Source of the DNA: Chloroflexota bacterium
Lineage (GTDB): Bacteria; Chloroflexota; Anaerolineae; Anaerolineales; Villigracilaceae
DNA: 64,000 bases
Direction of reading: 5' to 3'
Assembly (NCBI GenBank): GCA_016223135.1
Contig: JACRPQ010000006.1
Span: forward strand, 248,001 to 312,000
Part shown: one piece after another, positions 1-64,000 of the stretch
Layout of the letters: each line of letters begins with the position of its first letter
Position numbering within the stretch: position 1 is the first letter of the stretch
Translations under genes and position numbers: made by a program
Notes under the pieces: generated by a model
The model's input: only the letters and a program-made list of their open reading frames with translations
Database searches by the model: none
What the model was told of the DNA's origin: nothing

Positions 1-2
1 TC

Positions 3-290
3 CACAGTAAGGCTTTGCCGAATGCCCGCATCGGAATCCACAGCCCTGCCCGCAAACAAACTTACCTGATCGGCGCGCAGGAATGGGGTAACATTTGGGT
101 CTATGGCATGGAAATTTGGCTGGCAGGCTGGCTCTCGCGCGCAGAGTTCATGCAACAAGCCGCGCCGCTGCCGGAAGGGACGCGCGTCTTTCAGTACGAA
201 AAAACCCGCACGAAGAATCTGGCAGCGCCCGTCCACAAACTGAAACCCATCGCGGAATTATTGGAACGCACAAAGGAATGGAGCAAATGA
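3..290 (+). CDS. C-terminal part of an uncharacterised protein (5' end outside window)
   Basis: Frame open from the window edge to TGA at 288-290; stop overlaps the ATG of the next gene. Confidence 0.55.
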   Translation, partial: HSKALPNARIGIHSPARKQTYLIGAQEWGNIWVYGMEIWLAGWLSRAEFMQQAAPLPEGTRVFQYEKTRTKNLAAPVHKLKPIAELLERTKEWSK

Positions 291-1672
291 AAACAAAGCG
301 CATTTTATTTGTATTCGCAATTCTGTCGCTGATGGCGTGCAATTTCGTCACGCAGATGATCTTCCCGCCGACGGCAACGCCGATCCCAACCCTGACCCCC
401 ACCGTCACCGCTTCCCCCACGCCCACAGCGACCCCGCTCGTCCCTGCCTACATCCCGCCGCAGTGCGACGCTTCCACGCCGCTGGCGACGATTTCTCCTG
501 ATGTTGCCATTTTCCCCACGCCGCAATTCGAGACCCAACCCATCTCAAAGCAAATGCAATTGCAAATTGTGGATGAGGTGGGGCGCATCGTGGAGCAGGT
601 GTACGTGTACCCCGATTTCAACGGCAAAGACTGGAAGGGCATCGTGGCGCGTTACCGTGCCATGGTGGAAGCCGGACTGGAGACGGAACAGTTTTACCTT
701 GAAATGCAAAATATGATCAACGAATTGGGAGACGAACACTCATCCTTTATCTCGCCGGTGGAAGTGCGGCAATCGGAAGAGGAATTGAAGGGCAGGATTA
801 AGTTCGTTGGCGTGGGCGTGTACAGCGACGTGGACTTCGAGCGCGGGAAAATCGTAGTCATATCCACGTTCCCCGGTTCCCCCGCCGACCATGCCGGCTT
901 GAAACCGCACGACAGCATCCTGCTGGTGGACGGAAAACCGATTACGCTCGAGACGGGCATCCGCACGCTCGGACCGGAATGCACCGCCGTCCGTCTGACC
1001 GTGCAATCGCCGGGCGAGTCGCCGCGCGACGTGATGCTGGTCCGCGCCGCCATTCAGGGCAGCGTGCCAATTGACGCCCGCCTCGTCCCCACCAGCGACG
1101 GCTCCAAAATCGGCTACCTCTTCATCCCATCCTTCTTCGACGAAACTCTCCCGCGTCAAATTGAACAAGCGCTGAAGGACTTTGGCGCTTTGGATGGGCT
1201 CATCCTCGACGTGCGCCTCAATGGCGGCGGAAGCAGTACAGTCGTTTATCCCATCCTTTCCTTCTTCACGAAAGGCAAACTCGGCGAATTCGTCAGCCGC
1301 AGCAACTCGCGTCCACTTGTCCTTCGGGCAACGCCGGTTCATAACTCCCAGACCGTTCCGCTGGTGGTGTTGGTCAGCAGGGAAACCGCCAGTTTTGGCG
1401 AAATCTTCGCCGGCGTATTGCGCGATGCGCGCGGCGCAAAAATCAGCGGCGAAACCAGCCTGGGCAATGTGGAAGTGCTGCACGGCTACGACTTCGACGA
1501 CGGCTCGGTGATGTGGATTGCCTCCGAAACCTTCGACTCCGCCTTCTCGGAAGACGACTGGGAACGCGACGGCATCATCCCCGACCTGGAAGCATACGCC
1601 GAATGGGACACCTTCCGCTTCGAGACCGACCCATCGGTTGCGGCGGCGTTGGAGTTGCTGGGGCATAAATGA
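287..1672 (+). CDS. S41-family (C-terminal processing) peptidase, lipoprotein
   Basis: ATG at 287 overlapping upstream stop (ATGA); lipobox-like LMAC; Thr/Pro linker; PDZ-like and S41 motifs (GYLFIPSF, DVRLNGGGSS, ETASFGEIFAG). Confidence 0.85.
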   Translation: MKTKRILFVFAILSLMACNFVTQMIFPPTATPIPTLTPTVTASPTPTATPLVPAYIPPQCDASTPLATISPDVAIFPTPQFETQPISKQMQLQIVDEVGRIVEQVYVYPDFNGKDWKGIVARYRAMVEAGLETEQFYLEMQNMINELGDEHSSFISPVEVRQSEEELKGRIKFVGVGVYSDVDFERGKIVVISTFPGSPADHAGLKPHDSILLVDGKPITLETGIRTLGPECTAVRLTVQSPGESPRDVMLVRAAIQGSVPIDARLVPTSDGSKIGYLFIPSFFDETLPRQIEQALKDFGALDGLILDVRLNGGGSSTVVYPILSFFTKGKLGEFVSRSNSRPLVLRATPVHNSQTVPLVVLVSRETASFGEIFAGVLRDARGAKISGETSLGNVEVLHGYDFDDGSVMWIASETFDSAFSEDDWERDGIIPDLEAYAEWDTFRFETDPSVAAALELLGHK

Positions 1673-1747
1673 CCCCCTCCGCCCTTACGGGCGCCTTCCC
1701 CCAATACGACGAACCACAGTCGTGTTGGGGAAGGCTGGGTGGGGGTC
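1671..1747. repeat. 77-bp palindromic element abutting the S41 peptidase stop codon
   Basis: gaccccc...gggggtc ends; inner arms cttcccccaatacgac / gtcgtgttggggaag. Confidence 0.7.
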
Positions 1748-1788
1748 GGATTAAATTCGACTCATCCGCCTCTGGTACACTTTTTCAA

Positions 1789-3030
1789 ATGACAAAACGA
1801 AACTTTTTGCTGACCGGCGCAGGCGTCCTTGCGCTGGGCATCTTGTTCCTTCAAATCCCTGCCGTCAACGAACGCTTGGCGTGGCGTTATGAGGTGGCAA
1901 AGACCTATCTGCGAAACGTCCTCAACCCCGTCGGCGAAGTGCCGACCGCCATTCCCAATTCCACCAGCATTGCCACGCCTTTGCCTCTGCCGCTCACCCA
2001 TACCGCCGTCCCGACGGCAATGGCTGTAGAAACAGTGGCAGTCCCCACGTCCACGCTTGAACCGCTTCCGCCGCAGGCGTCGCTCACCTCCCCGCCCTAC
2101 GAAAAACAAACGCCCAACAACTGCGGTCCCGCCGCGCTTTCGATGATGCTTCGCATGTTCGGCTGGAACGGCTCGCAGAAAGACATCTCGGATGTCATCA
2201 AGCCGGTCAACGGTGACCGCAACGTCAACCCCGAAGAACTGGCGTATTGGGTGCGCAACTACGCCGGCTGGCTGCGCATCGAATATCGCGTGGGCGGCGA
2301 CCTCGAAACGCTCAAGCGTTTCATCGCGGCGGGATACCCGGTCATCATCGAATCCACCACCGCCCTCAACCCCGACGATACCGGCTGGCCCGATGACGAC
2401 CTGTGGGCGGCACACTTTCTCCTGCTGAACGGCTACGACGATACCACCCAGACCTTCCTCGCGCAAGACACCTATCGCGGACCCGACAAACAAGTTCCGT
2501 ATACGCAACTCGAATCGGAATGGAAGCCGTTCAACTACCTCTACCTGATCGTGTACCTGCCCGAACAGGAGGAAGAGATTCGACAACTGCTCGGTTCAAA
2601 CTGGGACCCGGACCGGAATCGGCAAAATGCCCTTTCCCTCGCTGAAGCCGCCGTCGCCACTGACCCATCCGATGCGTTTGCCTGGTTCAACGTGGGCAGC
2701 AACCTCGTGTACTTCGGGCGCTACGACGAAGCCAACGCCGCCTACGACAAAGCGCGCGAAATCGGCTTGCCTCAGCGCATGTTCCGCTACCAGTTCGGTC
2801 CGTTCCTTGCCAACTTCCATGCCAACCGCATTGACGACCTGCTCGCCCTCACCGAGTACTCCCTCCAGCGGACGCAAATGTCGGAGGAGGCATGGCTATG
2901 GCACGGCTGGGCGCTCTACCGCAAAGGCGATGTGAACGGCGCCATCAACGACTGGCGCAAGGCGCTCTCCATTCGTCCCGGCTATGAGGACGCTTTATAT
3001 GCGCTTGATTTCGTCGGCGCAGCGCCGTGA
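1789..3030 (+). CDS. C39-like (papain-fold) peptidase domain with C-terminal TPR repeats
   Basis: N-terminal TM segment; 'QTPNNCGPAALSMML' Cys motif, 'HFLLLNGYDD' His motif; TPR-like C-terminus. Confidence 0.8.
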   Translation: MTKRNFLLTGAGVLALGILFLQIPAVNERLAWRYEVAKTYLRNVLNPVGEVPTAIPNSTSIATPLPLPLTHTAVPTAMAVETVAVPTSTLEPLPPQASLTSPPYEKQTPNNCGPAALSMMLRMFGWNGSQKDISDVIKPVNGDRNVNPEELAYWVRNYAGWLRIEYRVGGDLETLKRFIAAGYPVIIESTTALNPDDTGWPDDDLWAAHFLLLNGYDDTTQTFLAQDTYRGPDKQVPYTQLESEWKPFNYLYLIVYLPEQEEEIRQLLGSNWDPDRNRQNALSLAEAAVATDPSDAFAWFNVGSNLVYFGRYDEANAAYDKAREIGLPQRMFRYQFGPFLANFHANRIDDLLALTEYSLQRTQMSEEAWLWHGWALYRKGDVNGAINDWRKALSIRPGYEDALYALDFVGAAP

Positions 3031-3051
3031 CGTTCAACTCAAACGGACGTT

Positions 3052-3166
3052 ATAACTGATGTTATGCAGTTTATTCGTAGTGCGACATTGTAGCGCGACA
3101 TTGTAGTGCGACATTTATGTCGCCTGAAAACGCGAGATAAATCTCGCGTTACTGCGTAAAGCGAGT
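3052..3166. repeat. Divergent copy of the 'actcaccttacgc' palindromic family, with a 3x13-bp tandem repeat
   Basis: Internal gcgacatttatgtcgc and cgcgagataaatctcgcg hairpins as at 40032 and 58391; tagtgcgacattg/tagcgcgacattg/tagtgcgacattt at 3078-3116. Confidence 0.6.
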
Positions 3167-3232
3167 TAATTAAATTGACTCGTTACTTTCCATGTGGTAA
3201 TATCCATCGCAACTCAATAGCCCCAAAAGGCG

Positions 3233-3356
3233 CTCTTATCCAGAGAGGCGGAGGGAACGGCCCTGTGATGCCTCGACAACCTCTCAGCAATGGTTTCCAT
3301 TAGACCACGCTGAAAAGGTGCCAATTCCGACAGACGGATGTTCTGGGAGATGAGAG
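3233..3356 (+). ncRNA. SAM-I (S-box) riboswitch
   Basis: ctcttatccagagaggcggagggaacggccctgtgatgcctcgacaacc...aaaaggtgccaattcc...gggagatgagag, directly upstream of metK. Confidence 0.93.
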
Positions 3357-3374
3357 GGCTGACTGCAAATATGC

Positions 3375-3408
3375 AATTGCCCTTTCTGCACGTCCGAAGG
3401 GGCAATTT
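3375..3408 (+). terminator. Riboswitch expression-platform terminator
   Basis: aattgccctttctgcacgtccgaaggggcaatttta hairpin plus T-rich tail between riboswitch and metK. Confidence 0.75.
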
Positions 3409-3433
3409 TATTTCTCAAGGAGACCCACATACA

Positions 3434-4645
3434 ATGAGTAACACTTTCATGACCGCCCCCAAACTGATGTTCACCTCCGAATCAGTTTCCGAAGGGCACC
3501 CCGATAAACTCTGCGACCAAATCTCGGATGCCGTGCTGGATGCCTGCCTCGAGCAGGATCCCCGCTCGCGCGTCGCCTGCGAAACCGCCACCAAGACCGG
3601 TTTCGTCGCCCTACTCGGTGAAATCACCACCAAAGCCATCATCAACTACGACGAACTGGCGCGCAAGGTCATCACCGAAATCGGTTACGACTCGAGCGAA
3701 AAAGGCTTCGACGGCAACTCCTGCGGCGTGCTGGTCGCCATCGCCAAACAATCTGGTGACATTGCCATGGGCGTGGACAAAGCGCTCGAAGCCAAAGCCG
3801 GCGAAATGACCGATGAAGAAGTCGAGTCCATTGGCGCTGGCGACCAGGGGATGATGTTCGGCTTCGCCTGCAACGAAACGCCCACCCTCATGCCCCTACC
3901 CATTTATCTGGCACACAAACTCACCCGCCGTCAGAGCGAGCTGCGCAAGAGCGGCGCCATTCCCTGGCTGCGCCCCGACGCCAAGAGTCAGGTCACCATC
4001 GAATACTCGCACGGCAAACCCGTCCGCGTGGATACCGTCCTCATCTCCACCCAGCACGCGCCGGACGTTTCCCAAGCCGAAATCGCCGAAATCGTCACCG
4101 AGCAAATCATCATGCCCACTCTGCCTCAAGACATGGTGGACAAGAACATCAAGATCTACGTCAACCCGACCGGGCGCTTCGTCGTCGGCGGCCCGATGGG
4201 CGACGCCGGCGTAACCGGACGTAAAATCATCGTGGACACCTACGGCGGCATGGGACGCCACGGCGGCGGCGCCTTCAGCGGCAAAGACCCCACCAAAGTG
4301 GACCGTTCCGCCGCTTACGCTGCGCGCTACGTCGCCAAGAACATCGTCGCCGCCGGCATCGCCGACCGCGTCGAAGTGCAGGTTGCCTACGCCATCGGCG
4401 TGGCGCATCCGCTCTCGATCAACGTGGAAACCTTTGGCACCGCCAAAATCTCCGATGACCACATCATCGCCCTCATCCACGATTACTTCGACCTGCGCCC
4501 CGGCGCCATCATCCGCGACCTGGGACTGCGCAAACCCATCTACCGCAAAACCGCCGCCTACGGTCACTTTGGGCGCGACGACATCGAGTTCCCGTGGGAG
4601 CGCACCGACAAAGCGGACGTCCTCCGCAGCGCCGCCGGACTGTAA
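3434..4645 (+). CDS. metK: S-adenosylmethionine synthetase
   Basis: [53 protein letters not shown] motifs; RBS caaggag. Confidence 0.97.
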
Positions 4646-4667
4646 CATCAACAGCGCACCAAACAAC

Positions 4668-4700
4668 AAACAGGCAAGCCGAAGGCGGTTTGCCTGTTTT
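4668..4700 (+). terminator. metK intrinsic terminator
   Basis: aaacaggcaagccgaaggcggtttgcctgtttt. Confidence 0.85.
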
Positions 4701-4800
4701 CTTTCCTCCTGTGCTACCGCGTAGAGACGCTCTCGTGTGCACGCAAACCGTGTTGGGCGGACGTTAGAGAACGTCTACGACACCACCGTGCAAGAGACTG

Positions 4801-4913
4801 GACTTACGCAAATTGCTTTCTTGTCCGCTAATCTGCCCAATCTTCGTGAATTTTGAACGAGTTAGCGCAGATTAGCGAAGATTGGTGGATTAAGTTCAGG
4901 TTTTGCGTAAGTC
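4801..4913. mobile_element. MITE-like element, family A (copy 1)
   Basis: gacttacgcaaa...ttttgcgtaagtc TIRs; ~113 bp; near-identical copy at 35251-35365. Confidence 0.7.
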
Positions 4914-5007
4914 AATAAGCCAAGAAGAGACTACGCCACAGCGTACGTTGGGCTTTGCGCGGGAAGCGTTTCCTTCCAAAAAATGGTAAACTCATGGCGA
5001 GCAAAAC

Positions 5008-5484
5008 ATGACCGACACCCTCGCACCCAAAACCATGCGCGCCTCGCGCGTGACCATCTCCCAACTGATGCACCCCGAACACGCCAATCTGCTGGGCAAC
5101 GTTCACGGCGGCTGGATCATGAAACTGGTGGACGAAGCCGGCGCGCTTGCCTGCATGCGCCATGCCCAGAAAAAAGTCGTCACCGTCGCCATTGACTCGA
5201 TGACCTTCCGCGAACCCATCCGCATTGGCGACCTCATCATCCTCAACGCCGAAGTCACCTACACCGGGCGCACCTCCATGGAAGCCGAAGTGCAGGTGCT
5301 GGCGGAAAACCCCATCACCGGCGAACGCACGCACACCAACACCGCCTGGCTTGTTTATGTCGCCCTTGACGATGAAGGCAAGCCCGCTCCCGTTCCTCCG
5401 CTCAAAGCCGAGACCGACGATGAAAAACGCAAAATGGCTGAAGCCCTTCAACGTCAGGAACGCCGACTGCAGCAGAAAAAATGA
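5008..5484 (+). CDS. Acyl-CoA thioesterase (hotdog fold)
   Basis: QLMHPEHANLLGNVHGGWIMKLVDEAGA motif. Confidence 0.88.
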   Translation: MTDTLAPKTMRASRVTISQLMHPEHANLLGNVHGGWIMKLVDEAGALACMRHAQKKVVTVAIDSMTFREPIRIGDLIILNAEVTYTGRTSMEAEVQVLAENPITGERTHTNTAWLVYVALDDEGKPAPVPPLKAETDDEKRKMAEALQRQERRLQQKK

Positions 5485-6713
5485 CCACGCCTGAACTTCC
5501 TCCCCTCGAAGCCCCGCCCGAACCGAAGGAACGCGTCGCGCATCCCATTCGCAGCCTGCGCGAACTGATTGATTACGTCGCCGGCAAATCGCTCCCGCCT
5601 CTTCCCCCCGACGACGGGCGCATCACCGAACCCACGCCCTTCCCCTTCCTCGCCATCGTCGGGCAAACCGAAATGAAACTCGCCCTCCTGTTGGGACTCA
5701 TCAACCCCAACGTTGGCGGGATTCTCCTCATCGGTCCGCGCGGCACAGCCAAGACCACCGCCGTCCGCAGCCTGCTCAACCTGCTTCCGCAGGTGGAACG
5801 CAGCACCTGCTTCTACGGCTGTCTGCCCGAAGACATCGAACTCGGCGGCATAGACGCCGTCTGCCCCGATTGCGCCAAAAAATACGGCGAAGGCATTCCC
5901 CTCACCGCCCCCGACCCGGTGCGGCTGGTGGAACTGCCGCTCAACGCCCGCCTCGAAGACGTGGTTGGCGGCATAGACGAACACGCCGCCGCCCATCATC
6001 GCATGAGGATCCGCCGCGGCATCCTCGCCCAAGCAGACCGCAACATCCTCTACATTGACGAAATCAACCTGCTCAGCGATGAAATCATCGATTCCATCCT
6101 CGACGCCGCCGCCCAAGGTTCCTACACCGTGCGGCGCGGTCCGTTGGCGGCGACCTATCGCTCGCGCTTCGTCCTCATCGGCTCGATGAACCCCGAGGAG
6201 GGACGCCTGCGCCCGCAAATCCTCGACCGTTTCGGTCTGCGCGTCATCGTGCGCGGACTGGAGGATGCCAGCCAAAGGCTGGAGGCGTACCGCCGGGTCA
6301 ATGCCTATCTGGCGAATCCGCGTCAGATGATTGCCCAGTTTGCGGCGGAGATGGAAGCGGCGGCGGCAGAGATCAAGATGGCGCGCGAGCGCGTCAAATC
6401 CGTCCGCTTGCCGGATGAAGTCGCTCATCCTGCCATTCAACTGGTGCAAAAAATGGGCGTGGATTCCCTGCGCGCCGAAATCACCTGGTTCGAAGCCGCC
6501 CGCGCCTACGCCGCCGCCGACAACCGCGACGAAGTCACCCTCGCCGACCTCAAAGCCGTCGCCCCGATGGCGCTGCGCCTGCGCCGCTCGTCCTACATGA
6601 CCGAGTATTTCAAGGGACAGCAGGGCGAAGAACACGAAATGCAAACCCTGCTCGAAAAGTTCGGCAAAAAGAAACGCCCTACAAAGACATCAAAGAAGAC
6701 CCGACGCAAATGA
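5481..6713 (+). CDS. AAA+ ATPase, magnesium-chelatase subunit I-like
   Basis: Walker A GPRGTAKTTAVRSL, 'YIDEINLLSDEIIDSILDAA', 'GSMNPEEGRLRPQILDRFGL'. Confidence 0.88.
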   Translation: MTTPELPPLEAPPEPKERVAHPIRSLRELIDYVAGKSLPPLPPDDGRITEPTPFPFLAIVGQTEMKLALLLGLINPNVGGILLIGPRGTAKTTAVRSLLNLLPQVERSTCFYGCLPEDIELGGIDAVCPDCAKKYGEGIPLTAPDPVRLVELPLNARLEDVVGGIDEHAAAHHRMRIRRGILAQADRNILYIDEINLLSDEIIDSILDAAAQGSYTVRRGPLAATYRSRFVLIGSMNPEEGRLRPQILDRFGLRVIVRGLEDASQRLEAYRRVNAYLANPRQMIAQFAAEMEAAAAEIKMARERVKSVRLPDEVAHPAIQLVQKMGVDSLRAEITWFEAARAYAAADNRDEVTLADLKAVAPMALRLRRSSYMTEYFKGQQGEEHEMQTLLEKFGKKKRPTKTSKKTRRK

Positions 6714-7339
6714 CCGAACCAAAAATCCTCAACCCCGCCTACCGCATCGAGACCGAACGGCTGGTCATCCGCTGTTACCAGCCCTCCGACACCCAACTGC
6801 TGGCAAATTCCGTCCTCGAAAGCCTCGACCACCTCAAACCCTGGCTGCCCTGGGCGCACGACGAACCGCGCTCCTTTCAAATGCGGCTGCAAAGCATTCA
6901 GCGCTTCCGCGGCAAGTTCGACCTGCAGGAAGACTACATCTATGGCATCTTCAACCCCGAAGAGACCCGCCTGCTCGGCGGCACAGGCTTGCACACGCGC
7001 ATTGGCGAACAGCAGTTGGAAATCGGCTACTGGATTCACAAGGATTACACCAGGCGCGGCTTAATCACCGAAACCGCCGCCGCGCTCATCAAAGTCGCCT
7101 TCGAAATCATCCACATCCACCGCGTTGAAATTCACTGCGACCCGCACAACCACGCCTCTGCCGCCATCCCGCGCAAACTCGGCTTTACGCACGAAGGCAC
7201 CCTGCGCCAAAAAACCCCCTTCCGCGATCACTGGAGCGACTCGATGATCTGGGGATTGCTCGAAGAGGAATATCCCGCCAGCCCAGCCGCGCAGGCAAAG
7301 ATCAAGGTCTTCGACGCTTTCGGCGCTCCGCTCTTATGA
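6710..7339 (+). CDS. GNAT-family N-acetyltransferase (RimJ/RimL-like)
   Basis: ETERLVIRCYQPSD..., YWIHKDYTRRGLITETAAALI, RVEIHCDPHNHASAAIPRKLGF. Confidence 0.88.
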   Translation: MTEPKILNPAYRIETERLVIRCYQPSDTQLLANSVLESLDHLKPWLPWAHDEPRSFQMRLQSIQRFRGKFDLQEDYIYGIFNPEETRLLGGTGLHTRIGEQQLEIGYWIHKDYTRRGLITETAAALIKVAFEIIHIHRVEIHCDPHNHASAAIPRKLGFTHEGTLRQKTPFRDHWSDSMIWGLLEEEYPASPAAQAKIKVFDAFGAPLL

Positions 7340-8946
7340 CCTCCGCCTTCAAACGCCTCGCCGAAAAACCCATCCTGCTGCTCCTCGCCGTCAACATCCT
7401 TGCCGGTCTGTTCGTCTATCGCGATTACGGCGTTGCCTGGGATGAACCCCTCTTCTACAGTTACGCCGACGCGCTTGGCTACGCCTACTCGCCGAAGGAA
7501 TGGTTCAGCGGTCACTTCGACCTCTACAACTCCTATGGCGCCAGCGCCTACGACCACAAAAATCGCGGACCCGCCTATCTGTTCCTCGCCCGCAACTTCG
7601 TTTATGGATTGACCGCCCTCGGCGCAGACTCCGCCGAAGCCTGGCACCTCGTCAACTTCCTTTTCTTTCAACTCGGCATTTACCTGCTCTACCGCTTCGC
7701 CCGCCGCTGGATGGGGAAACCCGCCGCCCTCTTCACCGCTGTCTTCTTCACCTACCAGCCCCTGCTTTGGGAACACGCCTTCATCAACCCCAAAGACCCG
7801 CCCTTTCTGACGTTCTTCCTTGGCGCCGTCTGTTTCGGATTCGAAATGGTGGATGCCGCCGCGTCAGGCGCAAAAAACACAACCCGCAAGATGTTTCTGG
7901 CGGCGTTCTTCCTCGGCATTGCCACCTCCATCCGCGTGCTGGGACCGTTCGCCGGGCTGCTGGTCTTCCTCTACTTTCTCTCGAAGCCCAGCCTCCGCAG
8001 AGATAAATCTGCCTGGCGCACTTTCTTCGGGTACGGCTTTGCTGCGATAGCGGTCATGGTGGCAACTTGGCCCTACCTGTGGGAAAACCCCATCGGCAAT
8101 TTTTTGGCAGTCCTGCGCTTCATGTCCAATAACCCTACACATTTGGGCTTGCTGTTCGAGGGTGAGATTTACCGCGCCAACAACCTGCCGCTGCACTATT
8201 TTCCCTTCATGCTCGTCACCACATTGACCGAACCTGCCATCCCGCTCTCGGCGCTGGGGGTAATGCTTGGGTTTTGGAAACTGCTTCGGGATGACGCGCC
8301 CCCTCTCCAGGTCCGGAAAGAGCGGGTGGTTTCGCTGACGTTGACGCTGGTGTGGTTTCTCACCCTGCTGGCTTATATCCTCTTGCGCCGCCCGTCCATG
8401 TACGACGGCATCCGCCACTTCCTGTTCATCCTGCCGCCCGTGTTTGTCTTCATCGGGCTGGCGTATGAGGTCATTGTGACACAAAGCGCCGCCCTGCTCG
8501 CGCGGCTGAAAATTTCATCACGTTGGTTGTATGCCCTCCTGGGTGCGGTACTTCTCCTCCCCGGTTTGTATGGCATCTTCAAACTTCATCCTTACGAATA
8601 TACGTATTACAATTTCTACATCGGCGGCACCAGCCGCGCCTTCCGCACCTACGAGACCGATTACTGGCTCACCTGCTACAAAGACGCCGTGCAGGCGCTC
8701 AATGAACAAGTGGACTCGCCCGTCCGCCTGTTCGTCAAGCGCGAGGCGTATCTGGCGAAGCCGTTTGCCGGCGAAAACATACAGGTTTTTCAGTTGAACG
8801 ATCCGTCGGTGGAAATCCGCTCCGGCGATTATGTGCTTGCCAACTCGCGCACCAACGATAACCTCACCACCTACCCCAAAGAGCCTCTTGTGCTCGAAAT
8901 CTCGCGCGTCGGCGCAAAGTTCTGCACCATACGGCAAATTCCATGA
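7336..8946 (+). CDS. Polytopic membrane glycosyltransferase (GT39-like)
   Basis: Multiple TM segments; 'DYGVAWDEPLFYSYADA' N-terminal acidic loop and 'NPKDPPFLTFF'. Confidence 0.75.
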   Translation: MTSAFKRLAEKPILLLLAVNILAGLFVYRDYGVAWDEPLFYSYADALGYAYSPKEWFSGHFDLYNSYGASAYDHKNRGPAYLFLARNFVYGLTALGADSAEAWHLVNFLFFQLGIYLLYRFARRWMGKPAALFTAVFFTYQPLLWEHAFINPKDPPFLTFFLGAVCFGFEMVDAAASGAKNTTRKMFLAAFFLGIATSIRVLGPFAGLLVFLYFLSKPSLRRDKSAWRTFFGYGFAAIAVMVATWPYLWENPIGNFLAVLRFMSNNPTHLGLLFEGEIYRANNLPLHYFPFMLVTTLTEPAIPLSALGVMLGFWKLLRDDAPPLQVRKERVVSLTLTLVWFLTLLAYILLRRPSMYDGIRHFLFILPPVFVFIGLAYEVIVTQSAALLARLKISSRWLYALLGAVLLLPGLYGIFKLHPYEYTYYNFYIGGTSRAFRTYETDYWLTCYKDAVQALNEQVDSPVRLFVKREAYLAKPFAGENIQVFQLNDPSVEIRSGDYVLANSRTNDNLTTYPKEPLVLEISRVGAKFCTIRQIP

Positions 8947-9932
8947 CCACACACAAGGAACGCATCCAAGCCAGCCTGCAAGGCGAAATCATTGACCGCC
9001 CGCCTGTGGCATTGTGGCGGCACTTCCCGGTGGACGACCAATCGCCGCAGACGCTCGCCCAAGCCACGCTCCACTTTCAACGCACCTATGACTTCGACCT
9101 CGTCAAAGTCACGCCTGCCTCCTCGTTTTGTTTGAAGGACTGGGGCGCGGCGGACGAGTGGACAGGTCACACCGAAGGGACGCGCCAATACACCACACGC
9201 GTCATTCACGGACCTCGAGACTGGGAGCGCCTCCCTGTGCTTGATCCAACCTCCCGGCATCTTGCCGCGCAGTTGGAATGCCTGCGCCTGATCCGCGCCG
9301 AACTCGACCCCGAAACGCCCCTGATCCAGACGGTGTTCAGTCCGCTGGCGCAGGCGAAGAACCTGGCTGGCAGCGAGACCCTGCTCGCGCACCTGCGCCT
9401 CTACCCCGAAGCCGTGCTGAAGGGACTCGCCGTCATCGCCGAGACCACCCGCCGCTTTGTGGAAGCCTGTCTTGCCGCCGGCATAGACGGCGTGTTCTAC
9501 GCCGTACAGCACGCACAAGCCAGTTTACTCTCGCTCGAGGAGTATCGCACCTTCGGTCTGCCGAATGACCTCAAAGCGCTCGAACCGGCGCGGGGACTTT
9601 GGTGCAATCTGCTCCATCTGCACGGAAGCGATGTGTACTTTTCCCTGCTTGCCTCTTTCGACTTTCCCATCGTCAACTGGCATGACCGGGAAACGCCCCC
9701 CTCTCTTGCCGAAGCGCAAAAACAATTCAACGGCGTGGTGTGCGGAGGCATGAGGCAGGATACGCTCGTTTATGGGAATCAGGCTGAGGTCCAGAAAGAA
9801 GCGGCGGATGCCCTTCAGCAGATCGGCGGCAAACGATTCATTCTCGGCACGGGCTGCGTCGTCCCGGTCATTGCGCCGCATGGTAATCTCATGGCGGCGC
9901 GAGTCCCCTTCTCCCGCTGGGAGAAGGGTTAG
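8943..9932 (+). CDS. Uroporphyrinogen decarboxylase family protein
   Basis: N-terminal 'KERIQASLQGEIIDRPPVALWRHFP' and C-terminal 'GKRFILGTGCVVPVIAPHGNLMAAR'. Confidence 0.85.
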   Translation: MTTHKERIQASLQGEIIDRPPVALWRHFPVDDQSPQTLAQATLHFQRTYDFDLVKVTPASSFCLKDWGAADEWTGHTEGTRQYTTRVIHGPRDWERLPVLDPTSRHLAAQLECLRLIRAELDPETPLIQTVFSPLAQAKNLAGSETLLAHLRLYPEAVLKGLAVIAETTRRFVEACLAAGIDGVFYAVQHAQASLLSLEEYRTFGLPNDLKALEPARGLWCNLLHLHGSDVYFSLLASFDFPIVNWHDRETPPSLAEAQKQFNGVVCGGMRQDTLVYGNQAEVQKEAADALQQIGGKRFILGTGCVVPVIAPHGNLMAARVPFSRWEKG

Positions 9933-9940
9933 GGATGAGG
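9903..9940. repeat. 'cccttctcccgctgggagaaggg' palindrome encoding the last residues of the UroD-family protein
   Basis: Same type of palindrome at 40826-40885. Confidence 0.6.
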
Positions 9941-9948
9941 AAATCACT

Positions 9949-10521
9949 ATGAGTTTAAGAGTCATTGCCGGCAAGGCAAAGGGACGCAAGTTGAAGTCGG
10001 TGGAGGGCGAGACCACCCGTCCCATCACCGACCGCGTGAAGGAGGCGTTGTTCAATATTCTTGGCGCCGATGTGATTGATTCGACTTGGTGGGACTTGTT
10101 CGGCGGCACGGGCGCGGTGGGCATCGAGGCGTTGAGCCGCGGCGCGTCGTTTGTGCGCTTTACGGACTTGAACCGCACGCCGGTGGAAGTCATCAAGGAG
10201 AACCTCAAGCATTGTCAATTTGAATCGCAGGCAGAGGTGCGCCGCGCGGATGCGTTCGCGTATCTCGCGGCAGAGCCTGACCGGACATTCGAGTACATCT
10301 ACATCGCCCCGCCGCAATACAAGGAGATGTGGGTCAAGGCGCTGGAGTTGCTGGATGAGAACCCCGGCTGGCTGGCGGAGGATGGCTGGGTCATTGTGCA
10401 GATTGCCCCCAGGGAATATAAGACCTCCGCGCCCGCCATCGTAAACCTCGAAGAATTCGACCAGCGGAAATACGGCAGTACACTGCTGGTCTTTTACCAG
10501 CGGAAAGAAAAAGCCGCCTAA
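9949..10521 (+). CDS. rsmD: 16S rRNA (guanine(966)-N(2))-methyltransferase RsmD-like
   Basis: 'MSLRVIAGKAKGRKLKSVEGETTRPITDRVKEALFNIL', 'DLFGGTGAVGIEALSRGA', 'IAPPQYKEM'. Confidence 0.9.
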   Translation: MSLRVIAGKAKGRKLKSVEGETTRPITDRVKEALFNILGADVIDSTWWDLFGGTGAVGIEALSRGASFVRFTDLNRTPVEVIKENLKHCQFESQAEVRRADAFAYLAAEPDRTFEYIYIAPPQYKEMWVKALELLDENPGWLAEDGWVIVQIAPREYKTSAPAIVNLEEFDQRKYGSTLLVFYQRKEKAA

Positions 10522-10561
10522 GTTTAGAGAACATCCCCCTACACGTAGATAAGGAGGCAGC

Positions 10562-11050
10562 ATGGACATCCAAAGCGTGAAAATCGAAAAACCGGAAGCC
10601 GTCAATTTCATCCTTGGGCAGTCGCACTTCATCAAAACTGTGGAAGATATTCACGAGGCGCTGGTCACGTCGGTGCCGGGCATCAAGTTTGGGCTGGCGT
10701 TTTGCGAAGCGTCGGGGGAATGTCTCGTGCGTTGGACGGGAACGGACGAGGCGATGATCGAACTGGCGAAGAAGAACGCCCTGGCAATCGGCGCGGGACA
10801 TTCGTTCATCGTGTTTTTGGGCGAGGGGTTCTACCCCATCAACGTCTTGAACGCGGTCAAAAACGTGCCGGAGGTGGCGCGTATCTTCTGCGCCACCGCC
10901 AACCCCGTCGAGGTGCTGGTTGCCCAAACCGGGCAGGGACGCGGCATCCTGGGCGTGGTGGACGGCTTCTCCCCCAAAGGCGTGGAGGACGAAAACGGCA
11001 TCGCCTGGCGTAAGAACCTCCTGCGCCGGTTCGGTTACAAGATTGCGTAG
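10562..11050 (+). CDS. Adenosine-specific kinase family protein
   Basis: Whole-length resemblance to the family ('GAGHSFIVFLGEGFYPINVLNAVKNVPEVARIFCATANPVEVLVAQT'). Confidence 0.88.
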   Translation: MDIQSVKIEKPEAVNFILGQSHFIKTVEDIHEALVTSVPGIKFGLAFCEASGECLVRWTGTDEAMIELAKKNALAIGAGHSFIVFLGEGFYPINVLNAVKNVPEVARIFCATANPVEVLVAQTGQGRGILGVVDGFSPKGVEDENGIAWRKNLLRRFGYKIA

Positions 11051-11072
11051 ATTTTCTCTGCTAATCTTTGCC

Positions 11073-11192
11073 TAGCGACCTGACAGTTTCAAATGGGACG
11101 CTGAAAAACACAGATAAACGCAGAAAAAAACAACTTAAATCAGCGTAAATCAGCGTTCATCTGCGTCCCAAAACAAAAGTGTCGGGTGGCTA
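11073..11192. mobile_element. MITE-like element, family B (copy 1), 120 bp with 10-bp target duplication
   Basis: TAGCGACCTGACAG...GTGTCGGGTGGCTA ends; aatctttgcc at 11063-11072 and 11193-11202. Confidence 0.8.
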
Positions 11193-11312
11193 AATCTTTG
11201 CCAATCTTCACGAATTCTGGCATGGCAATGCCCGCCCGCCTTGCAAAATCATATAAATTCCGGCCTCCTTGAACGCCAAAGCGCCGCCATGCTACAATGA
11301 TATACATGACTT

Positions 11313-11411
11313 TATTGCAAAAGGTCATTTCACCGCCAAGCCGCAAAATGCGCGGAGGTTTACAATAAAAAACTCTGCGCCTCCGCGTCTCTGCGATGAG
11401 TTTTTGCAGTG
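11313..11411. repeat. Dispersed palindromic element, family H (copy 1)
   Basis: tattgcaaaaggtcatttcaccgccaagccgcaaaatgcgcgg...ctctgcgatgagtttttgcag; interrupted second copy at 35193-35531. Confidence 0.65.
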
Positions 11412-11438
11412 GACTCACAAATCATTTTGGAGAACGCC

Positions 11439-12623
11439 ATGACCACTCGCCGCGCCCCCTCTCGAATCATCCCGCGCGCGTTTCCGGGCATCAAGCCGGA
11501 CGAAATCGAAGAATTGATTGCCCGCAGCAAAGTGCGCTCCTACACGCCCGGCTCCATTCTCTGCCAGGAAAACGCCGTCGAAGATACGTTCTACATGATA
11601 CTCGAAGGCGAAGTGGAGGTCACCAAGGTCATCAACAACGCTGAAAAGCGTTTGCTCAAAACACTGGGACCTGGGGACTTTTTCGGCGAAATGGCGCTCA
11701 TCCACAACGCGCCGCGCGCCGCCACCGTCACTGCCCGCACATCCCTTACCACCCTCGAACTCGATAAAGCCTCCTTTGACCGCGTCCTCAAAAACTCCAG
11801 CAGCATCGCCATGGCGATGGTCAGCGAAATCAGCGAACGTCTGCGCACGAACGACCAGATGGCGGTGGAAGATTTGCGCATGCGCGCAGGCGAACTCGCC
11901 CAGGCATATCAAAAACTCGCCGAGCAGGAACTTGCCCGCCGCGAGTTTCTCACCAACATCGCCCACGAACTCCGCACGCCGCTTATGGTGGCGCTGGGGT
12001 ATCTGCAGATGATTCAAAACGGCGTCTTGAGCGGCGACCAGTTATCGGCGGGCATCGAAACGATTTCCCGCAACATCCAGCAGATCGCCACACTCGTCAA
12101 TGACATCCTGTTCCTCCAGGAGTTGGATCTCGTCCTGCCCGATTTTCAGAAAGTGGATATGAATCAGGTGGCGCGGGCGGTGATTGAACGCTACGAAGAC
12201 AAAGCCCGCGAGCGCGGCGTCATCCTGCGCTTCACCCCGACCCCCAACCTGCCTCCCGCTTGGGGAGATTTCAAATCGCTCGAACGGGCGCTCATGGCGC
12301 TGGTGGATAACGCCATCAAGTTCAGTCCCAAAGGCGGCGATGTGGAGATTCGCATCATCGCCGAGCCGGAGACTCTGCTGATTGACGTGCATGACCACGG
12401 CATTGGCATCCCCAAAGAGAATCTTCGCAAAATCTTCGACCGCTTCTATCACCTCGACAAACATGAGGAGAATCTCTTCAGCGGCATCGGGCTGGGACTT
12501 GCCATTACGCGCCAGGTTATCGAACAGCATCACGGCTCGCTCGAAGTGGTAAGCGAGCCCGAACACGGCACCACGTTTACCATCATCCTGAAACGCGCTG
12601 ACCATCCCCACTCTTCGGCATAG
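11439..12623 (+). CDS. Cyclic-nucleotide-binding-domain sensor histidine kinase
   Basis: CNB fold with phosphate-binding-cassette motif FGEMALIHNAPRAATVTA; H-box FLTNIAHELRTPLMVALGYL; N/G boxes. Confidence 0.9.
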   Translation: MTTRRAPSRIIPRAFPGIKPDEIEELIARSKVRSYTPGSILCQENAVEDTFYMILEGEVEVTKVINNAEKRLLKTLGPGDFFGEMALIHNAPRAATVTARTSLTTLELDKASFDRVLKNSSSIAMAMVSEISERLRTNDQMAVEDLRMRAGELAQAYQKLAEQELARREFLTNIAHELRTPLMVALGYLQMIQNGVLSGDQLSAGIETISRNIQQIATLVNDILFLQELDLVLPDFQKVDMNQVARAVIERYEDKARERGVILRFTPTPNLPPAWGDFKSLERALMALVDNAIKFSPKGGDVEIRIIAEPETLLIDVHDHGIGIPKENLRKIFDRFYHLDKHEENLFSGIGLGLAITRQVIEQHHGSLEVVSEPEHGTTFTIILKRADHPHSSA

Positions 12624-12632
12624 CAATTCTTT

Positions 12633-13193
12633 TCACTCTCCAAACACCACCGTCAACTTCCCTTCGTCATCGTAATATGACCGCCCGCTGAACGGCGCAT
12701 CCCCCCGCTTCATCGCATGGATTTTGCCCAAGAGGACAGGCAGGTCTTCCACAACGGGCAATTCGCCAATGCGCTCAAAGGGAATCCATTCCGCCAAGCC
12801 TTCCCTCGAGGGCTGCGGCTCGCCATCCCCCTCGCCGCTGAAAACATACAACGCAATCCCCGTCTCCCCGGCGTCCACCATCAGCGTGCCGCACAGCCAG
12901 AGGTCCGCGCTGAGACCGGTCTCCTCGAGCAGTTCGCGCTTCGCCGCCGAGAGGACATCCTCTCCGCGCTCCACATGTCCGCCGAGACCGTTGTATCGGT
13001 TTGCCCACAAACGTTTTGTCGGCGCGCCCTTGAGCAATAAATACGATTCCCCGCGCCGCAGGAAGATGGCGGTGCGGGGAATGACGGTGTATCTATCCTT
13101 CGTTACGCCCTGGTCGGATTGAGGCATGGTTTCAATATGGCGGCGGTCGTCGAGCAGGACGAAGTCCATATCGAGACCCCGCCGCTCGATCAA
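12633..13193 (-). CDS. NUDIX hydrolase
   Basis: Nudix box GGHVERGEDVLSAAKRELLEETGL. Confidence 0.9.
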   Translation of the reverse strand: MIERRGLDMDFVLLDDRRHIETMPQSDQGVTKDRYTVIPRTAIFLRRGESYLLLKGAPTKRLWANRYNGLGGHVERGEDVLSAAKRELLEETGLSADLWLCGTLMVDAGETGIALYVFSGEGDGEPQPSREGLAEWIPFERIGELPVVEDLPVLLGKIHAMKRGDAPFSGRSYYDDEGKLTVVFGE

Positions 13194-13208
13194 CCGCCGT
13201 GTATAAAT

Positions 13209-14273
13209 CTACGCCACCGTGATGCTCTTGTCCAAATACACATCCTGGATGGTGTTGAGCAGTTTCACGCCTTCCGCCATCGGTCGCTGGAAGGCTTTGC
13301 GCCCGGAGATAAGCCCCATACCGCCGGCGCGCTTGTTGATGACCGCTGTCGCCGCGGCGTCACCGAAATCGTTCGCGCCCGAAGCGCCGCCGCTGTTGAT
13401 CAAACCGATGCGCCCCATGTAATTGTTCGCCACCTGATAGCGGCACAGGTCAATGGGATGGTCGCTGGTCAGTTCGCTGTAGATGCGCTTGTCGTGCTTG
13501 CCGTAGGAACTGTCGCCGGTGTTCAGAGCGAGGTAACCGCCGTTGTTCTCCGGCAGTTTCTGCTTGATGATGTCCGCTTCGAGCGTGACGCCGAGATGAT
13601 TCGCCTGCCCGGTCAAATCCGCCGAGACATGGTAATCCTTATCCTTTTTGAAGGCGGGATTGCGCAAATAACACCACAAGATGGTCGCCATGCCAAGTTG
13701 ATGGGCAAGGGCAAAGGCTTCGGCAATTTCGATCAGTTCACGGTGCGAGTCTTCCGAACCGAAGTAAATGGTCGCGCCGACTGCCGCCGCGCCCATGTCG
13801 TAAGCCTGCTCCACCGTCCCGAACAAAATCTGCTCGAAGTTGTTGGGATAGGTCAGCAGTTCATTGTGGTTGATTTTGACGATGAACGGGATTTTGTGCG
13901 CATACTTGCGGGACATGATGCCCAGCACGCCAAACGTGGATGCGACCGCATTGCACCCGCCTTCGATGGCAAGTTCGATGATCTTTTCCGGGTCGAAGTA
14001 ATCGGGGTTCTTGGCAAAACTGGCGCCGCCCGAATGCTCGATGCCCTGATCCACCGGCAGGATCGAGAGGTATCCCGTCCCGCCGAGGCGTCCATGGTTG
14101 TACATTCGCTGCAGGTTACCCAGCACGCGGTTGTTACGGTCCGACTGTGCAAAGATGCGGTCCACGAAATCGGGACCCGGCAAGTGCAGGCGCTCTTTGG
14201 GAATCTTGGGCGAATTGAATCCAAGCAGGTATTCCGCCTTATCGCCCAGCAGGGATTGAATATCTGTCGTCAT
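13209..14273 (-). CDS. Class I fructose-bisphosphate aldolase (DhnA/archaeal type)
   Basis: '[15 protein letters not shown]', '[15 protein letters not shown]', '[12 protein letters not shown]', '[19 protein letters not shown]'. Confidence 0.9.
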
Positions 14274-14478
14274 GGTTGCTCTCCTTGACCGGCGCGCTTC
14301 GCGCCGCTAATAATTTGATTTGGTTTCGGCGGAGGGCTTCGCCCCCTAAAACTCCAGCAAACCGCTTCAACTTGATTATAACCAGAAAGTACGGCTATAA
14401 TGGGTTCGTGCGACAAAATCGAGCAGCAGCCGTATATCCTCGTAGCGCTATCGCGCCAACTACATACAGGAGGCATCC

Positions 14479-15003
14479 ATGAACGATTTCTTTGAGAAAG
14501 TAACCAGCATGCAGGACCCTTTCAAAAAACTGGCGTCCTACATCCCCGGCTTCAGCGGGTACGTGGAACGACAACACCGGCGCGACGCCGACAAACTCCT
14601 GCGGGACACTGTCGCGCGCCGCTTCGAGGAACAATGGCAGCGCGCATCTCAATTGCAGGAAGAGATGGTCGGCAGCGGCATGATTGCTTATGTGGACGAC
14701 ATGGAAAAAGCCGCCATCCAATTGCGCACCTTCATTGACCGCATTCGCACCGCGCCGCGCGGCTATTCCGGTCTGTTCGATGCGGTCAAAATCAACGAAA
14801 AAGAACTCGAAGCAATCTACCAGTTCGACGCGGCGTTCTTTGACCTCGCCGAGCAGGTGGCGCGCGCCAACGACAACGTGGAAGCCAGCATGGGCGACGA
14901 ATCTGCCCTGCCCGCCGCCATCCGCAACCTTGTTACCTTGGCGCGCCTTGCCAACGAAACCTACGATAAGCGCGCCGAAGCCATCACCGGATCAAGTTCA
15001 TAA
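14479..15003 (+). CDS. Hypothetical protein
   Basis: Complete ORF, RBS aggaggc upstream of ATG. Confidence 0.7.
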   Translation: MNDFFEKVTSMQDPFKKLASYIPGFSGYVERQHRRDADKLLRDTVARRFEEQWQRASQLQEEMVGSGMIAYVDDMEKAAIQLRTFIDRIRTAPRGYSGLFDAVKINEKELEAIYQFDAAFFDLAEQVARANDNVEASMGDESALPAAIRNLVTLARLANETYDKRAEAITGSSS

Positions 15004-15036
15004 CCAACCAGGGCAGAGGCTCCTGTAAGTTCACCC

Positions 15037-16479
15037 ATGTGGCACAACTACATCAACGCAACCACAATTGACGAAGCGCTGGCTGTCTTAGCCAAAGAGG
15101 GAGAGCGCGCCCGCCTCATCGCCGGCGGCACTGACCTCCTCCTCGAACTCGAACGCGGCGTCCGCACAGGCATTCACACCGTCATAGACATCTCGCGCAT
15201 CCCTCGCCTCGACCAGATTACCCTCGACGAAGACCGCGTCATTCACCTCGGCGCACTCGTCACACACAACCACTGCGTCGCATCGAAACTCATCCGCGAA
15301 CGGGCGGCACCACTGGCGCGCGCGGCGTGGGAAGTGGGCGCGCCGCAAATCCGCAACCGCGGCACGGTGGCAGGCAACCTCATCACCGCTTCGCCCGCCA
15401 ACGACACCATCACGCCCCTCATGGCGCTTGGCGCATCCGTCACCCTCGCATCCACGCGCGGCACGCGCACAATTCCACTCCAAGACTTCTACACCGGCGT
15501 CCGCAAAACGGTGATGCAGCCCGATGAAATGCTCATCGAGATTTCCTTCCCGGCGATGAAAGAGACTCAGCGCGGGACATTCATCAAACTGGCGCTGCGC
15601 CGCGCCCAGGCAATCTCTGTGGTCAACGTGGCGGTCATTCTTAATCTGGAGGCTGATACTGTCCAATCAGCCTCCATCACGCTGGGAGCGGTTGCCCCCA
15701 CCATCATCCACGCTGCCGAAGCGGAGACTTTCCTCGCCGGCAAGCGGCTCACCGATGAAGTCATCGAAGAATCCGCCCGCCTGACAATGCAAGCCGCTCG
15801 CCCGATTGACGACATCCGCGGTTCCGCCGCGTACCGCCGCGAGATGGTACGCGTTTGCACGCGGCGCGGGTTGAGGTCACTGCGTGATGGGGAGACTCAG
15901 GCTCAGGTCCCGGAAGATGCGGTGCTGTTGTGGGGAAATGAGTCGTCAAAGATCAAAAGTCAAAGGTCGGAATTTCCCGCCAGCCCCATCGAGACAACGG
16001 TCAACGGCAAAAAATACACAGTCAACAGCGGACACGATAAAACCCTGCTAAGATTTCTTCGTGAAGACTTGGGCTTGACTGGCACGAAGGAAGGCTGCGC
16101 CGAGGGCGAATGCGGCGCCTGCACCGTGTTCCTGGACGGCAAGGCGGTGATGGCGTGTCTTGTCCCTGCGCCGCGTGCGCACGGAGCGGAGATTGTCACC
16201 GTTGAAGGTTTGGCAGACCTCACCCCTGCCCTCTCTACGACAGACAGGCTGCACCCCGTGCAGGAGGCTTTCATTCAGGACGGCGCGGTGCAGTGCGGGT
16301 ATTGCACGCCGGGCTTTATCATGTCGGCGGCGAAACTGCTGGAAGAGAAACCCAACCCCAAGCGGGAGGAAATCGAGCAGGCAATTACCGGCAATCTGTG
16401 TCGCTGCACGGGCTATTACAAGATTGTTCAAGCGATTGAACATGCGGCGCAAAGGAAGGTGACAGATGGGCAAGTATAG
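15037..16479 (+). CDS. Fused xanthine-dehydrogenase-family FAD-binding subunit and 2Fe-2S subunit
   Basis: N-terminal half: [43 protein letters not shown]-terminal half: [40 protein letters not shown]; single uninterrupted frame. Confidence 0.93.
15945..15972. repeat. In-frame heptad repeat at the FAD/2Fe-2S domain junction
   Basis: gtcaaag atcaaaa gtcaaag gtcggaa. Confidence 0.7.
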
Positions 16480-16885
16480 TTCGCGGGTTGTCAAACCCTC
16501 CATGCCGAAGCGCAACACAGTCAATCCATATATGCGCGGCATCGGTTGTTTGCTCATGATCATTGTGCCGGTGTTTTCCTATGGAGTGGGCGATTGGCTT
16601 GCCGGGCAGGGATTTGGCTACCCGGTCATCCCGCGCGAATGGTACGGCGTCATCACCTTCCCAGCCTGGCTGTCGAATCTGGCGGGCTTGAATATCGTGC
16701 TGCAATTTCTGGCGCGCATTCCTCACCTGCCCGCCACGCTGGCGATTGCCGTTATCGTAATGATTGTCGTCGGCGGTCTCATGTCGGTCATTTTTGGGTG
16801 GGCATATTCGCTCCTCGCCCCTTCTCCCTACGGACCGATGGATGTACCGCCGCCGCGCGTGAAGACCCGAAAGTACAAACGCTAA
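16466..16885 (+). CDS. Small membrane protein, hypothetical
   Basis: Overlaps upstream stop; hydrophobic helices. Confidence 0.65.
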   Translation: MGKYSSRVVKPSMPKRNTVNPYMRGIGCLLMIIVPVFSYGVGDWLAGQGFGYPVIPREWYGVITFPAWLSNLAGLNIVLQFLARIPHLPATLAIAVIVMIVVGGLMSVIFGWAYSLLAPSPYGPMDVPPPRVKTRKYKR

Positions 16886-16908
16886 ACAGTGAAGGCTTAC
16901 GCTGATTA

Positions 16909-16956
16909 TGGCTCATTGGGAATTGACTTTGGTACACGGATTTCACGGAAAATCCC
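16909..16956. repeat. Dispersed intergenic repeat, family F (copy 1)
   Basis: tggctcattgggaattgactttggtacacggatttcacggaaaatc; inverted relative at 56021-56080. Confidence 0.6.
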
Positions 16957-17022
16957 AAAGAGCCCTGAATATCTCTCCTGTTTGATACAGCAGGCAGTTA
17001 CCCAAGAGCAGACCTAAAAACC

Positions 17023-19209
17023 ATGACCACCTACAACCACATTGGCAAATCCCTCGCGCGTGTGGATGCGCGCGGCAAAGTGACCGGCGAGACACCCTAT
17101 TCCGGCGACCTTTCGATGCCGGGCATGCTGCACATGAAGGTTCTGTTTGCCGGGCGTCCGCACGCACGGATTAAATCCATTGACACCAGCAAAGCGGAAG
17201 CCGCGCCCGGCGTGGTTGCGGTGTTCACCGCAAAGGACGTGCCGGTCAACGAGTACGGCTTGCAGTGGCAGGATCAGCCTGTCTTGTGCGGACCCGGCTC
17301 ATCGAAGCCCGGCGCGGACGTGGTGCGCTTCGTCGGGGACCAGGTGGCGGTCGTCGTGGCGGAAAGCGAAGCGCAAGCCGCGGCGGCGGTGAAGTTGATT
17401 AAGGTCGAGTATGAGGACCTGCCCGTCGTCACCGATCCGCTCGAGGCGATGAAGCCCGGCGCGCCGCGCGTTCACGAAGAGATTGGGGATTCAAACATCT
17501 GCGTCCATTACAAAATCCGCAAAGGCAACGTGGACGAGGCGTTTGCCAAAGCCGATGTCATTGTTGAAAGCGAGTACCGCACGCCGGTGCAGGAACATGC
17601 CTACCTCCAGCCGGAAGCGGGGCTGGCATATATTGACGATGAGGGGCGTGTGACGGTGGTCTGCGGCGGGCAGTGGACGCACGAAGACCAGGAGCAAATT
17701 GCCCATGCGTTGGGCTTGCCGGAAGACCACATCCGCGTGATTTATCCTGCCATCGGCGGGGCGTTCGGCGGGCGCGAGGATATGTCGGTCCAGATTGTTC
17801 TGGCGCTGGCGGCGTGGAAACTGCGCAAGCCGGTGCGCATTATTTGGTCGCGGCAGGAATCCATCATCGGGCATGGGAAACGTCATCCAGTCATTTTGCG
17901 CGCAAAATGGGGAGCGACGAAAGACGGCAAGGTCATCGCCATCCAAAACGAAATCATCGGCGATGGCGGCGCGTACATGTACACCACCAACAAAGTGCTA
18001 GGGAATTCCACGATTACCTCCACAGGTCCGTACTTCATCCCCAACGTGAAGACGGATGTGTACGGCGTTTATACCAACAACGTTCCCAGCGCGGCATTCC
18101 GCGGCTTTGGCGCCCCCCAAGCGTTGTTCATGGCGGAAATGCAGATGAACAAACTCGCCGAAAAACTCGGCATGGACCCGGTGGAATTTCGTCTGAAGAA
18201 TGCGCTCAAAGACGGCGACACGCTGGGCGTCGGCACGCCGGCGCCGGGTCCGGTCAGCGTGATTGAATGCATCGAAGCGGCGAGGCAGAGGTTTGGGTGG
18301 GATGGCGGAAAACGGAAAGCGGAAAGCGCCTCCCACATAAAAAGGGGTAGAGGCTTCGCGGCTGGGTTCAAGAACATCGGTTTTTCGTTCGGCTATCAAG
18401 AGAACTGCTGGGCAAAGATTGAGCTGCGCGGCAAGGCAGAGGTGGACGAAGCGATTCTCTACCATGCCAGCGCGGAGGTCGGGCAGGGTACGCACACGGT
18501 CATGGCGCAGATGGCGGCGGAGGCGTTGGGCATCCCGCTGGAAAAGGTGCGGTTGGTTGCGTCAGATACAGCAACGACCAACACCTCCGGTTCGGTCTCC
18601 GCCTCGCGCATGACCTTCATGTCTGGCAACGCCATCCGCGGCGCGGCGGAGATTGCGCTCAAAAAATGGAAAGCGGAGGAACGTCCTGCGGTTGGCGAGT
18701 TCAAGTACCTCGCGCCGCGCACCACCACCTTCGAGCCGGAGACGGGTTACTCGACTCCCAACTTCGCCTACGCCTGGGTTGCCCAAGCCGCCGAAGTGGA
18801 AGTGGACACCGAAACCGGTCACGTGCGCGTCATCCGCTTTGTCTCTGCAGACGATGTAGGGCAGGCAATCAACCCCGCCCTCGTGCAGGGACAGGTGGAA
18901 GGCGCGGTGGTGCAGGCGCAGGGCTACGCCATTCAGGAAGAGTACAAGACCAAAAACGGCTACGTCCTCACCGACCAACTCAGCACTTACCTCATCCCCA
19001 CCGTGTTGGATATTCCCGAAAAGGTCGAGACTGTCCTTGTCGAAGTGCCTGATCCAAACGGACCTTGGGGCGCGCGCGGCGTGGGTGAACTTCCTTACCT
19101 GCCGGTGGTTCCCGCCATCGCCGCCGCCATCCATGACGCGACGGGCGTGTGGATTGACGAGTTCCCGTTCACGCCGGAGCGCGTGCTGCGCGCGCTGGGG
19201 AAGATTTGA
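17023..19209 (+). CDS. Xanthine-dehydrogenase/aldehyde-oxidase-family molybdopterin-binding subunit
   Basis: GGAFGGREDMSVQ, SAAFRGFGAPQA, SAEVGQGTHTVMAQMAAEALG, ARGVGELPYLPVVPAIAAAIHDATG. Confidence 0.95.
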   Translation: MTTYNHIGKSLARVDARGKVTGETPYSGDLSMPGMLHMKVLFAGRPHARIKSIDTSKAEAAPGVVAVFTAKDVPVNEYGLQWQDQPVLCGPGSSKPGADVVRFVGDQVAVVVAESEAQAAAAVKLIKVEYEDLPVVTDPLEAMKPGAPRVHEEIGDSNICVHYKIRKGNVDEAFAKADVIVESEYRTPVQEHAYLQPEAGLAYIDDEGRVTVVCGGQWTHEDQEQIAHALGLPEDHIRVIYPAIGGAFGGREDMSVQIVLALAAWKLRKPVRIIWSRQESIIGHGKRHPVILRAKWGATKDGKVIAIQNEIIGDGGAYMYTTNKVLGNSTITSTGPYFIPNVKTDVYGVYTNNVPSAAFRGFGAPQALFMAEMQMNKLAEKLGMDPVEFRLKNALKDGDTLGVGTPAPGPVSVIECIEAARQRFGWDGGKRKAESASHIKRGRGFAAGFKNIGFSFGYQENCWAKIELRGKAEVDEAILYHASAEVGQGTHTVMAQMAAEALGIPLEKVRLVASDTATTNTSGSVSASRMTFMSGNAIRGAAEIALKKWKAEERPAVGEFKYLAPRTTTFEPETGYSTPNFAYAWVAQAAEVEVDTETGHVRVIRFVSADDVGQAINPALVQGQVEGAVVQAQGYAIQEEYKTKNGYVLTDQLSTYLIPTVLDIPEKVETVLVEVPDPNGPWGARGVGELPYLPVVPAIAAAIHDATGVWIDEFPFTPERVLRALGKI
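18306..18328. repeat. In-frame heptad repeat inside the Mo-binding subunit gene
   Basis: cggaaaa cggaaag cggaaag. Confidence 0.6.
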
Positions 19210-19218
19210 TTCCTGTTT

Positions 19219-19248
19219 CTTTACCGTACACAGAAACCCTAAAGGTCT
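19219..19248. repeat. Single arm of palindromic family E
   Basis: ctttaccgtacacagaaaccctaaaggtct; matches the right arm at 35450-35480. Confidence 0.65.
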
Positions 19249-19376
19249 GTCTGTGGTTGGAATCTGTGATTGGAAAATGAACTTCAAAGCACTCTCTAAA
19301 GGATTATTTTGGTGCGTACTCGGCGTTCTCTTACGCCGACGGACACGGGAGAGAACGTCTTTTATACAAACAAGCC

Positions 19377-20258
19377 ATGCCATTTCCTCTCTTTGAGACC
19401 AAATCCTTGAACGACGAAGCCCGCAAGTTTGCGGGCGGTTCGTTCGTTACCCTGACCGACGGCATCACCCATTACGAATTGTCAAACCCCGAAGAGGGGC
19501 AAACCGTCGTCCTCGTTCACGGCTTTTCCGTTCCGTATTTCATCTTCGACCCCACCTTTGACTTCCTCACCCAAAGCGGGTTTCGCACGCTGCGCTACGA
19601 TCTCTTCGGACGCGGATTTTCGGACCGCCCGCGCCTGCGCTACAACATGGACCTCTTCGTCCGCCAACTGCATGACCTGTTGGATGCGCTGCGCTTCAAC
19701 CTACCCGTAAACCTGGTCGGGCTTTCGATGGGCGGACCCATCACTGCGGCTTTTACCGCGCGCCATCCAGAGCGGGTCAAGTCGCTGACGTTGATTGACC
19801 CGGCGGGAGCAAGGGCAATATCCCTTTCGCCCATGCTCAAGGCGATGAAACTGCCCGGGTTGGCGGAGGCGGTTTTCGGTCTGGCAGGAAGCGAGAGTTT
19901 GCTCAAGAGCGCGGCGAAGGATTTTTTCGATCCCGAACTGGTCGGTCTTTTCATCGAAAGATACAAAGTCCAGATGCAATACAAGGGCTTCAAACGCGCC
20001 ATCCTTTCGACCATTCGCAGCAATATGCTGGGGTCGTTCATCGAGGTATATCAAGCGGTTGGAAAGATGGACAAGCCCGTGCTGCTGGTTTGGGGGCGGA
20101 ACGATACGACGGTTCCTTTCGTTCATAGTGACGACCTGCGCGCCGCCATCCCGCAGGCGGAATTTCACGTCATCGAAGATTGCGGGCATATTCCGCACTA
20201 CGAGAAGCCCGATGAGTTCAACCCCATTTTGCTGGAGTTTTTGAAACGCCATGAATAA
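19377..20258 (+). CDS. Alpha/beta hydrolase
   Basis: VVLVHGFSVPYF, NLVGLSMGGPIT nucleophile elbow, DCGHIPHYEKPDEF. Confidence 0.92.
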   Translation: MPFPLFETKSLNDEARKFAGGSFVTLTDGITHYELSNPEEGQTVVLVHGFSVPYFIFDPTFDFLTQSGFRTLRYDLFGRGFSDRPRLRYNMDLFVRQLHDLLDALRFNLPVNLVGLSMGGPITAAFTARHPERVKSLTLIDPAGARAISLSPMLKAMKLPGLAEAVFGLAGSESLLKSAAKDFFDPELVGLFIERYKVQMQYKGFKRAILSTIRSNMLGSFIEVYQAVGKMDKPVLLVWGRNDTTVPFVHSDDLRAAIPQAEFHVIEDCGHIPHYEKPDEFNPILLEFLKRHE

Positions 20259-20742
20259 ACAAGACATCACCCTGCTTTACAAGTACAATCAATGGGCAAA
20301 TGCGAAGATTTTGAACGCTGCCGCAAACGTAACGGACGAACAATTTCTTGCGCCCGCTTCCTTCCCGCACGGTGGCTTGCGCGGGACGCTCACGCATACG
20401 CTGTTTGCTGAATGGATTTGGCGTAAGCGCTGGGAGGGAAATTCCCCAGCGACAAGGCTCAAAGCCGCAGACTTCCCCACCTTCGACGCGCTGCGAACGC
20501 GCTGGGCGGAGGAGGAAAAGCAGCTCATGGCATTTGTGAATGGTCTGACAGACGAACGTCTGAACAGCCGCTTCTCCTATACTTCCACGCAGGGCGAGCC
20601 GTATGAAAGAATCCTGTGGCATACGATGGTACATCTCGTCAATCACGGAACACAGCACCGAGCCGAAGCCGCCGCACTGCTCACGGACTTTGGTCACTCG
20701 CCCGGCGATGTGGATTTCGTCTATTTTTTGAACGAGATGTGA
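20251..20742 (+). CDS. DinB-family protein
   Basis: 'YKYNQWANAKILNAA', 'HTLFAEWIWRKRW', 'HLVNHGTQHRAEAAALL'. Confidence 0.9.
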   Translation: MNKQDITLLYKYNQWANAKILNAAANVTDEQFLAPASFPHGGLRGTLTHTLFAEWIWRKRWEGNSPATRLKAADFPTFDALRTRWAEEEKQLMAFVNGLTDERLNSRFSYTSTQGEPYERILWHTMVHLVNHGTQHRAEAAALLTDFGHSPGDVDFVYFLNEM

Positions 20743-20814
20743 TCAATCATTTGAAAGAGACGTTCTCCGCCGACGTAAGAGAACGTCGGCTGCGCATTAC
20801 ATCTATGGAAAACC

Positions 20815-21564
20815 ATGTTCAACCGACTCCGTAACTTCTTCATTCGCAACCGCTACCACATCGCGGTCTTCAGCCTGCTCAACCTTGCCTGCGCGGTGTC
20901 CATCGCTCTGGTGGCAGCGCGTGTGGTGTACACCGAAACAGGCAGACACCTCGGCTTGATTTGGAATCTCTTCCTGGCGTGGATACCTTTCATCCTTGCC
21001 TACATCGCCCACGCTGTTTCGTGGCGGCGCGTCTGGCTGTATCTCGTCATTCCGTTCGTTGCCTTCCTGTGGCTGATCTTCTTCCCCAACGCGCCCTACA
21101 TGCTGACCGACCTGCAGGACCTCGCCCGCGCCTCCAGCGGCGCGCCGCTCTGGTACGATGTCATCATCGTCGTCTGGTGTTCGTGGACCGCCATGCTGCT
21201 CGGCGTGGTCTCCCTCTATCTCATGCAGGATATTGTCATGCGAACGTTTGGGCGTTTCCTCGGCTGGGCATTTGTCTTTGTCATTTCGGGGTTGAGCAGT
21301 TTTGGCATGTATATCGGTCGCTTTGTGCGCCTGAACTCGTGGGACATCCTGCAAAACCCCGCCGAGACCGCCATGAACATCCTCGGTCTGGTCATTGACC
21401 CCAGCCGCAGGCTTGCCGCGTTCACGTTTCTGTACGCGTTCTTCTTCCTGTTTGTTTATCTCCTGTTGTATTCGTTCGGTCACTTACTGCAGGAGCAAAC
21501 CAACCGGGCGAAGGCATTGCCTGAACAACTCGAACCTACGCAGAAGACCAATGTTCAAAGATAA
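20815..21564 (+). CDS. DUF1361-like membrane protein
   Basis: 'NLFLAWIPFILAYIAH', 'FFPNAPYMLTDLQDL', 'SSFGMYIGRFVRLNSWDIL'. Confidence 0.8.
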   Translation: MFNRLRNFFIRNRYHIAVFSLLNLACAVSIALVAARVVYTETGRHLGLIWNLFLAWIPFILAYIAHAVSWRRVWLYLVIPFVAFLWLIFFPNAPYMLTDLQDLARASSGAPLWYDVIIVVWCSWTAMLLGVVSLYLMQDIVMRTFGRFLGWAFVFVISGLSSFGMYIGRFVRLNSWDILQNPAETAMNILGLVIDPSRRLAAFTFLYAFFFLFVYLLLYSFGHLLQEQTNRAKALPEQLEPTQKTNVQR

Positions 21565-22372
21565 CCTCGTGCTGGTGCGCGGCGGCGGCGACCTGGCGAC
21601 GGGCGTTGCGCTTCGTCTGTATCGCGCGGGCATTGGCGTCGTCATCACCGAACTTCCTCAACCGCTGGCAGTACGGCGGACGGTCTCGTTTGCGGAGGCG
21701 GTGTACGAGGGGGTGTGGGAGGTCGAAGGGGTGAGGGCAAGGCGTGTTGAGGCAGAGCAGCTAGCGGCGGCGCTGGAAGCGGGAGAAATCCCCGTCCTGA
21801 TTGATCCGCAGGCAAGCATCCTGCTTTCTTCTTTTTTCCACTTTCCAGTTGTAATAGACGCCCGCCTTTTGAAGACCCCTCCCCCTCCCCTGCCTGTCCC
21901 CGTCCCGCTTCACATCGGACTGGGACCCGGTTTCACCGCAGGAAGCGACTGCCACGCTGTCATCGAAACCCGCCGCAGTCACACGCTGGGACGGGTGATT
22001 TGGCAGGGACCCACACAACCCGACAGCGGCGAACCCGAAGGCGACCCGCGCCGCGTGCTGCGCGCGCCCGTTGATGGCGTGCTTTGGGGTGTGAAAAAAA
22101 TTGGAGAACATGTGGAGGAGGGGGAAGTGGTGGCGGTGATCGGTAATCAGCATTCAGTGATCAGTCCATTTGCGGGAGTGCTGCGAGGAATTATTCACGA
22201 TGGCTTGATGGTGAAACGTGGAATGAAAATCGGCGACGTGGACCCGCGGAACGATCCGTCGTACTGCTATCTGGTGTCAGACAAGGCGCTTGCCATCGGC
22301 GGCGGGGCGCTGGAGGCAGTGCTGTCGAGGCGGGAGATTCGGGAGAAACTGCTTGGTGATGGACAGGCTTGA
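21551..22372 (+). CDS. yqeB: YqeB/EF2563-family (selenium-dependent molybdenum hydroxylase accessory) protein
   Basis: 'VLVRGGGDLATGVALRLYRAGI', 'TELPQPLAVRRTVSFAEAVYEG', 'IGLGPGFTAGSDCHAVIETRRSHTLGRVIWQG', 'ISPFAGVLRGIIHDGLMVKRGMKIGDVDPR'. Confidence 0.85.
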   Translation: MFKDNLVLVRGGGDLATGVALRLYRAGIGVVITELPQPLAVRRTVSFAEAVYEGVWEVEGVRARRVEAEQLAAALEAGEIPVLIDPQASILLSSFFHFPVVIDARLLKTPPPPLPVPVPLHIGLGPGFTAGSDCHAVIETRRSHTLGRVIWQGPTQPDSGEPEGDPRRVLRAPVDGVLWGVKKIGEHVEEGEVVAVIGNQHSVISPFAGVLRGIIHDGLMVKRGMKIGDVDPRNDPSYCYLVSDKALAIGGGALEAVLSRREIREKLLGDGQA

Positions 22373-22390
22373 ACAGAGCGGCTCGATACA

Positions 22391-22424
22391 AAAAGGGCAG
22401 GTGCAGTTGCGCACCTGCCCTTTT
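22391..22424. terminator. Bidirectional intrinsic terminator between convergent genes
   Basis: aaaagggcaggtgcagttgcgcacctgccctttt. Confidence 0.9.
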
Positions 22425-22439
22425 TATTGCATGAACTTG

Positions 22440-27236
<4,797 letters not shown>

Positions 27237-27558
27237 AGATATTCTCCTCGATATCCAACAAAATGGTCTGGTTGCGGTTGCCGCCTGCCAGAGCGGCTGT
27301 CTCGGAACAAATTTCCCTTCTACAATGTTCGAGCCAGCAACACAAGCGATAGAACGCAATTTCATTTTACCTGCGCGTGGGCGGATGTCAATATGCAAAA
27401 CATTTTGTGTAACTTTTTCTCACGGACAGGTATACAGCGAAGCGTCAATGGAGGCGGGAGGCGCATGAAAGAAACCACTTGCAAGAGAGGCGCTTTGGTT
27501 GTATGCTAAAGATGGTCGTTTCAGTGGATCTCGAAACAATTGCAGAAAGGAGAACCTT

Positions 27559-27693
27559 ATGAGTCACTCCGGCAAAAGAGACAAAGAGCAAAAGGAAAAG
27601 AAGAAGAAAGCCAAACACACCATCAAGGAGAAGAGGAAACTGAAACAGGAGAAACACCAGCAAAATTCAAAAACACATGTCACCATTCCGTGA
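27559..27693 (+). CDS. Small 44-aa Lys-rich basic protein
   Basis: ATG preceded by agaaaggag; MSHSGKRDKEQKEKKKKAKHTIKEKRKLKQEKHQQNSKTHVTIP; terminator just downstream. Confidence 0.55.
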   Translation: MSHSGKRDKEQKEKKKKAKHTIKEKRKLKQEKHQQNSKTHVTIP

Positions 27694-27710
27694 TAGGAAG
27701 TTGGCGCAAA

Positions 27711-27740
27711 AATCGAGCCGGGCGGTTCCCCGGCTCGATT
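27711..27740 (+). terminator. Intrinsic terminator-like hairpin
   Basis: aatcgagccgggcggttccccggctcgatt. Confidence 0.7.
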
Positions 27741-27863
27741 GCATTCATGGATATGCCCGTCGCCTCTCCGGGCTGTCTCCACAAACTCTCGCTCCTTCCT
27801 CCATAATTCATCCACAAAGGATTGATATAGTTTGGACATCAACAAACAACTGGAGGCTTTACC

Positions 27864-28673
27864 ATGAACCGCAGCGACATCTTGATCGAAGCAGACGAAC
27901 TGCTGACAAAATTGGGCAGTGAAAACATCCGCATCTTCGACGCATCTATTGTGGACGCTATGTACCAACAGGAACATATTCCCGGCGCAGCGTTTTTCGA
28001 CCATGAGGGGTTTTCAGACCCCCATAACGCCTACGAGTACATGCTGCTGCCTGACGACAAACTCGCCGCACACATTGGAGACATCGGCATCTCAAACGAA
28101 AATGAGGTGGTCGTGTATGCCTGCGGAATGCTTCCCTACGCCGCCCGCGCCTGGTGGGTGCTGCGCTACGCAGGTCACAACAACGTGCGCATCCTCAACG
28201 GAGGGCTGTCCGCGTGGAAGAATGCCGGGGGGAACATCGAGCAGGCTGCCCGTCGGTATGAAGCGGCGGTTTTTCATCCGCAGTTCAGAGCGGGTATGTT
28301 CGCCGATAAAGAGGAAGTCATGGAAGCGCTTAAGGACAGCGCGGTCTCTGTGGTGGATGTATTGCCTCCCGAAAGTTATGAAGGCGCGCACATCACAGGC
28401 TCCACCTGCCTCTCTTCCATGGACCTGATGCAGGGCTTGGATTACTTCCTGCCAGACGATAAGATTGCCTTGCGTTTGCAGGAAAAAGCCGCGTACAAAC
28501 GCATCATCACCTACTGCGGCGGCGGCATCGCAGCGACGGTCAATGCGATAGCACACCTCCTGATTGGGCAGGAAAATGTCGCTGTGTACGACGGCTCGCT
28601 GTTCGAATGGATGGGAGAGGGTCTGCCTGTCACAGGGAACGGCAAATGGGAAATCTGGAAGCAGCCCGCCTAA
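27864..28673 (+). CDS. Rhodanese-domain sulfurtransferase
   Basis: Two rhodanese-like domains; HIPGAAFFDHEGFSDP; ITYCGGGIAATVNA active-site loop. Confidence 0.92.
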   Translation: MNRSDILIEADELLTKLGSENIRIFDASIVDAMYQQEHIPGAAFFDHEGFSDPHNAYEYMLLPDDKLAAHIGDIGISNENEVVVYACGMLPYAARAWWVLRYAGHNNVRILNGGLSAWKNAGGNIEQAARRYEAAVFHPQFRAGMFADKEEVMEALKDSAVSVVDVLPPESYEGAHITGSTCLSSMDLMQGLDYFLPDDKIALRLQEKAAYKRIITYCGGGIAATVNAIAHLLIGQENVAVYDGSLFEWMGEGLPVTGNGKWEIWKQPA

Positions 28674-28715
28674 CAGGCACAACACGCGCGCCGCGTTCTA
28701 TTTTATACTCGCCTC

Positions 28716-29393
28716 ATGCCCCAACTCATCCTCGTCGTTGACGACGAACCCAAAGTTGCCCGCCTCGCACGCGACTATCTGGAGAAGAATGGCTTCCGTG
28801 TGTTGACGGCGGGCGACGGTCAATCTGCCCTGACGCTTGCCCGCCGCGACAAACCGGACCTCATCATCCTCGACCTGATGCTCCCCCACATTGACGGGCG
28901 CGAAGTCTGCCGCATTCTGCGCCGTGAAAGTGACGTGCCTATCATCATGTTGACCGCCCTCTCGGAAGAGATAGATCAAGTGACCGGTCTCGAGATTGGC
29001 GCGGACGATTACATCACCAAACCGTTCTCTGTCCGTGCGTTGGTGGCGCGTGTACGCGCTCTCCTGCGCCGCACGCGCGGAGAGGTCAAAGCGCCGAGCG
29101 TCATCCGTCTAGGCGGGCTGGAAATCAATGCCGAAAAACACACAGTGACGTATAACGGCGCTCCGCTCAAACTCACCCCGAACGAATTCAAACTCTTGCA
29201 TCTGCTCGCCAGCCGTGCAGGTCAAATCTTCACCCGCGAGCAACTGCTCGAAGACCTGCACGGCACGGCATCCAGCCTCGACCGCAGCGTGGATTCGCAC
29301 ATCAAGAACTTGAGAAAGAAACTCGAAGCCGCATCGGGAGAGTCCTTGATCGAGACCGTCTATGGTGTCGGCTATCGTTTTAGAGAAAGGTAA
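28716..29393 (+). CDS. OmpR/PhoB-family response regulator
   Basis: Receiver domain (VVDDEPKVARLARDYL, LILDLMLPHIDG) plus winged helix C-terminus. Confidence 0.95.
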   Translation: MPQLILVVDDEPKVARLARDYLEKNGFRVLTAGDGQSALTLARRDKPDLIILDLMLPHIDGREVCRILRRESDVPIIMLTALSEEIDQVTGLEIGADDYITKPFSVRALVARVRALLRRTRGEVKAPSVIRLGGLEINAEKHTVTYNGAPLKLTPNEFKLLHLLASRAGQIFTREQLLEDLHGTASSLDRSVDSHIKNLRKKLEAASGESLIETVYGVGYRFRER

Positions 29394-29435
29394 GTGGTAA
29401 ATGGCAATTACCAATTACCACCTACCAACCACCAC
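29387..29435. repeat. Heptad repeat filling the RR-HK intergenic spacer
   Basis: aaggtaa gtggtaa atggcaa ttaccaa ttaccac ctaccaa ccaccac. Confidence 0.8.
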
Positions 29436-29437
29436 CC

Positions 29438-30493
29438 ATGTCCACCTCCCCTCCCTCAAAAACACGCCGTGTCAGCCGCGCGCTGGCGTTCACCATCTTC
29501 TTTGTTATCTCCGCTGTCATTTTTGTTGGAGGCGTTGCGGCAATCCTTTATCTCCTCTTTTCAAAATACTCCGGCATTCAGAACATCTGGATTCTCATCT
29601 GTGGTGCGCCCATTGTCCTAATTGCAATTGTCCTTGTCACCATCTTCAACCTGTACACCCGCTTTGGTCGTCCGCTCGAACAGCTTTTTAACACAATCAA
29701 CAAAGTGGAGGAAGGCGACCTCTCCGCCCGCGTGCCGGAGAACAAATCCGACATGTTCAGCGACCTCATCAAACGCTTCAACAAAATGGTGGGCGAACTT
29801 GAACGCGCCGAACAACAGCGCCGCAACCTCACCGCCGACATCGCCCACGAACTGCGCACGCCGCTGCACATCATTCAAGGCAATCTCGAAGGCGTTCTGG
29901 ATGGCGTCTATCAACCGACGCCCGAACACATCAACGCCACATTGGATGAAACGCGACTGCTCACGCGCCTCGTCAACGACTTGCAGACCCTCTCCCTCGC
30001 TGAAACCGGACAACTGCCGCTTCACCCCACCCGTTTCCTGCTCGCCGATCTGGCAGCGGATCTTACTTCAAGTTTTGCCTCTCAAGCCGCCTCCCTCGGC
30101 ATTGACCTGCAAACCCGTCTCGCCGACCCGAACCTCGAACTCACCGCCGACTACGACCGGCTGAACCAGGTCCTCTCCAACCTGATTTCAAACGCCCTTC
30201 GCCATACTCCAGCCGGCGGGACCATCTCCATCCACAGCGAACCAATCGAGGGCAATGCCAATTACCATTTACGAATTACCATCCGCGACACCGGCAACGG
30301 CATCCCTCCCGCCGACCTTCCTTTCATCTTCGACCGTTTCTGGCGCGGCGACAAATCGCGCACGGAACGAACCCATAGCGGGCTGGGGCTGGCGATTACC
30401 AAACAACTCGTCCACGCTCACGGCGGGACCATCGAAGCCCAAAGCGAAGTAGGCAAAGGCACAACGTTCATCATCCAGTTGCCGAACAAATAA
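29438..30493 (+). CDS. HAMP-domain sensor histidine kinase
   Basis: TM region, HAMP, H-box NLTADIAHELRTPLHIIQGNLEG, DTGNGIPPADLPFIFDRFWRGD. Confidence 0.95.
   Translation: MSTSPPSKTRRVSRALAFTIFFVISAVIFVGGVAAILYLLFSKYSGIQNIWILICGAPIVLIAIVLVTIFNLYTRFGRPLEQLFNTINKVEEGDLSARVPENKSDMFSDLIKRFNKMVGELERAEQQRRNLTADIAHELRTPLHIIQGNLEGVLDGVYQPTPEHINATLDETRLLTRLVNDLQTLSLAETGQLPLHPTRFLLADLAADLTSSFASQAASLGIDLQTRLADPNLELTADYDRLNQVLSNLISNALRHTPAGGTISIHSEPIEGNANYHLRITIRDTGNGIPPADLPFIFDRFWRGDKSRTERTHSGLGLAITKQLVHAHGGTIEAQSEVGKGTTFIIQLPNK
30252..30286. repeat. In-frame heptad repeat inside the HK ATPase domain
   Basis: gcaatgc caattac catttac gaattac catccgc. Confidence 0.75.
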
Positions 30494-30528
30494 AAACCTC
30501 CCGAAGCCTTATCAGCCTCGGGAGGTTT
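30494..30528. terminator. Bidirectional terminator between convergent genes
   Basis: aaacctcccgaagccttatcagcctcgggaggttt. Confidence 0.88.
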
Positions 30529-30531
30529 GAG

Positions 30532-31431
30532 TTAATTTGTGAACTGAGAAAGTTTCGGGAGGGATTGCAAATACAGCCAGATGGCTCTCAGCTCCTCGTC
30601 GTAGAAATTGCGATAATCCTTCCACGGCATTTCATCTGTCAGTTGGCGGCCGCTCGGCGTGATGCCGGTTCGAAGGGTCTGAATAAACTGCTCTTCCGTC
30701 CAAAAGCCAAGTTCACCGCCGGGCGTCAGGTTGGGGGAAATCCAAGTCTTGGTTGGGTCGGGAGATTTCGCGCCGTTGAGTTCCTGCCCGTGGCAGATGC
30801 GGCAATCATTCGTATTGATGAGATACTCGCCATATGCCGCGCTTGCGCCGCGCTCCGGCGCGGTCACGTGGACATCGTGGCTGACATATTCCACAGGGAG
30901 CGCTGGCAATACACCGGCAGCATACAGAATCTTTGCCAATGGCGTGAAGTTCTTGCCATGCGTCACACGATCCACCGGCGGGACGGTCTTCACATAGGCG
31001 ATGATTGCCGCCAGATCCTCGTCGCTGAGGTAGGCTGTGGAAGCGACAGCAGGCATGAAGAGCGGCTCACCGTTTTGCCGGACGCCATGGCGAATCGCGC
31101 GGACAAAGTCCTCTGTTGTAAAGTCGTCGCCGATCCCACCCTCGCCCGATGTCAGATTGGCGGAGTCAATCGAGCCGAGCGCCGGGTCGCTGAACCAGCC
31201 GACGATTCCCCCGAGGTCCGGGCCGTGGCAGCCTTGGCAGAGAGTCTCCACGCGATGCTTTCCAAATTCAATACTGGCGGCATCGGTGGGCAAAGTGAGA
31301 TTCGAAGGTGCAAAGTCATAATTTTTCGTAAGGCGGGCATTCCCAACCAGAAACAGCACAATCGCAGCAAGCAAAATGACCCCGACAAGTGAACCAAGTA
31401 CAATCCCAAGCCATTTGAACACCTTTTTCAT
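30532..31431 (-). CDS. Membrane-anchored di-heme c-type cytochrome
   Basis: N-terminal TM (MKKVFKWLGIVLGSLVGVILL); CQGCH and CRICH heme motifs. Confidence 0.88.
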   Translation of the reverse strand: MKKVFKWLGIVLGSLVGVILLAAIVLFLVGNARLTKNYDFAPSNLTLPTDAASIEFGKHRVETLCQGCHGPDLGGIVGWFSDPALGSIDSANLTSGEGGIGDDFTTEDFVRAIRHGVRQNGEPLFMPAVASTAYLSDEDLAAIIAYVKTVPPVDRVTHGKNFTPLAKILYAAGVLPALPVEYVSHDVHVTAPERGASAAYGEYLINTNDCRICHGQELNGAKSPDPTKTWISPNLTPGGELGFWTEEQFIQTLRTGITPSGRQLTDEMPWKDYRNFYDEELRAIWLYLQSLPKLSQFTN

Positions 31432-31546
31432 ACTGCAATCTCCTTTATCCAACCAATAAGATGAGTGGTGACGCTCCACTGCCGCAAAGTTTACCATTCT
31501 TATCCGAATTTAAGCAAAGCGGCTGCACCTCTTTTTTGCAGGAATG

Positions 31547-31580
31547 AAAAACTCCCAAAATCTTTCGATTTCGGGAGTTT
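31547..31580. terminator. Terminator downstream of citrate synthase
   Basis: aaaactcccaaaatctttcgatttcgggagttt. Confidence 0.8.
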
Positions 31581-31607
31581 CCGCGTTTGGAATTAATCCA
31601 GCGGGTG

Positions 31608-32927
31608 TTAATTCACTGCTTGCTTCGCCTTCGCCACGATGTCTTCGAGCATCTTCGTGGTCAGTGACTTGGGACGCTCGATGGGCCAGCCGAGGGCGCG
31701 AGCCCAAACGTAGTTGGCGGTGACGCCGAGGGCGCGACCGACGCCAAACAGCACGGTGTAGAAGTCGAACTCGCGCACGCCGTAGTAGTATTGCAGTGTG
31801 CCGCTGATGGCGTCCACATTCGGAGCGGGGTTCTTTGCCTTGCCCTGTTCGCGCAATACCTGCGGGACCACTTCAAAGACCAGGTCAGCCAGGCGGACGA
31901 GGTCGTCTTGCGGGAAGTTCTTCTTTGCGAATTCCATCTGCGCGGTGAAGCGCGGATCCGGCACACGCAGAACAGCATGACCGTAACCGGGGATGACATG
32001 TCCGCTGTTGAGGGTATCCCAGGCATACTTGTAAAGGTCATCGCGCGAGGGGACGCCGCCGAACTTCTTATATACATCCAACAACCAGGCAAGACACTCT
32101 TGGTTTGCCAACCCGTGCAGCGGACCGGCAAGGGCGTTCAGCGCAGCGGAAAAGGCGTAGTAAGCGTCCGAAAGCGTGGAACCAGTCAAATGCATGGCGT
32201 GAGCCGAGGCGTTGCCGGATTCGTGATCGGAGTGCAGGATGAAGTACAGGCGGGCAAGGTCGGCATAGCCTTTTTTGTCCTCCACTTTCATCATGCGGGC
32301 AAAGTTCATGCCGTAATCCTGCCGCGGGTTGTATTTCATCTTCTTGGTCTCGCCAAAGTATTTCATGCGGTAGATGAAGGCGGCGAGGAGCGGCAGTTTG
32401 GCGGTCAGGTTCAGGCTGTCCTCCAGCGCGGCTTCCCAATAGACGTCCTTTTTCATCTCATGATACTTTGCCGCAAACACCGAGCTGTTCTGCAAGGCAA
32501 GGACCGCCTGCGAGAAAAGCGTCATCGGATGCGTTTCCTTCGGCATGGACTTGAGCATCTTATAGACGTAGTCGGGAATCTCGGCGCGGCGCGCCCACTC
32601 GGCTTCCACTTCCAGCGCCTGTTCCCTGGTTGGCACTTCACCCACCATCAACAGGTAATACAGACCGCCAACCAACGGCATTTTGCCGCCGCGCGCCTTG
32701 GGCAGCGCTTTCAGCACTTCAGGGATGGACATGCCGCGAAAGCGAATGCCCTCGGCAGGGTCCACATACGAAATATCGGTCACCAGCGCTTTGACATCGC
32801 GCATGCCGCCGACCACCTGTCCCACCGTCACATGGTCCACAACAACATCGGCATGTTCTTTGGCAAGGGCTTTCATCCGTTCGCGCCAGGCGGGTAATTG
32901 TTCGGCAATCTTTTCGTGCAGAATCAT
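31608..32927 (-). CDS. gltA: Citrate synthase, mitochondrial/eukaryotic type
   Basis: 'VIPGYGHAVLRVPDPRFTAQMEFAKKNFP', 'EQGKAKNPAPNVDAISGTLQYYYGVREFDFYTVLFGVGRALGV..RALGWPIERPKS'. Confidence 0.93.
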   Translation of the reverse strand: MILHEKIAEQLPAWRERMKALAKEHADVVVDHVTVGQVVGGMRDVKALVTDISYVDPAEGIRFRGMSIPEVLKALPKARGGKMPLVGGLYYLLMVGEVPTREQALEVEAEWARRAEIPDYVYKMLKSMPKETHPMTLFSQAVLALQNSSVFAAKYHEMKKDVYWEAALEDSLNLTAKLPLLAAFIYRMKYFGETKKMKYNPRQDYGMNFARMMKVEDKKGYADLARLYFILHSDHESGNASAHAMHLTGSTLSDAYYAFSAALNALAGPLHGLANQECLAWLLDVYKKFGGVPSRDDLYKYAWDTLNSGHVIPGYGHAVLRVPDPRFTAQMEFAKKNFPQDDLVRLADLVFEVVPQVLREQGKAKNPAPNVDAISGTLQYYYGVREFDFYTVLFGVGRALGVTANYVWARALGWPIERPKSLTTKMLEDIVAKAKQAVN

Positions 32928-32963
32928 GGGAGGTTCTCCTTTGAGATAAATGCAGAGATGTGG

Positions 32964-33019
32964 TCAAAAGTTGAAAGTCAAAAGTCGTTTTTTGACCTTT
33001 GACTTTCAACTTTCAAACC
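32964..33019. repeat. Palindromic heptad repeat between mdh and gltA
   Basis: gtcaaaa gttgaaa gtcaaaa gtcgttt tttgacc tttgact ttcaact ttcaaac. Confidence 0.85.
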
Positions 33020-33027
33020 TGGGGTTT

Positions 33028-33963
33028 TTACAGCGAAACCAACTTCTTCAACGCCTCGTGCGTTTCCTTCACCGCTGCGGCGGATTTTTCGAGCATGGCT
33101 TTTTCTGCGTCATCCAGCGTGTACTCGATGATTTTCTCCATGCCGTTGGCGCCAAGCATGACCGGCACGCCGAAGAACATATCACGCAAGCCATATTCGC
33201 CGTCCATATACGCCGCGCACGGAACGATCAAATGCTTGTTCTTGAGAATGGCTTCCGCCATTTGAGCGCAGGCGGCAGAAGGGGCGTAGAACGCCGAGCC
33301 GGTCTTGAGCAGGTTGACAATCTCACCGCCGCCCTTGCGCGTGCGATTGACGATTGCCTCCAAGCGATCAGCGGGCAGATATTCCCGCAGCGGAATCCCG
33401 GCGATGTTCGAATGCCGCGTGAGCGGAACCATCTCGTCGCCGTGACCGCCCAGAACGTAACAGTCAATGTTTTCCACACTCACGCCGGTTTCCATCGCCA
33501 CGAATGCCCGCATGCGGGCGGAATCCAAAATCCCCGCCTGCCCCACCACGCGGTTGCGCGGCAAACCGGTCTTCTTCATCGTCAGATACGCCATCGTGTC
33601 GAGCGGGTTGGTCAGTACGATGTAGAAAGCGTCCGGCGAATATTTCAACGTCTCCGTTGCGGCTTTCCCGACGATCTCGGCATTGGCAGACAACAAATCA
33701 TCACGGCTCATACCCGGCTTGCGCGGCAAGCCTGCCGTGATGATGATGATGTCGGAGCCCTTGGTGGCGGCATAATCGTTTGCGCCCACAATCTCCACAT
33801 CCTTACCGATAATCGGCATCGCTTCCAGCATGTCGAGCGCTTTGCCTTGGGGCATCCCCTCCACCACATCCACCAAAACCAGGTCAGCCAGTTCGCGCTC
33901 CGCCAGCCAGTGTGCCGTAGTTGCGCCGGTCATCCCAGCGCCGATAATGGAAATCTTCTTCAT
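33028..33963 (-). CDS. mdh: Malate dehydrogenase (LDH-like)
   Basis: MKKISIIGAGMTGATTAHWLAE; TAGLPRKPGMSRDDLL; VLGGHGDEMVPL. Confidence 0.95.
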   Translation of the reverse strand: MKKISIIGAGMTGATTAHWLAERELADLVLVDVVEGMPQGKALDMLEAMPIIGKDVEIVGANDYAATKGSDIIIITAGLPRKPGMSRDDLLSANAEIVGKAATETLKYSPDAFYIVLTNPLDTMAYLTMKKTGLPRNRVVGQAGILDSARMRAFVAMETGVSVENIDCYVLGGHGDEMVPLTRHSNIAGIPLREYLPADRLEAIVNRTRKGGGEIVNLLKTGSAFYAPSAACAQMAEAILKNKHLIVPCAAYMDGEYGLRDMFFGVPVMLGANGMEKIIEYTLDDAEKAMLEKSAAAVKETHEALKKLVSL

Positions 33964-34064
33964 GGATCCTCCAGATAATACGATGTATACGAATTTTATC
34001 CGAAAACCAGCCCTGACACAGTATAATTTGTCATTGGTTTGACGTGACTCACTACCGACAAGAA

Positions 34065-34092
34065 AACGGTGACGCCTGCGGGCGTCACCGTT
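34065..34092 (-). terminator. trxB terminator
   Basis: aacggtgacgcctgcgggcgtcaccgtt. Confidence 0.75.
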
Positions 34093-34108
34093 CGCTTCTT
34101 TCCTGACC

Positions 34109-35050
34109 TTATTCCGATTCTGCTTCGAGGAGCCTTGTCGCAGAAATCGCTGCCGCCGCCCCCATCCCCGCCGAGGTGATGACCTGGCGGAAATGCGGAT
34201 CTGCCGCCTCTCCCGCCGCAAACACCCCGCGGACGTTCGTCTCCATCTTTTCATTGACCTTGATATAGCCCAGGTCGGTCATCTCCAACTGTCCCTTGAA
34301 CATCTGCGTGTTTGGCGTATGACCGATGAAGATGAAGAGACCATCCGTCTCCAGCGTGGACTCTTCGCCGGTCTTCACATTCTTGAGTTTCACGCCTTCG
34401 AGTTTTTCCGTGCCAATCGCCTCGGTGACCACCGTATCCCAGATGAACTTGATCTTTGGGTGATTCATGGCGCGCTTCTGAAGGATGGCGCCGGCGCGCA
34501 GGGTGTCGCGGCGATGGATAATGGTCACAGAAGAGGCGTAGCGCGTGATGAACAGCCCTTCTTCGAGCGCGCTGTCGCCGCCGCCCACCACAACCACCTT
34601 TTTATCCTTGAAGAACCAGCCGTCGCAGGTGGCGCAATACGACACGCCCCGCCCGGTCAACTCCACCTCGCCGGGAATGTTGAGGTGATTCGGGCTGGCG
34701 CCGGTGGCGATGATCAGCACATCGGCAAGATACTCGCCGCTATCGGTCGTCACCCGGAAGGGACGCTTCGAGAGGTCCACAGCGTTTGCCGTATCGAACT
34801 CGGTCACTGCGCCAAAGCGTTCCGCCTGCTTTTGGAACAACTCGCCCAGTTCGGCGCCGCCCACCCCCTCCGGAAAGCCCGGATAATTTTCGATGATGTG
34901 CGTCAGCGCCGCCTGACCGCCCAACTGCGTGCCGGTCAGCACCACAGGCTGGAGTTCTGCGCGTGCGGCATACAACGCGGCGGCATAGCCGGTCGGTCCC
35001 GATCCCAAAATCAATACTTTGACGTGTTTTGCATTTCCGTTTTCAGCCAT
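34109..35050 (-). CDS. trxB: Thioredoxin reductase
   Basis: ILGSGPTGYAAALYAARA; CATC redox motif (SYCATCDGWFFKDKKVVVVGGGDSA); FAAGEAAD. Confidence 0.95.
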   Translation of the reverse strand: MAENGNAKHVKVLILGSGPTGYAAALYAARAELQPVVLTGTQLGGQAALTHIIENYPGFPEGVGGAELGELFQKQAERFGAVTEFDTANAVDLSKRPFRVTTDSGEYLADVLIIATGASPNHLNIPGEVELTGRGVSYCATCDGWFFKDKKVVVVGGGDSALEEGLFITRYASSVTIIHRRDTLRAGAILQKRAMNHPKIKFIWDTVVTEAIGTEKLEGVKLKNVKTGEESTLETDGLFIFIGHTPNTQMFKGQLEMTDLGYIKVNEKMETNVRGVFAAGEAADPHFRQVITSAGMGAAAAISATRLLEAESE

Positions 35051-35250
35051 TCTTTATTCCTCTTGTTGTAAAGGCGTTTCCGCCCGAAATATCGCGTTAA
35101 CCGTAGTCAAGACAACGCTTCTCAAGCGTTCATTACGGCTTGCCTTTCTTTGGATGCACACAAAAGCGAAAAGTTGCGGCTCGCGTATGGCTTTACTGCA
35201 AAAAGGTCGTTTACCGCCAAGCCGCAGAACACGCGGAGATATACAATCTG

Positions 35251-35365
35251 GACTTACGAAAAATTGCTTTCTTGTCCGCTAATCTGCACCAATCTTCGCG
35301 AATTTTGAACGAATTAGCGCAGATTAGCGAAGATTGAGGGATTAAGTTCAGGTTTTGCGTAAGTC
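35251..35365. mobile_element. MITE-like element, family A (copy 2)
   Basis: gacttacgaaaaattgctttcttgtccgctaatctgc...agattagcgaagattg...ttttgcgtaagtc. Confidence 0.7.
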
Positions 35366-35380
35366 AAGACAACAACTCTC

Positions 35381-35477
35381 TACCGTACATTTCTCTCGTG
35401 AAAAACCCTAAAGGTCTTTTTGGAAATTCTCAAATTCACGAAGGGAAAGCAGACCTTTAGGGTTTCTGTGTACGGTA
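35381..35477. repeat. Palindromic element, family E (full copy)
   Basis: taccgtaca...accctaaaggtct / agacctttagggtttctgtgtacggta. Confidence 0.7.
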
Positions 35478-35540
35478 AAGAATACAACAATAATAAAAAA
35501 ACTCTGCGCTCTCCGCGGTGATTTTTTGCAGCGGAGTCCG

Positions 35541-36827
35541 CTATTCCTTCACCCGTTCCAACTTGGCGCCCAGCGCCTGCAACTTCTTGTCCACGTCCTG
35601 ATAGCCGCGCTCGATTTGACCGATGTTGCGTACCACCGACGTGCCCTTTGCCGCCAGCGCCGCCAGCAGCAGGGACATGCCAGCGCGAATATCGGGGCTT
35701 TCGAGGTTTTCACCGTAGAGTTGATTCGGTCCCTGCACCAGGCAGCGATAGGGGTCGCACAAGATGATGCGCGCGCCCATGCCCACCAGTTTATCGGTGA
35801 AATACATGCGCCCGGAAAACATCCAGTCATGGAACATAATCGAACCGCTGGCTTGAGTCGCCACCGTGATGGCAATGCTAATCAAGTCGGTTGGGAAGGC
35901 GGGCCACACGTTGGTTTTGACTTCGGGAATCGCGCCATCCAAATCAGGCACAATGCAAAGTTCCTGTTCGGCTGGCACGATGATGTCGTCGCCTTCCACA
36001 TTCCAGCGCACGCCCATCCGCTCGAAGACGTGGGCAATCATCCCCAGGTTTTCCACGCCGGCGTTTTTGATGCGCACCGTGCCGTGCGTCACCGCCGCCG
36101 CGCCGATGAAACTGACCACCTCCAGATAATCGGGTCCAATCGTAAATTCGCCGCCGTGCAGTTTTGGCACACCGTGAATGCGGAGCGTATTCGAGCCAAT
36201 CTCTTCGATCTGCGCGCCCAGCGCATTCAGAAAATGACATAACTCCTGCACGTGCGGCTCTGAGGCGGCGTTGCGGATGATCGTCTCTCCCTTCGCCGTC
36301 ACCGCCGCCATAATGGCATTCTCCGTCGCAGTGACGCTGGCTTCATCCATCAGGAAATCCGCGCCGCGCAATCCTTTTGATTTGAAGAAAAAGCCGCGCT
36401 CGTATTGCACCTCCGCGCCGAGCGCGCGCAAGGCGAGAATGTGCGTGTCGAGGCGGCGGCGTCCGATGACATCGCCGCCGGGGGGAGGCAGTTTGAACTC
36501 GCCCACCCGCGCCGACATCGGTCCCGCCACGAGGATGGAAGCGCGAATGCGGCGGCAAAGGTCCGGGTCGAGGTCAGCCGGTCTCAGGTCCCGGGTGGTG
36601 ATGCGCCACGCAGTGGCGTCCAATTCCTCCACCTGCGCGCCGAGGCTTTCGATAAGATGCCGCATCACCAACACATCTTTGATGCGCGGAATGTTCCGCA
36701 AAACGACAGGCTCTTCGGTCAGCAAACATGCGGCGAGCAGGGGCAGTGCGGCGTTTTTGTTTCCTGCGGGTGAAACCTCGCCGTTCAGCGGCACCCCGCC
36801 TTCGATAACGAATTTTTCCATGATCAT
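35541..36827 (-). CDS. murA: UDP-N-acetylglucosamine 1-carboxyvinyltransferase
   Basis: 'LNGEVSPAGNKNAALPLLAACLLTEEPVVLRNIPRIKDV'; 'RAGMSLLLAALAAKGTSVVRNIGQIERGY'. Confidence 0.95.
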   Translation of the reverse strand: MIMEKFVIEGGVPLNGEVSPAGNKNAALPLLAACLLTEEPVVLRNIPRIKDVLVMRHLIESLGAQVEELDATAWRITTRDLRPADLDPDLCRRIRASILVAGPMSARVGEFKLPPPGGDVIGRRRLDTHILALRALGAEVQYERGFFFKSKGLRGADFLMDEASVTATENAIMAAVTAKGETIIRNAASEPHVQELCHFLNALGAQIEEIGSNTLRIHGVPKLHGGEFTIGPDYLEVVSFIGAAAVTHGTVRIKNAGVENLGMIAHVFERMGVRWNVEGDDIIVPAEQELCIVPDLDGAIPEVKTNVWPAFPTDLISIAITVATQASGSIMFHDWMFSGRMYFTDKLVGMGARIILCDPYRCLVQGPNQLYGENLESPDIRAGMSLLLAALAAKGTSVVRNIGQIERGYQDVDKKLQALGAKLERVKE

Positions 36828-36947
36828 CTCCTGGGAAAGTTGCTGAAAATTGTAAGGCAGTTCACAATCTCATGCAAGCACATTACAGTTGACTTACACG
36901 AAAACCGGCAGGAGGCGCGCCCCCTGCTTTAGACTATAATAATAAAA

Positions 36948-37736
36948 ATGCAGTTTACTTGGCTTGTTCCCATCTTTCTTGGCTGGCTGGCGGGTTGGCT
37001 GGTGAATTACCTGGCAGATGTCTTGCCCCTCACCCGCCGCCTGAGTCAGCCTGCCTGTCTGCACTGTCAGACGCCCTTCGCGTGGAGCGATTATCTGACC
37101 CTGCGCGCCTGCCGCACCTGTGGGACGCGGCGCAGCCTGCGCGCATGGATTGTGCCGATTCTCGCCGCCGCTTCTTTTCTGTACCTGTGGCTGTTCCCCC
37201 GCCCCGGGCTGGGTCTGCCCCTCAGCCTGATCGTCCTCACCTATTTCGGCGTCATCATCGTGATTGACCTCGAACACCGCCTCATCCTGTTCCCCACCGT
37301 GATCGCCGGCGCTGTGCTTGGACTGATCACCGGCACGTATCTTTTCAGCAAACAGGACGGCATTCTCGCGGGCCTGTTCACGTCCGTTTTGGGCGGAGTG
37401 GCTGGCTTCGCCATCATGTTCCTCTTTTACAAACTCGGCGAGGCGGTTGCCCGTTATCGCGCCCGCCGGATGCGCGCGGCAGGACAAGCCGAAGATGACG
37501 AGGAAGCGCTCGGCGGCGGAGACGTGTACTTGAGCGGCGTGCTCGGGCTGATGCTCGGTTGGCCCAACGTCATTTTGGGCATCACTGCCGGGGCGCTGGC
37601 GGGCGGCGCGATGGGGCTGCTCGCAATTGCTGCCTACCTCATTCAGCGCCGTTACGCCGAAAACAGCCTGATGACCTTCATGCCCTACGGTCCCGCGCTC
37701 GTGCTGGGAGCATTTTACATTTTGTATTTCTTCTAA
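36948..37736 (+). CDS. Prepilin peptidase (A24 family)
   Basis: Two CxxC pairs (CLHCQ, CRTCG), FGVIIVIDLEHRLI, GGGDVYLSGVLGLMLG. Confidence 0.92.
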   Translation: MQFTWLVPIFLGWLAGWLVNYLADVLPLTRRLSQPACLHCQTPFAWSDYLTLRACRTCGTRRSLRAWIVPILAAASFLYLWLFPRPGLGLPLSLIVLTYFGVIIVIDLEHRLILFPTVIAGAVLGLITGTYLFSKQDGILAGLFTSVLGGVAGFAIMFLFYKLGEAVARYRARRMRAAGQAEDDEEALGGGDVYLSGVLGLMLGWPNVILGITAGALAGGAMGLLAIAAYLIQRRYAENSLMTFMPYGPALVLGAFYILYFF

Positions 37737-37855
37737 TAGACTTTATCGGAATTAACTTTTTATCCACGAAGTTCACGAAGGAACACGAATTTCTCTTATT
37801 TTTTGTGAAAATTCGTGTCCTTCGTGGAAGATCCTCTTATTTCCGATAATGTCTA
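37737..37855. repeat. Palindromic TIR element, family G, directly after prepilin peptidase stop
   Basis: tagactttatcggaa...ttccgataatgtcta ends; inner tccacgaagttcacgaaggaacacgaatttc / gaaaattcgtgtccttcgtgga. Confidence 0.7.
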
Positions 37856-37971
37856 ATTTCCACTAGCTGATTGATTTACAAAAGTGTAAGTAATTTAGTA
37901 CGAATGTCTTATTGGGCTGGACAACTGAGCCGTTAAACTAGAAACAGGACTACTAGAGAACAGGAACGACC

Positions 37972-40032
37972 ATGAACCTCTTGAAATTCAATCCCCCAAA
38001 AAGCAAAGCGCAGGCAATTGTTGAGTTTGCAATTGTCCTGCCAGTTTTATTGTTGCTGGTGTATGGTTTGATTGAAACAGGGCGGCTGTTATTCATTTAT
38101 TCCTCCGTCAACAACGCCACTCGTCAAGCCGCGCGCTGGGGTTCAACTTCCGGCGGAAGCATACCGCACTATCAAGACTGCGCCGGCATTCGCGCTGCCG
38201 CCCAAGCCGGCGATTTTTTAAACGCCTTCGATGACGTAGACATCACCATCACCTACGACCATGGTCCCGGAACAACCTCTTACGACACCTGCGACGGATC
38301 AGTGGACACGGGCGTGACTCCCGCTCAAGGCGACCGCATCGTCGTGAGCGTCCAAGCCGACTACAACACCATTGTCCCCGACATTGTGCCAATCCTTTCA
38401 CGCACGGTAGCCGGCGGCAACCCCATCACCGCCACGAGTGCGCGCACACTGCTCCTGGAAGTTTTGGTCCAACCGCCAAAGGAACCCACCATCACGACAA
38501 TTCTCAGTGATCAGCCCGAGCCCTCCGAGCCGGGGCAATTGGTGGAAATCGTCGTCGAGGTCAGCGGCACCAAGACACCCCCTACAGGCACAGTGGAAAT
38601 CACCGGCGCAGACCAGAACTGTACCATCACGCTCGTCAGCGGTTCCAACAACACAAGCTCCGGCAGCTGCTTTGTGCGCTTCGATTCCATCGGCGACAAG
38701 ACCCTCACTGCTACGTACACCGGCGATTCCAAACACGATCCCAGCGATGACACCGAGACTCATAGTGTCTGGGGACCGACGACAACAACCCTGACCACAT
38801 CGCCCAATCCCTCGCTCATCAACACCTCGGTCACTCTGCAGGTCAGCGTAACCAGCGCCTACGGAACCCCCACCGGCACGGTGGACATCACCATGGGCAG
38901 TACGTCTATTTGCACCATCACCCTCTCCGGCGGGACGGGCTCCTGCACTTACACCTTTACCAGCGACGGCGACAAAATATTGACCGCCTCGTACAACCGC
39001 GCAAACGATGCCTTTTTCTTCAATAGCTCCGATACGCATACGCACCGTGTGTTCCTGCCCGGCGAAACCACCACCACCATTACCACCTCGCCTTCGCCCT
39101 CGCTGGTCAATCAGCAGGTGACCATTACGGTCAACGTCACCAGCACCTCCACGCCTACCGGCACTGTAGCGGTGACCACCGGCGGAACACCGGTCTGCAC
39201 CATCAACCTTTCCGGCGGAACAGGCACCTGCACTACCACCTTCAGCACCGTCGGCAACCGCACATTGACCGCCACCTACACCCCGGATTCAGCCTTCTTC
39301 CTGGGCAGCAGCGGAAGCGTCAATCACAGCGTCCAACTGCCGCCCACCACTACCACCCTCACCACCACCAATGCGCCGCCATATCTGGTCGGGCAAACCA
39401 TCAACCTGAATGTGACCGTTCAAAATGCGCCCGGCGGTTCTACCGTCACCCCCACAGGCACGGTGACCATCAGCGGACAAAGTTCGGGCTGTACGACGCC
39501 CATCACGCTGGTCAATGGCAGCGGCTCCTGCACCGTGACCTTTAGCACAGCCGGCTCCAAAACGCTGACCGCCACCTACAGCGGTGACGCCGGTCACGCT
39601 GCCAGCACCGGCACGCTGACCCTCACCGTAACGACCTCGGCGGTTACAGGATGCAATACCGTCACACTTGGCTTGCTGCGGCAAAGCGGCGGCAGTATGA
39701 CTGTCACCATCAACAACCCGCTCACCGAGTTCCTGCAAATCGCCAACGTGACCGTCACCTGGAACCATGACAAGGGTCATCAAACCGGCAGCGACAAAAC
39801 CCTGCGCCTGCAAAGCGTCAGTCTTGGCAGCGTGTTCTGGACCGGAGATGAACCGGGACCGACCTCCACCATCACGCCTACTTCTGCGATTTTCATTCCT
39901 CCCGGTACATCCACGCTGACGTTCACCTTCCATCAGGTCTTCGACCGCTGGGATAACACAGAACAAGTCACCATCAACTTGTCCACCCCGGGCTGCGAGA
40001 GTGTGGTTTTGTTCCAGAATCAACATGAATAA
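37972..40032 (+). CDS. TadE-like pseudopilin domain fused to four bacterial Ig-like repeats
   Basis: N-terminal 'SKAQAIVEFAIVLPVLLLLVYGLIETGRLLFIYSSVNNATRQAARWG'; four PTGTV.I......TLTATY repeats. Confidence 0.88.
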   Translation: MNLLKFNPPKSKAQAIVEFAIVLPVLLLLVYGLIETGRLLFIYSSVNNATRQAARWGSTSGGSIPHYQDCAGIRAAAQAGDFLNAFDDVDITITYDHGPGTTSYDTCDGSVDTGVTPAQGDRIVVSVQADYNTIVPDIVPILSRTVAGGNPITATSARTLLLEVLVQPPKEPTITTILSDQPEPSEPGQLVEIVVEVSGTKTPPTGTVEITGADQNCTITLVSGSNNTSSGSCFVRFDSIGDKTLTATYTGDSKHDPSDDTETHSVWGPTTTTLTTSPNPSLINTSVTLQVSVTSAYGTPTGTVDITMGSTSICTITLSGGTGSCTYTFTSDGDKILTASYNRANDAFFFNSSDTHTHRVFLPGETTTTITTSPSPSLVNQQVTITVNVTSTSTPTGTVAVTTGGTPVCTINLSGGTGTCTTTFSTVGNRTLTATYTPDSAFFLGSSGSVNHSVQLPPTTTTLTTTNAPPYLVGQTINLNVTVQNAPGGSTVTPTGTVTISGQSSGCTTPITLVNGSGSCTVTFSTAGSKTLTATYSGDAGHAASTGTLTLTVTTSAVTGCNTVTLGLLRQSGGSMTVTINNPLTEFLQIANVTVTWNHDKGHQTGSDKTLRLQSVSLGSVFWTGDEPGPTSTITPTSAIFIPPGTSTLTFTFHQVFDRWDNTEQVTINLSTPGCESVVLFQNQHE

Positions 40033-40117
40033 CTCACCCTATGCAATCCATTCGTAGCGCAACATTTATGTCGCCTGAAAACGCGAGATAAATCTCGCGC
40101 TACCGTATAAGGTGAGT
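40032..40117. mobile_element. MITE-like element, family D (copy 1), 86 bp with 5-bp target duplication
   Basis: GAATA|ACTCACC...GGTGAGT|GAATA; internal hairpins acatttatgt and cgcgagataaatctcgcg. Confidence 0.8.
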
Positions 40118-40138
40118 GAATAAAAGAGAGTGTGTCAG

Positions 40139-40588
40139 ATGAGAATGAAAATAAACCGTTCCGAACGCGGACAATCGCTGGTGGAATTTGCCATCAGCCT
40201 GGTAGTGATTCTTTTCCTGCTGGCGGGGGCGGTGGAATTTGGTCTCGCGCTCTTCCAATACATCCAACTGCGCGACGCGGCGCAGGAGGGCGCGGTGTAT
40301 GGCTCGATCTGCCCCAGAGACCCAGCAAAAATTGAAGCACGGGTGCGCAACCACTCTTCGTCTCCTGTTGACCTTTCTGTTAGCAGCGGTTCCGAAGCCG
40401 TAACTGTCAAGGTGGAAGGCAACGATGGCGAAGGCGGCGACGGCATCTCTGTGGAAGTGTCCTACAACCATCAAGTCTTCATGCCGTTTGGCACCTTGTT
40501 CACCGCCCCGAAGAACACCATTCTCATCCAGGCGCGGGTCATCAACACAATTCTTGACGTTGACATGAGCAAGCCAGCCTGTCAGTAA
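40139..40588 (+). CDS. TadE-family pseudopilin-like protein
   Basis: 'SERGQSLVEFAISLVVILFLLAGAVEFGLALFQYIQLRDAAQEGA'. Confidence 0.9.
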   Translation: MRMKINRSERGQSLVEFAISLVVILFLLAGAVEFGLALFQYIQLRDAAQEGAVYGSICPRDPAKIEARVRNHSSSPVDLSVSSGSEAVTVKVEGNDGEGGDGISVEVSYNHQVFMPFGTLFTAPKNTILIQARVINTILDVDMSKPACQ

Positions 40589-40603
40589 CTGATGTTATGC
40601 GCC

Positions 40604-40676
40604 GTCCCGAAGGTTTCAAGGAGCCTTCGGGACGTTTTGATTTTGAAAAAAGAGCCTCCCATGTTGGGAGGTTCTT
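40604..40676. terminator. Two consecutive hairpins (second terminator-like)
   Basis: cgtcccgaaggtttcaaggagccttcgggacg and gagcctcccatgttgggaggttctttttt. Confidence 0.7.
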
Positions 40677-41124
40677 TTTTGCCACCCATCGGGTATAATC
40701 TCGGCGCATATTTTCACTTGGAGGTGAAGCGGCACAATTTCACGGGAAAGACAGCGCACGGACCCCGCGTATCGCGGGGTTGACGAGGATAAGGGTTCTC
40801 CATCGCAGGATGGAGTTAATCCTTCCCTCACCCCTGCCCCTCTCCCACTGGGAGAGGGATGTTCGAAGGACAGGGTGAGGGTTGGAAAAAATCGAAAGAT
40901 CAGCGGAAGCCCTTCGGGCGCGCCATCGCCCGTTTTCTTTCCCTCCGAACAAAAAACCCTGTCACAACGCCGCACGGGAAACCGCGCGGACAAAGCCTCA
41001 GGGAGTGGCAAATACATCATTGCGAAAAGCACAATACCAAAGCAATCTTCCCCACATAGAGGAGATTGCTTCATGGCGTCAGGACGCCATCGCAATGACA
41101 AAATCTTACTTTCGGAGGAATCCC

Positions 41125-42966
41125 ATGTGTGGAATCGTAGGCTACATCGGACCGCGCGACGCGGTGCCGATTATCATCAACGGCTTGAAACGGCTCGAAT
41201 ACCGCGGTTATGACTCGGCGGGAGTCGCTGTTTTGAGCGGAGACCGGATCGAGGTCCGCAGAGACGCGGGGAAGTTATCCCAGTTGATTGACCTCGTTGC
41301 CAAGTCGCCCATCGCCGGCGCGCCGGGCATCGGTCACACGCGTTGGGCAACGCACGGAGCGCCGTCGGCGCGCAACGCCCACCCGCATCTCGGGCAGACC
41401 AAGCGCGTGGTCGTCGTGCAAAACGGCATCGTCGAAAACTTCCTTGAACTCAAGGATGAACTGACCGCCGAAGGCGCGGAGTTTCAATCGGAGACTGACA
41501 CCGAAACCATCGTACATCTCGTGGAGCATTACCTTGCCAGCGGCATCGGGCTGGTGGAGGCGGCGCGCAAAACGTTCAACGACATTCAGGGCGCCAATGT
41601 GGTGGTGCTGATGTCTGCCGACGAGCCGGATAAAATCGTGACGGCGCGCATCGGCAACGCCGGCGGCGTGGTGATTGGCTTGGGGGAGGGCGAGAATTTC
41701 GTCGCCAGCGACATTCCCGCCATCATGGAACACACACGCAACGTCATCTTTTTGGAATCGCGGCAAATGGCAGTGGTCACGCGCGAGGCGGTCCATGTGG
41801 AGACGCTCGACGGCGCAAAAGTCAAACCGCAGGTTCATACCGTTTCGTGGGACCCGGTCGCGGCGGAGAAGGGCGAGTACCGCCACTTCATGCAGAAGGA
41901 AATCCATGAACAAGCGCGCGCCCTCACCGACACTCTGGCTGGACGCGTGGACTTCGCCAACGGAAAAATCCGTCTGCCCGATCTTCACCTGACCGAAGAC
42001 CTGGCGAAAAAAATCGAACGGATTTACATCACCGCATGCGGCACCGCCGCCTACGCGGGCATGGTCGGCAAGTACCTCATCGAGAAAATCGCCCGCATCC
42101 CCGTCGAGGTGGTGATTGGCTCGGAGTTCCGATACAGCGACCCCATCCTGAACGACCGCACGGTGGTCCTTGCCATTTCGCAATCCGGCGAGACCGCCGA
42201 CACCCTCGCCGCCATGGAAGAGGGACGCCGCAAAGGCGCGATTCTTTGGAGCATCGTCAACGCGATTGGCTCACAAGCCATGCGCATCGCCGACGGCTAC
42301 ATCTCGATGCAAACCGGACCTGAAATCGGCGTCGCCTCGACCAAAGCCTTCACCGCCCCGCTGGTGGATCAGTACATGCTGGCGATTCTGCTCGCCGACC
42401 TGCGCGGCACGCTCGACGACAAAACCCGCCGCGCGCTCGTCGCTGACCTGCGCCTCATCCCCGACCTGGTGGGCAGGACTCTCGAACGCGAAAGCGAAGT
42501 CGAGGCAGTCGCCCACATTCTCAAGGACATCCGCAACTGCCTGTATCTTGGGCGCGGCATCAACATGCCCATCGCCTACGAGGGCGCGTTGAAGTTGAAG
42601 GAAATTTCCTACATCCACGCCGAAGGCTACCCGGCCGGCGAGATGAAGCACGGTCCCATTGCATTGATTGACGAACACATGCCTGTGTTGTGCCTCGCAC
42701 CGAAAGACCCCTGGCACGAAAAGATGATTTCACAAATTCAGCAGGCAAAGGCGCGCGGCGGCGCAGTGATCGCCGTCGCCACCGACGGCGACGAACTGGT
42801 CAAAAGCATGGCAGACCACGTTCTTTGGATACCGGAAACGCCGTGGATGCTTTCGCCGGTCATCACCGTCATTCCGCTGCAGCTGCTGGCGTATCACATT
42901 GCCGCACTGCGCGGGCTGGATGTGGATCAGCCTCGGAATCTTGCCAAAAGCGTTACGGTGGAGTAG
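41125..42966 (+). CDS. glmS: Glutamine--fructose-6-phosphate aminotransferase (isomerizing)
   Basis: MCGIVGYIGPRDAVPIIINGLKRLEYRGYDSAGVA; SIS domains; C-terminal QPRNLAKSVTVE; RBS ggagg. Confidence 0.97.
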   Translation: MCGIVGYIGPRDAVPIIINGLKRLEYRGYDSAGVAVLSGDRIEVRRDAGKLSQLIDLVAKSPIAGAPGIGHTRWATHGAPSARNAHPHLGQTKRVVVVQNGIVENFLELKDELTAEGAEFQSETDTETIVHLVEHYLASGIGLVEAARKTFNDIQGANVVVLMSADEPDKIVTARIGNAGGVVIGLGEGENFVASDIPAIMEHTRNVIFLESRQMAVVTREAVHVETLDGAKVKPQVHTVSWDPVAAEKGEYRHFMQKEIHEQARALTDTLAGRVDFANGKIRLPDLHLTEDLAKKIERIYITACGTAAYAGMVGKYLIEKIARIPVEVVIGSEFRYSDPILNDRTVVLAISQSGETADTLAAMEEGRRKGAILWSIVNAIGSQAMRIADGYISMQTGPEIGVASTKAFTAPLVDQYMLAILLADLRGTLDDKTRRALVADLRLIPDLVGRTLERESEVEAVAHILKDIRNCLYLGRGINMPIAYEGALKLKEISYIHAEGYPAGEMKHGPIALIDEHMPVLCLAPKDPWHEKMISQIQQAKARGGAVIAVATDGDELVKSMADHVLWIPETPWMLSPVITVIPLQLLAYHIAALRGLDVDQPRNLAKSVTVE

Positions 42967-43038
42967 CACGTACAGGTCACGTTTGAAGCGCAGGCTGCCT
43001 TGCAAACGTGACCTATACCAGTCCTCGCAGTCTAGTAC

Positions 43039-43138
43039 CGTCAGTTCGGGATAATCGTCCCGAAGGCTGATTCTGCTCTCGAACCCGCTGTGTCAAAAGC
43101 CTTCGGGACGATTCAAAAGCCTTATCCCGAATTCAGGT
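43039..43138. mobile_element. MITE-like element, family C (copy 1), ~100 bp with target duplication
   Basis: TAGTAC(C) both sides; cgtcagttcgggataa...ttatcccgaattcaggt; inner cgtcccgaaggct/agccttcgggacg. Confidence 0.78.
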
Positions 43139-43331
43139 TAGTACCTTTAGGGGAGGGTACATATCAATACTGTTGGGCGATTGAGTGATTGAAATTTGCA
43201 AGATTGGGCTTAAAATAGAAGAAACCTCGCCGAACCCGCGAGAAGTCACGGAGCCGCAGGTTCTCATTTATTTATTTTTGTTTTCCATCCATTTTTTTTC
43301 AGGCTCTCAGACAAAGAAAAGGAGTTCAGAT

Positions 43332-44795
43332 ATGAAAGGGTTCAACTCACAAAAAGGACAGGCGCTCATTCTGATTGCATTCGGAATCGTAGCGCTGATT
43401 GGTTTTACCGCCCTGGCTGTGGACGGGGGGCGGGTCTTTTCGGACCGCCGCAATGCCCAAAACGCCGCCGACACTTCCGCCATGGCTGCGGTGGTGAAAT
43501 ATATCCGTTCAAACAACGACAGGACGGCGGCAAAGTCAGAAGCGGTGCAGCGCGCCACAAGTAACGGTTACCAAACCGACGCATCCCATACAGTCACCGT
43601 AGAATTCTGCGATGAAGTTGCTGTCAGCGACCCCTGCCCCGGCGAAGCCGCAAATAACCCGGAATTTGTCCGCGTGCGGATCACCTCGGTCGTTCCGATG
43701 ACTTTTGCGCGCATCCTTGGGCGGGATACCGTAACGAATGTCGTTCAGGCGATTGCCCGCGCAAAAGGTACAGGGGAACCCGATCCATTTACTGCCGGCG
43801 CAGGGATGTACTCGACCAAGAAAGGCAACTACAACGATTGTTTCAAAGTGCTGGGCAGTGCCGGTCTCGCCTTTCATAACACGGGTATCTACGTCAACTG
43901 CAGTGGGAGCGACGCCTTGAGCTTCGGCGGCTCTGCCAACATCTACATGGACGCCAACGCACAAGTGGTCGGCTGTTCGGATGACTTGAATTTCCAAATC
44001 AAAGGCACCGGCAAAATTGACTGCGGCGCAATTGAACATAATGTGAATAAAAACACCTTCGCCAAAGTTCCCACCACCCTGCCCCGCCCCACTTGCTCTA
44101 CAGCGGGCAGCCATGACACGACGAACAACGTCATGTATCCTGGCGCCTTCACCAGCAAAACACTCAAAAAAGACACTCTCCTGATGCCCGGCACCTACTG
44201 CTTCAGCGGACCGCTAAGTCTGATTGCCGGCGCCAGCATCCGTGCCACCGGACCAGTAAAGTTGGTTCTATCGAACGATTTGGATCTCAAAGGTTCTGCC
44301 AACAATTTCACCAACTTGGAAATCTACGCCAAAAATTCGAACTTCTCTATTGCCGCCCAGGGTGTCTTGAACGCCGACCGCATGCGTTTCTTCGGAGAAG
44401 GAAACAGTTCCTTTAGTGTGCAGGCGCAGGGCGTTCTTACCTCCGGCGATATCTATATTTACTCCGAAACGGGTCAAATTGACATTCAGGCAGGCGCCGA
44501 TGTGGACATCACCGCCCCGCCTCAGGGAGATACCTTCGGCGGTTTGCTAATGTATATGCCTTGGGACAACCCCAACGATTTCATCCTGAACGGCGGTTCG
44601 GGAAACATCTGGCGCGGCACCATTCTGATGCCTACCGCCCAAGTTACCTACAACGGCGGCTCTGGTTTCAAACTTTATGGTCAGGTCATCGCCGAAACCT
44701 TCAAAATCAACGGTAACACCGGCGGCGACATTTACTACGATACCACTTACGTCTATTCTCCGCCGCCCAACCCCAGCGTTGAAATTATAGAATAG
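43332..44795 (+). CDS. TadG/TadE-like pilus-assembly-type protein
   Basis: 'SQKGQALILIAFGIVALIGFTALAVDGGRVFSDRRNAQNAADTSAMAA'; RBS aaaggag. Confidence 0.88.
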   Translation: MKGFNSQKGQALILIAFGIVALIGFTALAVDGGRVFSDRRNAQNAADTSAMAAVVKYIRSNNDRTAAKSEAVQRATSNGYQTDASHTVTVEFCDEVAVSDPCPGEAANNPEFVRVRITSVVPMTFARILGRDTVTNVVQAIARAKGTGEPDPFTAGAGMYSTKKGNYNDCFKVLGSAGLAFHNTGIYVNCSGSDALSFGGSANIYMDANAQVVGCSDDLNFQIKGTGKIDCGAIEHNVNKNTFAKVPTTLPRPTCSTAGSHDTTNNVMYPGAFTSKTLKKDTLLMPGTYCFSGPLSLIAGASIRATGPVKLVLSNDLDLKGSANNFTNLEIYAKNSNFSIAAQGVLNADRMRFFGEGNSSFSVQAQGVLTSGDIYIYSETGQIDIQAGADVDITAPPQGDTFGGLLMYMPWDNPNDFILNGGSGNIWRGTILMPTAQVTYNGGSGFKLYGQVIAETFKINGNTGGDIYYDTTYVYSPPPNPSVEIIE

Positions 44796-44851
44796 ACGCC
44801 TGTAACCTTTTCTAATTTTAAATGTTTACCTTATTCTCTTGAAGCCCGTAC

Positions 44852-44889
44852 AATAGAGATGCCTGACTGGCATCAGGCATCTCTATTTT
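44852..44889 (+). terminator. Strong intrinsic terminator
   Basis: aatagagatgcctgactggcatcaggcatctctattttt. Confidence 0.92.
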
Positions 44890-44944
44890 TCTTTATCGTT
44901 ATAGAAATAGGCGATTGCAAGATTTTGTAATAAGAGGAGACAAT

Positions 44945-47900
44945 ATGATCAAAACTTTACGCACATTTTTCCTTTCTTTTTCCATACTAGCGTTCCTGCT
45001 GTTCAGCACCATCGGCACGACCACCGTCTATGCCGATGACGGCAGCGGAACCGATCCCTCTGCGGCGGAAACCACCACGCCGACGGAGGAAACCCAGCCG
45101 GAAGAACCTGCTGCAGATGAGACTCCTCCGCCAACTGAGGAAACTCCACCTGCGGTAGAAACTCCTGCGCCCACCGAAGCGACCCCGCCGGCAGAAACTC
45201 CCGTCACAGAAGAGGCGGCGCCGGCTGAAACCATCGAGGTCATTCTCGCACAGGTACCGGATAACACCACCGTGACCGTCCTCAACACTGAAGGAGAGGC
45301 GCTTCCGCTCGTATCCCAACAAGCCGCTGAAACCATCGCCGCAGGCTACGACCCCATCTGGTGCCCGGCCGGTCAGGTTCCCACCCCCGGCGAAAACGGC
45401 TGTACCCCATCCTTCAGCAGTTTCGATGAACTGCTCGCCTTCCTGCAAGCCAACGAAAGCGCTGCCGCTTACCAACAGGCGGGTACAATCTATATCCAGC
45501 AAGGCAATTACATGGGTGGGGAAACGACGATTGACTTCAACGCTTACAGCTTCACCCAATTCAACAACTACGACCTGACCCTGCAAGGCGGCTGGGATAC
45601 AAACTACCAACCGTCCGACGGTGCGCCGGTCTTCACCACCACCAACTTCAACGTTCCCATCATCATCGGCTCCAGTTCCAACCCTTGGGGCGGCTCGCTG
45701 ACCCTGAATAACATCTTCATCTCCGGCGTCTCCGATCAGACCGCTCTGACCCTCTATTCAAACGGTGACGTCAATCTCAATGATGTCGAGGTTACCAACT
45801 CCCAATCCGGCGCCAGTTTGCACGCAGGACAAAATGTCAACGTCCAGCGTTCGAAGTTCAACAACAATGGCTCCGGCAATGTTGAAGATCCGGTTGGTAA
45901 AGGTCTGGAAGTGGTGAGCGGCGGTTCAGTCACGCTTGCCTCTGTCGAAGCGAATTACAACCAGATTTACGGAGCCGACATCCAGGCGGTTGGGAACGTC
46001 ACTGTCACGAACGGCTTCTTCAACAGCAACCAGGGCTATTACTACCTGAACGGCTGGGTCTATGAAGGCTACGGCTTGAAAATCGTCACCAGCGGGAACG
46101 TCAGCCTGAGCAGCGTTACAGCCGATGATAACTACCTCTTCGGCGCATCCCTCGAAGGCGCGCTAGTCAACGTCTCCGACAGTTCCTTCAGCAACAACCA
46201 ATCCGACTGGCATGAGCATTCCACTGGTTCCGGTTTGAAGGTCGTCAGCACGAGCGACGTAACCCTCGCCGGCGTCACCGCCAACAACAACCAAATCTTC
46301 GGCGCGGACATCAACACCGCTGGCGAAGTCAACGTAACCAACAGTTTCTTCAACGGCAACAAGTCCTACACCTACTCGCAGGACGGCGAAAAGAGTTACT
46401 ACGGTTACGGGCTTCACATCTTCACCACCGACGACATCTCCCTCATCAACGTCGAAGCCACCGATAACAACCTCTACGGCGCGCTGCTCGAAGCCAACGA
46501 TGTCGCCGTTGACACTGCCAACTTCAGCAACAACGGTTCCGGCGACGCCCTTGCCCTGACCGGCTACGGACTGAAAGTTGTCAGCGAAAACGACGTTGCC
46601 CTCATCCGCGTTACCGCCAACAACAACCAGAAATTCGGCGCGGATATTCAAGCCACCGGCGCTGTCGCCATCCAGGCGTCCTTCTTCAACGGGCAGATCG
46701 CCTACTACCACGACTACTTCACCGGCGAAATTCTGCAGCGCGACGGCGGCTACGGTCTGCACGTGGTCACCCTCGGTCCCATCGCCCTCAAAGATGTCGA
46801 AGCCCAGGGCAACTACCTCTATGGCGCCCATCTGGAAGGCGGCAACACAACGGTTGAAAACAGCGTGTTCACGAACAACGGATCAGGCGTAATCACCAGT
46901 CCCACCGCCTACGGCTTGAAGATCAACAGCACCGACAAGGTGACGCTCATCGGGGTCAACGCCAGCAACAATCAACTCTTTGGCGCAGACATCCAAGCGG
47001 CGAAGGCTGTCGTCATCACCAATTCCTTCTTCTCCGGTCACCAGACGGTTACCTTCTCCCCCGACACAGGGCTGACCTTCTACGGCTACGGTCTGACCGT
47101 CAACACGCAGGATAACATCACCTTGAATGGCGTCGCCGCCAACTTCAACAACCTGTGGGGCGCCAGTCTGACCGGCAACAACGTCACGGTCTACAACAGC
47201 CAGTTCAACAACAACGTGTCGGACTCGAACATCTTCATTGACGACACCGGCTTGATCATCAACGCCAGCGGCTACGTGGATATCTTCCGCGTCGAAGCGA
47301 AAGAGAACCGCCTGATTGGCGCGACCATCAACGCCCAGGGCGACGTCTTCATCACCGACAGCACTTTCACCGACAACCGCGGCTATACCTGCGTCTACAG
47401 TTGGTGTCCCGAGGGAAGCCTCGTCTATCACGGCTTCGGTCTGCAGGTCACCACGCCGGGCACCATTGAACTTTCCGGCGTCAACGCCAGCAACAACAAC
47501 CTGTTCGGAGCGGAGTTGAACGGCAGCACCATCCTGGTCGAAAACAGCATCTTCGCCAACAACCAATTCGGCAATGGGCTCACCGTCAACGCCACCGACA
47601 ACGTCACGCTGACCAACGTCACCGCCACCAACAACGGCGGCAGCGGCGTGGAAGTCAACGGCGTTTGCCAAAAGATTGTGCAGGTCAATGGCGGCACCTA
47701 CACGGATAATGCCCTCTACGGCATCAAGGTCATCAACGCCACCCTCAACCTCGACGGGGGGCAGACCTTCGCCAACAACGGTTCCGGCAACGTGTTCAAC
47801 GACACAAGCACCTGTGTGATCGTTCCCACCACCACCACTACCATCGTCGCTACCACCACTGGTAGTCAGGGAACAACACTGACACCGTCCAATCCCTCTC

Positions 47901-48028
47901 AAAGCACCCAGATCGTCGAAAAGAAAAGCAAAAATACAAATGTGGATAAAAAGTCCAAACACAAAAAGACCGCTCTCAAAAAAGTCAATAAAAAAGCAGT
48001 GGTGAAATTCCGCCGCGCAGCAAAGTAA
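44945..48028 (+). CDS. Large secreted repetitive (beta-helix-like) protein with Lys-rich C-terminus
   Basis: Signal peptide; E/P/T-rich linker; repeated NNNQ.FGADI.A / NNLYGA..E blocks; C-terminal KKSKHKKTALKKVNKKAVVKFRRAAK. Confidence 0.88.
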   Translation: MIKTLRTFFLSFSILAFLLFSTIGTTTVYADDGSGTDPSAAETTTPTEETQPEEPAADETPPPTEETPPAVETPAPTEATPPAETPVTEEAAPAETIEVILAQVPDNTTVTVLNTEGEALPLVSQQAAETIAAGYDPIWCPAGQVPTPGENGCTPSFSSFDELLAFLQANESAAAYQQAGTIYIQQGNYMGGETTIDFNAYSFTQFNNYDLTLQGGWDTNYQPSDGAPVFTTTNFNVPIIIGSSSNPWGGSLTLNNIFISGVSDQTALTLYSNGDVNLNDVEVTNSQSGASLHAGQNVNVQRSKFNNNGSGNVEDPVGKGLEVVSGGSVTLASVEANYNQIYGADIQAVGNVTVTNGFFNSNQGYYYLNGWVYEGYGLKIVTSGNVSLSSVTADDNYLFGASLEGALVNVSDSSFSNNQSDWHEHSTGSGLKVVSTSDVTLAGVTANNNQIFGADINTAGEVNVTNSFFNGNKSYTYSQDGEKSYYGYGLHIFTTDDISLINVEATDNNLYGALLEANDVAVDTANFSNNGSGDALALTGYGLKVVSENDVALIRVTANNNQKFGADIQATGAVAIQASFFNGQIAYYHDYFTGEILQRDGGYGLHVVTLGPIALKDVEAQGNYLYGAHLEGGNTTVENSVFTNNGSGVITSPTAYGLKINSTDKVTLIGVNASNNQLFGADIQAAKAVVITNSFFSGHQTVTFSPDTGLTFYGYGLTVNTQDNITLNGVAANFNNLWGASLTGNNVTVYNSQFNNNVSDSNIFIDDTGLIINASGYVDIFRVEAKENRLIGATINAQGDVFITDSTFTDNRGYTCVYSWCPEGSLVYHGFGLQVTTPGTIELSGVNASNNNLFGAELNGSTILVENSIFANNQFGNGLTVNATDNVTLTNVTATNNGGSGVEVNGVCQKIVQVNGGTYTDNALYGIKVINATLNLDGGQTFANNGSGNVFNDTSTCVIVPTTTTTIVATTTGSQGTTLTPSNPSQSTQIVEKKSKNTNVDKKSKHKKTALKKVNKKAVVKFRRAAK

Positions 48029-48052
48029 CAAACATCGCTTTGCAGCTTGTGT

Positions 48053-48084
48053 AATTGAGGAACAGCCCTGCTGTTCCTCAATTT
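48053..48084 (+). terminator. Intrinsic terminator
   Basis: aattgaggaacagccctgctgttcctcaattt. Confidence 0.88.
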
Positions 48085-48103
48085 CTTGTATAAGGACAAC
48101 CCC

Positions 48104-48661
48104 ATGACATTCAAAACACGCATTCTCACTGCCGCCTTGCTCCTGCTGGCGTTTTCACTCCTCTCTGCCTGTGTCACCCCTCCTGCCGCAGCCACCCCGC
48201 CTCCGTCCCCTCAAATCGAATACATCGTCATCACTGCCACGCCGCCGCCTGCCACATCCACCCCCGACCCCTGCGCCGCCGAAAACATCAAAGCGGAAGT
48301 GCTGAAGATTCACGCCTATATGCGTGAATTCGACGACGCCTCCACCCTTGCCGCCAACCGCCCGCGCGAAGAACTCGCCGCCTCCATCGCGGACCTTCAG
48401 CGGATTCGCCGCGCCGCCGAAGACCAAGCCACTCCATCCTGCCTTGCCACACTCAAACTCTACCAGGTCTCACACATGAACACCGTCATCAACACGCTGA
48501 TTGCTTTCATGGGCGGAGCAGACCAGGCAACCGTAGATCAAGGCATCGCCCTCGCGCGCGACCAGCACGACCGCTACACCCTCGAACTGGCGCGCCTGCT
48601 GGGAGCCACAATCGAGCCGGCTGCCACCATCATTGCTCCATCACAGACCCCCAATCCATAA
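48104..48661 (+). CDS. Lipoprotein, hypothetical
   Basis: Lipobox-like LLSAC, Pro/Thr-rich linker. Confidence 0.8.
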   Translation: MTFKTRILTAALLLLAFSLLSACVTPPAAATPPPSPQIEYIVITATPPPATSTPDPCAAENIKAEVLKIHAYMREFDDASTLAANRPREELAASIADLQRIRRAAEDQATPSCLATLKLYQVSHMNTVINTLIAFMGGADQATVDQGIALARDQHDRYTLELARLLGATIEPAATIIAPSQTPNP

Positions 48662-48679
48662 TCTTGAGAAACAACCTTG

Positions 48680-48706
48680 GAGCCTGAAATAACTCAGGCT
48701 CTTTTT
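48680..48706 (+). terminator. Intrinsic terminator
   Basis: gagcctgaaataactcaggctcttttt. Confidence 0.85.
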
Positions 48707-48733
48707 GAAACCCTTTACACAGGAGCCAGTCTC

Positions 48734-49165
48734 ATGCGCCCCGATTGGGATTCCTACTTCATGAAAATCGCCTTTGCCGTCTCAGAGCGCAGCACCTGTG
48801 ACCGCGCCTTCGTCGGCTGTGTGCTCGTGCTCGACAAACGCATCCTCACCACCGGCTTCAACGGCTCGCCCGCCGGGCAGGCGCATTGCGACGAAGCCGG
48901 TCATCTCTTGGTGGACGGGCATTGCGTCCGTACCATTCATGCCGAGACCAACGCCATCATCCAGGCGGCTTTGCACGGCGTCTCCACCAAAGGCGCAACC
49001 TGCTATGTCACCCACCTGCCCTGCATCCACTGCACCAAGGCGCTCATCAATGCCGGCATCACGCGCATTGTGTACAGCATCGCTTACCGCACGGACGAAA
49101 ACGCCATCAACTTCCTGAAAGCAGCAAATATCGAAGTGGTACAAAAGGAATTCATCCCGGAATAA
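48734..49165 (+). CDS. dCMP deaminase (ComEB-like)
   Basis: MRPDWDSYFMKIAFAVSERSTC; HAETNAIIQAA; LPCIHCTKALINAGI; start moved downstream of the terminator, RBS caggag. Confidence 0.93.
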   Translation: MRPDWDSYFMKIAFAVSERSTCDRAFVGCVLVLDKRILTTGFNGSPAGQAHCDEAGHLLVDGHCVRTIHAETNAIIQAALHGVSTKGATCYVTHLPCIHCTKALINAGITRIVYSIAYRTDENAINFLKAANIEVVQKEFIPE

Positions 49166-49215
49166 ATGCAAAGCACAGCGCAAGAAACGCTCATCGGCGC
49201 AAAAGCGGGTGTCAA

Positions 49216-49797
49216 TCAACGCACAAGGAAAACAAACGGACAGGCGTTCCTCGGTGTTTCCGGTCTCGCTTCACGCACTACCGGGCGCCCCGCCAGCAGA
49301 GAGAGCAGGCTCGCATCCATCTCGCATAATTCGGGATGCCCGCCCACCACCGCCGCATACGGACAATGCCCAAATAACACGCGCGGTCCCTCGGCGCCCG
49401 CCTCCCAGTGCGCGTGATAGTGCATTCGATTCAACTTCTCGACGAGGAAAATCAACCGCTTCGCAACAGGCTGACCGCCAAAACTGACCTCCCCCGCCAG
49501 CCGCTTCGCCAGCGCCTCCACCCGGACCGACGATCCTGCCTCCGCCAAAAGAGCCTCTGTCAACGTCGACAAATTATCCCCCAGCGCCGCTTGCGGAAGC
49601 GAATAGACCTTCGCCGGTCTGCCGCGCCTCTCGCGCTCCCGCACCGCTTCCACCTCCAACCGCCCCTCCGCGACCAGCACCCGCAGGTGATGACGCACCG
49701 TCTCCGCAGACATCTTCAACCCGCGCGCAATCTCCCGCGCCGAAGCCGTGCGGGTTTTGGTGATGTAATGGAGAACTCTCTGGCGGGCAGTGGTCAT
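49216..49797 (-). CDS. SufR-like HTH regulator with C-terminal Cys cluster
   Basis: N-terminal HTH; CPYAAVVGGHPELC (CX12C) then CX27C before PFVF. Confidence 0.75.
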   Translation of the reverse strand: MTTARQRVLHYITKTRTASAREIARGLKMSAETVRHHLRVLVAEGRLEVEAVRERERRGRPAKVYSLPQAALGDNLSTLTEALLAEAGSSVRVEALAKRLAGEVSFGGQPVAKRLIFLVEKLNRMHYHAHWEAGAEGPRVLFGHCPYAAVVGGHPELCEMDASLLSLLAGRPVVREARPETPRNACPFVFLVR

Positions 49798-49976
49798 GGG
49801 ATTCGCTTTCGGGGTGGAAAAGGCGACTCGAAATCGAGTCAGGCATCGGCGGGGAATGAAGCGGGTTTGTCATCCTGCGGGTATGATTATACTCACTTTC
49901 CAATTTTCATAAAAATATTTTTACGTAATTCGGTTGACGCCGCCGCATCCACAGGTATAATCGAAACTCGTGACGG

Positions 49977-50004
49977 AAAGCACCAATTACCATTTACCAG
50001 TTAT
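49977..50004. repeat. Heptad repeat immediately upstream of iscX
   Basis: aaagcac caattac catttac cagttat. Confidence 0.65.
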
Positions 50005-50007
50005 CTC

Positions 50008-50217
50008 ATGACCCTCACCTGGGAATCCACTTACGCCATCGCCCTGGAACTCCGCCGCCGCCACCCGCACATCAACATCGAAGAAGTCAGCCTGCAGCAA
50101 ATCTACGAGTGGACCCTGCAACTCCCGGAATTCGAGGATGATCCCGCTCTCGCGAACGACGACATCCTTTACGCAATCTACCAAGACTGGTTCGAGGAAA
50201 ACATTCATGGACAATGA
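50008..50217 (+). CDS. iscX: IscX-like Fe-S assembly accessory protein
   Basis: 69 aa: [64 protein letters not shown]. Confidence 0.88.
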
Positions 50218-50842
50218 AAAACTAAACCTCCCCCAATACGACATTCCTGATGACATCCAGAATGCCGTTGCCATCACCACGCTCGACCGCCTCTACAACT
50301 GGGGGCGGCGTTCGTCGGTGTGGCCCCTCATGTTCGGTCTCGCCTGCTGCGCCATCGAAATGATTGCCGCCCAAGCCGCCCGCTACGACATGGCGCGCTT
50401 CGGCATGGAAGTCATGCGCCCCACCCCCCGCCAGGCAGACCTGATGCTCGTCTCCGGCACCGTCACCAAAAAGATGGTGCCAGCCATCGTGCGCCTCTAC
50501 AACCAAATGCCCGAGCCGAAATACGTCGTCGCCATGGGCGCCTGTGCCTCCGGCGGCGGACCCTTTAAGGAGGGCTACAACGTCGTGGCAGGCATTGACA
50601 AATTCATTCCGGTGGACGTGTACATTCCCGGCTGCCCTCCCACCCCCCAGGCGCTGATCGCGGGCTTGATCAAACTGCAGGAAAAGATTGACAAAGAATC
50701 GCTCAAAAAAGTGCGCTGGTACCGCAAGGGACCGGATGCGGTGGAAATCCCCGTCCCCATTTTGGGACCCGACCTGATTGACCCTCGCCGCAGCGCTGAA
50801 ATCAAACAGATTGCCGCCGCAGTCAAGGAAGGTGCTTCATGA
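50207..50842 (+). CDS. nuoB: NADH-quinone oxidoreductase subunit B
   Basis: '[16 protein letters not shown]', '[39 protein letters not shown]', '[15 protein letters not shown]'. Confidence 0.95.
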
Positions 50843-52581
50843 CCGCCCCCGCTTCCACCCAGACCGTTGACCTGGCTGCCCGTTTCCCGGGCATCGTCAC
50901 CGCCGACACCCGCCCCGGCTACTCCGGCTTCATCGTCGAAAAGGACAAACTCGTCGAAGTCGCCACCGCCATCCGCGACGAATTCGGCTACGACTTGCTT
51001 ACCGCCGTCACCGCTGTGGACTACCTCCCCGAAGGCAAAATGGAAGTGGTCTATCACGCCTACAAAACCACCGGCGGACCCGGGCTTGTCTTCCGCGTGC
51101 AAGTTCCGCGCGTGGACCCCATCGAAGTGCCATCCCTCATCAACGTCTATCCCGGCGCCGACCTGCAGGAACGCGAAGCCTGGGACCTGATGGGCATCCG
51201 CTTCACCGGTCACCCCGACCTGCGCCGCATCCTCATGTGGGAAGGCTTCGATGGTCACCCTCTTCGCAAGGACTGGAAGGAACCCTTCTACGAAGAAGAC
51301 GCCAAACCCTTCAAGAGCCGCTGGCCCGAAGGCAGGCACGTCATGGCGGAGGACAGGAATCCATACAAGGACAACCTGAAGTTCCCCGAAAACTTCGACC
51401 CCGAAAAGTGGATTCCCGACAACGACAATATGCTGTATCAGTCCCTCAAGCGCTACACCATGAAGAACGAAGACGGCTTGGAAACCGATCACATCGTCGT
51501 CAACATGGGACCGCAGCATCCCTCCACGCATGGCGTGTTCCGCGCCGCCATCACCCTCGAAGGCGAGACCATCGTCGGGCTGAAGCCGGTCGTCGGTTAC
51601 CTGCATCGCAACCACGACAAAATCGGCGAGCGCAACACCTTCCTGCAAAACATGCCCTACACCGACCGTCTCGACTACTTCAACTCGATGAGCAACAACC
51701 TTGCCTACGCCATCACAGTCGAGAAACTGATGAACATCCCGGTGGCAGAGCGCGCCGAGTACATTCGCGTCATCATGGCGGAACTCAGCCGTATCCAGAA
51801 CCACCTCGTCTTCATCGGCATGCTGCTCAACGACCTGGGCGCCATGTACACCCCCGCCCTGTATGCCTTCGAGGAACGCGAACTCATCCTCGACGTGTTC
51901 GAAGCGGTCTCCGGCGCGCGCATGATGTGCAACTACCTGCGCTTCGGCGGCGTGGTGCGCGACATTCCGCCCTACGTGATGCAGAAAATCAAAGACCTGG
52001 TCTTCGACCGCCTGCCCGCCAAGACCGATGAAATGGATCGCCTCCTCACCGAAAATGAAGTGCTGGTTGCCCGTCTCAAGGGCGTGCCGGTCATTGACGG
52101 CGAGACTGCCATCAAATACTCGGTCACAGGTCCCGTCCTGCGCGCCGCGGGCGTGCCGTATGACATCCGCCGCGCCGACCCGTACAGCATCTACGACCGC
52201 TTCGATTTCGACGTGGCGGTTCGATACAACGGCGATTTATATGACAACTATCTCATCCGTTTGGATGAGATTCGCCAGTCGCTGCGCATCCTTCAGCAGG
52301 CGGTCAAGCAAATCCCCGATGGACCGATCAACTCCCAGAAACCGCAGTATCAGGTTCGGGTCCCGGCAGGCGAGGCGTATGGGCGCATTGAGTCGCCGAA
52401 GGGCGAGTTGGCGTTCTACGTCGTCTCGAATGGCAAGCCCAATCCGTGGCGCTATCATGTGCGTCCCGCCTCGTTCGTGAACATCACGTGTCTGGAAAAA
52501 ATCTGCCTCGGCGCCAAGATTGCGGACTTCGTCGCCCTGCTTGGCGTGCTGGACATTGTGATGGGCGAATTGGATCGCTAA
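50839..52581 (+). CDS. nuoCD: NADH-quinone oxidoreductase fused subunits C/D
   Basis: NuoC-like N-terminus ([23 protein letters not shown]) plus NuoD ([33 protein letters not shown]). Confidence 0.95.
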
Positions 52582-52596
52582 AAGGAGAGCATAAAC

Positions 52597-53211
52597 ATGT
52601 ACGGAAAAGGCATACTCAAAGGACTGGGCGTCACCTGGAAGCGGTTCTGGAACACCTACCTTGAAGATATTTCCTGGCTGTTGAGCGGCAAGAAGCGTTA
52701 CTTTACTGAAGAAGGCGTGAAGCATCGCGCAAGCAAACACGCGCGCGGCATTTTCACCGTGCAATATCCGGAAGAAAGATTGATTCTGCCGGAAGAATTC
52801 CGCTATGTGCCGTTCCTCGTCTATGATGAAGGAGAGGGCGGAAAGAAGGAAGTGCGCTGCACCTCCTGCGGCATTTGCGCCAAAGTCTGCCCGCCGCAGT
52901 GCATCTGGATTGTGCGCTCGAACGACCCGAACACCGGGCGTCCCATCCCCGAACCGACCGAGTTCTACATTGACATGGACATCTGCATGAACTGCGGTTT
53001 CTGCGCCGAATACTGCCCCTTCGACGCCATCAAGATGGATCACGATTTTGAGATCGCATCCTACGGACGGAACGTGTATAATCTCGAAAAACTGCTTAAA
53101 CCCGCCTCGTATTACGCGAGCATTCGCCCGCAGAATTACGCCCGCGAGGAAGAAGCCCGCAAGGCAAAGGAAGCGGCAAAAGCGGCAAAGACTGCTGCCA
53201 AACCGGCATAA
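52597..53211 (+). CDS. nuoI: NADH-quinone oxidoreductase subunit I-like 2x[4Fe-4S] protein
   Basis: CTSCGICAKVCPPQC and CMNCGFCAEYCPFDAI. Confidence 0.93.
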   Translation: MYGKGILKGLGVTWKRFWNTYLEDISWLLSGKKRYFTEEGVKHRASKHARGIFTVQYPEERLILPEEFRYVPFLVYDEGEGGKKEVRCTSCGICAKVCPPQCIWIVRSNDPNTGRPIPEPTEFYIDMDICMNCGFCAEYCPFDAIKMDHDFEIASYGRNVYNLEKLLKPASYYASIRPQNYAREEEARKAKEAAKAAKTAAKPA

Positions 53212-53229
53212 CCCGCTGCAACACACACA

Positions 53230-53269
53230 GGGGCACAAAGTTGGTGCAGTGTTACACTTTGTGCCCTTT
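53230..53269 (+). terminator. Intrinsic terminator after nuoI
   Basis: ggggcacaaagttggtgcagtgttacactttgtgcccttt. Confidence 0.85.
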
Positions 53270-53359
53270 ATGTTTAATGTGTGCAGGCGAGGTTCTGTAA
53301 CGTCAACGCGGATGCACAGCAGAGATGCATGATAAAACTTTTTAGACAGGTAGATTGAA

Positions 53360-54439
53360 ATGACAAACCCAATCACAAAAGAAGCAGTACTGGCGGCGCT
53401 CAGCAAAGTGCAAGAGCCCGAATTGCATCAAGACTTGGTCACGCTGAACATGATCCGCGAACTGGACATTCAGGGAGATAAGGTCTCGTTTACTGTTATG
53501 CTCACCACTCCCGCCTGCCCCCTGCGCGGACAGATTGAAAAGGAAGCGCGGCAGGCGGTCATGTCGCTGGGAGGCGTGAAGGAAGTTATCATCAAGATGG
53601 ATTCGGACGTCCCCAACGACGGGCGCATGCGTGGGCTGGTCAACATGCCCATCCGCAACGCCATCGCCGTCGGTTCGGGCAAGGGCGGCGTGGGCAAATC
53701 CACCGTCTCGGTCAACCTGGCGGTGGCGCTGGCGCAGGCTGGCGCGCGCGTCGGGTTGATGGATGCGGACATCTACGGTCCCAACATCCCCACCATGCTC
53801 GGCGTGGAAAAACTCCCTCCGCCTCAGGGTCAAAAACTTATCCCTGCGCAGGCATATGGGATCAAGATGATTTCAATGGGGCTGCTGGTCAAGCCCGGTC
53901 AGCCGCTCATCTGGCGCGGACCGATGCTCAACTCCGCCATCCGCCAGTTTTTGGGCGACGTGGAATGGGGCGAACTCGATTACCTCATCGTGGACCTGCC
54001 GCCCGGCACCGGCGACGCGGCGCTCTCGCTGGCGCAGGCGCTGCCTCTCAGCGGCGCGGTCATCGTGACCCTGCCGCAGCTGGTATCGCTCGAAGACGCC
54101 GGGCGCGGGCTGAACATGTTCCGCACGCTGGAAGTGCCGATACTGGGCATCATCGAGAACATGTCGTACCTCGACCTGCCCGACGGCACCCGCATGGACA
54201 TCTTCGGCTCGGGCGGCGGCGAACAACTGGCGCTGGCAACCCAGGCAACCTTCCTCGGCAAAGTGCCGATTGACCAGAACGTGCGCATCGGGGGCGACAG
54301 CGGCAAGCCGATTGTGGTAAGCCATCCCGATTCCCCCACCGCCAAAGCGCTGATCGAGATCGCACAGAAGATCGCGGCGCAGGTCAGTGTGGCGGCGCTG
54401 AGCGCAAAGAATGAAATGCCCATCAATATCGTTGAGTAA
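53360..54439 (+). CDS. Mrp/ApbC-family P-loop ATPase with N-terminal MIP18/DUF59 domain
   Basis: 'AVGSGKGGVGKSTVSVNLAVALAQ', 'VDLPPGTGDAALSLAQ', N-terminal 'VLAALSKVQEPELHQDLVTLNMI'. Confidence 0.95.
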   Translation: MTNPITKEAVLAALSKVQEPELHQDLVTLNMIRELDIQGDKVSFTVMLTTPACPLRGQIEKEARQAVMSLGGVKEVIIKMDSDVPNDGRMRGLVNMPIRNAIAVGSGKGGVGKSTVSVNLAVALAQAGARVGLMDADIYGPNIPTMLGVEKLPPPQGQKLIPAQAYGIKMISMGLLVKPGQPLIWRGPMLNSAIRQFLGDVEWGELDYLIVDLPPGTGDAALSLAQALPLSGAVIVTLPQLVSLEDAGRGLNMFRTLEVPILGIIENMSYLDLPDGTRMDIFGSGGGEQLALATQATFLGKVPIDQNVRIGGDSGKPIVVSHPDSPTAKALIEIAQKIAAQVSVAALSAKNEMPINIVE

Positions 54440-54460
54440 GCAGATCGCATTATCACCCTG

Positions 54461-54490
54461 AAAGACCCGCCAGCCGAGCGGGTCTTTTTT
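54461..54490 (+). terminator. Intrinsic terminator
   Basis: aaagacccgccagccgagcgggtctttttt. Confidence 0.92.
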
Positions 54491-54568
54491 TACATACAAA
54501 ACTGCAAATCCATTTGCAATCGAGTTGTTGTATTTGCCGGGCAAGGGGGTGGGTATACTCTTCTCAGC

Positions 54569-55825
54569 ATGGACGCCACCTCTTCCTACGACAAAATCTC
54601 CCTTCTGCGGCTGGCATTCAAAGGGCTGGACGACCGCGAACTGCAGGACATGGCGGCTCTCACCGAAATCCGCACCTACCCGCCCGGTCACGTGCTGTGC
54701 AGTGAAGGCGCTTATGAGAACGCCTTCTATATCATCGCCGACGGTAATGCGGAAATCACCAAGAAAATGATTGATGGCGGGGAAGACCGACTTTTGCGCG
54801 TGGCGCGGCGGGGCGACGTGGTGGGCGAAATGGCTTTGATTCAGAACGCGCCCCGCGCCGCCACCGTGCGAACCCTCACCGAATGCACCGTGCTGGAGAT
54901 GGAAAAGCGGGATTTCGAAACCATCCTCAGCCGCAGCCCGCACATGGCAATGGACATCATCCGCATCACGCTGGACCGCATCCGCGCCAACGACCAGACG
55001 ATGATCGAGGAACTGCAAAAGTCAAACAAGGTTCTCCGTCAATTGGACCGCAACAAAATGGAATTCATCCAAGTCGCCGCGCATGAACTGCGCACCCCGC
55101 TGACAGTGTTGAACGGCTACGTCAACGTCCTGCGCGCCATGTCGGGAAACGGGACAAATGGGGCGCTGGAGGAGGTCATTCAGGGCATTCTCAAAGGGAC
55201 CGAACGCATCCACGAGGTGGTCAACCTGATGCTGGATGTGAGCCGCATCGGCGTCGAGACCTTGAAAATCGCCGTCGTCCCCGTCCCGCTGAAACGCATC
55301 ATTGACGACCTGATTCACAACTTCGAAAAAGCCGCCTCCGAGCGGAAAATCCGCATCTATGCCCAGCACGCCGAAGGCGTCCCCATCATCAACGGCGACC
55401 CGGGCTTGATTCAAAAGGCGCTCTATCAGTTGATCATCAATGCCATCAAATATTCCCCCGATGGAAGCATGATCCTCGTCACCACGCGCCCGGTGCGGAT
55501 GAACGATGGAGCGCCTGGCGTCGAAGTGGCGGTGAGAGACCGCGGCATCGGCATAGACGCCGAACACCTCGAATTAATCTTCGAAAAGTTCTACCAAGTA
55601 GGCAGCGTGGACTTGCATTCTTCCGGCAAAACCAGTTACAAGGGCGGCGGACCTGGGCTTGGGCTTGCCATCGTCAAAGGCGTGGCGCGGGCGCACGGCG
55701 GCAAAACCTGGGCAGAAAGCGCTGGTCACGACGAAATGAACTTCACCGGCAGCACTTTCTATCTGCAACTTCCTGTTGACCCTCCTTCCTCAACCGGCGA
55801 AAATAAAAACGTCAGTTCGGGATAA
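54569..55825 (+). CDS. Cyclic-nucleotide-binding-domain sensor histidine kinase (paralog of 11439-12623)
   Basis: VGEMALIQNAPRAATVRT; FIQVAAHELRTPLTVLNGYV; VRDRGIGIDAEHLELIFEKFYQ. Confidence 0.92.
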   Translation: MDATSSYDKISLLRLAFKGLDDRELQDMAALTEIRTYPPGHVLCSEGAYENAFYIIADGNAEITKKMIDGGEDRLLRVARRGDVVGEMALIQNAPRAATVRTLTECTVLEMEKRDFETILSRSPHMAMDIIRITLDRIRANDQTMIEELQKSNKVLRQLDRNKMEFIQVAAHELRTPLTVLNGYVNVLRAMSGNGTNGALEEVIQGILKGTERIHEVVNLMLDVSRIGVETLKIAVVPVPLKRIIDDLIHNFEKAASERKIRIYAQHAEGVPIINGDPGLIQKALYQLIINAIKYSPDGSMILVTTRPVRMNDGAPGVEVAVRDRGIGIDAEHLELIFEKFYQVGSVDLHSSGKTSYKGGGPGLGLAIVKGVARAHGGKTWAESAGHDEMNFTGSTFYLQLPVDPPSSTGENKNVSSG

Positions 55826-55826
55826 G
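55811..55826. repeat. Truncated end of family C element spanning the 3' end and stop codon of the HK gene
   Basis: cgtcagttcgggataa identical to the left end of the element at 43039. Confidence 0.65.
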
Positions 55827-55878
55827 GATTTTTTTACCGCCGAGATATCTTTCACGAAAAAAAAACCTAAAAGATCCC

Positions 55879-55998
55879 TAGCGACCTGACAGTTTCAAAT
55901 GGGACGCTGAAAAACGCAGATAAACGCAGAAAAAAAACAACTAAATCAGCGCAAATCAGCGTTCATCTGCGTCCCAAAACAAAAGTGTCGGGTGGCTA
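55879..55998. mobile_element. MITE-like element, family B (copy 2), 120 bp
   Basis: tagcgacctgacagtttcaaatgggacgc...gcgtcccaaaacaaaagtgtcgggtggcta; flanks aaaagatccc / gaaaaatccg (7/10). Confidence 0.75.
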
Positions 55999-56020
55999 GA
56001 AAAATCCGCACTTTTTCCAT

Positions 56021-56080
56021 GTTTTCCGTGAAATCCGTGTACCCAAAGTTTTTTTAACCACGTCAATTTCCAATGAGCCA
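56021..56080. repeat. Dispersed intergenic repeat, family F (copy 2, inverted, with insertion)
   Basis: gttttccgtgaaatccgtgtacccaaag...cgtcaatttccaatgagcca. Confidence 0.6.
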
Positions 56081-56153
56081 AAAAATCTCTGCGAACTCAG
56101 CGCCTCAGCGGTAAATTTTTGAAGCAGACGTTCTCCAACGTCTGCCCGCCAAT

Positions 56154-56381
56154 TCAATTCCAGCCACCCGTCCGCTTGCGGTTACGGATTTCATCCATCA
56201 GCGCGTCGAGCATCTCGACATAAGATGCGCGGTTGACGGGTCCCTGCTGGGTGGCTTTTTCCTCCAGTTTGGACAGCAGATACACCATCCACGATAGCCA
56301 GGTGCGTGGATTGTCATACGCCTGCACGATTTCGCGGACGGACTCCTCGAGAATCTCGCGAATGTTGTCGTCTCTGCTCAT
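56154..56381 (-). CDS. Small hypothetical protein (75 aa)
   Basis: MSRDDNIREILEESVREIVQAYDNPRTWLSWMVYLLSKLEEK...; RBS ggag upstream. Confidence 0.7.
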   Translation of the reverse strand: MSRDDNIREILEESVREIVQAYDNPRTWLSWMVYLLSKLEEKATQQGPVNRASYVEMLDALMDEIRNRKRTGGWN

Positions 56382-56547
56382 GCTGGTCTCCTGATCGTGA
56401 ATGCACGATTTTATTTTCATTGTAGCATACCTGTGTCAGAGTGTTCACGGCATCTGCGCTTATCTGTGATTGTAAAACGCTCTCCAAGGTAACTTGCCTG
56501 GCTGGATTTTGCCACCCCTCCCCTTTGCCCTTTTCCCAATGTAGCTA

Positions 56548-56648
56548 ACGTCAGCTCGGGATAAGCGTCCCGAAGGCTGATTCTGCTCTCAAACCCGCTG
56601 CGTCAAAAGCCTTCGGGACGATTCAAAAGCCTTATCCCGAATTCAGGT
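56548..56648. mobile_element. MITE-like element, family C (copy 2), ~101 bp with target duplication
   Basis: TAGCTA both sides; acgtcagctcgggataagcgtcccgaaggct...agccttcgggacg...cttatcccgaattcaggt. Confidence 0.78.
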
Positions 56649-56696
56649 TAGCTACTCTCCAAGAAGGAAATAGTACATACGGTATAATTCCCCGTC

Positions 56697-57626
56697 ATGG
56701 ACAAACAAATTATCGGTGTACGTTTCACCAAAGTTGGCAAAATCTATCACTTTGATTCCTCTGCCATCCCCGATGTGGAGATCGGCGAGCGCGTCATCGT
56801 GGATACATCCCGCGGCAAACACCTCGGCGAAGTGGTACAGAAATTGCACGAACCGCCTCCCCCGCCGGAGGGCGGCTGGAGGTCGGTGGAGCGGCGCGCC
56901 ACCCCCCGCGACCTGCTCCTGCTTCAGTCGTGGCAGTCCAAACAGACCGAAGCCATGATCAACTGCCGCGCCCGCGCCGCAGAACTGGGTCTCAAGGACA
57001 TCAAAATCGTCGCCGCCGAATACAACTACGACGGCACACGCCTTGCCTTCCTGTTCAGTACCGAAAGCGAAGACAAGGTGGATCTCAAATCGCTCAAAAA
57101 GGATATGAGCGACCTCTACCCCAACACCTACATCGAGATGCGGCAAATCGGTCCGCGCGACGTGGCAAAACTGCTGGGCGGCATGGGCGCCTGCGGCATC
57201 GAGACGCGCTGCTGCTCCAAATTCCTGACCGAGTTCTCGCCCATCTCCATCAAAATGGCAAAAGAACAGGGCATCTCGCTCACGCCCGAAGAAATCACGG
57301 GTATGTGCGGACGCCTGCGCTGCTGCCTCATCTACGAATACGAACAATACGTCGAAGCCCGCAAACAGCTGCCCAAACGCAACAAGAGAGTCGTCACACC
57401 CAAGGGTGAAGGCAAAGTGATTGACGTCCTCCCCATGAGCAACCAGGTCATCGTCCAAATCGAAGATGCGGAAGGCAAACGCACGCGCGAAACCTTCTCC
57501 CGCGAAGACATCCAACCCTGGGACGAACTTGAGGCGCTGCGGCGCAAATCCGAAGCCCCCTGCGACAGACACAACACAGGCGGATGCACCTGCGGCAAGA
57601 AAAGCCCGCTCGACCGCAACAACTGA
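56697..57626 (+). CDS. ricT: PSP1-domain protein (RicT/YaaT-like)
   Basis: 'IGVRFTKVGKIYHFD', 'MRQIGPRDVAKLLGGMGACGIETRCCSKFL', 'GMCGRLRCCLIYEYEQY'. Confidence 0.93.
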   Translation: MDKQIIGVRFTKVGKIYHFDSSAIPDVEIGERVIVDTSRGKHLGEVVQKLHEPPPPPEGGWRSVERRATPRDLLLLQSWQSKQTEAMINCRARAAELGLKDIKIVAAEYNYDGTRLAFLFSTESEDKVDLKSLKKDMSDLYPNTYIEMRQIGPRDVAKLLGGMGACGIETRCCSKFLTEFSPISIKMAKEQGISLTPEEITGMCGRLRCCLIYEYEQYVEARKQLPKRNKRVVTPKGEGKVIDVLPMSNQVIVQIEDAEGKRTRETFSREDIQPWDELEALRRKSEAPCDRHNTGGCTCGKKSPLDRNN

Positions 57627-57629
57627 CCC

Positions 57630-57685
57630 TTGGAACATGAAACTTGGAACGTGGAACTTGAAACGTGACGCTTGAAACCTGGGAA
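57630..57685. repeat. Heptad repeat filling the ricT-PIG-L spacer and overlapping the PIG-L N-terminus
   Basis: ttggaac atgaaac ttggaac gtggaac ttgaaac gtgacgc ttgaaac ctgggaa. Confidence 0.8.
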
Positions 57686-58387
57686 TCCCCTCAACACATC
57701 CTCGTCATCCTCGCCCACCCCGACGACCCTGAATTCTTCTGCGGAGCGACCCTCGCCAAATGGGCGCGCCAGGGACACCGCATCACCTACCTCCTCCTCA
57801 CCTGCGGCGACAAGGGCTTCAACCCTACCACCGACCCCGGCATGACGCCCGCCAGGCTGTGCGCCATCCGTCACGAAGAACAGCACGCCGCGGCAAAAAT
57901 CATCGGCGCGGAATCCGTCCACATCCTTGACCATCCCGACGGCTACCTCGTTCCAGACCTGAACCTGCGCCGCGAAGTTGTCCGTGAAATCCGCCGCCAC
58001 AAACCCGACATCCTCGTCACCTGCGACCCGCAAAACCTATTCGCCACCTACGGCATCAACCACCCCGACCACCGCGCCGCCGGACAGGTTGTGCTCGACG
58101 CCGTCTTCCCCGCCGCCGGCAACCCGGTCTACTTCCCTGAACTGCTTGAGGAAGGCTTTCCGCCGCACATGCCCAGGGAAGTCTGGTGTTCGCTGACCAT
58201 GCAGCCCAACGTCACCGTTGACGTCACCGACACATGGGAAATCAAAATCCAGGCAATCCTCCAGCATAAGACACAGGTTCAAGACCCTGCCAGCCTCATC
58301 GAACGCTTCAAATCCCGCCGCGCCGAAGACAGCACGGAAGAAAACCCGCGATACGAGGAAAAATTCAGAGTAGTCAAATACCAGTGA
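57665..58387 (+). CDS. PIG-L/LmbE-family deacetylase
   Basis: 'ILVILAHPDDPEFFCGATLAKWARQGHRITYLLLTCGDKG'; GTG start inferred. Confidence 0.92.
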   Translation: MTLETWESPQHILVILAHPDDPEFFCGATLAKWARQGHRITYLLLTCGDKGFNPTTDPGMTPARLCAIRHEEQHAAAKIIGAESVHILDHPDGYLVPDLNLRREVVREIRRHKPDILVTCDPQNLFATYGINHPDHRAAGQVVLDAVFPAAGNPVYFPELLEEGFPPHMPREVWCSLTMQPNVTVDVTDTWEIKIQAILQHKTQVQDPASLIERFKSRRAEDSTEENPRYEEKFRVVKYQ

Positions 58388-58390
58388 GTA

Positions 58391-58476
58391 ACTCACCTTA
58401 CGCAGTTCCTTCGTAGGGCGACATTTATGTCGCCCGAAAACGCGAGATAAATCTCGCGCTACCGCGTAAGGTGAGT
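58391..58476. mobile_element. MITE-like element, family D (copy 2), 86 bp with 5-bp target duplication
   Basis: GAGTA|ACTCACCTTACGC...GCGTAAGGTGAGT|GAGTA. Confidence 0.82.
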
Positions 58477-58484
58477 GAGTAAAA

Positions 58485-58652
58485 GTCGCAGGTCAAAGGT
58501 TGCAGATCAAACATCAAAAGTCTCACACAGCCGCTTTCGACATCCAGCCTCTAACTTTCGACCTGAGACTTTCGACTTTCGACTTTAGACCAGAGACTTT
58601 CGACTTTCGACTTTAGACCTGAGCCTTTCAACCTCCAACCCCTCCCGGAGCC
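58485..58652. repeat. 24-unit degenerate heptad array filling the spacer before the M20 gene
   Basis: gtcgcag gtcaaag gttgcag atcaaac atcaaaa ... ctttcga ctttcga ctttaga ccagaga ctttcga ctttcga ctttaga cctgagc ctttcaa cctccaa. Confidence 0.9.
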
Positions 58653-58656
58653 TCCC

Positions 58657-59847
58657 ATGCCCAACTTCCTCCAACAAGCCAAAGACCTCTTCCCCTACAC
58701 CCAAGCCCTGCGCCGTGACTTCCACCGCCACCCCGAACTCGGCTTCCGGGAAATTCGCACCAGCGGCATTGTCGCCAAAGAACTCGAAGCGCTCGGCATC
58801 GAAGTCACCAAAGGCGTCGGCAAGACGGGCGTCGTCGGCTATCTCGAAGGCGGCAAGCCGGGTCCCACCATCCTGCTCCGCTTCGACATGGATGCCCTTC
58901 CCATCACCGAAGAGACCGGCGCAGAATACGCCTCCACCAACCCCGGCGTCATGCACGCCTGCGGACACGACGGTCATACCGCCATCGGCTTGACCGTCGC
59001 CAAAATCCTCAACGAACACAAAAGCGAACTCGCGGGCAGCGTCAAATTCTGCTTCCAACCCTCCGAAGAAGGCACGAACGGCGAAGAGGTCGGCGGCGCA
59101 CTCATGATGATGCGCGACGGCGTGCTCGACTCGCCCAAAGTCGAAAAAACCCTCGCCCTGCACCTGTGGAACGACAACCCCCTCGGCTGGATTCACGTCG
59201 CCAAAGGACCCGTCATGGCGGGAGCGGAACTCTTCAACGTCAAATTGACCGGCAAAGGCGGTCATGGCGCCGCGCCCGATACTGCCGTGGACCCGGTCGT
59301 CTGCGTCGCGCACATCACCGCCGCCCTGCAAACCATCGTTGCGCGCAACGTCCCGCCCCTCAAGCCGGCCGTCGTCAGCGTCACATCCATTCACGCCGGC
59401 ACCGCCTTCAACATCATCCCCCAAACCGCCGAACTCAACGGCACCATCCGCACCTTCGACCCCGAAGTCCGCCAACTTGTCCTCGAACGTTTCCACCAAA
59501 TCGTCACGGGCATCGCCTCGTCCTTCGGATGCGCCGCTGAAATCGCCACCCAACAAGTCACCGCTCCCGTCATCAACAACGAAGATGTCGCCGCCAGCGT
59601 CCAACGCTCGGCGCAGGCAATCTTCCCCGATACGCCCATCGCCGACTACGCCTACCTCACCATGGGCGCCGAAGACATGGGCTGGATGCAGGAAAAAGTG
59701 GACGGCTGTTACTTCTTCATTGGCTCAGCCAACGCCGAGAAGAACCTCAACTACAACCATCACCACCCCAAATTCGACTTTGACGAACAAGCGCTCATTC
59801 ACGGCGTAGCGCTAATGGCGACAGCCGCCGCAGACTTACTCAAGTGA
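58657..59847 (+). CDS. M20-family amidohydrolase
   Basis: 'RRDFHRHPELGFREIRTS', 'MDALPITEETGAEYAS', 'HACGHDGHTAIGL'. Confidence 0.94.
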   Translation: MPNFLQQAKDLFPYTQALRRDFHRHPELGFREIRTSGIVAKELEALGIEVTKGVGKTGVVGYLEGGKPGPTILLRFDMDALPITEETGAEYASTNPGVMHACGHDGHTAIGLTVAKILNEHKSELAGSVKFCFQPSEEGTNGEEVGGALMMMRDGVLDSPKVEKTLALHLWNDNPLGWIHVAKGPVMAGAELFNVKLTGKGGHGAAPDTAVDPVVCVAHITAALQTIVARNVPPLKPAVVSVTSIHAGTAFNIIPQTAELNGTIRTFDPEVRQLVLERFHQIVTGIASSFGCAAEIATQQVTAPVINNEDVAASVQRSAQAIFPDTPIADYAYLTMGAEDMGWMQEKVDGCYFFIGSANAEKNLNYNHHHPKFDFDEQALIHGVALMATAAADLLK

Positions 59848-60404
59848 AGACGAAACTCACGCTTCTCTTTCTGACCCTCATCCTGGGCGCGTGTTCCCAG
59901 GCTGTTTCCACCCCTCAGCCTTTATCTGCCCACCCCTCCACCGAGACAGCCCCGCCGCCCTCACAGGACACTGCCTCCACTCAATGCGCCTACCAATGGG
60001 CATACCATGAACTTCCCGACCTCACCGCCCAATTCAACGGAATGATTCAACCCATCATTCCCAATTCCATCTCGCGCGCCACAACCTATGGCGAAAACTG
60101 CGTTGCCGCAGATGGGCAAGTCATCTTCTTCTCGCCAATGGAAACCGACTTCTACATCACCGTGACCGTCGAAACCCTGGACGACTACGAAACCTTTGGA
60201 AACTGGCTCTACGACGTCATGTTGATTGTGGACGGCATTCCGCCCGAAGATTTGGCGGCTCCACAGGCGGGGTTCGTCGAATTTCGCTTCGAGAAAAGCC
60301 CCGTCGAAAACATCACCTTCCGCGTGCCAATGCAGGGATATTTCGAAACAGCAGGCGAAAAAACAGGGGAAGAACTGTTTCGACTGTTCTACCCCGCCCC
60401 ATAA
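59844..60404 (+). CDS. Lipoprotein, hypothetical
   Basis: Overlaps M20 stop; lipobox-like LILGAC. Confidence 0.75.
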   Translation: MKTKLTLLFLTLILGACSQAVSTPQPLSAHPSTETAPPPSQDTASTQCAYQWAYHELPDLTAQFNGMIQPIIPNSISRATTYGENCVAADGQVIFFSPMETDFYITVTVETLDDYETFGNWLYDVMLIVDGIPPEDLAAPQAGFVEFRFEKSPVENITFRVPMQGYFETAGEKTGEELFRLFYPAP

Positions 60405-60732
60405 AGTGTAGTGGGCGCTCTCTAACCTCCACATGCCGATACATCACAGGGGTAGGGCGACATTAATGTCGCCCTACTTATCGGCAGCGACCGCCCCAAG
60501 ACGCGCATTCGCTATCCGAAGCAGAATCAGCCGTCCCGTAGGTGTGAAGCGGGCATCAGATTTATCCAATAGCCAAAGCAGCATCAAATCCCAAAATCTC
60601 CGTCTCCCTCAATCTCCAATCTGCCCGAATCTCCCAATTTGCCTACGCGCATAAATTTGCGCCTTGACAGTCATCGCTCTATATTGTATATTACGTTTAG
60701 TAAATACTAAACATATATAACAATAAAAAATC

Positions 60733-61257
60733 ATGTCGAACTCTCTCAACCAAATCAAAAAGAATTTCACCGAAGGGCTCAGCCAGATCAGCCGCTTTTG
60801 GGGCTTCCCCAAAGGGATGGGCGCCATCTTCGCCGTGCTATATCTCTCCCCCACTGCACTCTCGCTGGATGAGATTGTCGAAAGGACGGGGTTGACAAAA
60901 GGCGCGGTCAGCACGGAGGTGCGCACGCTGGCGCGGATGGGGCTGGTGCATCGCTCATCCAAACTTGGCGACCGCAAGGATTATTACACCGCCGAAACGG
61001 ATTTTTACGCCGCCATCCGCTCGATTTTGCAGGAACGGCAGAATTCGGAATTCGACCGCGCAGTGCGTTCCGTGAAAGAGACGCTGACAGCGTTGGAGGA
61101 AAATTGGGTGGAAAACGAGGAGTGGAATTTCGTCTATGAGCGGGTGAAGGCGCTGCAGGAGTTTTTCGACGCGATTGACAGCCTGGCAAAGGCGGTCATT
61201 CGGCTGGAGAGTTTGGGGCTCTCAAATGTGACGAAGATTTTGAGCGTGTTGAAATGA
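60733..61257 (+). CDS. GbsR/MarR-type transcriptional regulator
   Basis: HTH region 'LSLDEIVERTGLTKGAVSTEVRTLARMGLVHRSSKLGDRKDYY'. Confidence 0.85.
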   Translation: MSNSLNQIKKNFTEGLSQISRFWGFPKGMGAIFAVLYLSPTALSLDEIVERTGLTKGAVSTEVRTLARMGLVHRSSKLGDRKDYYTAETDFYAAIRSILQERQNSEFDRAVRSVKETLTALEENWVENEEWNFVYERVKALQEFFDAIDSLAKAVIRLESLGLSNVTKILSVLK

Positions 61258-61268
61258 TCGGAGACAAA

Positions 61269-62174
61269 ATGAAAATTGCAGTAACAGGCGCGTTCAGTTA
61301 TTCGGGCAAGTACATCGCCAGGCGGCTTTTGGAACGCGGCGAGGAGATCATCACATTGACGGGTCACCCAAACCGCCCCGACCCGTTCGGCGGAAAGGTC
61401 AAAGCGTATCCGTTGGATTTCAATGAGGCGGCTATGACAAAGTCACTGCAGGGGGTGGATGTATTGGTCAACACATATTGGGTACGGTTCGATAAAGGCA
61501 GGAACACCCAACCGCGCGCGGTGGAGAACACCCGCAAACTGGTCAACGCCGCCAAAGCCGCTGGCGTCAAACGGATTGTGCATATCAGCATCGCCAACCC
61601 GTCGGCGGACTCGCATTTGCCGTATTACTGGGGCAAGGCGGCAAACGAAAAAGCAGTCATCGAGTCGGGGCTGTCGTATGCCATCCTGCGCCCCACGGTG
61701 CTATACGGCGGCGGGGAAGATGTCCTTATCAACAATATCGCTTTTTTCCTGCGGCGGTTCCCTGTCTTTTTCATCCCCGGCGACGGGTCGTATGGCATCC
61801 AACCTGTCCATGTGGAGGATTTGGCAGACCTTGCTGTGGAGGCTGTGTACAGCAGGGAGAGTTACGTCATTGACGCGGTGGGTTCAGATAGTTACACGTT
61901 CAAGGAATTGGTTCAACTTATCGGTGAAACCATCGGGGCGAGACGACCGTTGATTTCCGTCCCGCCGAGACTGGCGCTGTTCGCGGCGCAAGTCATCAGC
62001 CTGTTCGTGAGGGATGTGGTGCTTACCCCCGAGGAGGTGGACGGCTTGATGGCAAACCTGTTGGTTTCCAAAGAACCACCGCGCGGCAAGACCCTGTTCA
62101 GGGATTGGCTGAAGCAAAATAAAGACCAGATTGGGACAAAGTACGCTTCGGAGTTAAAGCGTCATTACGCCTGA
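61269..62174 (+). CDS. NAD(P)-dependent epimerase/SDR (NDUFA9-like)
   Basis: MKIAVTGAFSYSGKYIARRLLERG; HISIANPSADSHLPYYWGKAANEKAV. Confidence 0.9.
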   Translation: MKIAVTGAFSYSGKYIARRLLERGEEIITLTGHPNRPDPFGGKVKAYPLDFNEAAMTKSLQGVDVLVNTYWVRFDKGRNTQPRAVENTRKLVNAAKAAGVKRIVHISIANPSADSHLPYYWGKAANEKAVIESGLSYAILRPTVLYGGGEDVLINNIAFFLRRFPVFFIPGDGSYGIQPVHVEDLADLAVEAVYSRESYVIDAVGSDSYTFKELVQLIGETIGARRPLISVPPRLALFAAQVISLFVRDVVLTPEEVDGLMANLLVSKEPPRGKTLFRDWLKQNKDQIGTKYASELKRHYA

Positions 62175-62237
62175 CTTGAGTTTAGCGTTCGCTTTGAGTT
62201 AAAACCTTTTTACACGGAAGCGCACGGATTTTTTATT

Positions 62238-62265
62238 CTTTACCGTACACAGAAGCCCTAAAAGA
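62238..62265. repeat. Single arm of palindromic family E
   Basis: ctttaccgtacacagaagccctaaaaga. Confidence 0.55.
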
Positions 62266-62390
62266 GTGTTTTATAAATCGAGATTCACCACAGATAAACG
62301 CAGATGAACGCTGAGGAACCCAAAACACCTCTGCGAACTCAGCGCCTCGGGGGTAAATTTTCGGAGGCGAGCGTTCTTCCCGAATTGATA

Positions 62391-62993
62391 TTACCCGATC
62401 TCCACCACCCCACTGCAGTTGGGACTGTCCATACACCCGTAATACTTCCGCCCGGCGTTGGGTCCGCTGCGGTGGATGCGCAGCACCATCATTTTCCCGC
62501 AGAGGGGGCACATCGGGACAGAGTCAGTTTCGGTCGAGGCGCGAAGCGGTCCGGTTTCCCGAACTTTCAGGACGGCGAGTTTAATCAATTCTTCCAGGTC
62601 GTCTTCCGAATAAGAGTCGCTCGAAGGGACATGCACCAGCGGCAGACCAGCGCTCAGGAAGAGGTCTTCCATGAACTGGTCGGCTTCGCGCGTTTCGCTG
62701 CGGGCAACCGGTTTGACCAATTCCACGCCGATGGCGGGTTTGAACTTCTCCGGCTCGCAGAGCAAAAAGTCCACATGCTTGCGAAAGAATTTATGGAAGA
62801 AATGTACGTTTTCGTTCGGGCGGACGATGTAGAAAATATCGGTGAGCGCCACCTTCGGGCAGACGACATAATGCCCGCCCGCCATTTTCTGCAGGACGCG
62901 CAGTAATGCCAACTCCGTCACGGAGAGAAACGGTTCCCGCAGACGGTAAGGGAGACGGTCAAAAGACTTGAGCGGCGGCTTGCGGTCGGGCAT
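62391..62993 (-). CDS. DUF2726-like protein with C-terminal topoisomerase-type zinc finger
   Basis: 'FLSVTELALLRVLQKMAGGHYVVCPKVALTDIFY', 'KHVDFLLCEPEKFKPAIGVEL'; CPLCG...YYGCMDSPNC. Confidence 0.85.
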   Translation of the reverse strand: MPDRKPPLKSFDRLPYRLREPFLSVTELALLRVLQKMAGGHYVVCPKVALTDIFYIVRPNENVHFFHKFFRKHVDFLLCEPEKFKPAIGVELVKPVARSETREADQFMEDLFLSAGLPLVHVPSSDSYSEDDLEELIKLAVLKVRETGPLRASTETDSVPMCPLCGKMMVLRIHRSGPNAGRKYYGCMDSPNCSGVVEIG

Positions 62994-63009
62994 TTGGATT
63001 TTCCAACCC

Positions 63010-63020
63010 ATTATAGCAGG
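63010..63020 (-). promoter_or_regulatory. -10-like box upstream of the DUF2726 gene
   Basis: Reverse-complement reads gctataatggg just upstream of the ATG at 62993. Confidence 0.45.
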
Positions 63021-63076
63021 CGGAGTTACGCGCTGCGCATCCATTCCATGACTTGAGGCTGGGGCGCACAGCACGG

Positions 63077-64000
63077 TCAAGGTGAGGCGGAAGAGGAGTT
63101 GAGCAGCGTTTGCAGCAACGCTTTTTCCTCCTCTTTCGTTTTCACCTCCCCATCCAGCCAGGCATTGCGGAGACGGCGCAGAAGGATGGCGTAACGCGGT
63201 CCCGGCTCGACGCCGAGGGCTTTCAGGTCATCTCCGTTGATGTGCGGTTTGATGTAACGCCACTTCGAGATGTATTCGTCGAAGCATTCCTTCACGCGAG
63301 GGTCTTTTGCCGCGTATCCCACCGCTTCGACGGCGGCAAGGGGATACGCCTCCAGCCGTTCGACGCATTGACTGGGCTTCAAGCCGACAAAAGACAACTG
63401 GACGGCATACATTTTCGAGGCGGCGAACAAGGCAGCGAGCAAATCTGCGGTGAAGTGGAGGCGGTCATTCAGCGCCGACACCTGCTCCTGCGAAAGGGAC
63501 ATGAGCCACAGCAGCCAGCCGAGGTCGGAGGCGCGCATCTGTTCGCCCTTGGTGATGTTCCAGGGAGAGAGGTGTTGCAAACTGCGATAGGTGTGCAGGT
63601 TTGTCAGCCGCTGCCGCATGGATTCATCGAAGGTCAGGGCGGGATGAATGGGCTGGAGCAGGTTCAACTCGGCGAGGCGGGCAAGCATGGCGGCGGCGTT
63701 CCATTCTTCGAGGATGAGGTCCAGTTCGTGGCGGATGCGCTGGGCGGAGAGTTTTTCAATCAGCGGGCGGGCGGGGGGAATCAATGCCAGCGTCTCCTCC
63801 ACAATTGTGAAGCCGTATCGTTCCGCATAACGGACGGCGCGGTACATGCGCGTGGGGTCGTCTATGAATGACTTTGCGTGCAGAACGCGGACAATCCCTT
63901 GTTTCAAATCGTCCATGCCGCCGAGGTCGTCGCGCAATTCGCCGAAGTGTGCGCCGTCGAGACGGATGGCGAGGGTGTTGATGGTGAAGTCGCGGCGGCG
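63077..64000 (-). CDS. CCA tRNA nucleotidyltransferase/poly(A) polymerase-family protein (N-terminus outside window)
   Basis: RRRDFTINTLAIRLDG at the window edge; 'FIDDPTRMYRAVRYAERYGF', 'LSAQRIRHELDLIL'. Confidence 0.9.
   Translation of the reverse strand, partial: RRRDFTINTLAIRLDGAHFGELRDDLGGMDDLKQGIVRVLHAKSFIDDPTRMYRAVRYAERYGFTIVEETLALIPPARPLIEKLSAQRIRHELDLILEEWNAAAMLARLAELNLLQPIHPALTFDESMRQRLTNLHTYRSLQHLSPWNITKGEQMRASDLGWLLWLMSLSQEQVSALNDRLHFTADLLAALFAASKMYAVQLSFVGLKPSQCVERLEAYPLAAVEAVGYAAKDPRVKECFDEYISKWRYIKPHINGDDLKALGVEPGPRYAILLRRLRNAWLDGEVKTKEEEKALLQTLLNSSSASP

Follow-up and report, generated by a model that had tools for sequence, protein, structure and literature searches.

A degenerate heptad array between two Chloroflexota genes as a possible decayed representative of a large intercistronic array class

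Many bacteria carry heptad repeats, for which no origin or function has gained acceptance. The STRR of filamentous cyanobacteria are heptanucleotide tandem repeats with several words per genome. In Xanthomonas (GGGAATC, or (GGGANTN)n) and Nostoc (GGGGA(C/T)T), 7-nt degenerate words have been described in which positions 1-4 and 6 are conserved and positions 5 and 7 vary (PMC4692102). These repeats are intergenic, lie near the 5′ gene and mostly between co-directional genes, rarely between divergent ones; in Xcc, 70 of 186 repeats occur in convergent inverted pairs, and repeat lengths vary among related species (PMC4692102). Each genome carries one G-rich word, for which a G-quadruplex has been proposed (PMC4692102). 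In the trnL (UAA) intron of Nostoc, the P6b element is a stem-loop of degenerate heptads of Class I (TDNGATT) or Class II (NNTGAGT), and the word class or the whole stem has been replaced repeatedly at this one site by a mechanism that is unknown (PMC4476775). REP/BIME elements with GTAG or CGTC tags are near-identical copies of 20-40 bp (PMC3733652), and the TAACTGA heptamers of Beggiatoaceae and Cyanobacteria are direct repeats upstream of start codons (PMC4679880). For Chloroflexi, the available text of one source describes heptamer-derived (GATAGRA)n satellites in the genome of Chloroflexus aurantiacus (PMC6749651), and these were the only heptads found in the literature on Chloroflexota.

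We analysed a window of 64,000 nt of DNA from a Chloroflexota bacterium, in which a preliminary description had reported 24 consecutive degenerate 7-nt units filling an entire intergenic spacer. The features of the locus are as follows.

57631..57678, plus strand: second period-7 array, of TTGGAAC/CTTGAAA words (TRF periods 7 and 14; lag-7 region 57623-57682)
57665..58387, plus strand: upstream gene of the PIG-L (GlcNAc-PI de-N-acetylase) family (PF02585, E 4.2e-30)
58388..58479, plus strand: dispersed nested palindrome with two inverted GTAG-tagged hairpins (REP-pair type), 5′ part of the array's spacer (copies; fold z -7.9)
58485..58652, plus strand: degenerate heptad array of the GAC/GTC word family, right-arm consensus CTTTCGA (lag-7 z 8.4; exact parse)
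58485..58532, plus strand: left arm of the array, GTCAAAG-like minus-orientation units (lag-7 p 0.004; 27/42 against the right-arm reverse complement)
58533..58652, plus strand: right arm of the array, CTTTCGA-like plus-orientation units (lag-7 0.63 over 58533-58630, 0/500 shuffles)
58554..58629, plus strand: 28-nt higher-order repeat, 2.7 copies with 91% matches (TRF)
58657..59847, plus strand: downstream M20 family peptidase gene (PF01546, E 2e-37)

The array indeed parses exactly into the 24 units described, running from the first g of gtcgcag at 58485 to 58652, with the M20 ATG at 58657. Its autocorrelation at lags 7, 14, 21 and 28 was 0.56, 0.53, 0.53 and 0.54, compared with ~0.26 in 1000 dinucleotide shuffles (z of 8.4, 7.6, 7.4 and 7.3, respectively), and among the remaining lags up to 42 only the multiples 35 and 42 were raised as well, every other lag being flat. 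The two parts are each periodic on their own, with a lag-7 value of 0.51 on the left (58485-58532, p 0.004) and 0.63 on the right (58533-58630, reached by 0/500 shuffles). Periodicity is weak in the final units (58624-58652, p 0.03), the last three of which extend into the M20 ribosome-binding region, and units 7, 9, 10 and 22-24 as read from the sequence are only weakly related to the array consensus. TRF also recovered the 28-nt higher-order unit noted earlier. The left units had moreover been said to resemble the complement of the right ones, making the array a large imperfect palindrome, and this was borne out: the left 42 nt matched the reverse complement of the right part at 27/42 positions in the best ungapped alignment (shuffled mean 18.2, maximum 24, 0/500), while no significant similarity was found in direct orientation. 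The hairpin itself is decayed, the predicted RNA structure of the window array being no more stable than that of shuffled sequences (fold z -0.6).

What did not stand is that the array makes up the whole spacer, as it covers only the 3′ 168 nt of the 269-nt spacer between the PIG-L and M20 genes (58388-58656). The first ~90 nt are a separate palindromic element, built of ACTCACCTTACGC / GCGTAAGGTGAGT arms surrounding the two inverted GTAG-tagged hairpins. This REP-pair-like element has many copies in the genome of the window and in the closest congener (G017), including one of 98.8% identity elsewhere in the former and copies of 86-95% in the latter, none of them at the orthologous spacer. On the other side of the PIG-L gene, the array at 57631-57678 overlaps the called GTG start, which may therefore be misplaced. 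Further heptad runs in the window, of CAATTAC and GTCAAAG words, lie at 29383-29446 and, as single-family lag-7 runs, at 15945, 30258, 32963 and 49982. A dispersed period-10 element, ACGCAGATAAACGCAGAAAAAAACAACTTAAATCAGCG, is present at 11098-11172 and 55904-55961. The single Rfam match in the window was a SAM riboswitch (3233-3356; RF00162, 77.8 bits); there was no intron match, and no tRNA was found in it.

Period 7 was enriched genome-wide relative to shuffled controls. Specifically, the pattern GACTTTCGACTTTCGAC, allowing at most 2 mismatches, had 102 matches in the 3.82-Mb genome of the window against 0 for the reversed pattern. On contig C3 (780 kb), 40 strong local runs were present at lag 7 and 24 at lag 8; the remaining lags between 4 and 13 had few or none, and a second-order Markov control had zero. 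Across 1.58 Mb of this genome and G017, lag-7 runs were present in 75 of 749 spacers and lag-8 runs in 30, compared with ~1 after shuffling; lag 10 was also raised in these spacers, owing to the dispersed period-10 element mentioned above. At least five word families can be distinguished among the runs, namely GACNTTN, CANTTAC, ACTGNTN, AATCNNN and the octad GTNTACNT, plus minor ones. One octad palindrome of GTNTACNT words is very long, with ~20 units in its left arm (G000:C3:625748-625944), and corresponds to a 4-nt spacer in G017. Of 120 genomes from the taxonomic family, 72 carried the GACNTTN pattern, as did 26 genomes in a phylum-wide sample of 400; several array-poor congeners are without the GAC family. 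In a distant family of the same phylum (f25), genome G352 contained 345 matches to nearly exact CAGATTG heptads, arranged in facing pairs with conserved arm order. Outside the phylum as well as within it, prokaryotic genomes carry exact (GACTTTC)3GAC in at least 118 stretches, among them ones from Bacteroidales, Flavobacterium, Hydrococcus, Phycisphaerae and Chloroflexi; 80 such loci held 140 lag-7 runs, of which up to 80 are the seeds themselves, against 15 at lag 8.

The exact 7-nt period combined with much unit divergence, which the preliminary description had regarded as the puzzle, holds in part only: the period is not exclusively 7, given the octad family, and the divergence is structured into a fixed core and hypervariable positions, unlike the random decay of a single repeat. 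Within GAC words, the TT core is ~80% T and positions 4 and 7 hold mostly T or C, while in octads position 8 is 95% T and positions 3 and 7 vary widely, a pattern that was reproduced with independent anchors. These values come from family-wise anchored counts, which replaced pooled per-array columns, the heterogeneity of which barely exceeds a uniform-mutation null, probably because facing arms are mixed in them. Neighbouring GAC units are identical at a rate of 0.122, about twice the 0.056 for units of different arrays, so that the arrays do not resemble freshly slipped single units. Duplications of 14 and 28 nt were found within arrays.

In all 53 neighbouring opposite-strand pairs (53:0, five families) the same arm comes first, and match lists from other genomes of the family and phylum, read by eye, displayed an equal arm order. 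Array-bearing spacers are co-directional in 80 of 87 cases, compared with 354 of 473 array-free spacers of 60-250 nt (OR 3.8, p 2e-4), on gene calls from a simple dicodon caller that places some arrays inside its ORFs. An array typically runs from directly after the upstream stop codon to directly before the downstream start or ribosome-binding site. In some families the orientation of single arms relative to transcription is biased (AATC plus 17:2, ACTG minus 16:5). Unit-by-unit covariation between arms did not exceed chance in 33 arrays (p 0.81), and the 5′ and 3′ arms showed no significant bias in RNA wobble pairs.

Comparison with relatives revealed gain and loss of units, and the PIG-L/M20 spacer did not behave as an ordinary conserved one among the 18 congeners compared. 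In G017, whose M20 protein is 93% identical, it holds a different palindromic GTC/GAC array that begins at the stop codon and is not accompanied by the REP-type element; in G058 it holds a GTTGAAA/TTTCAAC-type palindrome, and in the remaining congeners either short runs of the CAATTAC type, palindromic elements of another kind, or neither of these. The NuoI-NuoJ spacer of the nuo operon (NuoJ identified by Pfam Oxidored_q3) bears an array in 12 of 17 congeners, belonging by eye to five families: octad in 5, GATT/AATC in 4, and CAGT, GGTAATT and GAATTAGAG in 1 each. The remaining species have remnant-like sequence (3) or a 9-nt spacer (2). All 12 arrays fold below their shuffles (z -2.6 to -5.8) and the 3 remnants do not. 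On a concatenated protein tree, at least 9 changes of state at NuoI-NuoJ are needed when none and remnant are counted as states, and the fully supported sister pairs G000/G017, G105/G111 and G084/G078 are each unlike at this site. NuoK-L required at least 7 changes on the same tree; here the genome of the window has a 65-nt spacer with an array and G017 a 9-nt spacer, with flanking genes that can be aligned right up to it. At G000:C3:655540-655714 and its G017 ortholog, outer GGTAATT/AATTACC arms are shared around two different inner hairpin elements, as if these palindromes exchange or insert at their tips.

Near-identical copies of the arrays are lacking. For 86 arrays in 1.18 Mb of the genome of the window, the best non-self identity times coverage had a median of 0.69 and a maximum of 0.86, compared with 0.98 for REP-type controls, which speaks against copy-and-paste mobility; a longest-common-substring test yielded a mild excess over block shuffles. 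The CAGT cassette at NuoI-NuoJ in G017, where G000 has another family, has its best other copies in its own genome at 88-89% over 55-59 of 70 nt, suggesting that lineages exchange cassettes while no recent donor copy is visible. Two gene-based causes were also set aside. Y1 genes are present in 18 of 18 congeners, array-poor genomes included, which removes a RAYT/Y1 transposase as driver, and MutL is likewise present in 18 of 18, so that loss of mismatch repair is not the cause. Y1 transposases and MutL thus account for neither the abundance nor the turnover of the arrays.

Our tentative reading, to which we give slightly less than an even chance, is that this Chloroflexota-like genus possesses a large class of intercistronic arrays, of which the window array is a decayed representative, and that these arrays grow in place on inverted-repeat seeds and are retained where a hairpin is tolerated or useful. 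The arrays consist of words of 7 or 8 nt, in which hypervariable positions accompany a fixed core, in a single arm or in two facing arms able to form a stem-loop. They would extend on small seeds by one word per step, via slippage and template switching across the hairpin during replication, and where they persist, arm orientation and pairing core would be maintained and the exact words would not. Arrays in operons such as nuo would be expected within the mRNA. Growth in place is suggested by the absence of near-identical copies together with the local duplications, and a structural role by location, by arm orientation and by foldability that is retained at NuoI-NuoJ despite the exchange of words. 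The combination is the most economical mechanism, neither half of which is proven. Against it stand the missing arm covariation and wobble bias and the folding of the window copy, which is no better than that of shuffles; moreover, units next to each other differ nearly as much as units from separate arrays, which plain slippage would not lead one to expect. Retention at NuoI-NuoJ could also reflect a permissive site, not function, and the array-poor congeners that lack the GAC family manage without it.

The arrays might instead be neutral heptad microsatellites, in which slippage favours 7-nt steps, mutation decays the units, and survival occurs where spacers tolerate them, inside operons and away from promoters. 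We regard this as unlikely yet a serious contender. An over-representation of heptamers has been reported for many bacteria, together with a polymerase-footprint slippage hypothesis (cited in PMC4692102), and both the homogeneous CAGATTG arrays of the distant relative and the local 14- and 28-nt duplications agree with such an origin. Slippage alone, however, leaves the fixed-core variability, the mixed neighbours and the 53:0 polarity unexplained. The repeated exchange of the word family at one site also argues against neutral microsatellites, and a loss of MutL is not available as their cause.

Mobility of the REP/MITE kind, in which each family would be a non-autonomous palindrome spread by a transposase such as RAYT and swaps would be insertions and excisions, seems improbable to us. 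The arrays are palindromic and intergenic with clean presence or absence, Y1-type transposases exist in the genome, REP-type elements share the spacers of arrays, and common descent would give each family a single polarity. The 86 arrays are nevertheless without near-identical copies, while REP-type elements of the same genome are 98.8% identical; the NuoI-NuoJ cassette of G017 likewise has no close full-length copy, Y1 genes are found also in array-poor congeners, and inspection of NuoK-L recognised neither constant ends nor a target duplication. An equally low probability attaches to a dedicated, widely distributed activity that would write heptad and octad words de novo into intercistronic hairpins and overwrite families, from a word list partly common to Chloroflexota and Cyanobacteria. 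It is compatible with the data in that copies are absent, neighbouring units are mixed, polarity is fixed and family exchange is repeated.

Still less probable are binding-site arrays, by analogy with TRAP or CsrA, in which an RNA- or DNA-binding protein would read the fixed core of the tandem words. Fixed core, free positions, fixed spacing and the single-arm orientation bias of the AATC and ACTG families would suit such a protein, but at least five unrelated words and an 8-nt period swap at one site, one protein would not read all of them, and the direction of the orientation bias differs by family. Assembly artefact or chance periodicity, for which no supporting point was found, is practically negligible in view of the lag-7 z of 8.4, the 102 matches against 0 for the reversed pattern in the same genome, and the recurrence of the same word family in an independent assembly at the orthologous spacer.

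Intergenic arrays of degenerate heptads, often in facing pairs, are a known kind, and the arrays described here have its properties: a 7-nt period above shuffles, degeneracy at fixed positions, and a co-directional context with facing pairs. STRRs share with them the heptad period and the use of several words per genome. A heptanucleotide precedent had rightly been cited, but better precedents than STRRs in general seem to be the degenerate, paired GGGANTN arrays of Xanthomonas and the trnL P6b heptads of Nostoc. The GGGANTN repeats resemble the present arrays in degeneracy pattern, convergent pairs, location after the 5′ gene and co-directional context. Unlike the Xanthomonas and Nostoc repeats, the arrays here use at least five words plus an octad, none of GACNTTN, CANTTAC, ACTGNTN, AATCNNN and GTNTACNT having a G-run fit for a G-quadruplex, and the word family is exchanged at orthologous sites.

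For the Nostoc P6b stem, a TDNGATT probe gave 69 four-unit matches in the genome of the window against 0 reversed, and was present in 40 of 100 genomes of the family. This match concerns the AATC family only, the window array being of the GAC family and not an instance, and the Class II word NNTGAGT was absent from the genus members searched. P6b is moreover one locus with two classes within a group I intron, whereas the arrays here are intercistronic, with hundreds of loci expected and at least five families; the window array itself lies between cistrons rather than in a trnL intron. REP/BIME elements are likewise intergenic palindromes, often in co-directional context and in inverted pairs, and probably transcribed (PMC3733652), but the arrays consist of tandem 7/8-nt words and have neither a tag nor near-identical copies. 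No GTAG or CGTC tag was recognised at the window array, the tag sitting in the preceding element. The TAACTGA repeats differ in being a nearly exact single word with almost no inverted arrangement (PMC4679880), and the C. aurantiacus satellites consist of a single word, the available text of that source describing neither palindromic pairing nor family exchange (PMC6749651).

New here are the many interchangeable words together with an octad family, the invariant polarity, and the repeated family exchange at one intercistronic site. The genus is a natural experiment: at one intercistronic position such as NuoI-NuoJ, close relatives carry hairpin-forming arrays that are interchangeable although their word families differ, which makes growth, replacement and function separable. 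The Xanthomonas GGGANTN pairs, the Nostoc P6b heptad classes and the Chloroflexi satellites are thereby joined as one architecture, in one case with a shared word.
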